This document shows positions 1 to 64,000 of a stretch of DNA of 64,000 nucleotides, piece after piece (position 1 is the first letter of the stretch; every line of letters begins with the position of its first letter). Source of the DNA: Polytrichum commune (lineage: Eukaryota; Streptophyta; Polytrichopsida; Polytrichales; Polytrichaceae). The position numbers and the translations under genes are program-made. The stretch covers positions 52,514,001 to 52,578,000 of the forward strand of contig OX485804.1 in the NCBI GenBank assembly GCA_950295325.1, in the 5' to 3' direction. The notes below the pieces were generated by a model, which had not been told where the DNA came from, ran no database searches, and saw only the letters and a list, made by a program, of their open reading frames with translations.

Positions 1-61
1 ATTGGAGATCCATACTTCGGCATAGCTAATTTGTTTGGTTATTTATTTATTTATTATGAGT

Positions 62-718
62 CTATTGTGTTCTCTCTTTATAAATGTTTTGAGGTTGCTT
101 ATTATTCCTTTGGAGTTGGTCATAGAAGGTGGCTTGGCAAAGTCTATATGGTATGATGTGGGCCACATGTACATGTGGGATTGGGGTGACATTGGGTTTG
201 GCATTGCCCTCAATGGCTAGTATGTGTGCTTGATCATTATGAGAATGCATGTGTGTGCTCGAACTTTTTGGATTGTGACTTTATGTGGGAACCAAGTGAT
301 GAGGTGTACTATTGAGGCTACTAGGAGTATGTCGGGGTGGTTGTGTTGGGAGGACGGACGTTGTATGTGGTTATTGATGAGGTCTATGTTGTTTAGGTTG
401 TCCGTGAATATGTGTATATCATGAGGTAGGTTTTGTGTGCTAGCTAAGGCTAGCCAAATGGCATATAGTTCTGCTTGTAGTATGTTTTGGAACCCTAGGA
501 GTTTTTCTTCTATTGCGTGTTATTGATTAGGTTGTATCTGCTAAACATATTGTGCTCCTCATGCCTTTATCGTTCGAGGATGTAAAGGAGTTGTTTGTGT
601 ATATGCTCTTGTGGGGGTTGTATTTAAGTGGTTTTATAATATAATGTTCCAAGGAGATGGGCGGCATTTGGGTGAAGGTAGGGGGGTGGTAATTAATTTT
701 TTTGGTGTATTTATCCAT
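62..718 (-). pseudogene. RNase H domain remnant of a LINE ORF2
   Basis: Read on the minus strand with frame changes. The first segment (718-527) ends in an IYTNNSF-like motif where active enzymes have IYTDGS, so the first catalytic Asp is lost. Next, at about 492-250, comes QNILQAELYAIWLALA (the conserved Gln-Ala-Glu-Leu with catalytic Glu), then IHIFTDNLNNIDLI (the TDS.. motif with catalytic Asp), HPDILLVASI, and IQKVRAHT (the conserved RAH(T/S) before the last catalytic Asp). After a frameshift the 250-62 segment gives HNDQAHILAIEGN, matching the usual GN..AD.LA..G with Asp changed to His. Spacing and motif order fit a type I RNase H domain as found at the C-terminus of plant LINE ORF2. Frameshifts and lost catalytic residues show it is dead. 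Confidence 0.75.
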
Positions 719-719
719 T

Positions 720-2450
720 TATTTGATGTGTTTACTTTGTATGGTTTTATTGTCATTGTGGGGTTGTTTGTGACAATGTTGAGATTGTGTTTGGTTGGAT
801 AATTTGCTGAAGTTGGGGAGCAAAGGTGTGTTTCATTGGAGGGGTGTCTAGGCTATGTATGCATATGATTGTTATAAGTGCTTGTTCCAATTGGTTGTAG
901 TAAGGTGGCAATTGGGGTTCTAGCGTGTATTGTAAAGCCTTTTATACCTCTCCTCTATTAGGTGTGATGTGTGTAAATGGTCTTCTCATGCAATTGTTTA
1001 TGTCATTAGTGTTGTTGTAAAAAAATTACATATTGGGAATTTGTTGTCTATGTATTTAGTGAATATTTTTGTAGTTTTTTTTTTTGAATGTGTATAATTG
1101 TGGGTGGAGATGTACTTGGTTGTATCATGTCCATGATGCATGGGAGGTTGGAGTTAATGTGTCTTGTGTTCCATGTTATCGTGGTGAGGGAGTTGAGGGA
1201 TGGGTTTACAGTTTGTTATGGGTGTGTTGTTTAGATTGGTTGAGGTGATAATGGTTGAGTGGAGTATCCTCGGATGAGTTGATTGCTCTCAGCTAGCTCA
1301 TGGATAATTTTGGATGGGATGAATGATAGGTCTTGAGTTAGGTTCTCAATACTAATAGGTTCACCTTTTAATATTTTATGTTTATGTGGTTGTATGCTAT
1401 TTGGGTGATGGGTATTTGTGGTCACCTCAAGATTTGGGGGGTATTTTAATGGGAGAGGTGGGTTTGATATTAGTATGGGTGAGTGTTTGGAAGTTTTTGT
1501 AGTCACCTCAAGATTGTGAGGCACCTAGGGTCTAATCTAGTTGAGACAAGGTCATCGATTTTTTCACGGATTGGGCTTATCACTATGAAGTAAACCATAG
1601 ACTATGATTAAGTATAATTGTGAGTGGTTGGTTGATTGTTTGGTACTTGAGGTGGTTAATGTATGGGTCAAATTGGTTAGCTTGTATGCACAATGTGGTT
1701 TAGTTGTAGTGTGTTTGGGATATTTGTTTTTGTCTTTGGAGATGATTTATGGGTAGGTCATGTAAGATAGTTGTTATAGGGCCCAAGTAGGGTGTATATT
1801 GCCACTACGTGCTAAGAGATTGCCAAGTTGTATATGTATGTGAAAGTGTTTTGTGTACTTAGGGTTTTATGGTGTGGGTTCTCTATGTTGTAGTATGTGA
1901 GGGTGGGTATTGTACGATGTGAGGTATGTGGTGAGGGTGGGAAGTCTCATAGCTTTTGTGGGATATAATAGTGATGTGGGGGAGGTGTGTTTTGAAGGTG
2001 TGGGTGGGTGGTTTGTTGTTTATGTTGGTTGTGTAAGAAAAGTGAGTGGTGAGTGGTTATTTTTGTAGGATTTTATGTTTCTTTTGTTGAGATATTGGTG
2101 AATAAGATCAATATAATGATGAGGACTTTGATGGTTGGGTGTGGAAGGTAGATTTTTAGTGGCTTAATTGTTCTAGCTTGTGAATGGTTGGTTGACTTTG
2201 GGTTTGTGTAGTTGTAGGTTTTGCTAAATTGGGTACATTTTGGGAAGAATTATGAGTATCCAAAAAGCTAGTTTAAGTTTTTGATTGTTGAGTAAGTATG
2301 TGAGGCTACAAAGAGACGAGATAAGACAAAAGACTATACGCAGTTTGCACACTTTATTAATGAGGGAAAGGGAGGGTGCATATAATGAGGAAGATAATGC
2401 TAAGTGCTCATATGCTAAGTAAGTAAGAACTTTGTGGTAAATCTGTTGAG
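720..2450 (-). pseudogene. Probable decayed reverse-transcriptase region of the same LINE
   Basis: This stretch lies between the ORF1-like pieces and the RNase H remnant and shares their A/C-rich minus strand. Open segments are short. One (1524-1231, minus) contains a Glu-Leu-Ala-Glu then NQLIRGY stretch followed by PLSPQPI. It vaguely recalls the region just before the RT catalytic motif in some LINEs, but I cannot find a clear YADD box. The same segment holds a short internal direct repeat (PHNLEVTT / PPNLEVTT). The assignment rests on position and composition, not on a recognised domain. Confidence 0.3.
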
Positions 2451-2453
2451 GCA

Positions 2454-2880
2454 CTATTCATTGAGCATGTTATAGCCTAGGTTTGGCATTTGTGGGTGGG
2501 TGTGGTTTGGTGGGCCATGATATCCAAGGGATGCTTGGAGTTGAAGTGGGTGGCCCCCCATACATGTGGTATTCATGAAGGTACTAGGGCCTTGGTTGTT
2601 GGTGTTGGCAAGTCTTTGATAGAGGTTCGGAAGGTATGTGGCAAGACTTTGTGTGATTGCGTGCATTTGTTGTTGCGACATTTGATATTGAGAGGCCATG
2701 TTGGTGAGGATTTTGTGGTTGTTGGAGGGTGTTGGTGGCCTCTTCGATCTTGGTGGAAGTGTTGTGGTTGATTGTGATGGCAAATTTAGTGAGTTTGTCG
2801 TCAAGCTTCTCATCCCATTCTTGCATGGACTTGGTAAAATGCTTCTCCGTTAGGGTTGGGTTGATGTTGGGGTTACTCAT
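2454..2880 (-). pseudogene. ORF1/gag-like C-terminal segment (Gln/Asn-rich)
   Basis: Two overlapping minus frames, 2880-2584 and 2813-2454, together read as one product broken by a frameshift. The first part (MSNPNINPTLTEKHF...) holds a charged helix-prone stretch with Asp-Glu-Lys-Leu-Asp-Asp-Lys-Leu, plausible for a coiled coil. The second is Gln, Asn, Pro and His-rich with several Met-Gln pairs. This composition is common in the C-terminal part of retrotransposon gag/ORF1 proteins. No zinc knuckle (CX2CX4HX4C) is visible. Similar wording recurs on the minus strand near 30.2-30.4 kb. Confidence 0.4.
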
Positions 2881-2919
2881 GGCTCATGTGGGGTTTGAGC
2901 TAGGCAGATGGCAATCATG

Positions 2920-3757
2920 TTGGGGTCCGCTTCATCCTTGCCCCCTTTGTAGGGATGAATTCAACACGCACCCCAAACATATAGACGGTCTTTTGAAGCC
3001 ATTTGGTGTAGACGATGGCATTGAGGCACTGGATGTGACACCAAACCGCTTGTTTGTCATCTGCATGGTTCCCAAAGTTGAACCCAACTATGTTACCATC
3101 CCAAACTTCTTTTTGAGGGTTATAACAATGGCATTTTGAGACTCCTTTTGTGGAGGTTGTTAACCAATAGGGTTGTACTAATGTGAACCTCCGAGGGCAT
3201 AGTTGCCTCTTTCTCTCTTGTAATGCTCACCCTCAATTTTGCACGATGATAGAATATCCCTTAATTAAAGATGGATTCTCGAGATTCTTTGGTAATGAAG
3301 GTGAGAAAAATAAAGTCCTTAAATCACCTTAAATGCTTCGGGTTTTGAAAGGTTCATGTACTCATGTTGTTTGCCAACATAGTAACTCTTTCTCTCACAC
3401 AAAATTGTTTCTAAAGATACTATGGGCGTGATTATCTCTTAGGGCATCCCCTTTGAGGTGTAAGCGTAGGTTTTGGGCTTATATTGCTAACTCATAGCCT
3501 TTCTCAATCTTCTCAACTACCTTCTCACCAACCTCTAGCTCCAAAACAAAGGCCCGGTCTCCTCTCAAGAGTGCAAAACCATCCACATGTAGGCGTTTTA
3601 GATGTGCCTTTATGAAGCCCGTCCAATTCCTTGTGATTGGGTTTGTGCCTACATCAAGAGGGTTGGAGTACTCCGTATCAAGAGGAATCTCCATGTGACA
3701 GAGTCTCGCAAGGCACACACTCCTTGCGTCACTCCTACTTATGGGTTTGAAGCCCAT
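2920..3757 (-). pseudogene. ORF1/gag-like central segment
   Basis: Minus-strand frames give protein-like text interrupted by stops. 3757-3479 reads WTGFIKAHLKRLHVDGFALLRGDRAFVLEL (quoted here in parts: WTGFIKAHLKR, GFALLRGDRAF, GEKVVEKIEKGYELA). It continues past a stop as AQNLRLHLKGDALR near 3.45 kb. At about 3110-2930 another frame gives EVWDGNIVGFNFGNHADDKQ and WLQKTVYMFGVRVEFIP. The residue mix (Trp, aromatic and charged clusters) is unlike random translation, so I judge it a real but broken coding region upstream of the 2454-2880 segment. I do not recognise a named domain. Confidence 0.4.
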
Positions 3758-3957
3758 GTCAAACTAGATGGTGATTTGAAAACCTTCGGAGAAACATGCC
3801 CCTTGACTAATCTTCTCTTGGTGTAGAGTTTGTGTGAAATGAAAGGATTGTCCTTGAACCATGTCCAACCACTCATTGGGGTAGCATTTTTGGGCAACTC
3901 TTGGGAATGAGTGCCTTAGGGGTGCAAAGCTCCATAGCCTTGCTCTGTGGCCTACCT

Positions 3958-6119
3958 ATGGATTCAAATTCTATAGTTAGTGTGCTTCTCTTTCAAAGGT
4001 AGTTTGCCTCTTTCTAATCCAACGGCCTCATGGATTGGGAAGCCAAACCACAATTGTGCCACATTATCAATTCCAAATACGACACCCTTGTTCCTTGTCC
4101 TTTGTGTGTGGTCTCCTCATGAAGTGAGTGGGGGTGGCATGCTCCCACATCTAGTTTTCTTCTCTCCGCACTTTGGTTCAAGGTGGAGACTTAGTTGTTG
4201 GAGCTCATGTTTGGGATTGTGGGTGGCGTATGCTTCCGCCAAATTGGTGGTGTCAAGAGCGCCTCCAAGTGGTCTTTGCCTTCTAGTTGGACTAATGTGC
4301 AAAAGTGAGTACCTTGGAGAGGTACTCCCTTTAGTTGAAGCCACATTCTCTAACTCCATGTCAAGGTCCTCCCCTTGGTTAATGGTTGTAAACTAACCTC
4401 TTTTTGGCTTGCTCCTTCCATGAGACTAGGTTGTAGGCACCTCCGTGGACAAGAGTGTGGCTTAGTGTGTCTAACAACTACTCTATTGGGGGCTCTTGAG
4501 TTGGTCTTACATCTCTACAGCTCTCTAGGTTTCGGGTTTGATGATTGCCTCCTCGACTGTTGTGGCTGCTGTTGTGGATTCGGTTGTGGTTGTCTGGCAA
4601 AAAATTGTCGTCGTCTCCAAGAGCATTCGGGCGCGGCTGCAAACTCTAGAAACTTTCCGGGCGAGGATGTCTTCCTACTTGTTGTCTTAGTTTCATAATG
4701 TGTTCTTCTCTGCTGGTGAGATCTCCGTTGTTCTCCTTGCTGGTATGGTTCGGCTCTTCGTTGGTAACGACTGATCCTACTGCTGGTCATGGTGGGCTCC
4801 TCATTGGTGACAGGTCCTCTTTTGGTGGACTCGATGGGCTCCTCGTTGTTCAGTTCGTCGTGAGTGTCAAGTTTGCCTTTGGTGTCGTTGGTGATGTCTT
4901 TTCGAGTATTGCTAGTTGCAAAAGGGTAATCGTTGTAACTGCGCCTTGAGGTTGCCTACTGCTAGTTCTTCATGTGTTTTGAGGCGATGGGGGGTGGTTT
5001 AAGTACTTCTTTGTGTGTAGATTGTGTAGCAATGTTCTCAGTGGGTGACAACTTCTTCCCGGTATGTTTTTTGCTTTCTTGGTGTGGCTTTTCCTTTCGT
5101 GAATGTATGTGGCAGTGTTGTTGCAGGTCATTGTGTGGTGTTGGTAGAAGCTTGATGTGGGCACAACTCATGTGACAGGTAGGTTTTGCTTATTTTTGTT
5201 GAGATTAGAGTGGTATTTGCTTATATAGCTTGTTTTGAGGTGTTCTTTGATGGTTATTTTTTTGGCCATTTTGTGTGTATGGATTTGCTGGCGAGGTGGT
5301 GGGCTGAGGAGGGCGCCGATTTCTCAAGTTGAGTGTGTGATGTTGGTGTGGAGTGATTTAGGGCAGTGCATGTTGAATTTAAGAGTTGGAGTTAGGTATG
5401 AGGGAGGAGTTGTTGTTCCTCGAATGAGATGTAGTGGAGGAACGGAAGAGATCTTGGATCTGGAGGAGTTCTCTTTGTTGGGGAGCGAGGATTGGTCTTT
5501 ATGAGTGTGAAGTAGAGTTAGCTGTGAGGAAGGAGCGGATGCTTCTCGAGTTTGATGGAGTAGGTCTTGGGGTCTGGAGGGCTCTCGTAGTTGGATAGTG
5601 AGGGTTGATCTTTATGATTTTGAAGTAGAGTTGTACATTGTTGCACTAAGTACATGCAAGGATATGAGGTCTAGCAAAACGTCTGTTGGTTTCATGACTC
5701 TTGTTGTATATATGTCTTGCTTCCCAATGTGCCTAGCATTCTCGGGCACTCTTCGTCTCCTATCGTCTCTGGTTCTCGAGTTCGTTTTGCTCCTGTCGAG
5801 ATCGTGGGCTCCTGGTTTGCTTCCAAAGGGTGGAGGGCAATAACAATTGTTGTGGTGTGCGCTCCGCGCCTGGTCTCTCCACCTATGTCGTTGTTGTACA
5901 TCGTTGGTTAGTGATCTTGGTAGTTTTGATGCGTTCTGCACTAGGGTGCAATCGATCTGTTGTGAGTTTTTGTGTGTTTGCCGTTGGTGTGTGTCGATCT
6001 AGCTTGCTGCGGGGCAATGTTTGCTTCCTGTTCTAGATCTCGACTTCGATCTGTAGCTCACTCCTGTGCTATCGAGGTCTTGTTGCGCTCTTCGTTGCGG
6101 CTCTCTCATCGATCCCAAC
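3958..6119 (-). other. GC-richer 5' region of the LINE-like element
   Basis: The region contains several medium minus-strand frames, for example 4790-4515 rich in Arg, Gln and Ser, 5171-4962 and 5941-5612. None matches a family I know. GC content and CG dinucleotides are visibly higher at about 5.7-6.1 kb than in any nearby DNA, as is common for LINE 5' untranslated regions and internal promoters. The segment ends where AT-rich anonymous DNA begins at about 6120. Confidence 0.3.
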
Positions 6120-6470
6120 AGGTTATATTCATAAAAGAAAGTAACCGAATAAGAATTGTCTACTTAACGTATGCGGCCCTGCACCAAACACTTCGAACTC
6201 CACATACCTTTTTTTGGCCATTGGATGATATCACGAAATGTCTTTTATCCGGTTAGCAAATGTGAAACATGAAGATTTCAGCTTGTGAAAATCAGTTGAG
6301 CTACAAAAAAATATAACCAGTCAGAGTCAAGATTCTTCTTCCTCTTCAAGCAATCAAATAAGCCCTCCCAGTTGCGATCATTATTGAACAAAAACTCACA
6401 TTGTAATTCGAGCACATGCCTAGTCCAATTTCGTCGATGCGTATGTCTTTTTAAGTGTCCGATCTGCAGG

Positions 6471-6894
6471 CCCGGTTTACACCATGGACCAAGAGGAATG
6501 ACCATGCACCAAAAAAGTGAATGTGCTGAATTTTTTTAATATACAGTATAATGTCCAAAAAGGGTAGCTTTGAAAGAAAAACAAATTCAAGTTTGACCAT
6601 TCTCTTGTCTTCTCTTCCCCCCAAAAAATCCATTTAAAATTTATTACAACAACATTTCTTTGCCACGGGCATGCCTTTTTCCACAAGAGCACCTCTTTTG
6701 CTTCTCCTAGCGCAACATCTGTTGGACCATGTCAATGGATAATGTAGGCCTTAAGATGTCTTTTTGGGGACCTCGAACTCCATGGTCACATGGCCTTTTT
6801 TCCTTGCTGTAAACCAAAGTGGTCCCGGGACGAGTTCAACAATTAATTTATAGGGCCTTGGGACGACTTCATGGTCCATGGTGTAAACAACCCC
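6471..6894. mobile_element. GGGCC-ended MITE, family H1 (PIF/Harbinger-like)
   Basis: The ends are inverted copies: CCCGGTTTACACCATGGACC at the left and, on the other strand from the right end, GGGGTTGTTTACACCATGG. The right flank is TAA; the left flank (GCAG) is not a clean match, so the left terminus is damaged. The interior aligns end to end with 44664-45784 and, in reverse, 57424-58012: shared stretches include GACCAAGAGGAATGACCA, 'TCCAAAAAGGG' and 'TTTTGGGGACCTCGA'. GGG-type termini with TWA duplication are typical of PIF/Harbinger non-autonomous elements. No transposase is encoded. Confidence 0.7.
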
Positions 6895-7503
6895 TAAGTA
6901 GAAGCCTTGCCATATATGACTCAAATATAGGCATTTGCTTAGGAGTGTCAGTGGTGGATTAAGGCCTGATACCTGAAACAAAAATTTCAAAGTAATGGCA
7001 CTATCCTATCTTCAAGAAATGTTATAAAAAAACAACTTATTAATTTTATATTGAGGGTCCCAAAGGTCTCTTTTAAGTTAGACGGTAGACTTAAAGAGAG
7101 GTGAAACTATGGGTTTGGTCCTTCTTTTGAGAAAACTTTCTTTTAAGAGTTTGTTAGCTCGTCCTGTATTACAACCTATTCTGAAAGGTGGTTGAAACTT
7201 TTGGGACTTCCTCTTTCCACTTGTCAAACTTTGAGAGAATTTTAGGATCTAATATAGAGTATGTGCATGGGACCCGATGTCCTAAATCCTGAAACAGCCT
7301 ATGCTTGACCCACCCATCCTAGCAGGACAAGCTAAAATCACAACTTTTAATATGCCAACACCACTTTTTGTGTATGCTAATTTAAGCATTAAGAAAACTT
7401 GGATGACTTTGAGTTGATTCTCATGAACTCAAAATTTGGGACTAAACCCATGGTTTCATTTGCTTAACCTTACAAATAACTCTAGTTGCACAAGGAAAGG
7501 TTG
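6895..7503. other. Anonymous AT-rich intergenic DNA
   Basis: I see no coding region, RNA gene or clear repeat here. Only short chance frames are present. Confidence 0.5.
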
Positions 7504-7690
7504 CATAACATTATTCAGTGGTCACTGTAGGTTGGGTAGGGACAGGAATAAATCAAATAGTATTCCTAACAATACCCTGCTTATTCTCTCTCACCAACAA
7601 CTTCAATCTTATAAACAATTAAATTCGGGTGAAACACTCTTGTTGATATTATTACAATGGAACGGTTGATAGCAACTGAATAATGTTATG
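7504..7690. mobile_element. MITE with perfect 15-bp TIRs (CATAACATTATTCAG), family M2
   Basis: CATAACATTATTCAG at 7504-7518 is exactly reverse-complemented at 7676-7690, giving a 187-bp element. A second member with 16-bp TIRs (CATAACATTACTCAAC) sits at 33444-33598 and a lone end at 52943. No clean target duplication is visible here (AAAGGTTG versus TGAGAGAA), so the superfamily is not assigned. It does not encode a protein. Confidence 0.7.
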
Positions 7691-7704
7691 TGAGAGAATA
7701 CAAT

Positions 7705-7895
7705 AAACATTGCATGTGATGTCACTTATTATTTGGAGTTACACAAAACTATATTCTTTACTACTAATTAATGTGATTTTTTATCAAGTAAATATGTGAA
7801 TGTTTTATAATGTCCAAACAACCAATTTAACCTTTGTTAGAAAAGAAGAAGAGATATACAATAAATAGTTATAGCATTGCGTAATTAGTTCCAAA
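7705..7895. mobile_element. Decayed copy of TA-flanked MITE family T3
   Basis: Segments such as TTATTTGGAGTTACACAAAA, the TATCAAGTAAATATGTGAATG stretch and TGTCCAAACAACCAATTTAAC (read in parts) align with the well-preserved element at 12602-12819 and its right flank. The termini are eroded, so boundaries are approximate. Confidence 0.45.
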
Positions 7896-9539
7896 TAGTG
7901 AGTGGCACTAAATAAAATATTTTGTGCATTTTTTTTAATTGTGGGAGGTCAAATATCGGCCCACTTTCCCACTTGCTCACTGGGTCGTTGGTCACTTGGT
8001 CATTCAATAATGAACATAAATAATGGTATTAAAAGACTTACCCGTGGGTCTCAAAACCATAATAATAGTAAAATATTGAGCATCTCAAGGTGGGAGAGTA
8101 TTTGGAAATATACCCACGTCATTGTTTGGTTTGATGCCTTTTTAAACTATATTGGTAACAAGGCGGTTTTACCTAGGTATGAAGGTCATGGCATGGTATA
8201 CATGATCAGAATGATTTTGAATGCAAAAGTATCATGTGATGTTCATTTCCTACTAGTATCGATTGTTTTGGTAAATCTTCACTATAGACACCCAAATGAC
8301 ATCACAAAAAAGGGGTATCAATACAATAGTGGTTTTAACCTCCAAGCACATCGGCCACCAACATCAGTTATGATTCTTGCATATACATGTTGGGCATTAC
8401 AACACTTGACGGTGCATAGATTTGGTGAATATTCTTGGACTATATCAAATATAATTTCAAATGGAATGTCTAGTAGCTTAATTTTCTCAAATTCTTTTAT
8501 AGTTTTTACTTTGAAACACTAACTTAAATCCTATATTTTATCACACCATGTGTTTTAGTGGAATGCCAATTACCCCCCCCCCCTCCCCGTTTCTTGGTCG
8601 TATGAAATCATTTGATGAATGCACCGTGGTTTGATAGCTAGAGATTAAATGTGTCGGTGGTTGAGGGATCTCTGCCCCTTAAGGTTGGCATAGGTCATGG
8701 AGCTTGGCCTAGTAGGATGTTATTCATGCAACTACACTAAATAGGCCTATTAGTGTGGGTGGAAATTAGCGGGGAATTAATTACCATGGGTTCCACTAGT
8801 TTTTTAGTCAAGGTGGAATCGATGTGGGTCCAACCTTGGCTTCTCTCCTGAGTCTTCATGAAGCCTCCCAACCAACACGTTAGATGTTAGTTATAAGATA
8901 AAAGTCGCACAATAATAAACTGAACACCCCCCCCCCCCCCCCCCCGTTAATTTTCTAGAACAACAATTTATGTGGTCCATGCTAATTTTCTACTAAAATT
9001 TTTGCATGGGTTGAAAGTTAAGGTTGCCCAAAATATTAGGACTATTTAGTGTAGTTTGTCAAGTTGGTTAATAGTACTTGCTTTATAAACAAAGTTGCCA
9101 ATGGCTATCACTTGCTCTACAATGCCCAAGTTGAAAATACAAAAAAAGGGCAAACTCAAAAATATGGAGGCATCACGCCCGACCAATATATGGACCCACA
9201 TATCATTTGTGAGGAGTTGAGTAATACTTGACATTTAGGTCATTATGGACTTTCAATGAGTTCGGAGATAAGCAAGTAATTTTTGGAAATGTGAACACTT
9301 GTGCTCAAGTGTTATTATTTTTACACACCATGTAGCCATTATGTAAGTGATTTTATATTTAAAGACCTTGGACATGATGTGCACATGCATTTGGCACCAC
9401 AATGGAGATATCAAAACGGATGTGTGGTGATAGTTTAGTCTAGAATTAGCCAAAAAATAATTAGTTTAATATCATGTGTAAAATGGTTACCAATATAAAA
9501 CAAACATCTATTATTGAATCTTTAATTGGCAACTTCTAA
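7896..9539. other. Intergenic DNA with two C-homopolymers
   Basis: This stretch contains a 206-codon open frame (7902-8522, +) that I do not accept as a gene. Part of it (about 8160-8250) resembles 26190-26260, so it is repeat DNA. C runs lie at 8573-8583 and 8927-8945 (19 C). Nothing else is recognised. Confidence 0.45.
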
Positions 9540-9899
9540 GGGCCAATTCACATGGAGTCCCAAGTCCAAGTCCTAGTTCACTTGAGGTCAAACTCAACCA
9601 TTGAAAACATGGAAGTTGGAACTTACCACTTCATACAGAGGTTCCAAGTCCTAAGTCCCAAAAATGCCTATATGGCAACATTTGTGGGAGGTGAGACCTC
9701 GACTTGTGTTGAGAGTTGGGTCAAGCAAAAAGCTAGACCGAACTCTCAACACAAGTCCCATGAATATTTTTTACATAAAATAACCAATATCATACTATAA
9801 TGATATTCACCTGTATTTCAATGGTTTCTTCAAGCTTCAAGCTTGGGACTTGTTGACATGAGTGGGACTTGGGACTTGGGACCCCATGTGAACCAGCCC
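9540..9899. mobile_element. GGGCC-ended MITE with TAA duplication (PIF/Harbinger-like)
   Basis: The left end is GGGCCAATTCACATGG and the right end, read on the other strand, is GGGCTGGTTCACATGG. Both are followed by alternating AAGTCC/AAGTCCC motifs. TAA precedes the element (9537-9539) and follows it (9900-9902). At 360 bp with no transposase, it fits a Tourist-type MITE. The subterminal AAGTCC(C) repeats, four or more on each side in inverted orientation, could be transposase-binding or merely hairpin-forming sequence. Confidence 0.85.
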
Positions 9900-10929
9900 T
9901 AATGAACACTTGAGAAAATTTATTTAAAAGTACGAGACTGCATTTGATTGAACGACATGGACAAAAAGCCACTACTTAAGCCTATATTGTCAACTATTGG
10001 GAGGGGCTCGAGGAGGGGCCCGCATAACCACTTATTGTTATTGAGATTCTTGTCTTCCAAATTTCATGATTCTAAATGCACCAGCTCCTTGAGCATTTGT
10101 TGATCATTTCAAATTTAGTTCATGTTCTTTTTTGGACTTGCACAAGAATGTGAATTCTTGTTTATGTCCAAAATTGCCCCACATAAGCACTTTAATAGCA
10201 TATTAAATCCCCACTCAACATCTCGGGTCTCCCCAATGTTCACAAGTTACATGGGGTCTTGAATGCCACTAACAAAGGCACTAGAGTAGAAGCACCTATA
10301 TTTGACACAGTCGAGACCACTAACATGTTCTAAATTTCTCAACCCAAATAAATGAATAAATGAAGATTTTATTGGCTCTGTCTATGGGACAGAGACTATG
10401 CATCAACTTCTTCGTTTCAAGAGCAAATTTCCTAACCACTTTGTGTTCACACTTGGACGTTACTTGTTCTTGTTATTTTTGGTCCACTTTATGTAATGTG
10501 GATGTTAACTATACTTTTTATATATATATATAAGTGCTCCCTAAAATGCATTGAAAGAAATCTAGTTAACTATAGTTATTTCGGTAGTTCTTGATTATTT
10601 ATTTTAAAAAAATTGGGTGATAAATGAGTAGCTTCGATCCTCCACCTGTATTTGAGAAGAAGATGCACAAAATCCAAGAAAGGTTTGGTATAGTGAATAG
10701 CCATGAATTGGCATGAGCAAAGTGGACAACTACAATTGTAGTCTTTCATAATAAAGGACAAAGCCTCACGATTCTACCGTTTTCTTGTTTGCAAAACAAG
10801 CTAAGTTACAAAGAGGCTAATGCACTTGAGCTCATCAAATTTTCTTGCAAGCTGAAGTGGTTCCTAGTAGCACTTACCCATCCACGTTCCAATAGAATTA
10901 GCATTCAATGTTGATTTTTTGTGTCTGTC
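9900..10929. other. Anonymous AT-rich intergenic DNA
   Basis: I found no gene. There is a short TATATATATATA tract at about 10518-10532 and only short chance open frames. Confidence 0.5.
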
Positions 10930-11105
10930 ATATGGGGGCCACACCAGGGGGGTCCAGCCAGGGTTGCCTAGCCAAGGCCCTTTGGGACGCTATCCCATCT
11001 GCCATGGATGGGCAGCCCCAGCCCCGGGGGGGGGGGGGGGGGGGGGGGGGGCGCACTAGCGGGGTTGGCTGGGCCCTAGTTGGACCCTTGGTGTGGCTGC
11101 CATAT
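10930..11105. mobile_element. Small TIR element carrying a 26-bp G-homopolymer, family G4
   Basis: The left ATATGGGGGCCACACCAGG and the right end (other strand GATATGGCAGCCACACCAAGG, shown in two parts: GATATGGCAGCC, ACACCAAGG) are inverted, each followed by GGGTCCA(G/A)C(C/T)AGG. A run of 26 G lies at 11026-11051. A related element at 43381-43553 has a 15-G run at the same relative place, just before GC(G/A)CAC(T/C)AGC, and a partial copy lies at 24340-24420. The G-run is therefore an inherited element component whose length varies. Confidence 0.65.
11026..11051 (+). repeat. G homopolymer, 26 bp
   Basis: Uninterrupted G tract within the family G4 element. It could form quadruplex DNA on the + strand. 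Exact length may be affected by sequencing or polymerase error. Confidence 0.8.
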
Positions 11106-12394
11106 CAACCAATGAGTTGTGGTTTTGATCCTGACAATATATATATAATGTATTCGACACGTAGCTACTCATTTTGGGACCATGAAAAGGTATTATAATT
11201 GGTTCAATGACAAAATTGGACGTTTTTACCTTAGATACACCTGCAACAAACAAATCTTGATTTTTGAGTAGTTTTGAAGAGTTTGGGTATTTGAATTCTC
11301 GATTCTTCAACGATAGTTCAAATTATGGGCAAACAAACCCAAAAGTGGACACAACATACTAGGGGTGAGATATTTGTTATAGCTAATTGAAAATGGTGGA
11401 GAATTTGACATTGTGATTCTCACACCTTCAATCACATTCCAAACTCTAGGACAACTCTCACATGAAAACCACATTAGTTTACAATGGTGAGGCATGCCCT
11501 TTGGCATCTCTCGTCTCTAGATACGATGGCATCTCATCTTGTTGCCCACAACATTGTAAACCAATGTCAAAGTTTAACACACATTATGGAAATTCAATAC
11601 GTGTGGCACATCTAAGGCACTTTGTGTAAATTGAGATGATTACATCAATTATCTGAAGAAACTGAAGGGCCTCTACCACCCAATGAAGGTATGTGGGAAA
11701 CCTAGAGTGACATAAAACTCAACCTAAAATTAATTGACATTGCTGATGGGAGCACTATTTGTGGATATAATTTGCGAGTTAGATTAAAACCATGAAAGTC
11801 ATGACCAGTTGGTAGTTACCGGATGTAATTCGTTGTGGCGAGATTTTATTTTCCATCCTTTGCTTTTCATCTCCAATGATCCCATAGTATGTGAAAACCC
11901 TAATCCAATGAGTTTCACGCAACATGCATCTAACTTCTTGTATCTCTCTTAAAAATTAAAGTGAACCTAGGTTCCACAATGCTCCATTTGGTTCTTAACA
12001 TGTGCGGTTGTAGTTGTCATAGACAAATAATGCACTTTGATTAGGGGCATTGACAATTAGAGTTGTTGTGTTGACACTTTTCTCGCTTCTCCTATATGCA
12101 AGTAGAGGTAAAGTAAACCTTTCCTTCATTCTTCATTATACCGCAAAATTCTATTGTGATCAATCTTTGCACTTCGATATACCCATATTCCCTCTACAAT
12201 GATCATGACCCAATGTACCCGCCACCTCATTGACAAACATGCTTCGTATGTGGTTTGCGATTGGCCACTCATAAGTATATCCCTTCCACCAAGTCATGTT
12301 TGGAGAACGCCATAATCGGTCTTACTATTTCCAAAAACCAACCAAGGAGAATGGGCTCATATTCACATCGGCTTTTGAAGAGTTGACGTTGTTA
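11106..12394. other. Anonymous intergenic DNA
   Basis: I found no gene or clear repeat boundary. Frames are short and unsupported. Confidence 0.45.
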
Positions 12395-12575
12395 TTATTT
12401 TCCAAGACCAATCCATCACATGTTGACATCTTTCATTTTATTCTATTTTTCCTATAAATTTAGGAATATTCTATTGGACCCTCTAAAATGATTGGTAATT
12501 TTCCTAGTGTCTTGAATTCAAACCAGTTATTTTCCAAACTCAATCGGTTCATTTGTAAGTAGCGGTTGGTTGGTT
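12395..12575 (+). repeat. Dispersed CCGGTT repeat, family R5 (copy 1)
   Basis: It contains ACATGTTGACATC, a TAATTTTCCT...GTCTTGAA block, then AACCRGTTATTT..CAAACTCAAYCGGTTCATYTGYAA. The same ordered blocks recur at 15258-15430, 42150-42260 (+, interrupted), and on the minus strand at about 36260-36600 (interrupted), 37165-37350 and 54955-55160. Six copies in 64 kb mark it as a high-copy element. No TIR or coding is visible and the ends are approximate. Confidence 0.65.
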
Positions 12576-12601
12576 ATCCCCATTCATTGCTTATGGCACT
12601 A

Positions 12602-12819
12602 CATTGATTATCCTAATTACTGCATGTTACTACTTGGAGTTATGCAATGCTATAACTATTTATTTGAGAATGTAATATTCTATCAAGCAAAGTCATTTAT
12701 ATTATATTGTGTCTAAACAACCTATTGAACTTTTGTTAGTATAAATTAAACTCCTGAGTAAGACGTTATTGCATTGCATAACTTCAAGTAGCAACATAAA
12801 CTAGTTGGGATAATCAGTG
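12602..12819. mobile_element. TA-flanked foldback MITE, family T3
   Basis: CATTGATTATCCTAATTA at the left is inverted at the right as GTTGGGATAATCAGTG. The complementarity continues inward for ~55 bp (CTACTTGGAGTTATGCAATG against CATTGCATAACTTCAAGTAG). TA lies immediately outside both ends (12600-12601 and 12820-12821). The 218-bp size, long TIRs and TA duplication fit a Tc1/mariner-type (Stowaway-like) MITE, although the terminal bases are not the usual CTCCCTCC. A solo right half is at about 35465-35580 and a decayed copy at 7705-7895. Confidence 0.75.
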
Positions 12820-13069
12820 TACAAATTGCCCTTTTAATCCCCCCTTGCTTGTGTGAAGCTTCTCGGATCTCCCATGTCAAGTAAGATACACAATAAAATT
12901 AAGTGTGGAGTACTGACTGCGTTGTAGCTTTTGCCCTTCAACTTCATTGCACTCAAGTCTATGGAATATTGAAAACTTTTAAGTATACAACACGGAGACT
13001 ACTTGACATCAAAATCAACTTCAGAGACTCCGAATTGGTCTACTCGGAGTTATTTGAAATGAATCAGCA

Positions 13070-13205
13070 ACAAACCTATAGGGGGTCATTTTTTCCGTTG
13101 GATGGATGAGAGGTACGCCCTTATACAATAATTCCCTCTCTCCAAAAAATTTTGGCTAGGCACTTCCCCCCCCCCCCCCCCCCAAAAGAAAGTTTCCGGT
13201 TGAGC
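13070..13205 (+). repeat. Dispersed repeat with C18 tract (copy 1)
   Basis: CAACAAACCTATA, GGATGRATGA, TACAAnAA.TCCCTCTC and a following block recur at about 44395-44540. Here a run of 18 C lies at 13166-13183; the second copy instead has a 15-G run at 44427-44441. Nature unknown. Confidence 0.5.
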
Positions 13206-15257
13206 CGAAGAGTCACCTCCAATTAGATTACATAGTGCAAGTGAGGGTCACATGTATTTTGCAGCAGTACTTGAAGCGGTACTTAGCACGGTACCTTCAT
13301 TTGAAGGATCCGTCACCTAAGCACGGTACCTTTAACTTGGCTCTCTCAAGGACTAGCATAACCCATCCAACCTCCAAAGCAATGATTTCCGCCTAAAGTT
13401 GTACTCACTATTTACTTCATGGATGAGAAGTGGGACCGTTGGTTAGCTATGAGTGACTCTCTAGGCATCGCTTGCCATTAGGATAAGGTAAAAAGTGTCT
13501 AAATCGAACATAGCGAGACTTTAGACACCACATTATTTAGTGGTACGTGGTCAAGTGTGAATCTAAGAATGCACATCAAATAGATATGTGTATAAAGGGT
13601 GGACTTCGTGCTCAAAGTGTGCTAATCATTCTAGGTTTATAGTCAACATGGGTTCCAATCCTGACCATATCATTCTACACCAAATATATAATTTAGTGTG
13701 GCATCAAATTTGGTGTTAATTAGAGTGGTCTTTTTTGACTTGTCATGTAGCACTTAATGTCATGTGACACCTTCATTATTTGTCACACAATGATCGTATG
13801 ACAACCAATTTGGGCCACCCGATGATGAATAGTATGGACCACACTAAGTCAAATCTATAGTGTAGTGTTATCCACTATGGTCTACCCAACCATTGTGGGG
13901 ATTCACCGGGTCAATTGATCATCTCAAAAAATTTGGGTATTGAGGAGCTTAGTGAGCCTCTCAAGCCAATAACAATGGGTGATGAAGATGCCCTTGTTCC
14001 AGCCATTAGAAAGAGCTTTAGGTTGGGCACATGGCATGAGCTCCCACAACCTAGGCGACCCTTGGAGAACGTGGGCCGTAATAATAAAATATAGAAATTT
14101 GAATGCAAAAATAAAAACTTGCGTTGAAAATGCATGTTTTTATCACAGGGTAAAACACATTCAATGTGTTTGTTGCGTTGGAATAAAAAACAACCTACGT
14201 TTTTATTGGAGTAAGCAACTTGTGTGGCGGCCTGCCTTTGGTTGCAACATGGATTAAGCTTAACAATAAGGTAGACGAGCCTAATTTAGGTAGATTCCTT
14301 AATCAAACGCCTCAATTTGCCTCCTAATCGGCAATACAATCACTCTAATTTGATAATTGAGTAATACATGGTGATTTAGCTGCCACCTTGATGATATTTG
14401 GATTAGTCACCTTCACAAAAATCAAACTACACCCACCATCCTCCATAATCAGGAGTGCTATCCACCAAGCTATGGCATGCTTGATTTTTGGACGAGGTGG
14501 GCAACTTGGGTAAATCAGGGGGCGGCATGTGGTTGTGAGGTGCCGACCTACTTGTGTTGTGGGTATTCTCTTATGAAAGCCAATTCAACAACATTTTGTC
14601 TTACCCATGACCACTTTAGAGACATGACACAACCGATTTGGTTTTCATTAGCAAATGGCATGTAGAATGTGCTAATAATGTCGTCCACTCACACAACATT
14701 GACTGATTAAAAAGTTCCCCTCTATAACACCAAATTTGGAAGCAAAGAATCTTTGATCTTGGAGCCTAGATCAACACCTTCCTCAACTCCGATTTCAATG
14801 ATTTCGAATTTCTTGCTCTTGATTCGCAATTACTAACTTGCTTAACCTTCCAATGCTTGAATTCATCGGATGGATGATTCCACAATGCAGGAGGTGTCCA
14901 CATTAGCCTCATCTACATTATTGCCACTCATTTGCCTACCCCGCCTCCCAAGCGGCCCATTCTTGAGCCTTGTTCCCAAGCCTTCTACCTCTTGATTCAA
15001 TTAGTATCACGTGGGTGAAGACCCTCTATAATTCATATTAGTGTTGGCAAACAAAGGTCATATCCTTGTTTTTATCTTCTTCTTTCTTTTAAAACACATG
15101 TTGTGGTCCACCCAATCATTGTGGGGTCATTGGATCAACCGTCATCTTAACGAATTAATCCTAATACAAGATGGACAATGGGCAATCAAGTTGTCCAGTT
15201 CAGTGCCCGGGAAGTTTTTGGGCTTACATAGTCAGTCAAGATCCTAGTGATTCTAAA
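13206..15257. other. Anonymous intergenic DNA
   Basis: No supported gene. The segment around 13590-13690 (GTGCTCAAAGTGTGCTAATCATTCTAGG, in part) is related to the tandem unit at 41201-41740. The rest is unremarkable. Confidence 0.45.
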
Positions 15258-15430
15258 TCCAACTGGTTACATGTTGACATCTTCCAGTTTTCCTTTATTA
15301 TAATTGGAGGTATACTCCATAGACTCCTCTAAAACGTTGGGTAATTATCCTGAAGTCTTGAACATCAACCGGTTATTTCTCAAACTCAACCGGTTCATCT
15401 GCAACTAACCACCGGTTCTCCTTGAGCAGT
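15258..15430 (+). repeat. Dispersed CCGGTT repeat, family R5 (copy 2)
   Basis: Best-preserved + strand copy: CTGGTTACATGTTGACATC, GTAATTATCCTGAAGTCTTG, then two inverted CCGGTT motifs and CCACCGGTTCTCCT. See the copy at 12395 for family members. Confidence 0.65.
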
Positions 15431-15786
15431 GGTCCATTTACGGTCATTAGAAATAGTCAACCTCTCAATTGGGGTAGCATCCTACAAGCAAAGTTACACT
15501 ATGACAATAGGGTATACTCTAGTGTTGGCAAACATAGGCTTTGTTTTAATTGTCTTCTTTTCAATTTTGATTGGCATTCACATTCAACGATCCTACTATG
15601 GAAATATGGAAGCGGACATGGTTGGAATGATAAAGCACACTTATTTACCAATTAGGGAAGGCCAAATGTTGATTACTATGTAGAGCTGAGAATTATTAGT
15701 GTAGGAGAAATTAAGACCTAGATTACATTCCGAGACCCCGAATTAGGCACGTGGGATGATTTAATGAGTTGCAACAAACAAATGAG

Positions 15787-16165
15787 TACATTAAATATCA
15801 TATTTAGTGTCACCAATGCTAATTGTCTTGCTCGATACTAATTGTAAACCGCAGTGTAGTGTCGCCAACACTAAATGTTAACCTAAACAATATTTGTCAT
15901 CCCTTGTAATTTTTTGGGGGAATTATAGATTTACAGTGTTGCAATTACTATCACTTACCAAGTGATTTTTCATCCAAATTTCAATCATCCATGATAATAT
16001 TTCATCACAAGTTGCTGACAAGAGAAGGTGGGGTTTTGGCCAATGGATGAACTCATCCATCATCCATGCCACTATTTATTCACTTATTCATAACAAGTGT
16101 CATCCAAAAAGTTACCATATTGACATTAACTGCCATATAACACTAAATATCATATTTAGTGTAGT
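15787..16165 (+). mobile_element. MITE, family A6 (TIR ACTACACTAAATATGATATT)
   Basis: Both ends carry the palindromic motif (A)CTAAATATCATATTTAGTGT, the right one running into GTAGT. The interior (CACCAATGCTAATTGTCTTG, GTTGCAATTACTATCACTTA, AAGGTGGGGTTTTGGCC) is found again, inverted, at 40832-41189 and, shortened, at 42268-42558. It is non-coding. No convincing target duplication was seen, so the superfamily is open. Confidence 0.7.
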
Positions 16166-18860
16166 GTATCTCATTGTACAAACAACCTAGGGTACCAAGT
16201 CTTCAGGATGACTAGTTCAGTGTCTATAATGATTAATGTCACATTGGTTTAAGGAGTTCTATAACAATCTAAGATGTTTTCTTTCAAATTTCCATTTCAT
16301 AAGGTTCATCATCATTCTTTACCCTCTTAAGGTTCATCTGTGCATTTCTCAGTCGTGTGTGAGTTCGTCCTATCTTACAACTCTTATGAGTTAATGACAT
16401 GCTTTTATGTTAGGCGTGAAGCTCATTCAACTTTGGCAATAGTCTTTGTACTAACAATTGTCTTTTGTGTTGGCCATAGTCTTCCAAAGGATTCTCATCC
16501 ATTTAGCGTTAGTAACGTCTCCTTAATTAGAGTGATATTTAATTAAATCCAACCACAAAGAAAATTGCATGTTCATTTCCTTTATCTTCATTTAGTTCCA
16601 ATTGAGAATTTACTTATCTCATATTCTTCATGGCCACACAACACACATGGGCTTGCTCAATATCTGCAATATCTCAAATGCAAACATATAGGTATACATG
16701 CTATAGCCATTTTATCATAAGCTAACTAGCTTCATTCCTTAGCCTAGCCTAATACAAATCATCACTCAATATTGTTCTAATCATATGAAAGTATGTTCTT
16801 TGTCGAATAGACTTTTTGCCAACCCAATGTCATCATTAATCTCAACTTTCCATCATATCATGTCAGTCTCCAAGATGTCTTAATCATCATAATCGAAATG
16901 ACCTATAACAACTTTATAACAACTCTATGGTAGTTCCTTCACCATAATCCTTCATCTCTTCCACACACAATTCATTGTTTCTCTATCTCTGTATTTGGGC
17001 TAAATTATGCCTCTTAATCCTCTCTTGATTCATAAGAATTAATATCCCGGCAATCCTCTGTCCATCTTGTCCCACAATCTCCATATGAACGTTGCATACA
17101 AACAGATGGTTCTAACCAAAACAAAGAAGGATCAACTTTGAAACCAAGCTCCTTGAAGTTAGACATGTGTCAAGGTCATATTTCTTTTACCTTGGCTTAT
17201 CAAGCTCTGTTTCGAAACCATCGTTATCTCACATGTGTGGCATCCCCTTCACAAGGTGTCCAAGTTACAATGCATCATTTCACTATTTTGGGATTGAGCA
17301 AAAGACCTAATTTGTAGATTCTACACATGTGAGAAAATTGACATTTGAGTGTCCAAAATGCGAAATGAATTCCAGGGTAGCTGCATATATGTGCCACTTA
17401 TAACTTTTTCCTCTGAAATTTCTTACTTACTAATGAACACATATTGTTCCTACCCTCAAATGAAAATCTAGATGAAATTCTAATGCTTAGAATATATTTT
17501 ATCTTATCTTATCTTTAGAGTATGCAAAACATTCATAACTAATCCAAAATATGCTTCAACCATGTTGAGATTTGGATTATAGCCTCAATATACATTTGCC
17601 TACTTATGTAAAATATGCGCTCCTTCAAGTGAACAATACTTACTCATATGTAGTGCTTTTACTTCTTGGGAATAGGGCCATACATTTGGGGGATAATTGA
17701 ACTCTACATTTCGATTTTTTCAAAAAAAATTAATGGGCTGCTTTTCAACTCTATGTTTTTTAAAGGCACATTAAGAGTTTGATCTTAACCTTGTATTATC
17801 TAATGAAGTTGATAGTGTTGACATATATAATAGTTTGATTATTATGAAGGACCATGTAACCCATACCTTGTGGTTTTCATGGACCCATTTGATCAATATT
17901 ACCATCAATTGAGTTTCATTTTTAAATAAATAAATACCCCATTATTGCAATTGACTAGCATTCCTATTAATGGTCCTCAAAGAAGGTTACATATGGCACA
18001 TGAGTGATTCTTAATTTGGCAATCTACCATTAATTGAAACTCTTTAAATAGAAATAGCATGGGAAGGTCACTCCCTCTTCAATTAACACATACATGTGCG
18101 CTCAAGACATATTTATCGGGGGGTTATTTACCTTGCAGGAAATATTATAAGGTATGGTATTTTTCAAAATAAAGGTAAATGCTTGTATTTTAATACACCC
18201 TATCAGTCATTAGAATTTTTTGAGGAATCATTTACAAATACCCTTTTTTATTTATACTGCATTTTTGTTCTTGTAGTCCAAGTAACCAATTTTTTTGACT
18301 TTACCCCAATTTGTTTTTCTCGGAGCCCAAGTGTTGTCCATTTCTTTCTTAAACCGCATTTTATTTCGTACACCCCATTTTTGTTTCGTTTTGTAAGCGA
18401 CATTTTTTTTTCATGAAGGACATTTCTCTTCTTACAACCATGAATTGTGAAGTTCAGCCACAATGCTAAACTCACATGAACTACATCAAAACAATAAACC
18501 TAAGGCAAAGGCATGCAACTGAAGCATTGTCTTAGACTGTAAAATAAAGTCAAACAAAGCGCCGAAATTTTCCCTCCCGGCACATGGGTATAGACCATTA
18601 TCTCCACATTGGAACCTTTGGTTCAATAACGTTCAAGCAAGCCAACGTGCGAAGTCATCCATCCAAGCATTTTCAACAGAAAATTGTCTTTTTTTTCATC
18701 CACTAGCACAAACCCTACCCTAGACCTGTTACCCCTAGTAATTATTTCCATGCTATTTTACATGTACTGACTAAATAAAAGAGGCCATTATATGTGATGA
18801 TATTCTACATGTAAAAAAGTTTCACTATTTTAAAACCCCCTATATTATATGTAAGTTTTT
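16166..18860. other. Anonymous AT-rich intergenic DNA
   Basis: No gene supported on either strand; frames are short. A T-rich stretch at 18230-18430 gives chance frames of Phe-rich and Lys-rich codons. Confidence 0.45.
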
Positions 18861-18869
18861 TGCAAAATT

Positions 18870-18960
18870 TATCTACAGTGAATATATTAGACCCTATTTT
18901 TTATCGCACGTTGTTTCTACGATTTTCGCCAGTGACCTCCCCGTGAGAAATAAAAATGTT
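18870..18960 (+). repeat. Terminal-like fragment, family C7 (CCCCGTG end)
   Basis: TTATCGCACGTTGTTT followed by CCAGTGACCTCCCCGTG resembles 20155-20200 (ATGCCGCACGTTGTTT, AAGTGATCTGCCCGTG) and the inverted ends of the element at 52329-52741. These look like ends of one dispersed family; I could not pair this end with a left terminus. Confidence 0.4.
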
Positions 18961-20154
18961 TTCTAGAAAAAAAAACCCTAGACCCTAGATCACTAGATAA
19001 AATTGGTAGCTTTGGGATAGAGATGTTCAAAAGAGGATACAAATTTGTAAAGTCATCCACATATGGCTTTTTTAAGTCCTCCAATGATTGCAATCAATGC
19101 CCTTATCGTCAAAAATTTGATTAAAATCTTTGGTTAATATGGGAGTAAAATGCAATGTTAAATGAGGAAATGATTACATTCAGAGAGGCGTGTGTTGAAA
19201 GAGGAGATGAATCCTAGTTGAATACATTGGCCTTGTTTGTGACATAATGGAGAGGGAGATCAATTTTCTGTTGAAAATGCTTGGATGGACATGTGTGTTT
19301 TCTCTAGGCTTTTACACATATGGCTTGCTTGCAAGGGAGGGGTAATGCGTCTTAGGACCTACAAGGGGAGGTGAAAATACTTCTTTCTATGTACAAACCG
19401 AAGGATTTTACTTTATATAAAAGCATAAATTGAGGTCAACGATTTCAATATAGTCCATTGATGATATGTTAGAATAAATCAACAACAAGTCATAAAGGGG
19501 TTAGGTTGCTACCGCACTTCCCATGGAATGTGTTGAAAAACAAAAATTGTAAGATGGGAGCCCCAAAGGAAGCCGTCCATTAAATATCATGTAGTGTAGA
19601 ATGTTATGTAGCTATAGTAATTTCTCTCCACTTCGCTTGACTCCGGGGTATTCAAAAGGTCACCTACACCAATACAAACCTCCATAAACACCACTACTAA
19701 TGCTTGCTCACGGGTAGATCACTCTAAGGCATTTTTGTGCACCACGTGCGGCTGGGGTTTTTTTTGTTTTGGGGCTATTTACCTTCAAGGGCTGCATTAA
19801 AGCCTCCCTATAATTACCTAAATTTCAAAAATGGCCCATTTGTTTGCACCCTTCCATTACTTATATTGTCCAAGTCATTGCAATTTTTTGTACTCTATAT
19901 TCCTTTTAAGTAATTTTGGACAGATGAAAATCCCAATTATCATCCATCCCCGTGAGTCCTAAACCCATTTACATACCATACTAAACATACCTTCTAGGAT
20001 CCTTATCTTCAACCCCTATATTAATTTTACAAAAAATAAAGGCCCACATTTTATGTTCATCTAACTTGCTTATAATGGGATTGTCTACGGTTAATAGTCC
20101 CTTCATTATTTGGAATTCCTTTATAATTTTTATTTCAAATGATTTTAATCCTCT
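18961..20154. other. Anonymous intergenic DNA
   Basis: Nothing recognised beyond a T-rich segment near 19755 and scattered short frames. Confidence 0.45.
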
Positions 20155-20202
20155 CTATATTATGCCGCACGTTGTTTTTAAAATGCACTAAGTGATCTGC
20201 CC
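20155..20202 (+). repeat. Terminal-like fragment, family C7 (second)
   Basis: Matches 18898-18950 in order and spacing (GCACGTTGTTT then AGTGATCTGCCCGTG). See the 52329 element. Confidence 0.4.
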
Positions 20203-21585
20203 GTGTGCTTGCTACACCATTGAGTGAACTAGGAGTGTAGATCCAGATTTGACATCATACAACCATGTGTAAAAGAATTCCATCATTTCTATACCAACTA
20301 TCAATTGCCTGCACGGGAGGACACTTAGAATTTATGGTAACCATGTTAGAAGATCTACATTGATTAAGGTAGATACTATGAGCTTCTATATAACGTGACT
20401 CACCCTTCGCATCCCTGTGGTGTGGCCCACACACACCATCACCCATCAAAACAACATGCAACACTAGTCACGTTTGAATCTTCAACCGCTCACTATGTCC
20501 TCACTTCCAATTGTGGTTAAGATGTTGTTTAAAAACAACTGAAAATGTGAATGGAATGAGCATGTATTATTTACTTCTTGAGTCCAAAAATCGAGAGAAA
20601 GCATAAAATGGAATCGTTGGGATTTAACATCTTCTAGCCGTGTTGTTAATATTGTAACTTGATGTCACTTGAAGTCACCAAACCAACTTGCAAGAGGAAT
20701 TCTCAAGCTACGAGGGTCACAATTTCATCACGTTATGTCACCCTCCAAACTTAATCCCAATAGTTAACCGCCATAAAGGGCGACCCTACTTATAAGAGTC
20801 CCCTAACTAACCACACCTAGAAGCTAGAAAAAAGTAGAACTCTAGTTCACCCGCCTAGGTGTCATGTGACGCAACAATGACATCATGTCCTCACACCAAA
20901 ATAAATAAATCATATCTTACGGTGAGAGGAAGTTGGTGTGTGTAATACTTAACCCTTGAAGGACGAAGGGTCTCAATATACGACCAAATGCACAATTAGT
21001 GCGGGCCGCATTGAGTTCAATATCGTATGTATAAATTTGTGGGTTTGAAATTGTGATTATACATTTATTTATTTCAAGAACAAACTAAAAATATATTGTA
21101 CACTTGGCACTAGAGATCAAAATATGATGTATGTGTTTGCATCCAAGGGCATCTAGGCTATTTATTTGAACTCAAATTTTCAATAACATCAAGATGATCG
21201 ATTGTTTTGAAAGTGTATTTGAAGAACAAGTTAGTTACAGGTTGGGTCACTTTTGGCATAACTAGATAAAAGTTGGAAGTATGTAGTTGCAAATACGGCT
21301 ATTTTGTGCATGGAGAGGTCTATTTTGAGCCTTTGGAAAACTTAAGGGTTTACATGTAAAGGCTGAGAATGGTTTTTTTGGGTTTGGGGAGTCACCTCTG
21401 CCCAACCATACCAGTGCACAAGTTTATGTCATACTCTTTTAATTATGGACACGTGGATGGGTGAAAGTTTGTGTGAATAATCTCTAATATACAAAGATGT
21501 TATTCGAATAGTCATGTTCATGTTAAGAATGACACACTCCATTGGTAAGATGACTTCAAATAAGTGCAAACTCAATTTCATGAAG
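20203..21585. other. Anonymous intergenic DNA
   Basis: I see no gene, RNA or clear repeat. Confidence 0.45.
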
Positions 21586-21780
21586 GTTCCAACTTAGTTT
21601 ATGAACCTTCCAACCAATGTTACCATAGTGTTTTGTCAATTTCGAGAACCTTCTAAATTACTTCATGATTCTTCCAAACCAACTTGACATGTGGCACACC
21701 TTAATTTCATGACAGTGGACCTTTACCTCTAACAACTTCATGAATCTTCCAAACCAATTTCATAAATCCTTTCGCAATTT
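21586..21780 (+). repeat. Irregular minisatellite of TCATGAA-CTTCCAA motifs
   Basis: About six imperfect copies of a short unit, ATGAA(C/G/T)CTTCCAA with spacers of 15-40 bases: ATGAAGGTTCCAAC, ATGAACCTTCCAACC, GAGAACCTTCTAAA, ATGATTCTTCCAAACC, ATGAATCTTCCAAACC. Four of these contain GAAnnTTC, the dyad of a heat-shock element, but the downstream frames (21781-22219) do not look like a gene. Confidence 0.45.
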
Positions 21781-24339
21781 GTGAGTTCCGTATCCTCAAC
21801 TTCTCGACTCTTGCCTCCTTGTTTCACATCCTTTGCTTTCTCATTCTTCATTGGTTCCTCTTTGTTTTGTGTTTACCTGGAAGCCTCTAGCTTTGACATC
21901 GGCTTTTCTTTGATCTTTCATTATGGTACCTCAAATCCAGAGGCAAGGCAATGCCGGTTCTTCTTTGGTATTTGACTACTACACATTGAAGCAAGCAACA
22001 CAAACCCAATGCAGTTGGAGTGCACAATCTCATGGATTTGAGAGTGTACTATGGTTGTGGATTTGTGTGTCCGACGGAATGATCTCCAAATCATCGAACA
22101 TTACGGAATTAGGTCACATTAATGATGACGTACAAGCAACCACTGCATACATGGTCCAAGGTTGGATAAGAGAGGTCAATCAAAATTTTGGTAGAGCTAG
22201 TTGTGGGGAGCGATCTTAGGAGAATCTTTAGACACGATGTACCGCTCTTGTGAGATAAAGTTGTACATTTCATCAAACTGGTTTTCTAAAGTTGTGAAAT
22301 GGGTACCAAATCACGAAACTATTCACAACATGTAGTGAAATTGGTTGAAAGTTCAAATTAGATTGATTATCTATATATAGTGGACTTGGTGCATGATTTC
22401 AGTGAGATTGGTAGAACCTACTGCTAAATTGGTTTGTAAAATTATGAAATCAATATTGCACTTCGGTGAATTCACAAAGGAACATTTTCATCGATAAGTT
22501 GGTAGGTTAAACTACATTGGTTTAGGTGCTTTTGGAGAGCTTTCGCTTGAGTGTATTATAGGGGGTTAGTTGGATTTGTGTGAAACAAAGAAACATGTTT
22601 GACCAAAGAAAAATAAACTCAAACTCCGGAATTTATAGTGGAGCAAGTAAGAGAATGCAACTCTCTCTCCCTCTCTCTCTTCTCCTTTTCAAAAAGCATA
22701 GACATGCCGGCCCGTACATACAAATAGGAGACACTAGCTTCTACCATTCATGTATATTGCATGCAAAGCTCTTTGATGCGACGCTCAAATGAAGACAAAA
22801 TATTAGTTGGACCACATGCCAACATGCAATGGAAAAAGTAGCATGAAGATTGTGGTTACCCAAATTGGGTCCCATCACTATTAACCTCTAATGTACCAAA
22901 TCGCTTGGGAGGTCACCATGTTTGGTCAAACTTTAAAACTTTGAGTTCTTTTCGCATCTTGGGTTCTTGACCTCATTAGACTCAATTGATAATCTTATGA
23001 TAACTTGGCCTTCATGATGTGCAAGAGGACTCATGCTACGAGAAATTGAAAACCATTTTAATTTTGAACTTTAGACCAAATTCTATGGAACGCAAGTAGT
23101 ACGTATTGGTGGGCCACAAAATAACACGTGGATTACTTGCTATAATTTTTTAAATGAAAATAGTATTGCATGAATTCTAATTGATGTTTTTTGTGTGTGT
23201 TCTTCTATCATCGGATGAGAAAAAAAATCATGTACGTATTCTTGAGAGAGTCATTTTGAACGTTTTTTTCATTACTCTACACTTGGGCTTTCAACTTGAA
23301 AGCTTTTACATTTGATTGAATTTACAATGAACATACAATGTTTTAGAATATGCTTTGTTAAACTTTACATGGAAGAACTACAACAAGCTCTTAGTTGTTT
23401 TTGACATGTTCTCGGCCAAAATCTCAAATTGCCTCATGTAGGTAGTCTAGGAATGTCAAGATTTTAGTTTCTCATTTGTGGGCCCCAAGCCAATGGGCTG
23501 CCAAGCATTCTTTGGGCTTGTCATGTACTTTTTGTTTTATTTTTTAAGTACACCCCCCCCCCTCCACCACCACCACCTTGACATCTCACTTGGAGCATGG
23601 CCACTTTAGACACTTTTGAGAGATTGAGGAGTGATCAAACTCTCAATAGTTCGAGCTTTAGATGGAAGTTTGGAAAATCCAAATACCAAACCCCCAAAAA
23701 TTGTAGTTTCAAATTTTCCACTCAAATTTTAGTGCAAAGGGGGCCTAAGCTTACCCAAAGCACCTACTATTTCATTTGAGTGGTCACATGTTTGTTCATT
23801 GGTGTTGGTTTTACCATAGAGGGCTCTCTATTCCAACAAACAAGACTTATACTCCCCCAAATTATGCCACATGTCATTCCTACATTGATTGAGACCCACT
23901 TGAATCCCACATAAAATTTGCATTCCTAGCACTAGTAAAGATGAAACAGAGTGGCTTTCACATTACCATCAAGTGAAAGATCCACATGAATTGTACATTT
24001 GCACCAACTCTGCACACTTGCTATTGGCTTATTTTGTAAAGTTGAACCCAAACAAGGACAACCGGAACAACATGATTGAAGTTGGACCAACACATCTTGA
24101 AGCATGGACTTAAGTGCCTTACTTTGTAATTTGGTCCCCCATCAATCTTACCTAAGGTGAAACACAATCAACTATTTTATAGCACAAATCTTACTTTTTG
24201 AAATCGAATCAATTGATTTGGGATTAACACTCGAAACCTCAAATTAGTCTACAATGACTAATATTAAGATATATTATACACCAACACATGGTAACAAGTT
24301 TTTATTAAAAAACTGCATTGGTAAGATTGATGGGGGCCA
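21781..24339. other. Anonymous intergenic DNA
   Basis: Short + strand frames at 21781-21975 and 21923-22219 have no recognisable family and no supporting structure. A (CCA)n tract lies at about 23562-23577. Nothing else is supported. Confidence 0.4.
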
Positions 24340-24420
24340 TCTCATAATAGGGCCACACTGGGGGGGTCCAGTCAGGACCCAACCAGCACGCCCGGTGTGC
24401 CCGGGCTTTCAAAGAGCAAG
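24340..24420 (+). repeat. Partial family G4 element
   Basis: GGGCCACACTGGGGGGGTCCAG, read in two parts (GGGCCACACTGGGG, GGGTCCAGTCAGG), matches the left terminus of the element at 10930-11105. The right end is not evident. Confidence 0.45.
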
Positions 24421-24889
24421 ACATCTAGTCTTGACCTTTAGTGGCTTAGGAATCGTGCCAACCATGAAAAGGGGGCAAGTAAAAACCTACACCCTATATA
24501 TTTATGGGTCATTCATCCCAACTTGATGCCACTAGGCAAATTGAGGGCCTATTATAGGGTAAGAGACGCTTTAAACGGTCAATTTGAAACTTAAGGATTC
24601 CCAACAATTTGCCTTTAAATGGTTGCCATAGAACCTTGGGCCGCCATCGGTTGAAGACTAGTGGCATCTAGAAAAAGAAAAAAGACATAGAAACCCCACT
24701 TATATTGTGACTTGATCGAGCTAGGGGCATCTAAATTGTACACAGAAGACAACATGAAGTTCCCAACACACAATCTACAAAGGCTTTTCAAACCTCACAT
24801 TTTACATGAACTTGAAGTTCCCGAGGGTTTTAACACAAATCTCTAGAGAGAAGTGCATGCCCACAACTACGCAACAAGCTAGATGGTGT

Positions 24890-25510
24890 TACAACCAACA
24901 CCCCCGCCCCCCTCCCCTCCAAATATCAACACCTTAAAATCTTGCACAATAAGTATTTATTGAATAAGATAAGCGGGTCTTAAAACATACACTTTTGTTT
25001 TGTACCCACTTCTCATGGGATATGAAAACACGGATTAGCAAATCCCAATCATGTCTGCAATTTCTTTCTCCATGAGCTTTGGAGGTTATATAAATATCTT
25101 ATTCATAATTAAAGTGAATGTCCTTGTTCTCATGAAATGATCAAATAGGTTTGCCTAGTTGTGTTTATCATTCTCTGTAACATAGAATGATTAACAAAGT
25201 TTCAGCATGTGACCTCATCTCGTTTAAACAAATGTCCTTTATGGTGTCCGTTGATAGATCCACACCTAAACATACACCACTCAAGTATACATGTCCACTT
25301 GATGAGTTACTAATTCAAAATCCCTTGTTGGTTTTGGGTCATCTAGCAATAAAACTTGGAACCCTTATAACTTTTGCATATGGAATTCAAAACAAGACCT
25401 TCTCTACTATGTTGAAATCCCTTGCCAAGTTCTAAGGGAAATCTAATTTTCAATCTAATCATAATATCTATCCTCAACACTCAAAGTGACAATTTTAGCA
25501 CCATCTACCT
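24890..25510 (+). repeat. Dispersed repeat, family Q8 (copy 1)
   Basis: The order CCAACACCC, ACCTTAAAATCTTGCA, TTATAACTTTTGCATA, GAATTCAAA, CCCTT and CACTCAAAGTGAC...CACCATCTAC is repeated at 62180-62460. A further partial duplicate lies at 62548-62690 and a fragment at 62915-62950. The function is unknown; no long frame is shared between copies. Confidence 0.45.
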
Positions 25511-26377
25511 TACTTGCAGTTTTTGAAAGGTAGCATGAATCTCACTCGCATAATAACACATATCTACCTCTCAGAGAAACCTCTTGGCCCGAAACTTTGA
25601 AATGCTAAATGTTTATAGGGACCCCAAGATTTAGTGTGGTATTATAATCTATGCGCCACATATTTAGTATGGGTCATATCAATATTCAAAATTGATTTGT
25701 TATCTTGTCACAAATTATTGTAGTCCCTTGTTTATAGTCTCACCCATCATTATGCCTATCCCACTTGTCATGATAGACTTACCCACATTAATCTATGCTC
25801 GATGTAAACCATGGAGACTACAATTAAGAAACATTCATTAGACAAGTGGTGCATGAACTACAATGGGGCCCATGATAGTTAATCTTATGTTCATTCTCAT
25901 GAATAGATGATGCATAGGATGGCCCACACTAAAAATGGTCCAAAATTAAGCAAGGCCTGCTTATATTACCCTCCATCATATTGGATATAACTAGTGGTGG
26001 TTTGGTATATAGGTGAATGTATGGTATCGAGAACTAATATTAAGAATGGTGTGAAAGACCCTACCCCCACGAATCAAAATTGTAATGCCAGTCAAATGTT
26101 GATATTTGATAGGTATGTCAAGGTGAGATAATCTTTGTATATATGAGTTGTTATTTGGTCAGTACCACTCTAGACCATTTTCATTCAAGGACACAAAGCT
26201 ACCTAGGTGTGAAGATTCATGCATGATATACCTGAATGTCATCGTAAAAGAAAGTACCATCAGATACCCATACCCTTGTGGTTGCAAGAAATATGAAACC
26301 CCCATTATAAATGTGCAAATGATATTAAAAAAAAATGATACCGAACTAACATTGGTCATAACATTTTTATATTGACG
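25511..26377. other. Anonymous intergenic DNA
   Basis: No gene is supported. The stretch at 26190-26260 is similar to 8160-8250, a dispersed repeat. Confidence 0.4.
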
Positions 26378-26908
26378 AAGTGCACACTTTCATGTACCAG
26401 CCGTTTCTGTGAAGCAAAAGAGAATTCGTAGACTTTGGTGAAGCTTTCGCCGATTACCTTAAGCCAAGGACTTCCATGTGGAGTAGGGGGCTATAATATG
26501 AGAGAGTAGATTAGCCTTGTTATCCGACATGCAAGTCGGAATGTGGTTGTCCTCGCACTTACCCATTTTGAATGATGCATGACTAGATTGACTGAAATTT
26601 ATATCTTCATATGCTAGAAATTTTTAAAATAAACCCAAATTTTATAAAACTTTTGCGCAAAGTTTGAATATTAAGAACATGGATATGAAATTATGACAAC
26701 TTTTGGTTGACACCAAAAAGTTATGGAAATCAAGTTTTTTCTGCCCAAATGAAAATCAATATCCGGGTTCTTAAAAAGAGAGATGATCAAGTCCCCCTTC
26801 TCAAACCTCAACTATCCCCCTACAATCGTGTTGGTTGTTGACTTTTTTTCCAAATTTTTATCATCTAGTAGTTTTCGTTGGCTTCGCAGACACATGAAAG
26901 TGCGCCCT
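26378..26908. mobile_element. TIR element, ends GGGCGCACTTTCATG
   Basis: GTGCACACTTTCATGTACCAGC at the left (two parts: GTGCACACTTTCATG, TACCAGC) is inverted at the right as GCAGACACATGAAAGTGCGCCC. The second half also keeps GAAGC...CG complementarity. The right end is followed by TAA; no matching left TAA is seen. About 530 bp, non-coding. It resembles the GGGCC-ended group but is more diverged. Confidence 0.55.
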
Positions 26909-28044
26909 AACCCCCAACCTATTTGGATTTCATGTGTAACTTTCTAGCATTCACCCTCTAACTTAATGTAAGGTAGACATAAGGGGAGTACTATCATGTG
27001 AGCGGTGAGTAAGAAAATACCCATGGTTTTATATGCACTGATATCCTATGACCGTAGTATTTTTACCTTGAAAGTGCATTTGGACGCACATAAGATGATA
27101 TATTGTATGTTTTCTACCACCCAAAATTCAAGCTTACAAATCATTGAATTCACTTTCTGCCAAGACCCTGAACCCACCATTGCAACCCAAAGGAAGAAGC
27201 TAAAATACCAAATATTGGTGGACACCTTTGAAGATGCCACATGGTATGTAACACTCATCATCCTCATAGCATGCATCCAAGGAGGCATCCACTCAAACAA
27301 CATCACCAACCTATTTGAACAATGCTAAATCCATGTAATCCCCGTACATGCATGCAAATTATCCACTTGATTGATATCAAATATCTCACCCTATTCATGC
27401 TTAGTAAATTGGAAAACCTCCAACAACCATTACTCCCCATCTAAGCAAGCACCAACACCACATACACACAAGAATCATTTTTTTTAGCGTGATACCTAGT
27501 CAATTAGCTCATATGAAGGGATAGAACAACCTCCCAAATCAAATGTTACCGCTCACTACTCATTTGTTACCGCTCATTGTTCATGTGTTACTGCTCACTG
27601 CTTGCCGCTCATTGCTCACATCTTAGCCTTCTCTCATAGACAGACCCATTACCAATAACCACCCCAACCTTAATACATAGAGAGTCCCATAAAACCGTGA
27701 AGTTCCACACATGCAGTCGTTGCTCTCTAATTTGAAATGTTGGAAATAGGTAGTGACCAAGTGAGAGGAGATATAGTTGTTGACGATTTCAATGCGATGG
27801 AAGAGATAAGTCAAAAGGGCACGATTTGGGTTCCTTAAAGAAGGCACTAGATGTACTCAAGTTTTCAACTACCAATTATCAAAACCGTGTCAATCTAAGC
27901 TACGAATACGACTTGGGAGAGAACCTTACTTCTGCGAATTTATTGTAACTTCATCACTTCAAAAATAAATTATGATTTTTTGGGCCCAACTTCATGATAT
28001 CAATTTCCACGCACATTAAAAATCACTCCATTATCACACACATA
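26909..28044. other. Anonymous intergenic DNA
   Basis: The segment 27545-27620 contains four imperfect TTACCGCTCA(C/T)T(A/G)CTCAT repeats of ~20-25 bp (a small minisatellite). The + strand frame 27005-27328 and its antisense are not recognised. Confidence 0.4.
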
Positions 28045-28330
28045 CCACACTCTCATGCGAAGTTGCTCGAGCTATTGCAAATTGCATAAGTCATCTCGGT
28101 TCGAACCTTAGCTTAGCGCATCATAAACGGAAGGCGGCGCTTGCGGTCCACATAGTCCACCCAATCTCCAAGCTCCAAGTGGCTCGATCCGTAAAGAGGC
28201 TTCCGGATGATCTTCATAGTGAATGAAGGGATCATCGAGCTTTGGCCATTTATTCCGGGTAAGTTGGTGGCCCATTATTCTTGGCCACTATGAGCCTCGG
28301 GACAAGGTCCAAGCAATTTGCCGTGAACAA
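28045..28330 (+). repeat. Possible tRNA-derived SINE fragment
   Basis: A B-box-like GGTTCGAACCT lies at 28098-28108. A weak A-box-like ATGCGAAGTTGC starts about 42 bases upstream, close to the spacing inside a tRNA promoter. The downstream 200 bp is distinctly more GC-rich than its surroundings. The clover-leaf does not fold well: the T stem has one mismatch and the D stem is poor. It is therefore not a functional tRNA. I saw no second copy in the window, so this is tentative. Confidence 0.25.
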
Positions 28331-29280
28331 TGTTGATATCGATCGTAGTACTACCAAGTAGCTTGCCATGTAAAGTGCGAAAATATCTTATCACCCAACT
28401 ACTTCAAATACTAGTTTTAAAGAAGGAAAAAACGTACACAAAGCGTGAAATATACTCCACAAGTGACATGGACCCCACACACCCTAAGAATTCAAGTTTT
28501 TTTTCCACGTCTATAACCACACACTATTAATTAAGCTAGCTTTTAGCTCCATCACCTCGATGCTTGCAAACACACTCACACACACTTGCTCCATGTCAAA
28601 GGGGCGTTGAGATGGTGGTGTGTGATTGACTTGTCATTCAAGCGGCCAATTGAAGGAGTTTTAGCTTTCTATTAAAGTCAAGTGGTGGAAGTAGTAGGCG
28701 CGTTGCCCGAGATTGTCGGCTTGAATGCCAAAGAATTGGACGTAAGTTGCAAGATATAACAACATATGCAATACTTTACCCCACAAAAGAATGAACCCAC
28801 ACCATATACGAAGGTAGGTATGTGGGTGTTCTTCGGTTTTTTTTTGTTTACTATGATGATTACTATTAATTATGTTGTCCAAATTCTAGCAGTTAGATTT
28901 ATTCAACGGAACTTATGTTGTATTAGTAAATCTACGACGAAGCGTCAACAACAATCGGATTGAAAATCGTACGTCTTGCGATTTAGATATGACTATTGGA
29001 AGTGCGTGTTTGGTGAATCCTTAATTGAATACATAGGTCCTCCCAATTGTGTTCAATGTTGAGTTGTGTTCAGTAGTTAATCAGTTTTGAAGACATAGTT
29101 TGATCTCTTTTAAACATGTGGCTTTGAGGTGTTTGTTCTTTTATCCTCACATAGCCACACACCAATCAAATATAAGGGCCCTATTTAGAGATTGAACTGA
29201 ATAATGCCCACATGCGTTTAAACATTAAGGGCTCCTTTTACACACATGAAAATTTGAAATCAAAATTTCAATAAGAATCC
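28331..29280. other. Anonymous intergenic DNA
   Basis: No gene or repeat recognised. Confidence 0.4.
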
Positions 29281-29525
29281 ATGTTATTAGGAATAGATGT
29301 TATGATGGTCACCTTCATTTTTTTGCTAATGCGATCTATTTGGGTTGTCTTGCCGCAAACTCCAAGTGACCACCAAACATTATTTATTTTTGGACATGTC
29401 GGACTTCATGTCACTTTCTCGGCCATGTTTAATATGGTCAATTTCATTTTTGGTGAACTTGTCTTAAGCGAAGTGTGGGACTGACACTCAATCCTCAACC
29501 AATGAGGGAATCTAGAAAGTGGTGG
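29281..29525 (+). repeat. Dispersed repeat, family P9 (copy 1)
   Basis: Ordered matches to 56690-56965: TTTGGGTT, CAAACATTATTTATTTTTGGACATGT (in part), GACTTCATGTCACTT, TTTTGGTGA, GTGGGACTGACACTCA, and CAATGAGGGAATCTAGAAAG. Both copies are + strand. The translated frames are not the same, so a repeat is preferred to a gene. Confidence 0.55.
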
Positions 29526-29869
29526 TCATGCTTTGTGGTATAATGTAAATATGACCTAAAGTTCATGTGCCTATTGCGGGCACTTTGGGCTCCGCATACC
29601 TATCTATTTATTGAACCATCGACTTGAGAAATCATTATGGCACCATTTGTAAATGAGGGTGAAGGCAAATGAGAAATATGCGATTGGCTTTAGATAGAAA
29701 GATATGAATGCCAACTCCAGGATGGGCAAGCATAAATTAAAAGTCTCTTCGCCCACATGCAAGTTCCCCATATTGAGTGTGGGTTCTATCCAAGGTAACA
29801 TGATAACAAAAAGATAATGACCAACTAATGAAAGTTGGGATCTCAAAGTAGTGGTATTTTGCTTTGGGG

Positions 29870-30430
29870 AGGTTGGGAATTGAATGTCCCATTGAGAGGT
29901 ATAGGAGCACCCTATGAGTGTTTGGGTTAGTGGCTAAGGTGGAGAGTTTAAGAGCTTAAAAGTTGCAGTGGTTTGGGTTCCTGCAATGGCATTCTTCGGT
30001 GGGTGTATACTTGTCCATATTTTTCTGGATGGTTGTGTTGAAAAACCTATCATGAGAATATGTAGGTTCACAGTATTGGACAAAGAAGCCTTGAGTGGGG
30101 GTGGGAGGGAATGGGGGCGTGAGTTGGGAAGCCATTTACGAGGAGGATGTCTGAGCATAGTCATGTGATACAATGATAAGTGGAGGGCGCTAGTGTGCAT
30201 ACCAATGTGAAAACCCATTCCGGTATGATATGCTCAAAAGGGGAGTATGGGTTACAGTTGTCATTGGTGAGGTGATGAGTGAGCAACGGTTCTTGAATGC
30301 ATGAAGGGTTTTGTTGTGTTTGTCCAATAGCAATCCCTTGATGGTGAGGTGGTTGCAAGCTGCCAAAAAGTGAGGCCAAGGTTTGATGCAATTGCACAAT
30401 ACCATAAAGTGTACAAAGAATGAAGGGGTA
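29870..30430 (-). pseudogene. LINE-like ORF1 fragment (second copy)
   Basis: The + strand turns G/T-rich as in the first 3 kb. The minus strand reads MQLHQTLASLFGSLQPPHH, then ...QGIAIGQTQQNPS, and next HHLTNDNCNPYSPFEHIIPEW, followed by a shifted frame. The Met-Gln/His-rich start recalls the Gln-rich part at 2813-2454 (MHAITQSLATYLPNLYQRL). I infer a 5'-and-3'-truncated relative of the 1-6119 element; the similarity is modest. Confidence 0.35.
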
Positions 30431-30812
30431 GCTTAACGCTTCAAAAATGTGTACATTTCATTTTGTATACATTGGTCCTATAAGCATTTTGAAGTTCACA
30501 TGTGCTTAGGATGGCATTTATCTTACGTGCTTATCCGTGTGTCACATGATGGTTTAGAAATAATTGTCACATTAAAGCAATCGGGTGTTGTGTTTGAAAT
30601 TTTGCTCATAAGACAATTCCAATATGCATGGAAGTGCTCCTAGTCTATTCACAGAATAAGAGTCCGTGTTTCTTCAACTACCTTATTCCGGCATCATGAA
30701 TGAAATCAATTGTCTATGGAGAGACTTTTGTCAGGTAAGACAAGTGACAACATAATAAATGCAAACTCTAGAGTCCCAAACCAAGATTTTGCCATTGCCA
30801 GTAACCAAGTAA

Positions 30813-30960
30813 GGGCCACTTCACACACAAGCCAAGAGCCGTGACCATGAAATTGTGAGAGCCCAAAAAAAAGTGTCCAAAGGCCGTCCCAACACACCTC
30901 AAAATCATGTAGTGTGGTCACGGACCCTCAAGTGTAGTGTGAAGTCATATGTGACTGCGT
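30813..30960. mobile_element. Partial GGGCC-ended MITE, family H2
   Basis: After TAA (30810-30812) comes GGGCCACTTCACACACAAGC, then AGAGCCGTGACCATGAAATT. This aligns, inverted, with the right third of 46368-46866, including TCACGGACCCTCAAGTGTAG and GTGTGAAGTC. The far terminus is missing. Confidence 0.55.
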
Positions 30961-31084
30961 CCTCAACCAAATGTTATTTCAATGAATTTTTATTCATGAT
31001 GTCCGTTAATTATCAACCTGCCATTATACCAAAATGTAAGTATCTTTTCAAAGTGAATGATTTCTTATGGTATGACATATAGCA

Positions 31085-31625
31085 TAACATACTAGAGTAC
31101 TTTAAATGGTAGTATTACATTCTTGGTATGCAAGAGGAAGATAATGTTAAGCATATTTATGTCAAGAGTCACATGTCTATAATTTATTATGCAAGAAGGA
31201 GATAATATTGAGCATATTAGTAATGGCAAGTGTCATGTGTTTGAGTTGTAATATGCAAGTGGAGGATGTTATTGAGCACACTAATGGCAAGTGACATGTG
31301 TTTGCATTTTAGTATGCAAGAGTAATAGATAAATAAATAAAGAACATCACATGTGCTTTTTGACACTTGCACGAATACAAAACCTTTCTTCACCAAGGAA
31401 TACTCATATGCAAGAGGAAGATATTATTGAGCATACCAATGGCAAGTGTCATGTGTTTGCACTTTAGATCAACTTGTTGGTCCTTATGTAGCATGGGCAT
31501 AGATCTCATAACTTTATTGAGAATACTGATGCGAAGATATTAGTAAGCACACTAATGCCAAGTGTCTTGTGGTCAAGTTGTTGATCATTTGTATAACCTA
31601 CACATAGGCCTTGTAACAGGGCAAG
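31085..31625 (+). repeat. Tandem/dispersed repeat, family K10 (copy 1)
   Basis: Four or five imperfect ~65-75-bp subunits, each TATGCAAG(A/T)GGAAGAT..T.TTGAGCA..(C/T)TAATGGCAAGTG(T/A)CATGTGTTTG. They are followed by ATCAACTTGTTG, CTCATAAC.TT..TTGA, AGATATTAGTAAGCACACTAATGCCAAGTGTC and a GGGCAAGT end. The same string occurs at 34290-34745 and 35591-36092. Confidence 0.6.
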
Positions 31626-33443
31626 TAAGAAAAAAAGACAGAGAAAATTGAACATCAATGTTTCCATTAAGATGAATTTGAGCCCATCGGCCCTACTTTG
31701 TTCAAGAGAAGTATTCATGAAAATATGAAATTGTTTGCGTGTTGTTATGTGGGCAATTTTGAACATTGTGTTTGAAGGTTGGAAAATTGGTAGAGTTCCA
31801 CATGTGAATTCTATGCAACAATCCATGGGTAGAAAACATGTGAATGTTCAAAACACTTCATCAAAGGGGAGGGGATAGTGAACCCCATAATATCACTTAG
31901 TTCCTTGGATGCGCCCCATGAGACCATGTATCGTTCGAGCATAATTATCCTTTGATTATGGGAATCCCCATTTACGGGGAGCATTCAAACTGTGTAATTA
32001 TAGAGTTTTCAACAAGCAACTATAATTTATTAGAGTTTTTTTAATCACATCCTCTTTCTTTGGAAAGAGACCATCATCTAGCTGATTAATAATAATATGT
32101 TGGCAATTCATATTATAAGTCAAGTTAACCTCTAAGTAAATGCATGTAATTAAATTAAGATAAAGTAGTGATCAACCTATGATGTCACTATGACCTCCTC
32201 GGTGGGTGTTATGAAACCAAAACGTAGAGAACAAATGTCACTCCCTTTGTCATGTCAACCGTCCATTTTCCAACTACAGGAACTAGGCTTCCAAAGCAAA
32301 CCCCAAGTTCTGAATCCAAATGTAAAAAGACTTCGGACACATGAATCCCATTTTTTTTTCACAATTGTCTTTCATTTATTGCTCCACAGTGTGGTGGTTA
32401 CTTTTGTGTATCAGTCAATGAAGTGACCTTCTAAGCTTATGTGCTCATTGTAGCTAGCTACAATAGATGTAGAGTGGCAATATACCCTTATTATGATTGC
32501 ATGTCGGAGTGGGCAAACCAACACTACCATGGACGGCTCACTATTCCGACAAAACTTAAGTATCTTCCCCTCAAACTTTGCCACTTGTCATGCTCATATT
32601 CGTCACGACCTCTTGTATCCAAGTGGAAAATTTATTCCAACACATGTAAAGATGAAATAGGGAGCCTGTTACGGTATATTGTTCTCCCTTTTCATGAAGA
32701 TATGTTTGGTCACCTAAGAAAGTGTCGTATTATTGGGAACATTGTATTCTTGGTAGCATGATAGTTTAATTTGGTCTCAAATGTTGTCCTAGTGAAGTTT
32801 TTCAAGAAAATGTTATATTTCAATGTAAATCATCACTTTGTATCCATAGTGAAGATTCTTAAGTATGATAGAAGCATTTGTAGTGAAGTGATATGCTCAC
32901 AATGTTCTCTAAGGTTCCCCCAGCATGTTCGAAAGTACTAATCACATGTGAAGTTTAAAGACATGTGGATCCCACCACTTATGCACATTGATTTCCTCTA
33001 TAATGTGACGAATTGGGCCTAACTGGTCCGAGATGACACTAAACTACTGGATGATAGTGGAGAGGTGCCCCAAACCAAATGGAGTGGTTAGTGGTTTGAT
33101 TTCCGGCCATGAAATCTTCTCTTGGAAAAACTACTTGACGAAAAAACTAGCCAAGTGGGCATGCGTCTCTTGAGTTCCAATCAAAAAAGGAAAAAGAATC
33201 GGGCCTAAAAATGCCACAGTATGAGTGTTGTAGTTGTAGTATGGAGGTAAATCAACACTAAAAAGTTTGGTCGATGGGAAATGCGTTGAATAGTCGAGGT
33301 GTCGTATAATCAAGTGTCGTAATATGGAGGGTAGATTGTACAAGGATTATGGATCCTACAATACAAGCATTTTGAGCTTGTAATTACATAAACTAACCAA
33401 GTACAAAGAAAACATGGTACAAACTGTCTTATTCATGTGGATG
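31626..33443. other. Anonymous intergenic DNA
   Basis: No gene supported. Frames such as 32190-32426 and 32441-32761 (+) are short and match no family known to me. Confidence 0.4.
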
Positions 33444-33598
33444 CATAACATTACTCAACACTTAGTGCTCGTTTAGTGGGCCCTCAAAATATAACAGTCA
33501 GACGCTCGGAAAGTTGTGCAAAGAGACTCTAATATTGATTGAACTCCAAACATCCGATTGTTTTATTCCAAGGGCCCACTTTGTTGAGTAATGTTATG
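33444..33598. mobile_element. MITE with perfect 16-bp TIRs, family M2
   Basis: CATAACATTACTCAAC (33444-33459) is exactly inverted at 33583-33598; 155 bp in all. GGGCCC motifs sit inside each arm (GTGGGCCCTC and AAGGGCCCAC). The flanking octamers TGTGGATG and TGGGGTTG agree at 6 of 8 positions, possibly a worn 8-bp duplication. Related to 7504-7690. Confidence 0.7.
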
Positions 33599-34289
33599 TG
33601 GGGTTGTACGGTGAGCTTATAGATTGTGATGTGCTACATGACAATTTTGAGTTGCCTTTCATCTTCCAGTGGCCTTTACCTTAAGATAATATTACTTCCA
33701 TGCAAAAGGGGAGCCACTGATGTGGCTGGTATATTGTCAAATGTGTTCAACTTGTAAATTTTGAAATGTCATGCTTGTGGCAACCAAAGTGCACGTGATT
33801 TTTAGAAGTGACATTAAGGAGTTTTGTAGTGTTAACATGGATGCGTGACAAAAAATATAGTGCAATATGTGATATTATGGAATAACAATGAGTCAACATT
33901 GCAATAATGACCATAATTACAATGATGACAACTGTGATGCATGCAAGGGTGTGGTTTGGGTTCTTGGGGGTTTATTTTAATGTCGAAGCACATGATATAT
34001 GGGACGGAAACATGATAACAAGCAATGAGATTTAAACTAAGAACATCCGTTCCCTAGAGTTTCCAGACATAAGAGAAGGGGTGACATTGAGGAGGTTGAT
34101 ATTATGGGGTTTAGAGTGTACTCAATCCGCTAGTTTGTTATTCCTTTGGCCCATTATCCAGTGTGTTGTTTGCTACAAGTTTAGCATCTACTTGTTTGTG
34201 ATATAAGTACTATGGTAAGTATATTTTGGGGTGTTTTTAATGGCATGAATGGTACATCATTTGCGAAGGGGCCAAACTGAATACCTAGA
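33599..34289. other. Anonymous intergenic DNA
   Basis: No feature recognised. Confidence 0.4.
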
Positions 34290-34745
34290 GGTCTCAAAAT
34301 GTCATGTCCGCTAATTGCCAATGTGAAATTACTCATCAACATAAGTAACTCTTACAAATGAAAATTAACTATTTACATAGTGACATTTAGCATAGCACAT
34401 TGGGATGCTTGAGATGATAGATTTGCATTTTAGTATCCAAGGGGAAGATACTATATAGCAAACTAATGGCAAGTGGCAGGTGTTTACATTTTGGTATGCA
34501 AAAGGAACATATTCTTTAGCATACTAACGGCAAGTATTGTTTCTAGACACTTTAGTCAACTTGTAGATCATTGTGTAACATAGATAGACAACTGATAACA
34601 TTGTTGAACATACTCATGCCAAGATGTTAGTAAGCACACTTGAAAGCCAAGTGTCATGAGGTGACACCAATTGATGACATTGTTGATCATCATTAGAACC
34701 TAGCATGCGCCTCAAAATAGGATAAGTGACACTAAATACCACAAA
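34290..34745 (+). repeat. Dispersed repeat, family K10 (copy 2)
   Basis: Begins AGAGGTCTCAAAATGTCA and ends AAGTGACACTAAATACCA, as copy 3 does. It contains two TAATGGCAAGTGGCAGGTGTTTACATTTTGG-like subunits (quoted parts: AATGGCAAGTGGCAGG, GTTTACATTTTGG). No distinct left TIR is left. Confidence 0.6.
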
Positions 34746-35464
34746 TGGTTTAGTTCCTTGCATTAGTTACGGGTTTGTATGTTCACTTGTAGGTATGTTC
34801 ATAGTTACCATTGTGGATTTTTCCACTTTAACATTTACTATGGGGCATCCCGTTTGATTTGCAGTAAAAGTGTTTACATGCTATGATTATTGCAGGGAGG
34901 TTGGTGCAATGTGTGAACTAGGAGGGTGTTTGTCATTGTTTTAAGGCCCTCGCCCTTAACAATAAGCAATGTATAACAACTCATATCAATTGATGTGCTT
35001 AATCTACACACATAAACTTTGTGCCTTTGCATGTACTTGTCATTTTATGGCACCTCATAGGTCTTTTACATTCTTAAAATTTTCAACTGTGTCGTAGATT
35101 GCACCTTGTTGGTTCAGTATTTCTAACTTTTGGTGTTATCATGTAACTAATAATCATGTTGCATAGCCACGTTCCATAACTGCAGTCAACACCTAGTACC
35201 ATTTATCATAACACTATTGGCACCAAATATCGGGTTCCCTACTTCATAAATGTATTCTCAAGAGCCCTCGGGTGAAAAACATCCTCCATGTATACTATGG
35301 CTACCTTCTTTGGAATGTGCATTATGGACACACGCCCTTCTTGTGCACCTTTGCAATCTTCACAAGTTGTAATTCTTCACGTGCAAGTGACGCTAGAAGA
35401 TTCACCCTTCCATTCACGTTTGGAGGAGCTTCTTTAGGAGCATGTAGAGCAAATCCTCTATGCA
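34746..35464. other. Anonymous intergenic DNA
   Basis: No feature recognised. Confidence 0.4.
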
Positions 35465-35580
35465 ATTATACTTTTGAACAACCTATTGAACTTTCATTAG
35501 TAAAAATTGATCTTTTGAGTAAGACGTTATTCCACCGCATAACTCCGAATAGTAACACGCACTAATTGGGATAATCAGTG
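35465..35580 (+). mobile_element. Solo right half of TA-flanked MITE family T3
   Basis: GAACAACCTATTGAACTTTC, TTTTGAGTAAGACGTTATTC and ACTAATTGGGATAATCAGTG align with the right half of 12602-12819. TA follows at 35581-35582. The left arm is absent. Confidence 0.6.
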
Positions 35581-35590
35581 TACACCATTT

Positions 35591-36092
35591 ATGGTATTTA
35601 GTGCCACGTGCACTCGATGCTTAGAGGTCTCAAAATGTCACACTAGTTCATTGCCAATGTGATTCCATTTGTCAACACAAGTAACTTCTTTAATTGGTAA
35701 GATTTCTACATTATGACATTTAGAGTAGCACATTGGGATACTTTAGATGAAAGTCTTGTGTTCTAGTATGCAAGGGGGAAGATATTCTTGAGCGTAACAA
35801 TGGCAAGTGTCATGTGTTTACATTGTAGTATGAAAGAGGAAGATGTTCTTGAACATACTAATGACAAGCGTCATTTGTGTAAACTTTAGTCAACATGTAG
35901 ACCATTGTGCAACAAAGGCATGCACCTCATAACATTGTTAAACATGCTCATGCCAAGATATTAGTAAGTGCACTTGAACGCCAAGTGTCATGAAGTGACA
36001 CTTATGATGAAGTTTTTAATTATTAGTGTAACCTAGCATACTCCTCAAAACAGGGTAAGTGACACTATTACACACGTGACACTAAATACCAT
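35591..36092 (+). mobile_element. Repeat family K10 (copy 3) bounded by 20-bp TIRs
   Basis: ATGGTATTTAGTGCCACGTG at 35591-35610 is inverted at the right end as CACGTGACACTAAATACCAT (36073-36092) with one mismatch. This shows family K10 is a TIR element. The interior carries the AATGGCAAGTGTCATGTGTT subunits. No target duplication was found by eye. The TTTAGTG core of the TIR resembles that of family A6. Confidence 0.6.
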
Positions 36093-36255
36093 GAACAACG
36101 TCGTATTGATTACATTATCACTTAGGCCCCCAATTTCAATCGGAACGGTTGGTGGTGGAAAAATGAGGTTGGGTCTATCAAGGTTAACCATTGAAGCAAG
36201 CCCATGGGTTCCCATTTAATGACGAATCTGCTCTATGCACTACGACCTCTTTCAT
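36093..36255. other. Short anonymous spacer
   Basis: Nothing recognised. Confidence 0.4.
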
Positions 36256-36600
36256 CCAATTAATAGGGAGAATCGACTGCCAGAAACATATGAATTGATT
36301 GAGTTTGAGGGGCTGATCACACCAACCACTGATGGCACCATTTGTCAGCATCTTTGGCTGCAATAATGTGAAAAGTGATTGACAAAATTTTATTTCTTAA
36401 CATAATCTCCAACAATTTCATGGCTACAACTGAACGAAAAGTTTGGCATGATCGGGACATGAGAAACAACCAGTTAAAGTTCAAGACTTCATGAATGTTA
36501 CCGAACGTTTTAGAGGAATCTATGGAACATACCCACTTTAATAAAGAAAGAACTGAAAGATACTGAAAGATCTTAACACGTAACTGGTGGGACTCGGAAA
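36256..36600 (-). repeat. Dispersed CCGGTT repeat, family R5 (copy 3, interrupted)
   Basis: GAGAATCGACTGCCAG and TTGATTGAGTTTGAG are followed by about 150 bp of unrelated DNA (36310-36460). Then come GAGAAACAACCAGTTAAAG, TTCAAGACTTCATGAA, TTTTAGAGGAATCTATGG and CACGTAACTGG, in the order seen in other copies. The interruption is consistent with a small insertion. Confidence 0.6.
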
Positions 36601-37094
36601 CACTAGGATGATCGACCGATTATAAACGTCCACCAAATGTATAGTTTTTTTTTGTTTTTTTTTTGGTGAGCCTGAATCGATGCTCACAATATCAAACATC
36701 GATCCCACAAGCAATGATTTCAACTCTTTGGGGGAGTGGGGATGGCACGTTATCTTTGTACTATGTAGTGTCAAAGTGTAAGAAATTTTCTAAAAAGCAT
36801 AAAGTACTAGTTTTCTGCCTTTCAACATTGATTCATCAATAAAATATAGTTGTTTTCTGGTGTTAAATACTAACATGTAGTAGCAGGCACGATACTTTTC
36901 CGAGTTTGTGATCCATTCCATGATTTCACCCCTGCTAACCACATCACCAAATCAATGCCCTTGTGAATATCGCTCTTTTTATATTGGAGATCTCTGGACC
37001 CATTCGATTTTATATAAGAAGGGAGAGGGAATTTTTCTTCTTACTTATTATTATTCCTTTTTATTCCTTTTTATTCTTTCTTTTGTTTGGGTGG

Positions 37095-38165
37095 GGGGGG
37101 TCAGCCCTTCCCTATCAAGGTGGAGTCACCCCTTAGAGTGCAGGAAGGGTCTATGATCGGGGAGAGCCGGCAGTTAGTTACAGATGAACTGGTTGAGTTT
37201 GAGAAATAACCGGTTGAAGTTCAAGACTGCAGGAAAATTACCGATCATTTTAGAGGAATTTATAGAATATATCCCAATTTAATAAAGGAAAACTGAAGGA
37301 TGTCAACACGTAACCAGCTGGACTTGCAAACACCAGGATCTCAACCGATTATGTCCTAAAATCTCCTCGATTACTGGCAAGGATGGTTTTTGGTTTGCCT
37401 GTGGTGGCGTCTAGATCGTCCCTCGATATGGAGAGAGGAAATTAAAGTATACGAGCGCACCTCTCATCCATCCATTATAAAAATCTGAACCCTCTCTAAG
37501 TTTGTTGTCGATTCATCTCAAAATATGCTCAAGTTTACTAATTTGGGTTCCTTAAAGTGAATCCGCCCGGGGTTAGATCACATCTTCATTCGGTTGGGCC
37601 CTGCCCCTTCCACACCTCCTTCACTACATGGTCTTCCCGCTTGCACCTATGTGGGAACTATTCCCCGTTGGGAACCAACTTGACAATACCCGGCCAAAAT
37701 TACAAATATGCAAGTTGACATCACTTTCATTATTCCCAAGTTAATTGATGAGAGTTCCTTCACATGCCAAAGAAGCTTCTTGGCTTAAGTGACCGGGTAT
37801 TGTCACATTGGTTCCCAACGAGAAAGAGCGCCCACGCAGGTGTGGGCAACAAGACCGGGTAGTGAAGGAGGCATGGGAGGGACGGGGCCCAACCGAATGA
37901 AGAAGTGATCTAGCGCGGAGCAATTCAGCCCTTCCCTGCCAAGATGGAGTCACTCCATAGAGTGGAGGAAGGATGATCATTGATTTTCTCACGGTGGCAT
38001 CTAGGTCGTCCCCTTGACATGGAAAGAGGTAATTCAAGTATACGAGCGCACCTCTCATCCATCCATCCATCCATCCTTAAAACTTGAACCCTCTCTAAGT
38101 TTGTTGTCCATTCATCTCAAATATCGTCAAGTTAACTAATTTGCGGTCCTTAAAGTTAACCCTGG
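37095..38165. repeat. Direct repeats flanking an inverted-repeat core
   Basis: Outer direct repeats: TCAGCCCTTCCCT(A/G).CAAG(G/A)TGGAGTCAC.CC(T/A)TAGAGTG at 37100 and 37925, and the block from GGTGGC(G/A)TCTAG(A/G)TCGTCCC through CTCATCCATCC and CCCTCTCTAAGTTTGTTGTC at 37405-37560 and 37995-38150. Between them, 37567-37700 is inverted at 37787-37920 (GATCACATCTTCATTCGGTT against AACCGAATGAAGAAGTGATC; TTGACAATACCCGG against CCGGGTATTGTCAC). The 5' direct repeat is split by an R5 insertion (37165-37350). Confidence 0.6.
37165..37350 (-). repeat. Dispersed CCGGTT repeat, family R5 (copy 4)
   Basis: GAGAGCCGGCAGTTAGTTAC, GAACTGGTTGAGTTTGAG, AAATAACCGGTTGAAGTTC, AATTTATAGAATATA and CACGTAACCAGCTGG occur in the usual minus-strand order. 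It interrupts the longer direct repeat whose uninterrupted partner is at 37925-38160, so it inserted after that duplication. Confidence 0.65.
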
Positions 38166-38287
38166 TGTCAACAAATCAACTTTTAAAAACAACCTCCTCA
38201 CTACTTCACACTATAGTTCTAGGCTTTTACAAAATTGTTGATTGAAAGATAGGGACGCTCGAATATGTTGATTCCTTCCGTCTCTCC

Positions 38288-38685
38288 CAGTGTTCAAGAT
38301 TGAAAGCCCTCATATGACTTTCATTTTAAAGGGCTCTCAAAATTTTAGCCTTTCACTTGAAGGGTCGGTTCAAATCCAAGACGTCAACCATGAATATAAA
38401 AATGAAATACAAGACTCATATCAAACTTGTGCATGAATTATACGGTACATGTTCCCAATATAGTGTGAAGAATCAAGAATCTACCATCTAACCCCACTTC
38501 TTGTAGTGACAACGCCCTACGCTCGTCGGTTCTTATGGTGGACATGCATATTATATCGAGGACTTCAAGTGACGTCTTCGTTTTCAATTTGGGGTTGCGT
38601 TTTGAAGGGTTGTTTGAGAGAAGTATATTCTGAAGGGCGAAATCACGTTTGAAGGGCATTGAAGGCTTCAATCTTTGAACACTAG
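38288..38685 (-). mobile_element. Short non-autonomous hAT derivative
   Basis: CAGTGTTCAAGATTGAAAG at 38288 is the 3' terminus of the hAT family described at 59332-60408, here in reverse. Homology continues through GCCCTCATATGA.TTTCATTTT and the sequence encoding the transposase C-terminus RRALSLQEV-LD (minus strand, about 38545-38485). The other end, CTTCAATCTTTGAACACTAG, matches the opposite TIR imperfectly. Only the last ~12 transposase codons and both ends remain. No 8-bp duplication is seen (GTCTCTCC versus TATGATCT). Confidence 0.7.
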
Positions 38686-40120
38686 TATGATCTTGAGGAC
38701 AACAAAGCATGCTTTCGATGATAAGCACGACACATGAATTCATATAGAATTGGCAACTTCAAGCGACGTCTTCATTTTCAATCTGGGGTTGCGTTTGGAA
38801 GGGTTGTTTGAGAGAGGTATATTCTGAAGGGCCAAGTCACGTTTGAAGGGCATTGAAGGCTTAAATCTTTGAACATTGGTATGATCTTGAGCACAACCAA
38901 GCATGCTTTCGATGATAACCACGAGACATGAATTTATATAGAACTGGCAACTTCAAGTGACATATTCATTTCCAATCTCGGGTTGCGTTTTGAAGGGTTG
39001 GTTTTGAGAGAGGTATATTTTGAAGGGCCAAATCACGTTTGAAGGGCATTGAAGGCATCAATCTTTGAGCACTAGTATAATCTTAAGCATGGCCAAGCAT
39101 GCTTTTGATGATAGGCACAACACATGAATTCATATAGAATTGGCAACTTCAAGTGACATCTTCATTTTCAATTTGGGGTTGCGTTTTGAAGGGTTGGTTT
39201 TGAGAGAGGTACATTCTGAAGGGCCAAATCACGTTTGAAGGTCATTGAAGGCTTCAATCTTGAAAATTGGTACGATCTTGGGCACATCAAAGCATGCTTA
39301 TGATGATATATAGCCACGACACATGAATTCATATAGAACTGGCAACTTCAAGTGACATCTTCATTTTCAATCTAGGGTTGCGTTTTGAAGGGTTGTTTGA
39401 GAGAGGTACATTCTGAAGGGCCAAGTCACGTTTGAAGGGCATTGAAGGCTTAAATCTTTGAACATTGGTATGATCTTGAGCACGGCAAAGCATGCTTTCG
39501 ATGATAAGCACGACACATGAAGTCATGTAGAACTGGCAACTTCAAGTGACATCTTCATTTTCAATTTGGGGTTGCGTTTTGAAGGGTTGGTTTTGAGAGA
39601 GGTGCATTCTGAAGGGCCAAATCACGTTTGAAGGCCATTGAAGGCGTCAATCTTTGAACACTAGTATGATCTTGAGCACAACAAAGCATGCTTTCGATGA
39701 TAAGCATGACACATGAATTCATATAGAACTAGCAACTTCAAGTGACATCTTCATTTTCAATTTGGGGTTGCGTTTTGAGAAAGGTATATTATGAAGGGCC
39801 AAATCACGTTTGAAGGCCATTGAAGGTGTCAATCTTTGAACACTAGTATGATCTTGGGCACATCAAAGCATGCTTTTGATGATATATAGCCACGACACAT
39901 GAATTCATATAGAACTGGCAACTTCAAGTGACATCTTCATTTCCAATTTGGGTTTGCATTTTGAAGGGTTGTTTTGAGAGAGGTATATTCTGAAGGGCCA
40001 AAGCACGTTTGAAGGGCATTGAAGGCTTCAATCTTGAACACTGGTGTGATCTTGAGCACGGCAAAGCTTGCTTTCGATGATACATAGGCACAACACATGA
40101 ATTCATATAGAACTGGCAAC
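38563..40120. repeat. ~194-bp tandem array derived from a hAT terminus (about 8 units)
   Basis: The anchor CTTCAAGTGACATCTTCATT (with variants) starts at 38563, 38757, 38951, 39147, 39346, 39540, 39736 and 39922, and the array stops within a ninth at about 40120. Spacings are 186-199. In each unit ~125 bp, from the anchor to GAAGGCTTCAATCTTTGAACACTAG (read as GAAGGCTTCAATC, TTTGAACACTAG), aligns with the 5' 125 bp of the intact hAT element in reverse. The other ~70 bp (ATGATCTTGAGCAC..CAAAGCATGCTTTCGATGATA) adjoins it. 194 is not a multiple of three, so the minus-strand frames are not a protein repeat. Confidence 0.9.
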
Positions 40121-40279
40121 ACTTGTCCACCTGTCGCCACACAAGCCACTCTGTACATAATATCTCCCCCTCCCACCCAATCACAACCGAACCCCCCCCC
40201 CCTACCCAGTGTCAGCCTCTCCCATATTGGAAACCCCAGATATTATGTGGCCACCGCCCTGGTGGCGACACCCCATTGG
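40121..40279. other. Short spacer with C-rich tract
   Basis: CCTCCCACCC and a C run at about 40193-40202. No feature recognised. Confidence 0.4.
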
Positions 40280-40450
40280 CCCATACCCGCGACAAAAACA
40301 TCAGCACCACCTGCCACATCCGCCGTCGACGACAATCGCCTCGACTTCAAGCTACCGTAATCGATGTGCCTCCATCCAACATACCAATAATTTGGACACC
40401 TATATGTGAGGGGGGGGGGTTGTTAGTAGGTGTGGATATAAGGGTCGGTG
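40280..40450 (+). repeat. ~240-bp repeat, family N11, detached unit
   Basis: GACAAAAACATCAGCACC, CGACAATCGCCTCGACTT and CAACATACCAATAATTTGGA are those of the tandem units at 41201-41740. It is separated from them by 750 bp that includes an A6 MITE. Confidence 0.65.
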
Positions 40451-40831
40451 TAGACTAGGTATGATGAAGAAGTGCCACTGGTCGGTCGAGAGTTTCAGCC
40501 CAAGATAAGGTTATTTGAGGCGAACGGTTGGCATGACAAACAAGATGGGGGAGGAAAAACATAATTTGAAAGAATGTCTAAAGTTAGGGTTCTCTGTATG
40601 CCAAGTTTCTTGGCCAAGGGTTTCAGGTGGTCCAAGGAACTCGACTTCCAAAGGACTCCCCTGGCAAAAAGTTGTTGCCATCTTGGCAACCATGTCATTT
40701 GTGTCATCCGTTGGTCGTAGTGTTAACCCCTGCTGGTGAAGAACCCATTTCATAACCAATCATATTGCTCCGTTCTGCTAAATTTCTTGACCGGTGCATT
40801 TGTTCAGCATAGTCTAAACCAACCCTAAATA

Positions 40832-41189
40832 ACTACACTAGATATGATATTTAGTGTCGTACGGTGACTTTTCGGATGACACTTCTTATGAATAAGTGAA
40901 CAAATATTGTCTTGGATGATGGGTGAGTTCATCCGTTGGCCAAAACCCCACCTTCTCTTGTCATCGACTTGTGATGGAATAGTGTCATGGATGATTGAAA
41001 GTTGGACGAAAAACCACTTGGTAAGTGACAGTAATTGCAACACTGTAAACCTATAATTGCCCCCCCCCCACACCCAATGTAATGACAGGGAATGACAAAT
41101 AATGTTGGGTTAATCTTTAGTGTTGGTGACACTACAATGCAGTTTAAAATTAGTATTGAGTGCGACACTAAATACCATATTTAGTGTAG
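40832..41189 (-). mobile_element. MITE, family A6 (inverted copy)
   Basis: ACTACACTAGATATGATATT at the left and GACACTAAATACCATATTTAGTGTAG (read as GACACTAAATACC, ATATTTAGTGTAG) at the right form TIRs. Inside, TGGTAAGTGACAGTAATTGC and CCAAAACCCCACCTTCTC are the reverse complement of 15787-16165. It contains a short C tract at about 41059-41067. Flanks give no clear duplication. Confidence 0.7.
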
Positions 41190-41200
41190 CACTGAAAGAA

Positions 41201-41740
41201 ACATGTGTTCAAAAGAGTGTGGACTATGTGCTCAAAATATGCTAAGCATTCTAGGCTCACTAGCCCATATTCATGACCACATGCAATGACAAAACATCAT
41301 CAACACCCACCACATCCATCGACAATCACCTCGACTTGATGCTAACATAGTAGACGTCCCTAAATTATCCAACATACCAATAATTTGGACACCTACATCC
41401 TAGTGGTATGTTGTTAGGTGTAGATCTAAGAACTTGCACCCAAAAAAAACATGTGTTCAAAAGAATGTGGACCATGTGCTCAAAACCGTATACTAACCAT
41501 TCTAGGCTCATTGGCCATATTCACAATCACACACGGTGACAAAGCATCACATCATTTGCCACCTCCATTGACAATCGCCTTGACTTGATGCTAAGATAGA
41601 CGTGCCTAAATTATCCAACATACCAATAATTTGGACACCTACATTTGAGGTGTAGTTCTAATAACTGGCACCAAAAAAACATGTGTTTAGATTGAGTGTG
41701 GACTATGTGTTCAAAATATGCTAACCATTCTAGGTTGGGA
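41201..41740 (+). repeat. ~240-bp tandem repeat, family N11 (2.2 units)
   Basis: Units begin ACATGTGTT(C/T) at 41201, 41449 and 41679 (spacings 248 and 230). Each holds GTGGAC(T/C)ATGTG, CATTCTAGG, GACAATC(A/G)CCT, CCAACATACCAATAATTTGG and ACACCTACAT. The third unit is cut after CATTCTAGG. The same CATTCTAGG region appears near 13600-13690. Confidence 0.75.
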
Positions 41741-42149
41741 CACATGTATGACGGGTTGGTGAGCACGAGAATCTTCACTTTGAGAATGAATAAGATACAC
41801 ATATGAGCTCCAAATTTTTGGAGAGAGATGACTACATGCATGATTTGGACTCGCTAATGATGCACTAATCTTGCACTAATTGTGTGTTTCATATCCTACG
41901 AGAAGTGGGTGTAGAGAGTGTAACACATCCCTCCAAGGCATGTCTACCTGGTGGCACGATACGAACTCACACTCCAATCTTTATTTTATCAACATCATTT
42001 TAAAAGCCCACCGAAGTGAGTATGAGTGATATAAGGTAGACGTGGATAATTTGGTTACTTGTCTTCATCACATGTAACTATATTTGAGTGGCATGTGGTT
42101 AGGTGTAATGTCTAGGAAGATTTTTGGGCATAATCAATTGAGGTCTTGG

Positions 42150-42660
42150 TGTTTCCAAGACCAACCGCTTACATGTTGACATCTTTTGGTTTTCTTTTAC
42201 AAAAACAAGGAATGTTATTTATATTCCCCTTCAATGTTCTGTAATTTTCCTGAAGTCTCGAATTTGAACTACACTAAATATGATATTTAGTGTCACCAAT
42301 TCTAATTGTCTTGCTCAATACTAATTGCAAACCGCGGTGTAGTGTCGTCAACACTAAATGTTAACCCAACATTATTCATCATTCCTTGTAATTTTTTTTG
42401 GGGGGGATTGTAGACTTACAATATTGCAATTACTGTCACTTACCAATTGACTTAACATCTAAACTTCAATCATCCATGCCAACATTCGTTCACTCATTCA
42501 TAAAAGGTGTCATCCACAAAGTCACCATAGTGACATTTAATACCATATTTAGTGTAGTTTTTTTCCTCCTCAAAACTCACCCAGTGTATTTTGTAACTAG
42601 CGGCCGGTTCTCCTCATTCATCGGTTTTGGGTGTGCTTTAAGAACAGATACCAAGAAGAC
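42150..42660 (+). repeat. R5 repeat (copy 5) interrupted by an A6 MITE
   Basis: The left part, AACCGCTTACATGTTGACATC to CTGAAGTCTCGAATTTGAA (quoted in parts), is at 42162-42267. The right part (CTCAAAACTCA, TTGTAACTAGCGGCCGGTTCTCC in parts) resumes at about 42568. Comparison with 15258-15430 shows where the host sequence was split. Confidence 0.65.
42268..42558 (+). mobile_element. MITE, family A6 (short copy)
   Basis: ACTACACTAAATATGATATT at the left is inverted at the right as AATACCATATTTAGTGTAGT. The interior matches 15787-16165 but lacks the GAGAAGGTGGGG segment. It lies inside an R5 repeat. At 291 bp it has no coding. Confidence 0.75.
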
Positions 42661-43380
42661 ATGTTAGTAAAAAAAGATCGGATTGCAAGCTCAATAGTCA
42701 ACATAATCCGAGTGGGACCTATACAACCATCGAACGAGCACGAGAAACTTCACTTTGACAATGGGTGACATGTTTATACAAAGTCTCAAACCCACGAGGA
42801 AAGTGGTGTCGACCTCAATTTGGGATTCGCTAACCATCTCGTGCAAATAGCTTGTTCCCCCCTTATTATCATCCTAGTAGGAGGAAGTGGGCTAGTCGGA
42901 AAGAAGAAAAAGTAACCATTTAAGACCCACCTACCTTAGCGGAACGTATGATAAAGTCACGTCGATAATACCTCCTTACCTCACCACTATACGGAAACAA
43001 AGAAGTAGTGCCGCTTTCAAGGTGCCCTTGGGTACGGGCCGACGGAGGAGGTGACAAGGTGAGTGGATCGAAGATATGAGGGTGGATCCGGTGGCAGCTT
43101 TATTGACTGACGCCCACCTCACTGCTCACATGGGAGCCAATTGCAAACACTACATAGTGGTAAGAATAAGAATAATAATAATAAGGTGGTATAAGGTGCT
43201 CAAAGAGCTTCCTCCGGTGGACTTATTAAGCGGTGGCCTATTATTGGTTGATGAGGTGGCGGGCCAACGCGATCCCCCCCCCCCCCGCCGGGGTACTTGG
43301 AAGATGTCTAACCCCCCTCCATGCCTTTGACCGGATCGGAGATTGGAAGAGGAGAGAGAGGGAAAGAGAGATAGCTCAAC
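42661..43380. other. Anonymous, partly GC-richer DNA
   Basis: No gene accepted. It includes a C13 run at 43274-43286 and a GA-rich microsatellite just before 43381. Confidence 0.4.
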
Positions 43381-43553
43381 CACACCGGGGTCCAGTCGGG
43401 GTCCAGCTAGCTCGGCTCACGTTCTGCATCCAATCAGTCGGGGTCCTTTGGGACTCTGTTCTTAGTGCCTTGGATGGTTGGCTCATCCTCCGGGGGGGGG
43501 GGGGGGCACACCAGCCGGGCTGGTTGGGCCTCGGCTAGACCCCCCGATGTGGC
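43381..43553. mobile_element. Small TIR element with G15 tract, family G4
   Basis: CACACCGGGGTCCAG at the left is inverted at the right (GACCCCCCGATGTGG). GGATGG, TCCTCCG(G)n, GC(A)CACCAGC and GGTTGGGCC lie as in 10930-11105. The G run is 43492-43506. GA-rich DNA (GAGAGAGAG) lies on both sides. Confidence 0.6.
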
Positions 43554-43668
43554 GAGAGAGAGAGATCCAACGTAAGATCCTTGGAATCTGGAACCGTGTG
43601 CACCCCGGAGGTTACTTATTATAATTGATTTGACACCATACATAATGAGTTTGAAAGACCCGTGGTTA

Positions 43669-44319
43669 GGGTCGCTTTACGTGAGGAGTGAAGCTCAATT
43701 TGGGAGCTCCGACACGCGTACATCTTTGTATGTTATTGGTGTAATCCACAAAATCAGTCCCCAAGGTCTTTACATGATGGAGTCGAGGCCATTCCGTGAA
43801 ATTCATTATTCTAATGAGGTGGAATTGTATATGCAATGCACTAAAAGACAATTCGTTACATAGTTTGACGGAAAAGAATTGGGTTGGACTGAAATGGAAG
43901 CCTAGTTTGCTTCCTTGGGCCATGTCGAAGTTTTTGCCCTTCTTGGCCCAAGTCAATATTTCGTACAAAATAGGGTTGCTTTCCATGAGGAGTCGAGGCC
44001 ATCAGAATGTGAAGCCAATTCACACGAAATGTTGGCTTCGGCCAAAAAGGGAGGAAGCTCTCACACGGCCCCAAAGAAAGCAAATTGACATTCCGTTTTG
44101 CTTTGGCCCACTTCTCTTTCCTCGGGCTATGTAACGATTTGTCTTCAGTGCATTAAATATACAATTTCACCTCATTAGAATAATGAATTTCAAGGAACGA
44201 CCTTGACTCTATCATGTAAAGACCTTGAGATTGATATTGTGGATTAGGCCAATTACGTACAAGGATTTACGGATGTCGGAGCCCCCAAATTGGTCTTGAC
44301 ACCTCATGTGAAGCGGCCG
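43669..44319. mobile_element. 651-bp foldback element with TTA duplication
   Basis: TTA flanks both ends (43666-43668; 44320-44322). The left arm, starting GGGTCGCTTTACGTGAGG, runs to about 43985. The right arm, read from the other strand, starts CGGCCGCTTCACATGAGG and follows the left arm almost throughout: GGTCTTTACATGATGGAGTC against GGTCTTTACATGATAGAGTC, and GAAATTCATTATTCTAATGA identical. The loop is tiny, near 43990. I estimate roughly 75-80% arm identity by eye. Long open frames on both strands (43666-43986 minus; 43796-44134 plus) arise because the arms mirror each other. Confidence 0.85.
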
Positions 44320-44394
44320 TTAGCTTCAGATTTTGAATCCCTCGACTCCTAATGTAAAACGACACTGAATCTACTCAAGGTCATTTGAGATAAA

Positions 44395-44540
44395 TCAACA
44401 ACAAACCTATAAAAGGGAAGAAGGGTGGGGGGGGGGGGGGGTCAAGTGTTTATGTGGGGTGGATGAATGGTACACTTGTATACAAGAAGTCCCTCTCCTC
44501 AAATGTTTTCAAGGGGTGAATTGCCTCCCCTCAAGTCCGA
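44395..44540 (+). repeat. Dispersed repeat (copy 2 of 13070) with G15 tract
   Basis: CAACAACAAACCTATAAAAG, GGTGGATGAATGGTACACTT and AAGTCCCTCTCCTC parallel 13070-13140. A run of 15 G is at 44427-44441. Confidence 0.5.
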
Positions 44541-44663
44541 CCAATGTTGCAGGGTCACTTGATTGGTGTCACTAGGCATGTGGATAAACTGGAAAGCACA
44601 AAAATAAAGATGCCTCCTCGTTGTTCGGTGGGTCACCCTAGCCTATACCATGAGAGATCCTAA

Positions 44664-45784
44664 GGGCTGCTTTACACTATGGACCATGAAGTCGTCCCAC
44701 GTAAGAGGCCTATTTTGCGTGGGACGACTTCCATGGTCCGAGTTACTAAAATATTAGTTTTCATGGTTCATGGGCTCCTCACTAGGTGTAAACCGAATGT
44801 GGACCAAGAGGAATGACCACACACCAAAAAGTGAAGGTGCTGATTTTTTTAATACATGTCCAAAAAGGGCAATTTTGAAAAAAAATTAAGTTTGATCATT
44901 CCTTGTCTTCTCTTGGGCTTCACTTGTCTTCACTTCTTGTTAAATGTGTCGAAGATGTGGCTTGCAAATCTTCTCACAACAATTTTTTTTAAATAAAATA
45001 AAATGAGCAATTTAATTTGTACATGCTCAATGTAATTTACATGTGACATGTACCTTGTGTTGTCACTACACTACATAGGATATTTAGTGTTTGATTATAT
45101 TTAATGTTGTTACCACCCTACCTTGCTCAACACTAATTTTCAATTCTTTGATAATTAATGTTAGAAGATTTCCCATTGCACTTCTTTTGACTACCCTGAT
45201 CTACAATCACTAAACCACTACAAATTTTTCTTTTTTGTTTTGCAACTGCATTTTGTAAGAATATTGGGGTGTGTAACATACCATTGGAAAGGTATTTTCA
45301 AGGCCTTTCCAACGGTATATTACAAGCCCCAAAATTCCAAACATTACATTTGGTAGACCAAAAAAACAAATCTGCACTTGAATTCTTGAGTTCTAGATGT
45401 CCCGCGTTGTTTGGTGAAACACGTGTGAGCCGGTTTAAGGGGTAGGGCAAGGTAGTGTTGGTATGTCTCATGGGCTATGGTATAATTAAGGTGCTTAAAA
45501 GGCAGATTCATTAAAATTTTATTGAAATGGTATTTCCTTGACATGGGCCCTTGCCTTTTCCTACCAGACCACCTCTCTTGCCTCTCTCAACGCAAAACCC
45601 GTTGGACCATGCCAGTGCATTTATTAGGCCTTAAAATTTATATTTTGGGGACCTCGATCTCCATGGTCCCTCTGCCATTTTTTCCTTAGTGTAAACCGAA
45701 GTTGTCCCGGGAGAACTTCAACAGCCAATCAGCTGCCTTGCAGAGCCCTGGTCCAACTTCATGGTCCATAGTGTAAACCGCCCC
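44664..45784. mobile_element. GGGCC-ended element, family H1, with TAA duplication
   Basis: TAA lies at 44661-44663 and 45785-45787. Ends: GGGCTGCTTTACACTATGG and, from the other strand, GGGGCGGTTTACACTATGG. Shared interior blocks tie it to 6471-6894 and 57424-58012. It is longer (1121 bp) because it holds an internal hairpin near the left end (GGACCATGAAGTCGTCCCACG against CGTGGGACGACTTCCATGGTCC, quoted only as a pair of arms at 44691-44737) and inserted DNA at about 45050-45520. No transposase is encoded. Confidence 0.8.
45066..45175 (+). mobile_element. Left part of MITE family A6b (nested)
   Basis: ACTACACTACATAGGATATT, GTTGTTACCACCCTACC, TGCTCAACACTAATTTTCAA and TTAATGTTAGA align with the left half of 55281-55596. 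The right terminus is missing. It lies inside the H1 element at 44664-45784. Confidence 0.55.
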
Positions 45785-45787
45785 TAA

Positions 45788-46323
45788 GGGCCGCTTTACA
45801 CCTAGAGGCTGGGCCAATTCCCCTTGAGGCCGATTACATGAAATTTCAGCCCCTTTTGGGTTGGAGGCCAGCCTCAACTACACATTATAATAAGATTATA
45901 ATGGGGGCCAATTTTCCCATATGTAAAGGCTTTAGGGCCAAGAAGCTAGGCTGATTCAATAAATTTAGCATAATCCAACGGATCTAGCATAATCTAGCAT
46001 AGAGCCGTTCATATTTCCACATAATACAATGGATATGGTTCGCTATAAAAAATCATATTTTATTATGAAATTATGAAATTATTGAAATTTGACATTGGGC
46101 CCGAGGCCAAGAATTGGGCTTCCATTTTGGGTGCACCCAATTCAACGAGCTCGGGCCGTGTCATACAATGCATTTTTTGATTAAAAAGTCCATACCACCA
46201 AATTGGCCCGGCCTCTAGGTGTAAAGGGGTTGGGGCCGATTTCAGCCTTCTGACCAACCACAAGTGAGGATTTCAAGCCTCTTACACAACGAATCGGCCC
46301 GGCCTCTAGGTGTAAAGCGGCCC
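45788..46323. mobile_element. GGGCC-ended element, TIR GGGCCGCTTTACACCTAGAG
   Basis: Starts directly after the TAA that ends the preceding element. The left end GGGCCGCTTTACACCTAGAG is inverted at the right as CCTCTAGGTGTAAAGCGGCCC with GGC(T/C)GGGCC(A/G)A continuing inward. About 90 bp before the right end the same terminus appears again (46205-46240, CGGCCTCTAGGTGTAAAGG), so the right end is duplicated. The right flank is TTG rather than TAA. Confidence 0.7.
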
Positions 46324-46367
46324 TTGTATACTCGGTTGTCGCTCTTTAGACATCGGGAGAAGGTTTA

Positions 46368-46866
46368 GGGCCACTTCACACACAAGACTGAGAGCCCGTG
46401 ACCGTATCACTTCAAGCATTCTCATTGGTGAAAAAGGCGGAGCCGGTCCAAGTTCGCATCACACTATGCTTGAGGGACCAACGGAGTATGTGAATGCAAA
46501 ATGGATGTAAAGTCTACATGGATTCCTACATGCCATCGAATGGATCATGTTTCATGGTCACTTGGATTATTTCCAAAAACCACCTCTTGGAGGTAGGCCT
46601 AACACAAAACCAGGAGACCATGGCACTCCGAACGCTCACAACCGTTGATTTATTCTCTTCTATCATGTGCGAGGACCCGCATGGATAGACATTCATTAAT
46701 ATAGCATTCAGATGAGGGTCCAATCACATACGACTTCACACTACAATTGAGGGTCCGTGACCGCACTACATGATTTTGGAAGTGCCTTGGGACAACCCTT
46801 GGACACTTTCTTTTGAGCTCTCACAATTTCATGGTCACGGCTCTTGGCTCGTGTGTGAAGTGGCCC
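46368..46866. mobile_element. GGGCC-ended MITE, family H2
   Basis: TTA precedes (46365-46367), TTT follows (46867-46869). TIRs: GGGCCACTTCACACACAAG and, from the right, GGGCCACTTCACACACGAGC. Related copies: 60458-60765 (whole) and 30813-30960 (part, inverted). Shared internal marks are CATGGATTCCTACATG, CACCTC..GGAGGTA(G/A)GCCT and CTCACAATT..CATGGTCA. 499 bp, non-coding. Confidence 0.75.
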
Positions 46867-46869
46867 TTT

Positions 46870-46971
46870 GGATTAGTTTCCATGTAGGCCGCTCGCCCAT
46901 CATATTCTAATGGTGGCATCTACATTTCCACTACATTTTGATGGGCGAGAGACCTACATGGAAACCAACCC
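46870..46971. mobile_element. 102-bp foldback MITE
   Basis: GGATTAGTTTCCATGTAGG and, from the right end, GGGTTGGTTTCCATGTAGG begin two arms that also share CGCTCGCCCATCA / CTCTCGCCCATCA. TTT lies on the left (shared with the H2 element) and TTA on the right (46972-46974). One base change in the shared triplet would explain both. Confidence 0.65.
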
Positions 46972-47311
46972 TTAGAAAATCTCATTGTTCAAGCATTCAA
47001 GTGGTGTCTTATTATGCAAGGCTTGAGGTGGTGAGGCATGGACCAACTAAACTGTCACCGGGCATAAGAAAATTGTCCCCCAATCTTAAATGGATGCAAA
47101 ATTCAAAGAGTCGAGAGTGGCTATGGAATGGAGAGCAAGGCCTCCCCAAACGTTGCCTCCCTCAAGTGCAACCAAGAATGCCACGACTTATCTCCTTGTT
47201 GGATGGGTCCTGCATGTACTATGTGGGATCTCGATACTTGGTCGTTGTTCTTCAAATGTTGGGAGAAGGTTTAGAAATCTCAATGTTCAAAGATAGGTGT
47301 CGTGTTAGTAA
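46972..47311. other. Spacer between MITEs
   Basis: A 156-codon frame (46938-47408, +) crosses from the 102-bp MITE through this spacer into the next element, so I do not accept it as a gene. Nothing else is recognised. Confidence 0.5.
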
Positions 47312-47612
47312 GGGCCGCTTCACACTATGGCCGTCCAAGTCGAGAGGCCGTGGGATTGAATGGCCAAACTTTGTTGAGAGTCCAAAGAGATGGGCTGAAA
47401 ATACATAGCCAATCAAATATAGGAATTGGAGCCTTCGGCCCGGCACAGTGTGAAGCCTCCAAAGGCCAGGCTCAAAGTCCAAAGGAAGAAGGAGCATCAC
47501 ACTTTATTCCATGTCCAAAACATCCCCTCCAATCTAACAACCGAAATTTTGTCAAATTTTTAATATTTTATTTAAAAAAAAGAATTGACGGCCTCTCGAC
47601 CATAGTGTGAGT
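47312..47612. mobile_element. GGGCC-ended element, TIR GGGCCGCTTCACACTATGG
   Basis: TAA at 47309-47311, then GGGCCGCTTCACACTATGG, CCGTC and GTCGAGAGGCCG. The inverted mate is GACGGCCTCTCGACCATAGTGTG at about 47586-47610 (quoted here as GACGGCCTCTCG, ACCATAGTGTG), lacking the last GCGGCCC. A further GGGTCGAGAGGCC motif at about 47728 suggests additional copies or rearrangement. Confidence 0.55.
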
Positions 47613-48678
47613 TTCTATTCCTCTCCAACCTAGACTTCCTTCGAGAGTCCGTCGCCTTAGTCAAAAAGTACCTCCATGTAGGCATTTTGGAGAGCGACGG
47701 CCTTTGGACTTTGGCCACTAGTGTGCAGGGTCGAGAGGCCAAATTCTTGGTTTCTTGCAATCTGATTGGTGGAAATCGACGGCCTAAGCCCCCCCGGTGG
47801 CAGGCGGGACAATTTACACTAGAGCTTGAGGGCCCTTAATATACAAATTATCTCAGTGTTCAAGAAGATAGATGGTCCCAACTTGCTTTTACACTCAACC
47901 TTGAGGGACCAAAGCCATTCGGTGGATAGAAACTCTACTTGGAGTCTTACATGGTGTGAGGAAAAGGATCATGTTTCATGGTCCACCGCAACATATAAAC
48001 CTTAAACATTATAGTTCGGGATAATTGGGCAATTTCAATTTATTACTCCTCACCTACACACTCTAAACATCTTTATGCTTAAATTTAGGATGTACTTATA
48101 AGACGTGGCAATACAAATTGTCAAAGTTTTGATTTTCACAAAGGGACTTCCAAGGTCATTTTGGGACAACAAAGGGGTGAACTTTATATAGCAATCAATG
48201 TTTGTCACCCTCCCCCTTTGTAGGTGCTACAAAGCATCACCCTTTTCAATAGACATCACATTTGTGTCCTTGCAGTCATTCATTTGGATGCGTTGACTAG
48301 TTACATACCATTTACGATTTTTTTTTAATAATTTTGATGTTTTCTCCCTTGATTTTTGAACTTAGAAGCAAGGTTGAGGTATTTGGATTCACATTCTCAA
48401 AAGCTTAAGTCAATTGGTAAGTTGCTCATAACTAAAAGTGAAATCCAAAAGATTTAGAGTGGTTGAAGGGTTGTGTTGTGCCACATTTGAGTAAGCTTAC
48501 GATTGCTTCCTTTTAAAATTTGGGCTTGGGGGGTTAAGTAATGTGGGTAGGGTTGAATATGGACAAACATCCAATGACTATTCATCTGAGAGTTGCCCTA
48601 ATTGAAAGAAGTTAAATTGGTCAGTCACTAGGTTAGAGAATAGTCAATCAAACTTTTTCCTACATAGGTAAGATGTTA
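47613..48678. other. Anonymous intergenic DNA with terminus-like motifs
   Basis: Fragments similar to GGGCC-ended elements occur at 47690-47800 (GAGAGCGACGGCCTTTGG). No gene was found. Confidence 0.4.
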
Positions 48679-48780
48679 GGGTTGGTTTACACTACTGACC
48701 AATCACCCGTGATAGTGACCGTGACCGCCGCTTTCCAAAATCTCTCATTGGTTAAGACATGAGTGACATTCCCACTTCAT
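48679..48780 (+). repeat. Unpaired left end of a GGG-ended element
   Basis: TTA (48676-48678) followed by GGGTTGGTTTACACTACTG resembles family H1 termini. I did not find the opposite end. Confidence 0.4.
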
Positions 48781-50642
48781 TTTACACAAAAGTATTGAAA
48801 AAATGGACCATGGGTGACCATGTCGAAAAAATGAATGAGAAAGTAACATGGAAGAGACATAGAAACCTACATGACTAGAGAGAAATAAAAGTTTGGCGGT
48901 CACCCAAATATTACGACGAGGGAAACAAACAATTTATCTTACCAAAAAATAAGATAACCATGTTAGAATACGAAATTGTTTTAACTCTTGTATTTGAACC
49001 AACACATGTGTTTAATATAGTATAATTTTAGCATTTTGGTAGACCATGAAACATGCGTGTTCTTAGATGTTTAAGTTGTCCAAATCTAATCCTTGCTTCA
49101 AGTAGACTAACGTCTTACCTTTTCAAGAAATAAAATAATCACATGTCATGTAATTGAAAAAAAAACAAAGAACACACATGTTTCATGGTCTACTGGAATT
49201 ATCACCATTTGTGTAGAGATATGAAACCAAGAGGAATAGTTGGAGTTTTTTGGAGAGTGCAAAACATAAAAAAAAATTTGCAGCTATAAGTTGTATTGGT
49301 GGCTATGATGAAGCTATGGCCACATTGAATGATAATAATTGTTTGAACATCTTCCCCGTTATCTCAAGTGAGTTATGCCTATTATGAACATTTTTTTGCA
49401 TTTCAACATTAAAAAGTTTGATAACAAAAAATCCTTTAAAAAATTGTATGAGCACATTAGCAAATTTGACGAGGAATGTGAATAGTTTTTGTTGTCATAA
49501 TTGTGACTACTAATTATGAAGTCTAAGTGAACGTCTCTTGAATTTTAAAGTGAAAGTTAAAGATGACTTACAATGGTTGCCTTTAAATACATATATTTCA
49601 CATTTTGGATATGTACACATTAGGATCCATTATATGTTACTTATGAAGATAGGTACACTCACCTTGAGTTCTGTTGTCCAAGGAGAGTGTTCACACATGA
49701 AGACCCAATGATGATTTGCCTACAACAAGTGGGTGTTCTTTGTTATTCCAACATCAAATTTATTTTAAACAAGTTATTCACTAAACATAGATTTATAACA
49801 AATGGGATGAATTTGGAAACAACCAAGGATCATGACTTTTTGAAGTAGATTGGTTTCTCATAGTAGTCCATCTACTATAGTTTAACCCAAAAAGGAGATG
49901 GAAATACCCTTACCATGACCCTTGATTAAACATGACCTCGGTATAGAAGAACGGGCTCCCATTCAAGTCGGTGTATAAACTAAACCCTGATGTTAATTTT
50001 TATTTATTTTTATTAACCCAAAAGGGACTAGGAGGCCTCAACAATTTATAAAGTGCATTTACTAGCCTCACAAAATCTTTTTTCTTGGAGTTTATTTTTT
50101 AATTATTAAGTGTATATGCATCATGCAATTCTACATACCATGGCCATGTGTGCATATTTCCTACATGTAATCTTCCTCAACAACCTTTGATTTTATCTTT
50201 CTTGATTGTGGTATGGTGAAGGTGTCAATGTTCTTGACACGGGGGTCTAGGTCAATTTCAAGCAAGTTATGTAAGTAATGGTTTTGATGAATCAAGTTGA
50301 AGTTGAAGTGAATTCTATTTATACTTCAATCTTGATTCATGATCGCCTTTTGGAAGAGAATGCTTATAAATGAATGTGGTGGAGATCAATGACAACGTTC
50401 TTATTCCAACCATATAGATGCAGTCTAAATTTTAGTCTACGATCCAGTGTGAAGCAACTCTTATTCATGTTGACTGCTAGTTGACATTATCCCTCCTATA
50501 GTCATCTTCGCAACTTTACTTTGCAAGTCACCTCTACATAAAATTTGACACCATACATTACGATATATGTTGGACATGTGGGTTTGAGTGGTATATGGGA
50601 ATGTTTGGAGTTCAGAAAGGACATTAAAAGGACATGTATTAC
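48781..50642. other. Anonymous AT-rich intergenic DNA
   Basis: No gene or element recognised. Frames are short and stop-rich. Confidence 0.45.
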
Positions 50643-51582
50643 CGTAGTTTACTAGCAGGTTCGGCAACTTGCTGCCTAACATTTAATTAAAGTTCAAAAA
50701 GTAGGTTCGACACCTAAAAATAGTATATTCACATTTTCAGCAATTTTCTCTTTTAAATTTTAAAAATTCGGCTTAAATTCATTTTAAATTTTCTATTTAA
50801 GCTTATATCTTGTACATCTCTCTTGCATTGAATGACAACTAAGATGTAAGTGAAGAGATGAGAATGCTCTGTGCTTTATGCAAGTAGAGTGGAGTTGTGT
50901 TCAACAATGCATATGGGATATGTAAACTTTGAGGTGAAGCACCTAGTTAGACTTCATTTTTATAACACGCATAACTTTTGCATAGAGTCTTCAAATGACA
51001 TAAAATTTGTTGGAGGTGAAAGATTACTTGATTTCTAAACTTTTCTTAGACCAACAAAATTCCAAAAAAGTTGATCTTCTATGCACAAATGAGCTCCGAA
51101 AAACTGTTATGAACGCATTTTAATTTTTTGATCTTTACACGGCTGCAATGTTTTGTCCATATCTTTTGCATAAAGACTTATTTTGACACAAAACTTGTTG
51201 GAGGTGGAAGAAGGATTGATTTCTCAACTTTTGTTAGTTGGACAAAATTCTGTAAAACTTCATCTTCTATGCTCAATTGGACTCCAAAAATTTGTGTACA
51301 ACACATTTGAAAAGCCTCACCTAGAATCTTGCTACATCTTAACCCATATTCTTTGTGGACTAATGTAAGTGAGCTTGATTACAAAAGGAGCACCTTCTCT
51401 CCTTCAAAATTCACATATGCTTTTACTGTAAGTAAAACTCCATTGAGAAGTAAAAATTTCTTACTTTTCGGCAATTTTGAAAAATAAATAATTTTATTTT
51501 GGGCAAAAAATGCCAATAATATTCCAAAATTTTAGGCATCTATTTTTAGAATTATTTTGTGCCGAACCTGCTATTTAACTAC
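50643..51582. mobile_element. ~940-bp TIR element (TAGCAGGTTCGGC ends)
   Basis: GTAGTTTACTAGCAGGTTCG at the left and, from the right, GTAGTTAAATAGCAGGTTCG. Subterminal CCTAAAAATAG(T/A) and a GGCAA / TTGCC pair are also inverted. Inside is a tandem duplication of about 145 bp with starts at 50965 and 51158: CTTTTGCATA(G/A)AG, GACA(T/C)AAAA(T/C)TTGTTGGAGGTG, ATCTTCTATGC. No coding is evident. The superfamily is uncertain and flanks show no clear duplication. Confidence 0.6.
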
Positions 51583-52328
51583 GATATCATGAGATACAAC
51601 TTTGTATGCTCAAAATGTATCAACTATCCTAGATTCAATTATCAACACAATTGAGTGGGATTATGTGCCCCTAATGCATGCACTTCCAACTTCACAAACA
51701 CTTATGGCAATTGGATACCATTGTGAAGTGTGTCATTTGGATAATGGTTGCAAATAACATATATTTGAAAGTTGAGACATAAAATTTGTAAGATGTCAAA
51801 GTGAAGATTTAATTTCATTGCAAATAATCACATAGACCGTCCAAAATATGTTAAATATCTAGCAGTGCATATTTTGAACATACTACCCAATCTCATTGCA
51901 AGATGTGTCTTTATGGTGTTTGCTCTTTATTACAAACCCTGCCATATATCAATTAAGGATCTTCTACATGGCAGGTCGTTGTCGTCGTCGGGGGTAGTGG
52001 TAACTTGGTTTTTATTTATTTTTAGTTACATGTCCATGGAATAGGCATAATAAATGCCAACCACCCCCACGACCACACCTTATCCCATCAACCACCCTTA
52101 TCACACCTTATCCCTACTCCGCGTGGTTAACCACCCTTGGAGTGGTTGTACATGCTCATCTGGCATGACTTGAGAGCTTCAAGGCCAAGGTCCACGGAGA
52201 AAGTTGTGGAGACAATCATTTTAACATTGTAATCCAAAGCCAAAAAGGACAATCATCACTTTAATCTCCTTTCAAGAACCAATGATAAACTATGAATTAA
52301 AAAAACCAATGCCACCATCAACCACAAT
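51583..52328. other. Anonymous intergenic DNA
   Basis: A (GTC)n microsatellite-like GTCGTTGTCGTCGTC lies at about 51976. No gene was found. Confidence 0.4.
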
Positions 52329-52741
52329 GCACGGGGAGATCACTCCATTGTCAAGTTGAACACCACATGTGACCAAAAAAAATCTTCTTTTGGTAAGTTG
52401 CACCACCAAAATGGGTCAAAATTTTATCAAATTGTTTTCATGAGTAGATATACACAATACCTATGACATAGTTAAAAGTGGTAACTAAATTTGATGATTT
52501 GTTTTTTTCATAAAACATACCGTTTCTAACTAGAATGACACAAAATTGAACTAAAACAATTACTAAAAATAAATAAAGATGACTAAAAATTTCAAAAAAT
52601 ATATACAAAAGATACTATCAATGGTTATGTATATGTAGAAAAAATATCATAAATTTTAAAATTATATATGGCATGTAATGTAGGGGTAGCAAACTTTGTC
52701 CGCACGTGGTGTCAACTTGACAATGAAGTGACCTCCCCGTG
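52329..52741. mobile_element. TIR element, family C7 (GCACGGGGAG ends)
   Basis: GCACGGGGAGATCACTCCATTGTCAAGTTGA, read in parts (GCACGGGGAGATCACT, ATTGTCAAGTTGA), is inverted at the right end as TCAACTTGACAAT.AAGTGACCTCCCCGTGC. ACCACATGTG against CGCACGTGGT continues the pairing. 413 bp, AT-rich interior. Two fragments at 18.9 and 20.2 kb share its terminus. Confidence 0.65.
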
Positions 52742-54029
52742 CCACAATGACAAGAATTTTACGCACAAGACAAATGTGAATGAATTTTTTTGACTGAAAT
52801 ATATACATAGTTGTGGTTGGGGTAACCAACCACAATCATATTTGTAGTGTAAGTGAACCTTCAAAATATAGTAGGTCTTTGATTAAGAAGAGTGGCCTCA
52901 TAAGGCCCACATACCTTAGGCCGATAAGGTCAACTTGTGTTGCATAACATTACTCAATCTATAGGTTGGGTCCTTTAATAAAATTTATTTGAAAAAAAGG
53001 AAAAAAACTTGCCTCATGGCAACAATAATGAAAGATCATAATCTATGACACAGTAACTAGGCGTGCCCGATTCCAAGGCCGCATGACACGCAACCATGAC
53101 AATTGGACACTCCTAACACAACAAATTTATTATTTAAAAGAAATCAATCATAAAATCTTTGGGGTAGGCCTAGATATTGGATTACCTTCACACAATGACT
53201 AGTATTTAGCCTGAATATATATATATATATTTTTTGAAGATGGCCCAATACTAGTCATTGTATTGTTTCAAAATGACTAGTTTTGGATGGTATTTGTTTC
53301 AATTGAGACCTTTGATTTTTTTTAGGTAGAGATGAACTTTATGTTAGAATCATTGAATTTCATTGGATTTGGACCAAATCTCATGATACACTAGGAAATG
53401 TGCCGCATAGGAAAATAACACTCATATGTACTTGGAAAGCTACGAAAATTCGCAAGGATTTAGTTTATTTTATGTTTAAGATATGTAGAGTTGGGATTGG
53501 TAATTGAAGTTCTTGTAGTTACTCAAAAAAAAATTATAAGATTGAATGTAAAACAGAGTGCTACACATTGCAAGGGCCCTTGAAAAACCACATTTGATGC
53601 AAACATAAATAAGATTCAAGCCTCAAAGGTCCACAATGTAGTTGGAATCTTATGCAAAAAGTCTCGTCCCAATTGGGTCTCATCCCATCATCCATTTGAT
53701 GATGTCAGTAGGGTTAAAATTTGTCTTCAACCACCTACCCCCGCCCATTATACCTTCACAGATGCACTAGTTTCTCATTCACATTGCCACGTAAACATTT
53801 GATATTGTTTTGGATAGCTCATACAAAGGTCAAGATCATATCCATACATTTAGATGCTCAAAAACACCTACACATTTAGTTCTAAATTATCTCTCTTAGA
53901 AACAACGATTTGAGACCAATTTTGAAGAGAATGGTGCTTAGAAATTTAGGAGTTAAGTGGATACATTATACTTTGAAAATTACCTAAAATTCTTGGCACT
54001 AGGGGTGCAACACCATATGGTGTTGAGTA
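52742..54029. other. Anonymous DNA with a solo M2 terminus
   Basis: CATAACATTACTCAA at 52943-52957 equals the family M2 terminus but has no inverted mate nearby. An (AT)n tract lies at 53217-53230, and GACTAGTATT (53199) is inverted at 53248 (AATACTAGTC), bracketing it as a hairpin. No gene was found. Confidence 0.5.
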
Positions 54030-54629
54030 CAGTCTACCCTCTATAAATGTTAACCCTCGGGAGTGGATCAAAGTTAACATTTATAGAGGTGTTAATAGTT
54101 AACAATTATAAATTTATTTTTTTGAGCAATATACAAATCTTAACATTTATAAATATAAGAAATTGTGAAGAGTCCTTGTGAGAGAATACCATTCATAAAA
54201 TTGCAAAGCCAATCAAAACTTTATTCAATATCAAGTTTACAAATCACGGGTGAAGTATGAATCAATGGTTCTTTGGTGAGATTCATCTGCATGCACAACT
54301 TGCAAATATTTCTCAATCTGCACCAACAAACCCACATACTTGGACACATCACATGAACGTGATTCCATGTACCTTCTAATGTATCAACCTCGCCCTAACG
54401 CATGGTGAGAGAGAGGAATGTAACTGGATGTGTAGTTTTTATCATCCATATTATGGTTGTATTTCATTCGTTAACATTTATAGAGTCAAATTTACAAAGA
54501 AGGGAGTACCATTTTGTTAACAGTTAACACGTTTAACATTTATAGTGTGCAATACGTGGGGAGTAGAAGAAAGTTAACATTTAGAGAGGGTTAACACTTA
54601 TAGGTGTAACATTTATAGAGGGTGGACTG
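54030..54629. mobile_element. 600-bp pogo/Emigrant-like element with TA duplication
   Basis: TA at 54028-54029 and 54630-54631 flanks CAGTCTACCCTCTATAAATG and its inverted copy, which reads CAGTCCACCCTCTATAAATG from the right (one mismatch in 20). These ends closely resemble those I recall for plant Emigrant/Lemi (pogo branch of Tc1/mariner) MITEs, CAGT..AACCTCTATAAAT, which also use TA. At least eight copies of TTAACATTTATAGAG-like motifs in both orientations occur within 120 bp of either end. No transposase is encoded. Confidence 0.85.
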
Positions 54630-54954
54630 TAATGTGATGTGAGGATATTCGTATTTTGGATCTTTAGTGCATGATTATGATGAAGATGACTGTCATTGCA
54701 GCTTTTAAGTTCATCACACCCGGAAAGGCCGCCTTTCACTGCTCACAAATTGCAGGTAGTGTAAGTTAATCGATGGTACTTCGTAATTCACTTTGGCTCC
54801 AGCTTATCAAATAATCCATCGCTTTATACGGTCTTCTACCTTCCAAAGGCACAAACCTTTCTTTCTTTTTCTTTCTGACTTACTTGGTACTTACTGCCAA
54901 TGAGTATCAATGGCATATAATAAAATGGCCTGCTAGTTGCCGCTCAATGAGCAT

Positions 54955-55160
54955 GGAGAACCGACTGCTAGTTATAAATGAACCGGTTGAGTTTGAGAAA
55001 TAACCAGTTGAAGTTCATCAAAACTTCAAGAAAATTGAAAAAATACCCATCGTTTTAAAAGAATCTATGGAATATACCTCAAGATTGCAAAGGAAAACCT
55101 AAAGATCACAACATGTACTTGGTTGGACTTGGGAAGCATTAAGATATCGACCAATTATGG
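54955..55160 (-). repeat. Dispersed CCGGTT repeat, family R5 (copy 6)
   Basis: GAGAACCGACTGCTAGTTA, GAACCGGTTGAGTTTGAG, AAATAACCAGTTGAAGTTC, GAATCTATGGAATATACC and ACTTGGTTGGACTTGG occur in family order on the minus strand. Confidence 0.65.
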
Positions 55161-55280
55161 TCAACATCCTCCCATGACATTGTTCCCGTTCTATATTATT
55201 AAAGTGACCATACTTATTGGGAGTGTTGGCTTCTTCAATAAGCGTTAGTAATGATGCCAAATAGGTGTATGTTTTGTAGC

Positions 55281-55596
55281 AAACTACACTAAATAGGATA
55301 TCTAGTGTTGTTACCACCCTACCCTGCTCAACACTAATTTTCAATCCCTTAACAACTAGTGTTAGACATAAATGTGCCACTACCTTCCCTACTGCCACCT
55401 CCCTTATTATATCAATTTTTTTTCATATCCTTACTAACACTAAATTCAAACATGTAACTTCCACATATTACCATAGTGGATATTTAGTGTTTGAGTTTAC
55501 ATTAAATGTTGCTTGCTTTCAAAGGGTTATTGATATTTAGTGTATGCGTTTGTATTTAGTGAATCAAAGACTAAACATCCTATTTAGTGTAGTTTG
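55281..55596 (+). mobile_element. MITE, family A6b
   Basis: AAACTACACTAAATAGGATA at the left and, from the right end, CAAACTACACTAAATAGGAT share the A6 terminus, but the interior (GTTACCACCCTACCCTGCTC) differs from the A6 copies and matches 45066-45175. Internal half-palindromes TATTTAGTGT recur at about 55480 and 55535. No target duplication was identified. Confidence 0.65.
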
Positions 55597-55599
55597 AAC

Positions 55600-56270
55600 C
55601 CACGCCGTCTTGGCCCATTGCACCAGTGCGTATATACTTACGTTCCAAGTTATTCTTGAACCGTCTGTTCAACGTTTCATCATCGTCAACAACCATTTAT
55701 GGAAGTTTGGAACAGTGACTGCATCGGCGACCACTTGCCATTGCCGTAGGTTGTTGAAATGTATACATGATTGCATTAGTTTGGACATGTGCCGTCTTAG
55801 TCTGTCAAATGGATTTGTAAATATTATTTGATGTCTTGGGTCATCCCCGCACCGTCTACTCAACACACTGTCGTCAATGGCCGAATGTTTTGGAACTTTG
55901 GAACATCAATGCATGTGCCATCTCCACCCGTTCCATATGTGTATTAAGATTGATGTCAGGGGTTTTCCCCACACCATCCATTAAGCGTTTTCTTGACAGT
56001 TTCATTGTTTTAGAGCTTTGGAACATTGGATTGTGTCAACGCCTATATGCCCTTGTCATTATAATGTTCTATGTTGAATAGATAATTTGGGCCCATGTTG
56101 TCCCAACCTGTTGCACTGTGGATTAAAATGAATGCCCTAATCATCCCTACCACTAACCGCTCAAAGATCTTTTGTTGGCGAGCATCCATTATGTGACTTT
56201 GGAACAACGTTTGCGTCAACGCCCATGCCATTCCGCCCTTCCAACATGTATACTAGATATGATGGCCCAT
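55600..56270 (+). repeat. Degenerate irregular repeat with TTTGGAACA motif
   Basis: TTTGGAACA(T/G/A) recurs at 55706, 55897, 56017 and 56198, each followed by a short (A/G)TG-rich stretch and GCCAT(T/C) or GCCCAT motifs, with CCCC(G/A)CACC(G/A)TC in between. Spacings of 191, 120 and 181 suggest a decayed higher-order array. A vanished gene is possible but no family is recognised. Confidence 0.35.
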
Positions 56271-56442
56271 GAGTAAAGTATGGAAATAGATTTTAGGGTT
56301 TCCAATAAAGTTGAAAAGTAACTTTTAGGGCTAACAATGTATGTAATAACTTATATTATCCCTACATCTGCAAATTAGTTCCCAGGTCCCATTATAAGAA
56401 TATACTTATTACGCCTAGAATTGTTTAGTTATGTGAGTCTTA

Positions 56443-56589
56443 GGGTTGTTCTACACGTGTAACCAAGGGCCACCATAAAAATTGATTTAGGATTTCTTTG
56501 TGGTCATAGTTTGGTGGTCCGAAGACCATGAAGAGAAAACCACATCATATTCAAAAAGCTTTGGTCACGGGACATAGTGTGAAGCGGAC
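56443..56589. mobile_element. 147-bp GGG-ended MITE with TTA duplication
   Basis: TTA (56440-56442 and 56590-56592) flanks GGGTTGTTCTACACGTG and, from the right end, GTCCGCTTCACACTATG. Inward, TAACCAAGGG against CACGGGAC is weaker. It belongs to the GGGCC-ended group by end sequence and duplication. Confidence 0.65.
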
Positions 56590-56689
56590 TTAGATCGGGA
56601 CATAATGTCTATAATGGAAATCAAAATGTTTAAATACTACAAATTTTTATTTGAATAAAAAATCGAGTTTTGTTGAAATGGATATTGCT

Positions 56690-56965
56690 ACAAATAGCTT
56701 TGATGACATGACTACCTTTGTTTTTGCTAAGAAAATTTATTTGGGTTCTCTTGTCACAAAGTTTGAGTGAACATCAAATATTATCCGTTTTTGGACATGT
56801 AGGACTCCATGTCACTTCCAAATTACTTTTCTCATCCATTTTTTTACATGCTCACTCTTAGTTTTGGTGACCTTGGGTAAAAGGAGTGAGACTGCCACCC
56901 ACTTCTCAACAATGAGAGAATTTAGAAAGCGATGGTTATGGTCACCAATCACTAGTGTAAACATC
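56690..56965 (+). repeat. Dispersed repeat, family P9 (copy 2)
   Basis: Aligns with 29281-29525 over about 250 bp: TTGGACATGTAGGACT, CATGTCACTTCC, TTTTGGTGACCTTG and ACAATGAGAGAATTTAGAAA. Ends are not defined. Confidence 0.55.
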
Positions 56966-57423
56966 ACCTTAGAGGAACTCCGCCATGTTGAAACAAGGGC
57001 CGCTAGCCTAATTGGCAAGTGCATAACCGTGACCACCCTTGCCACGCTTTGGCTTTATTTGAGGGTCATGCCTCCAACATGTGTTGAACGCAGAGAAGAG
57101 ATTATTAGTTAGTCATGGCATGTCTATAATGAACACTTCCAATTTCACATGCACTTTCAGTCGTTGGTTGGGATTGCAAATTGTCTCATCTGGGTAGCAA
57201 TTGGGATGACAAAGATGAAGGTTTCAAGTGTCAAAATTGGAATTGGAATTATAATTTAATTGAAGTCAAAGTGGAAATTTCTCTTTCTCTTTAACATTTT
57301 CACATAGGCCCCTCCTAAGTGTGTTAAACACTGAACTTGGAATAGTGTCCTCATTTGAGCACATACTAGCACGTGTCTTTTATGTGGTTGTCCTTACTTA
57401 CACACCTTGCAACATGCCACTTA
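56966..57423. other. Anonymous spacer
   Basis: No feature recognised. Confidence 0.4.
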
Positions 57424-58012
57424 GGGGTTGTTTACACCATGGATCGTGAAGTCGTCCCAAGGGCATGTAAAATACGTGATTGGATGTTGAACTCATCCCA
57501 GGACCACTTCAGTTTTACACCAAGGAAAAAATGTCAGAGTGACCATGAAGTTCGAGACCCCCAAAAGACATATTTTAAGGCCTACATTATCCATTAACAT
57601 GGTCCAATGGGTTTTGCGGTGGGAGACGCAAAATAGGTGCTCTAGTAGAAAAATGCAAGGGCCCATGGCAGAGAAATGTTGTTATAATGATTTCTTAAAT
57701 GACTATTTTATTTTGTGGGGGGGGGAGGGGAAAGAGAAGATGAAGACAAGAGAAGACAAGAGAATGGTCAAACATGATTTTTTCAAAAATGTATTTTTTA
57801 GTCATATGTTGAAAAAAAAACCAGCACATTCAATTTTTGGTGCATGGTCATTCCTCTTGGTCCACACTTGGTTCACACTTAGTGAGGGGCCCAAAAACTT
57901 TGTAAATTGCTTTTGAAGAAATCAGACCATGAAAGTTAAACCACAAAGTTGGGCCATGGAAAAAGGCTATTTTTCATAGTCCGACTATATGGTCCATGGT
58001 GTAAACCGGCCC
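57424..58012. mobile_element. GGGCC-ended MITE, family H1, with TTA duplication
   Basis: TTA at 57421-57423 and 58013-58015. Ends: GGGGTTGTTTACACCATGG and, from the other strand, GGGCCGGTTTACACCATGG. The interior is the reverse of 6471-6894 (for example CATTCCTCTTGGTCCA, GTCGTCCCAAGGGC, GACCCCCAAAAGACAT). A G10 run with GGGGAGGGG lies at about 57717. A frame of 125 codons (57539-57916) is a by-product. Confidence 0.85.
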
Positions 58013-58015
58013 TTA

Positions 58016-59331
58016 CTTACACGGTTTGCATAAGAGCCTTCTTTACACTCTTGTAGAATCCGGTTGTGAGGATTGGGAAACACTTGATAAATTTATATTA
58101 GTGACGACCAACTACACTTAGGAGGCCACAACACTGCAGTGACCAAACAAGGTGTTTAAGTTATGTTAAGGGTGAATGGGGACATTGTATAGAAAGCAAA
58201 GGAGGTCTACACTCACATGTGCAATTAGGTTGCCCTTGTGAATATTCCCATTTTTCATAATTGGAAATGAAGTATTGTTGTTGGAATTATGACTACTCAT
58301 TCTAATGCATCGAATATGGCAACCATTATGTCCTTGTATATATATCAAAAAATAGAACCATTTGAAAGTATTTCACTGCAGTGATTCAAAGTTCACTCCC
58401 AACATGTTCTTGATTTAGGTGGTGCCCAAAATTGATTTGTTTGGTGTGGATTGGGGAGGGGGTGGGGGGGATACTTTGCCTTTCAACATTCACACATGAA
58501 TGCACTCATTGTTTAGTAGACATATAGATCAAATTAAAATTTGAAACCATTTCAATCGTACTTGGATCTTTCTACAAGCACTTGCCTTGATGCCAAAGGC
58601 ATCTCTAATGTCCAAAAACATACCCCAAATTTCCACATGTCACCATGTCTATCAATAAAGTAAAAAAAAAAGTCATTAAATTCATTAAATTTTGGCGTGC
58701 ATGTAAAACCTTACAAGACTGACTCCCCATATTTTATAAATCGTTATTTGGGTTTAAGACAAAGGTCTTGAACCTAATAAAAATTGTGTAATTGTCAAAA
58801 ATGATCTTCTAGTGTTTTAAAAGTAAGGTGTCATGATTTTGGAAGGGTTCGAATCTCCTAGTTTGCATGATGGAACAAACAATCATATAAGTAGACCAAA
58901 AGATCCCCCACTAGGGTAGAATTAAACAACAAGAAACCGAGGTCAAGCCTCATTACAACGGCTCCAAGGGTGAGAATTAACCGAAGCCAAAACCCACAAA
59001 CAACATGAGCTACCAAAACAACACGAGAACCACCCATGACATGCAAGAACTATCAAAACCAACTCTCCAAGAGCGCCCAACTAAGAGCACCGCGCAAGCT
59101 AGCCGAGGAGAAAGCGTTTGGGTTGACATTGAACTTAAGCTTTATATCTCCCTTAGAAACATAAGCTCAATTGCCCACTCATGTCTTGAGCACTAGGCTT
59201 GCAATGAGGGAAGTGGAGATCCTAAGATCCCCGCACTAGCTTCCTACACCGGCTCATAACGTTCTTCATCTTGAGTTTCACACCTAGTATTCATATTTTA
59301 ATGAAGAGCTCATTAACTTCACTCTTAAATC
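58016..59331. other. Anonymous intergenic DNA
   Basis: No gene or element recognised. Frames are under 65 codons. Confidence 0.45.
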
Positions 59332-60408
59332 CAGTGCTCAAAATTGAAGTCTTCAGTGCCCTTCAAATGGGTTTTGGGACTTCAAAACATAATCCTCATG
59401 TCTAAGTGCTCCCTTCACTTGAAGTGCTGGATAAATAGTACCCTTCGAGTATTGTTCATCATCTCAAGTAGCCGTTTAACTCCGGCTGTCTAACTTTGGG
59501 CTCCATATCTCAGATCCAAATGGGAATTAGTCGAGATGGGAATTGTATGTTGATAGGTTTGGTTGTGAGAAAGTGCATACTTTGCACTATGACTCTATGC
59601 CCGGGTGTGATGTAGGGGGCTCGTTGGAGGATTGCATCACCCTTGGTAGACTATACATCCAAAAGGTTATTGACTCACTAAATGATCGCTTCCCCGACTT
59701 GCCTATTTTTAATGTGGCCAAGCTTTTCAACCCAAAACACTATCCCATGGATGCATTGGATCGAGGCACTTTAATTGAGCAATGGTTGAACCGGTTGGTG
59801 ACACATTTCAAGTGGAGCCCTGTTCTTGTTGATCAAGCCAATGCGGAGTTGCTCGAATTTGTGGAGATGTTATCTTCAGCTTGTCAACACCGAAGTATGC
59901 ATGAAGATTGGGTTTTTGGTGGCCGTGACTGAGAGTTTAAGATCAATTGGCCAACCCTAATGTCGCTATGGCAAGCCATACTTGTGATCCCTACTAGCAC
60001 TGTTGTTTGTGAGCGTGGTTTTCCAAAGCATAATTGGGTTAAGAGCGAAAGGAGAACATGCCTAAACCTTGACACACTTGATGCATTGATGAGGGTTAGC
60101 CTAAATAGTTTGGGAGTTGAATTCATGGATTGGAATGGCATTTTTGACACTTGGAAAACCGCTACAGTAACCAACAAGCGTAGGGCATTGTCACTTCAAG
60201 AGGTGGAGTTAGATAATTGATTCTCCATTATTTCATTGTAATAGAAGCATGTACCATGCAAATCATGCATAATTTTAATATAAGTTTTATATTTCTTAGA
60301 AAATTTTCCATTGACGTCCTAGATTTAGATATGCCCTTCAATTGCAATGTTGAAATTTCAGAGCCCTTCAAAATGAAATTCATATGAGGGCTTCAATTTT
60401 GAGCACTG
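59332..60408 (+). mobile_element. Complete, internally deleted hAT element
   Basis: CAGTGCTCAAAATTGAAG (59332-59349) is exactly inverted at 60391-60408. The octamer CTTAAATC lies directly outside both ends (59324-59331 and 60409-60416): a perfect 8-bp target duplication, the hAT signature. The terminus starts with CAG and ends with CTG, as many hAT elements do. The element is 1077 bp and encodes only the C-terminal third of a transposase, so it is non-autonomous. Perfect TIRs and duplication suggest it is one of the youngest insertions in the window. Confidence 0.95.
59531..60220 (+). pseudogene. hAT transposase, C-terminal fragment with one stop
   Basis: One frame runs from 59531 to 60220, interrupted by a single TGA at 59930-59932. 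Before the stop it reads ...RFPDLPIFNVAKLFNPKHYP and ELLEFVEMLSSACQH, typical of the mid C-terminal region in ZNF862/KIAA1586-like hAT proteins. After the stop comes the hAT dimerisation block: LWQAILVIPTSTVVCERGF (the P.S...CER.FS core, with final Ser replaced by Pro), KHNWVKSERR, and LDTLDALMRVSLNSLG. It ends RRALSLQEVELDN. The N-terminal BED zinc finger and the RNase H-like catalytic Asp residues are missing. The same C-terminal end survives at 38.5 kb. Confidence 0.9.
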
Positions 60409-60457
60409 CTTAAATCCTCCTCGAATTCTTTTTCCGTGAGTCCACTACTCTTGCTAA

Positions 60458-60765
60458 GTTTCGCTTCACACACGAGAATGAAGGCATGTGACCATTGCAT
60501 TTGAAGATCTCTCATTGGCTGAAAAGGTCAAGACCGCCCAAGTTCGCTTCACACTAGAAATTGTCATGGATGAAAAGTTTGCATGGATTCCTACATGACA
60601 AACTATAAATAATGTTTCATTGGAATGTGCGTCAGCCTCACCTCCAAGAGGTAAGCCTGACACATATTCTACCAAACCATGGTGGTGGGTACGGCCTTTA
60701 AATGAAAATGAAAGGCCCTCACAATTACATGGTCATGACCACTTGGCTTGTGCGTGAAGTGGCCA
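60458..60765. mobile_element. MITE, family H2 (copy 3)
   Basis: TAA (60455-60457) precedes a worn left end, GTTTCGCTTCACACACGAG. The right end is GCGTGAAGTGGCC. The interior follows 46368-46866: CATTGGCTGAAAAGG, CAAGTTCGCTTCACACTA, GCATGGATTCCTACATG and CACCTCCAAGAGGTAAGCCT. It is 47 bp downstream of the hAT element's right duplication. Confidence 0.6.
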
Positions 60766-61086
60766 TTGGTTTATGGCTTTGGATTGCACTCCTTGTCATC
60801 CATGTTGTGTTCAGTTTCCATATGCGGGAAAGGCCAACTTGCAAAGACGAGAGGGCCTTTCCTCGTTTTGACATTCGACCCGACAAAAGCGGATCAATCA
60901 TTTCCGGGGTTGGGTTGAGTGAATCCTCATGAGAACAAAGTTTCCACCCTCTCCTTGCCTTCCCGTTCCAAGCCACTATACCAATATTGTTTTCTTTGTT
61001 GAGTGTATAGTTTGTTTTCTTCCTCCACGGAGTTAGACTGGGAGTGACTGGGAAGAACATATGTCCGCTGGAGAGACGTCCATTTG

Positions 61087-61305
61087 TTGGGGGTTGTCTA
61101 ACTCCGATTTGTATCTTCTAGTTGGAGTTGTCTAACACCAACACAAAGACCTCCTAGAGGGAGGTGTCTAACTCCCAGTTGGAGTTGTGTTAATTCCAAT
61201 GCAAAGATCTTCGATCGGGAGTTGTTCAACTCCCGTGCACAATTCCTTCGTGGGTAGTTTAACCCTCGTGCATCATTCTTTCTTTGAAGTTGTTTGACCC
61301 CAAAC
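61087..61305. repeat. ~36-bp minisatellite (about six degenerate units)
   Basis: Each unit starts with (A)GTTGT(C/T)(T/C)AACTCC and ends near GGGA or TGGA. Starts are at about 61094, 61127, 61163, 61183, 61220 and 61256, with one short unit. Because 36 is a multiple of three the minus frame 61310-61098 shows a 12-residue periodicity, but it lacks a gene context. Confidence 0.6.
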
Positions 61306-62179
61306 ACCATCTACTCACATGCTAAGTATAACAAATTATGGCCAGTCTTTCTTTCTTGCGTAATCAAACATTAAATCTTCTAATTCATGTATATCACACT
61401 TACCATATTTTAGATCATGAAATTCTCTCAAAGTTTGAGAAGAGGAAAGAGTGAATCCCAAAAATTTCACCCAACTTTCGAAACATGCCTTAATGCACAA
61501 TGAGCTAATGAGCTCTTTATAGAAAGTTTTCTCAAAGAAGGATCAACCCACAGTTGATGTTGAAGGCCACTAGACTATCCACTTCCCATGGCCTATCAAT
61601 AGAATTCAATCATGTTCCTACACGAGTAAAAACTTCTTCAACTTTCAACTCAACTAGCACAATCGCAAACACTTATAATTTTTTTGAGAAAAATGCTACC
61701 CATATACAAATAACTGGACCAAGAAGAATACTACAATAGTCCTCCTATGTTGCCTCTTTGGCTATAGGTACAAGGTTTGTGGGCCTTATATGATCACTCT
61801 TCTTAAATAGAGACCTTTATTTGAGTAGTATATGGCAAGGTTGGGAGTTTTGAACGGATTTTGGATAAAAGACACGTGTTATAGTGATATTGTTCATTAT
61901 GCGCGTGAAATATGGATCCATTCTAGTTTAAAATAGTTAAGTAGTTGGGAAGGCCTATGCCATCGATCAATTTTATGTTGACCTTATATAAGTATTACCT
62001 TGCAACCCTCTTGCTTTAAAACGTGAAGTGAAAATCTTCGTGATTTTCAATTGCTAATTGGATGAGGCAACTCTAATGTGATCGAACAACGCAAATAATT
62101 GGAGTTGGAAGTGCCCACAATAGGGCCACATATCTTGATTCCCCACACAAACACACTAAAATAGAGCATGCAAAAACCA
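61306..62179. other. Anonymous intergenic DNA
   Basis: No feature recognised. Confidence 0.4.
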
Positions 62180-62700
62180 ACACCCCACCCGAAACTTACA
62201 CCCTAAAATCTTGCAGTATAAGTACATATTGATTTTTGAGAATGTTCGCCACTTTAATATCAGACTCACATGTTGATTTCCAAACATCTATCAACTTTAA
62301 ACTCTTATAACTTTTGCATACATAATTCAAATAGGGCATACTTTGGTGCACTAGAACCCCTTCAATCATTAGCTAAATATATAACATTAGTAGCCTCATC
62401 ACTTTATTAATAGAAGCTACACTCAACGCTTAAAATGACGGTTCTGAGCCCCATCTACACTAAACCAAGAATTTGGTGTAATATTATAATAGGCAAGCAC
62501 GAAAAAGGTTACCTATTTGGACGTGATCGGAACATCGCCCAACCTTTAACTCTTATATCTCTTGCATACACAATTCAAATAATGCATACTTTGGTGCGTT
62601 GGAACCCCCTTCAATCGCTAGCTAAATCAATAACATCAACAACCTCATTAATTCATTAAGAAGATTGTTAAATTCAACCACACACTAGTTAAAACGACCA
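62180..62700 (+). repeat. Dispersed repeat, family Q8 with internal duplication
   Basis: AACTCTTATAACTTTTGCAT at 62300 and AACTCTTATATCTCTTGCAT at 62548 begin two ~115-bp copies: ATTCAAATA, GCATACTTTGGTGC, CCCCTTCAATC, AGCTAAAT and CCTCAT. A third copy is at 25355-25470. CCAACACCCC and ACCCTAAAATCTTGCA upstream also match 24890-24950. Confidence 0.5.
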
Positions 62701-64000
62701 CATGGACGTGTCGCACGGTCACATGACCCATCAAAATTTCAACAATTCTAGTTGTAAGCTGAAGTGTAGAGAAAGAGGAAACATAGCTGACACCCTGCTC
62801 CTCTTCAACTGTGTGACGAAAAATCCAAATCTCGACAGACCACATGACCGCACGACACGTCTTTGTGGTCGTTTCAACAAACTACGTGGTTGATTTAAAA
62901 ACCGACGCACTCGACGTTCAAAATGATGGTTGTAACACCATCTACATTGAGGTAGAGGGGCCCTTTCCCGTTCGGGTCCTTAAACCGCTCACTAGACCTA
63001 TCCAAACAAGAGGTACATTATAGCTTCCAACCTCAAATTTCTATGTGTTCATGGTGTACATTTTTGGGGTGAGTGGTTTTGGGCACCCCTATGAGTTCTC
63101 CTTCCAAAATTCATAACTTATTCAATATTAATCCAAAATTATTCCAATTGGTCCAATTTCCAATGTACTTTGCACATTTTCCAAAATTGATTCCCCCTTA
63201 ATAACTCCCCAATGAACATGCCAATCTGAAATTCGAGCTGGAATGTGCCCCGCTACCTTACACCAAGAAGTTGGTAACATAGAATGGAAACCATAGGCAA
63301 GCATGGAGAAGGGTTATTGGGACGCGATGGTGAAGCTAATAAGTTATGTGAGGGGATCCCATGAATGGGGCCGGGGACGAGATCCTTTTGAGTCAAAATC
63401 AAGGTCCGCATCACTGCCAGATGCAAGTCAAGTCCATTGGGCAAGTAGCTTTCCCCACCTGCCCAATGAATGAGCCATTGCTGACAAGGCTCACAAGCTA
63501 GCTAGCTAGCTCCTCACCAAGAGCTTACTCTACTAGGGACGACGGGGTCCCCATCTTTCCTTCTCACATTGAATGCCCCCAAATTTGCTCTCTCAAACAC
63601 GATCGATCCACCGCTAACTTTAAATATCATCTATCGGTGCCAATGCGCATCGGATGGGTGAGTTTGTTGTGAAAGTATCGTGTGTTTTCGTTTCACAACA
63701 AAACTCGTTCAATTACGGTGAACGTGTCGTAGTTGACCAGGTCCATTTCACTGTTGCTCGCTAGGGTTTGTAATGTTGACATGGATGAGATCTAAGGTAG
63801 AGGGTGCTAAAACCAACACCCCATCCAAAACCAACACCTATAAACGCCTCCCAATTGCCAACAATCTACTACCTTGAACCGTACCCGGCGGTGTAGGAGT
63901 GTCTGGGCCCACGGAGTGACGGTTTTAGGTGCCATTAGTGGTGCCACCTCATAGCGGCCTCCATGACCTTCATGTAGGGTATGTAACGGGCTCCACTTTA
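62701..64000. other. Anonymous intergenic DNA to window end
   Basis: Fragments of Q8-like text (AAAATGATGGTT, CACCATCTAC) lie at 62918-62946. A (CTAG)n tract lies at about 63497-63511. The last kilobase is somewhat GC-richer but has no supported frame. Confidence 0.4.

Follow-up and report, generated by a model that had tools for sequence, protein, structure and literature searches.

A local tandem repeat that includes the end of a hAT MITE in Polytrichum commune

The locus studied here lies in a 64,000-nucleotide stretch of the Polytrichum commune genome (GCA_950295325.1, contig OX485804.1, positions 52,514,001 to 52,578,000 of the forward strand), which is referred to as the window and whose own numbering is used for all positions given without a contig label. 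It raises the question of how the end of a transposon, together with DNA that lies outside it, came to be repeated several times in a row, from which element that end was taken, and whether the product is a satellite. An earlier reading of the same DNA (hereafter the sequence-only reading) had described it as a satellite born from a hAT terminus.

TRF delimited a tandem array at 38562–40120 with a period of 196, 8.0 copies, 87% matches and 3% indels, in good agreement with the sequence-only reading, in which a unit of ~194 bp was repeated about eight times after a 398-bp hAT derivative; the first copy of the transposon end (T1) is the derivative's own end. Each unit consists of T (~124 bp, the 3′ end of the adjoining 398-bp MITE) and F (70–74 bp), the latter having been correctly taken for ~70 bp of adjoining DNA. 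The order along the locus is MITE body (38288–38561), T1, F1, T2, F2 and so forth until T8 and F8, after which non-related sequence begins at about 40119–40121 (Table 1). The eight T and eight F segments were excised at the repeated boundaries and then aligned. T pairs were 79–96% identical and F pairs 78–97%, with the highest values in T2-T5 (96%) and F4-F7 (97%) and 78–94% in the remaining pairs, while T7 carried a 14-column gap in the T alignment.

Table 1. Coordinates of the array, the adjoining MITE and the related hAT element, in positions of the window
Feature	Position	Strand	Evidence
Left flank of the MITE, GTCTCTCC	38280..38287	+	4/8 agreement with the right flank GTATGATC
398-bp non-autonomous hAT element (MITE); last 124 bp = T1	38288..38685	+	hAT match, TIR, copy alignment
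T1, first copy of the MITE end, joined to the MITE body	38562..38685	+	TRF, segment alignment
F1, 70-bp part of the unit outside the transposon	38686..38755	+	genome search
F1 plus seven T-F units	38686..40118	+	segment alignment, TRF array 38562–40120
T starts, units 2–8	38756, 38950, 39146, 39345, 39539, 39735, 39921	+	segment alignment
F starts, units 2–8	38880, 39076, 39271, 39469, 39665, 39847, 40045	+	segment alignment
1077-bp internally deleted hAT, sister family, not the array source	59332..60408	+	blastn, Pfam, scores

The 398-bp element starts with CAGTGTTCAAGATTG... and ends with ...CTTCAATCTTTGAACACTAG, has an inverted terminal repeat (38289–38312 / 38660–38683) and, when aligned with dispersed copies, proved intact at both ends. 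A query of about two array units returned at least 47 genome matches, many of them dispersed and in the T part only (40 of 806 candidates scored), and the dispersed copies that were fetched and aligned extend to an element of ~390 bp with ends CAGTGTTCAAGATTGAAG...; the match between the window element and L005 reached 88% over 398 columns. One 29-mer from T had 412 genome matches at ≤ 2 mismatches, a number to which some array units, and perhaps larger hATs, contribute (reversed control: 0), and another had 236 exact matches (control: 0), with at least 3 of 100 listed exact 29-mer matches falling in long hAT copies (L034–L036). The family has two features by which hAT MITEs are recognized, namely many short dispersed copies without transposase (29-mer count, ~390-bp copies) and TIRs matching an autonomous-type hAT, as both ends match the 6.05-kb element described below. 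T is, by homology, the end of this high-copy ~390-bp hAT MITE family, and whole-length homology assigns the 398-bp element to it as a copy, possibly one that was rearranged later rather than an undisturbed insertion.

The parent family is represented by a 6053-bp hAT copy at C3:7399801–7405853 (L034 1202 to L029 4354), flanked on either side by the 8-bp target-site duplication (TSD) CTCGGACC; its long transposase ORF runs for 706 aa from the first ATG, and hAT open frames in the genome reach 781 aa. Its end matches T at 88% over 127 columns, i.e., over all of T, and the same copy matches MITE positions 1–250 at 83% and 271–396 at 88%. Queries with the C-terminal piece of the element at 59332–60408 gave 150 scored matches among 1642 candidates, in groups of ~88–100% and 84–85% identity. 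The ends of L029, L030, L032, and L033, four fetched members of the 84–85% group, match MITE 1–250 at 83–84%, and the opposite hAT ends (L033–L036) match MITE 271–396 at 87–88%. Because the two ends of the 6.05-kb family match the ends of the MITE, the MITE is an internal-deletion derivative of this family.

The sequence-only reading had named another donor, a supposedly intact hAT element at 59332–60408. This element is 1077 bp long and internally deleted, and it retains only a C-terminal hAT dimerisation piece (PF05699, E 5.5e-07 in the Pfam scan) that contains an in-frame stop; with L031 it shares 95% identity over 866 bp, and it belongs to the 88–100% group. In blastn, its positions 1–66 aligned with 8/8 T units, over 50–66 bp in each and at 77–83%, and a weak additional match of 24 bp (88%) straddled the start of T1. 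The similarity was above chance for T1, the unit on which the resampling test was run (local score 60, whereas 1000 first-order resampled ends scored at most 30), but about half of T was covered, and the local scores of the eight T units were 47–69 against this end compared with 119–179 against the end of the 6-kb hAT. The element was rejected as array donor on account of these scores and of the partial alignment. The idea that ~125 bp of each unit is a hAT terminus is thus correct for the MITE family and the 6.05-kb hAT and fails for 59332–60408, where 50–66 bp are matched.

The origin of the other part of the unit was checked by searching the genome (408 Mb, 64 contigs) with F extended by 3 bp at either end, which gave 8 matches at E values up to 10, all of them inside the array (8/8 candidates scored), in a search that skips very common words and in an assembly whose gaps may hide copies. 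Since F occurs only at this array in the genome searched, we regard it as local DNA. No genome-wide satellite of the T-F unit was found by this F search of 408 Mb in 64 contigs with common words skipped. From the properties of a satellite, the head-to-tail tandem arrangement is present (TRF), while in place of long arrays and/or many loci there are 8 units, 1.56 kb and one locus found, and in place of the homogenised units left by concerted evolution there is the spread of T and F identities reported above. The genome-wide satellite was consequently rejected, as all 8/8 F matches are confined to this one array, and with it the proposal that the unit is a satellite monomer. The array looks like an ordinary local duplication, a tandem repeat that takes in a MITE end, stays local and is in decay.

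The history of the units was approached with a maximum-likelihood tree in which the 8 array T copies clustered together, apart from 33 others taken from MITEs and hAT ends (support 94/87), a group also present in 96% of 200 bootstrap trees in a run that warned that the bootstrap had not settled. Within this group, T4 and T8 were basal and the MITE-attached T1 was nested. The array T copies share states that only a minority of the others carry, with A at alignment column 87 (8/33 others) and G at column 108 (2/33). T8, at the outer edge, is the nearest to the family consensus with 8 differing columns, compared with 11 in T1 and 9–25 across T1–T7, the value of 25 belonging to T7 with its deletion; the 33 other T copies differ at 3–22 columns, 28 of them at 4–8. 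The T+F unit tree was weakly supported (0/5 branches starred).

The breakpoint of the first duplication could be read directly from the sequence. The unit junction GGCA/ACTTCAAG, the MITE (...GAGG/ACTTCAAG) and the right flank (...GGCAAC/ACTTG) have 2 bp (AC) in common, and therefore the first duplication was not guided by long homology. Microhomology is scarce at tandem duplications produced by break repair in plants. The mosaic similarity of the units, with its maxima in T2-T5 and F4-F7, fits unequal exchange of several units at a time.

Taken together, we consider it highly probable that the array began as one tandem duplication over the MITE/flank boundary, which was enlarged by unequal exchange and then decayed. 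At the start, a MITE of the high-copy hAT family would have adjoined unique DNA, and an error of repair or replication would have produced one tandem duplication, reaching from within the MITE (just before ACTTCAAG, 38562) past its 3′ terminus and ~70 bp into the flank, with the 2-bp microhomology (AC) at the new junction. Unequal exchange or conversion among the copies may then have raised their number to eight and mixed their variants, a mixing that would also have reached T1, the copy joined to the MITE, and the array would subsequently have decayed as ordinary non-coding DNA. The anatomy, the source family, the presence of F at this place only, the grouping of the T copies and the lack of homogenisation are observed, while the repair origin, the unequal exchange and the absence of function are the parts of this history that we infer. 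The amplification of terminus plus flank claimed in the sequence-only reading survives as tandem amplification, with unequal exchange after the first duplication as a fitting route, while nothing was found for the rolling circle.

The left side of the MITE complicates this history. With the right flank GTATGATC at 38685–38692, no clear TSD surrounds the 398-bp MITE, as 20% of random flank pairings reach ≥ 4/8 and the match stays at ≤ 5/8 even if the boundary is moved; the 8-bp TSD that is usual for a hAT MITE is therefore missing from the window copy (4/8). Among the other full-length MITE copies, 19 of 24 had an 8-bp TSD matching at ≥ 6/8, a count from which the partial matches (L003, L009, L018, L019_1071, L025), the duplicated locus L020 and the hAT loci from L029 on were left out, and in which not all copies are independent (the L010/L011 pair, two L021 copies). 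L013, L017, and L019_309 matched at 7/8 with the boundary shifted, L001 (4/8) and L021_498 (3/8) had no TSD at the canonical boundary, and L021_1073, from the same cluster as L021_498, had one at 7/8. The copies at C1:28767933 and C1:28778776 appear to be the two parts of a single segmental duplication, with flanks GGGCAGAT / GGGTAGAT and GGGCAGAT / GGGCAGAT. The poor TSD at the window MITE implies that its left side may not be original and that a plain insert-then-duplicate history is incomplete, which leaves two possibilities, a recombinational swap of the left side with that of another MITE and a loss of the TSD by some other route.

An ectopic recombination by which the T-F array of one MITE was joined, within the MITE body, to a copy with a different left flank would be a serious though less likely addition, as it would add a rearrangement to the tandem duplication and unequal exchange outlined above and not replace them. 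The absence of a clear TSD despite two intact MITE ends speaks for it, as does the position of T1, nested in the array group instead of basal, but L001 and L021_498 also lack a TSD among the 24 copies, which indicates that it can be lost by other routes (L021_498 sits in another duplication cluster, and none was noticed around L001). In addition, a search for a second copy of the left flank brought up only other repeats, mostly a common foldback MITE, a weak objection given that 40 of 1054 candidates were scored; the right flank likewise returned only other repeats (40 of 705 candidates scored). As a separate observation, a direct repeat (37379–37564 / 37969–38162, 80%) lies just left of the 398-bp MITE and is split by an apparent foldback element at ~37565–37925, with at least 39 other places in the genome.

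Duplications that include this MITE and its flank were seen at two further loci. At C2:6003500–6007500 (L020), positions 1078–2195 hold 3.0 tandem units of 373 bp that are 95% alike, more uniform than the window array, each made of 44 bp of left flank and MITE 1–339; the complete MITE at this locus has the flanks AGTTTGCC / GGTTCGAC, matching at 5/8 as read from the sequence. At C2:29850000–29854000 (L037), three MITEs with flank parts in common (86–97%) form a complex local duplication cluster. Each of the three duplication loci has at least one MITE copy with a poor target-site match. The interpretation of L021 as two independent MITE insertions was rejected, as the wider sequence contained shared flanks and hence a duplication cluster. 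It is conceivable, albeit unlikely, that the ends of this MITE family provoke tandem duplication, as the existence of three such loci would suggest; however, they come from 97 loci hand-grouped from 100 listed of 412 places, the others being partly inspected, which yields no rate, the window contains local direct repeats that do not involve the MITE, at least six pairs of them (some perhaps separate insertions), and the breakpoints differ between the window and C2:6003500 arrays. An excess of duplications at the MITE family is neither shown nor excluded by these counts. A wider scheme, in which transposase cuts or nicks at the MITE/flank boundary would be repaired into boundary-spanning duplications, with the high-copy MITE family continually seeding small arrays, of which some, with their dozens of candidate transposase-binding motifs, might serve as decoys, appears quite improbable to us.

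If the MITE end and its flank had been amplified on a rolling circle or otherwise extrachromosomally and then re-inserted, a head-to-tail array of near-equal units would be expected as well, but the confinement of F to this locus, the direct continuation of the array from the MITE on one side and the differences of up to 22% between units, which speak against a recent burst, make this route very improbable. The array carries 30 copies of the motif TGAAGG, with 3–4 in each T, none in F and all on one strand, and in the parent hAT copy the motif occurs 3 and 2 times in the two 200-bp ends and once in 3000 bp of interior, which suggests a candidate subterminal motif. That the 30 copies form a functional array, at which hAT transposase docks or by which it is decoyed, can draw on this T-only distribution and the enrichment at the parent ends as well as on the long hAT open frames (up to 781 aa) in the genome, but deserves hardly any credence, as copying the MITE end would by itself produce this number of motifs, T2 and T7 are each one TGAAGG short, and transposase binding would be presumed from the position of the motif only.

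Many tandem repeats and satellites of transposon origin have already been described, as stated in two reviews (PMC9659126, PMC12628747), among them satellites from MITEs, including Xstir, and a TIR-derived one from Tetris (PMC9659126). Xstir is the tandem repeat that accompanies the Xmix MITE of Xenopus (Hikosaka and Kawahara 2004, via PMC9659126 and PMC12628747), and by these reviews it resembles the window in that a MITE accompanies a tandem array made from part of the same MITE. It differs in that its units are MITE sequence (internal in one review, TIR in the table of the other), whereas the unit in the window includes local flank and is present at one locus in eight units. TIR-220 arrays derive from the Tetris foldback element of Drosophila virilis and are (PMC9659126) likewise a transposon terminus amplified in tandem; Tetris gave rise to satellite arrays, whereas the window holds an eight-unit local repeat. 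Unequal exchange, rolling circle and NHEJ/NAHR are among the mechanisms reviewed for such arrays (PMC12628747). Local tandem duplications from break repair in plants are reported in the titles of two studies (Vaughn and Bennetzen 2014; Schiml et al. 2016, via PMC8355091), with which the window shares a local tandem duplication in a plant genome, in contrast to them with a repair origin that is presumed and with a unit later multiplied to eight. The array falls within these described kinds of transposon-derived repeats, with nothing clearly outside them, and no description of the window locus was found in a partial coverage of the literature by titles and abstract starts. The locus gives a clear view of the early stage at which a transposon end, together with its flank, turns into a tandem repeat, with the parent hAT, the MITE family and unduplicated copies all present in one genome, and it mainly illustrates that the start of such an array can stay local and decay.

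The ORFs of the window, inspected by eye and with a Pfam scan on the hAT piece only, held no obvious gene. Contig C1 begins with TTTAGGG repeats, which point to a plant. To the right of the array, another local tandem repeat with a period of ~246 lies at 41195–41734, and it does not contain this MITE.
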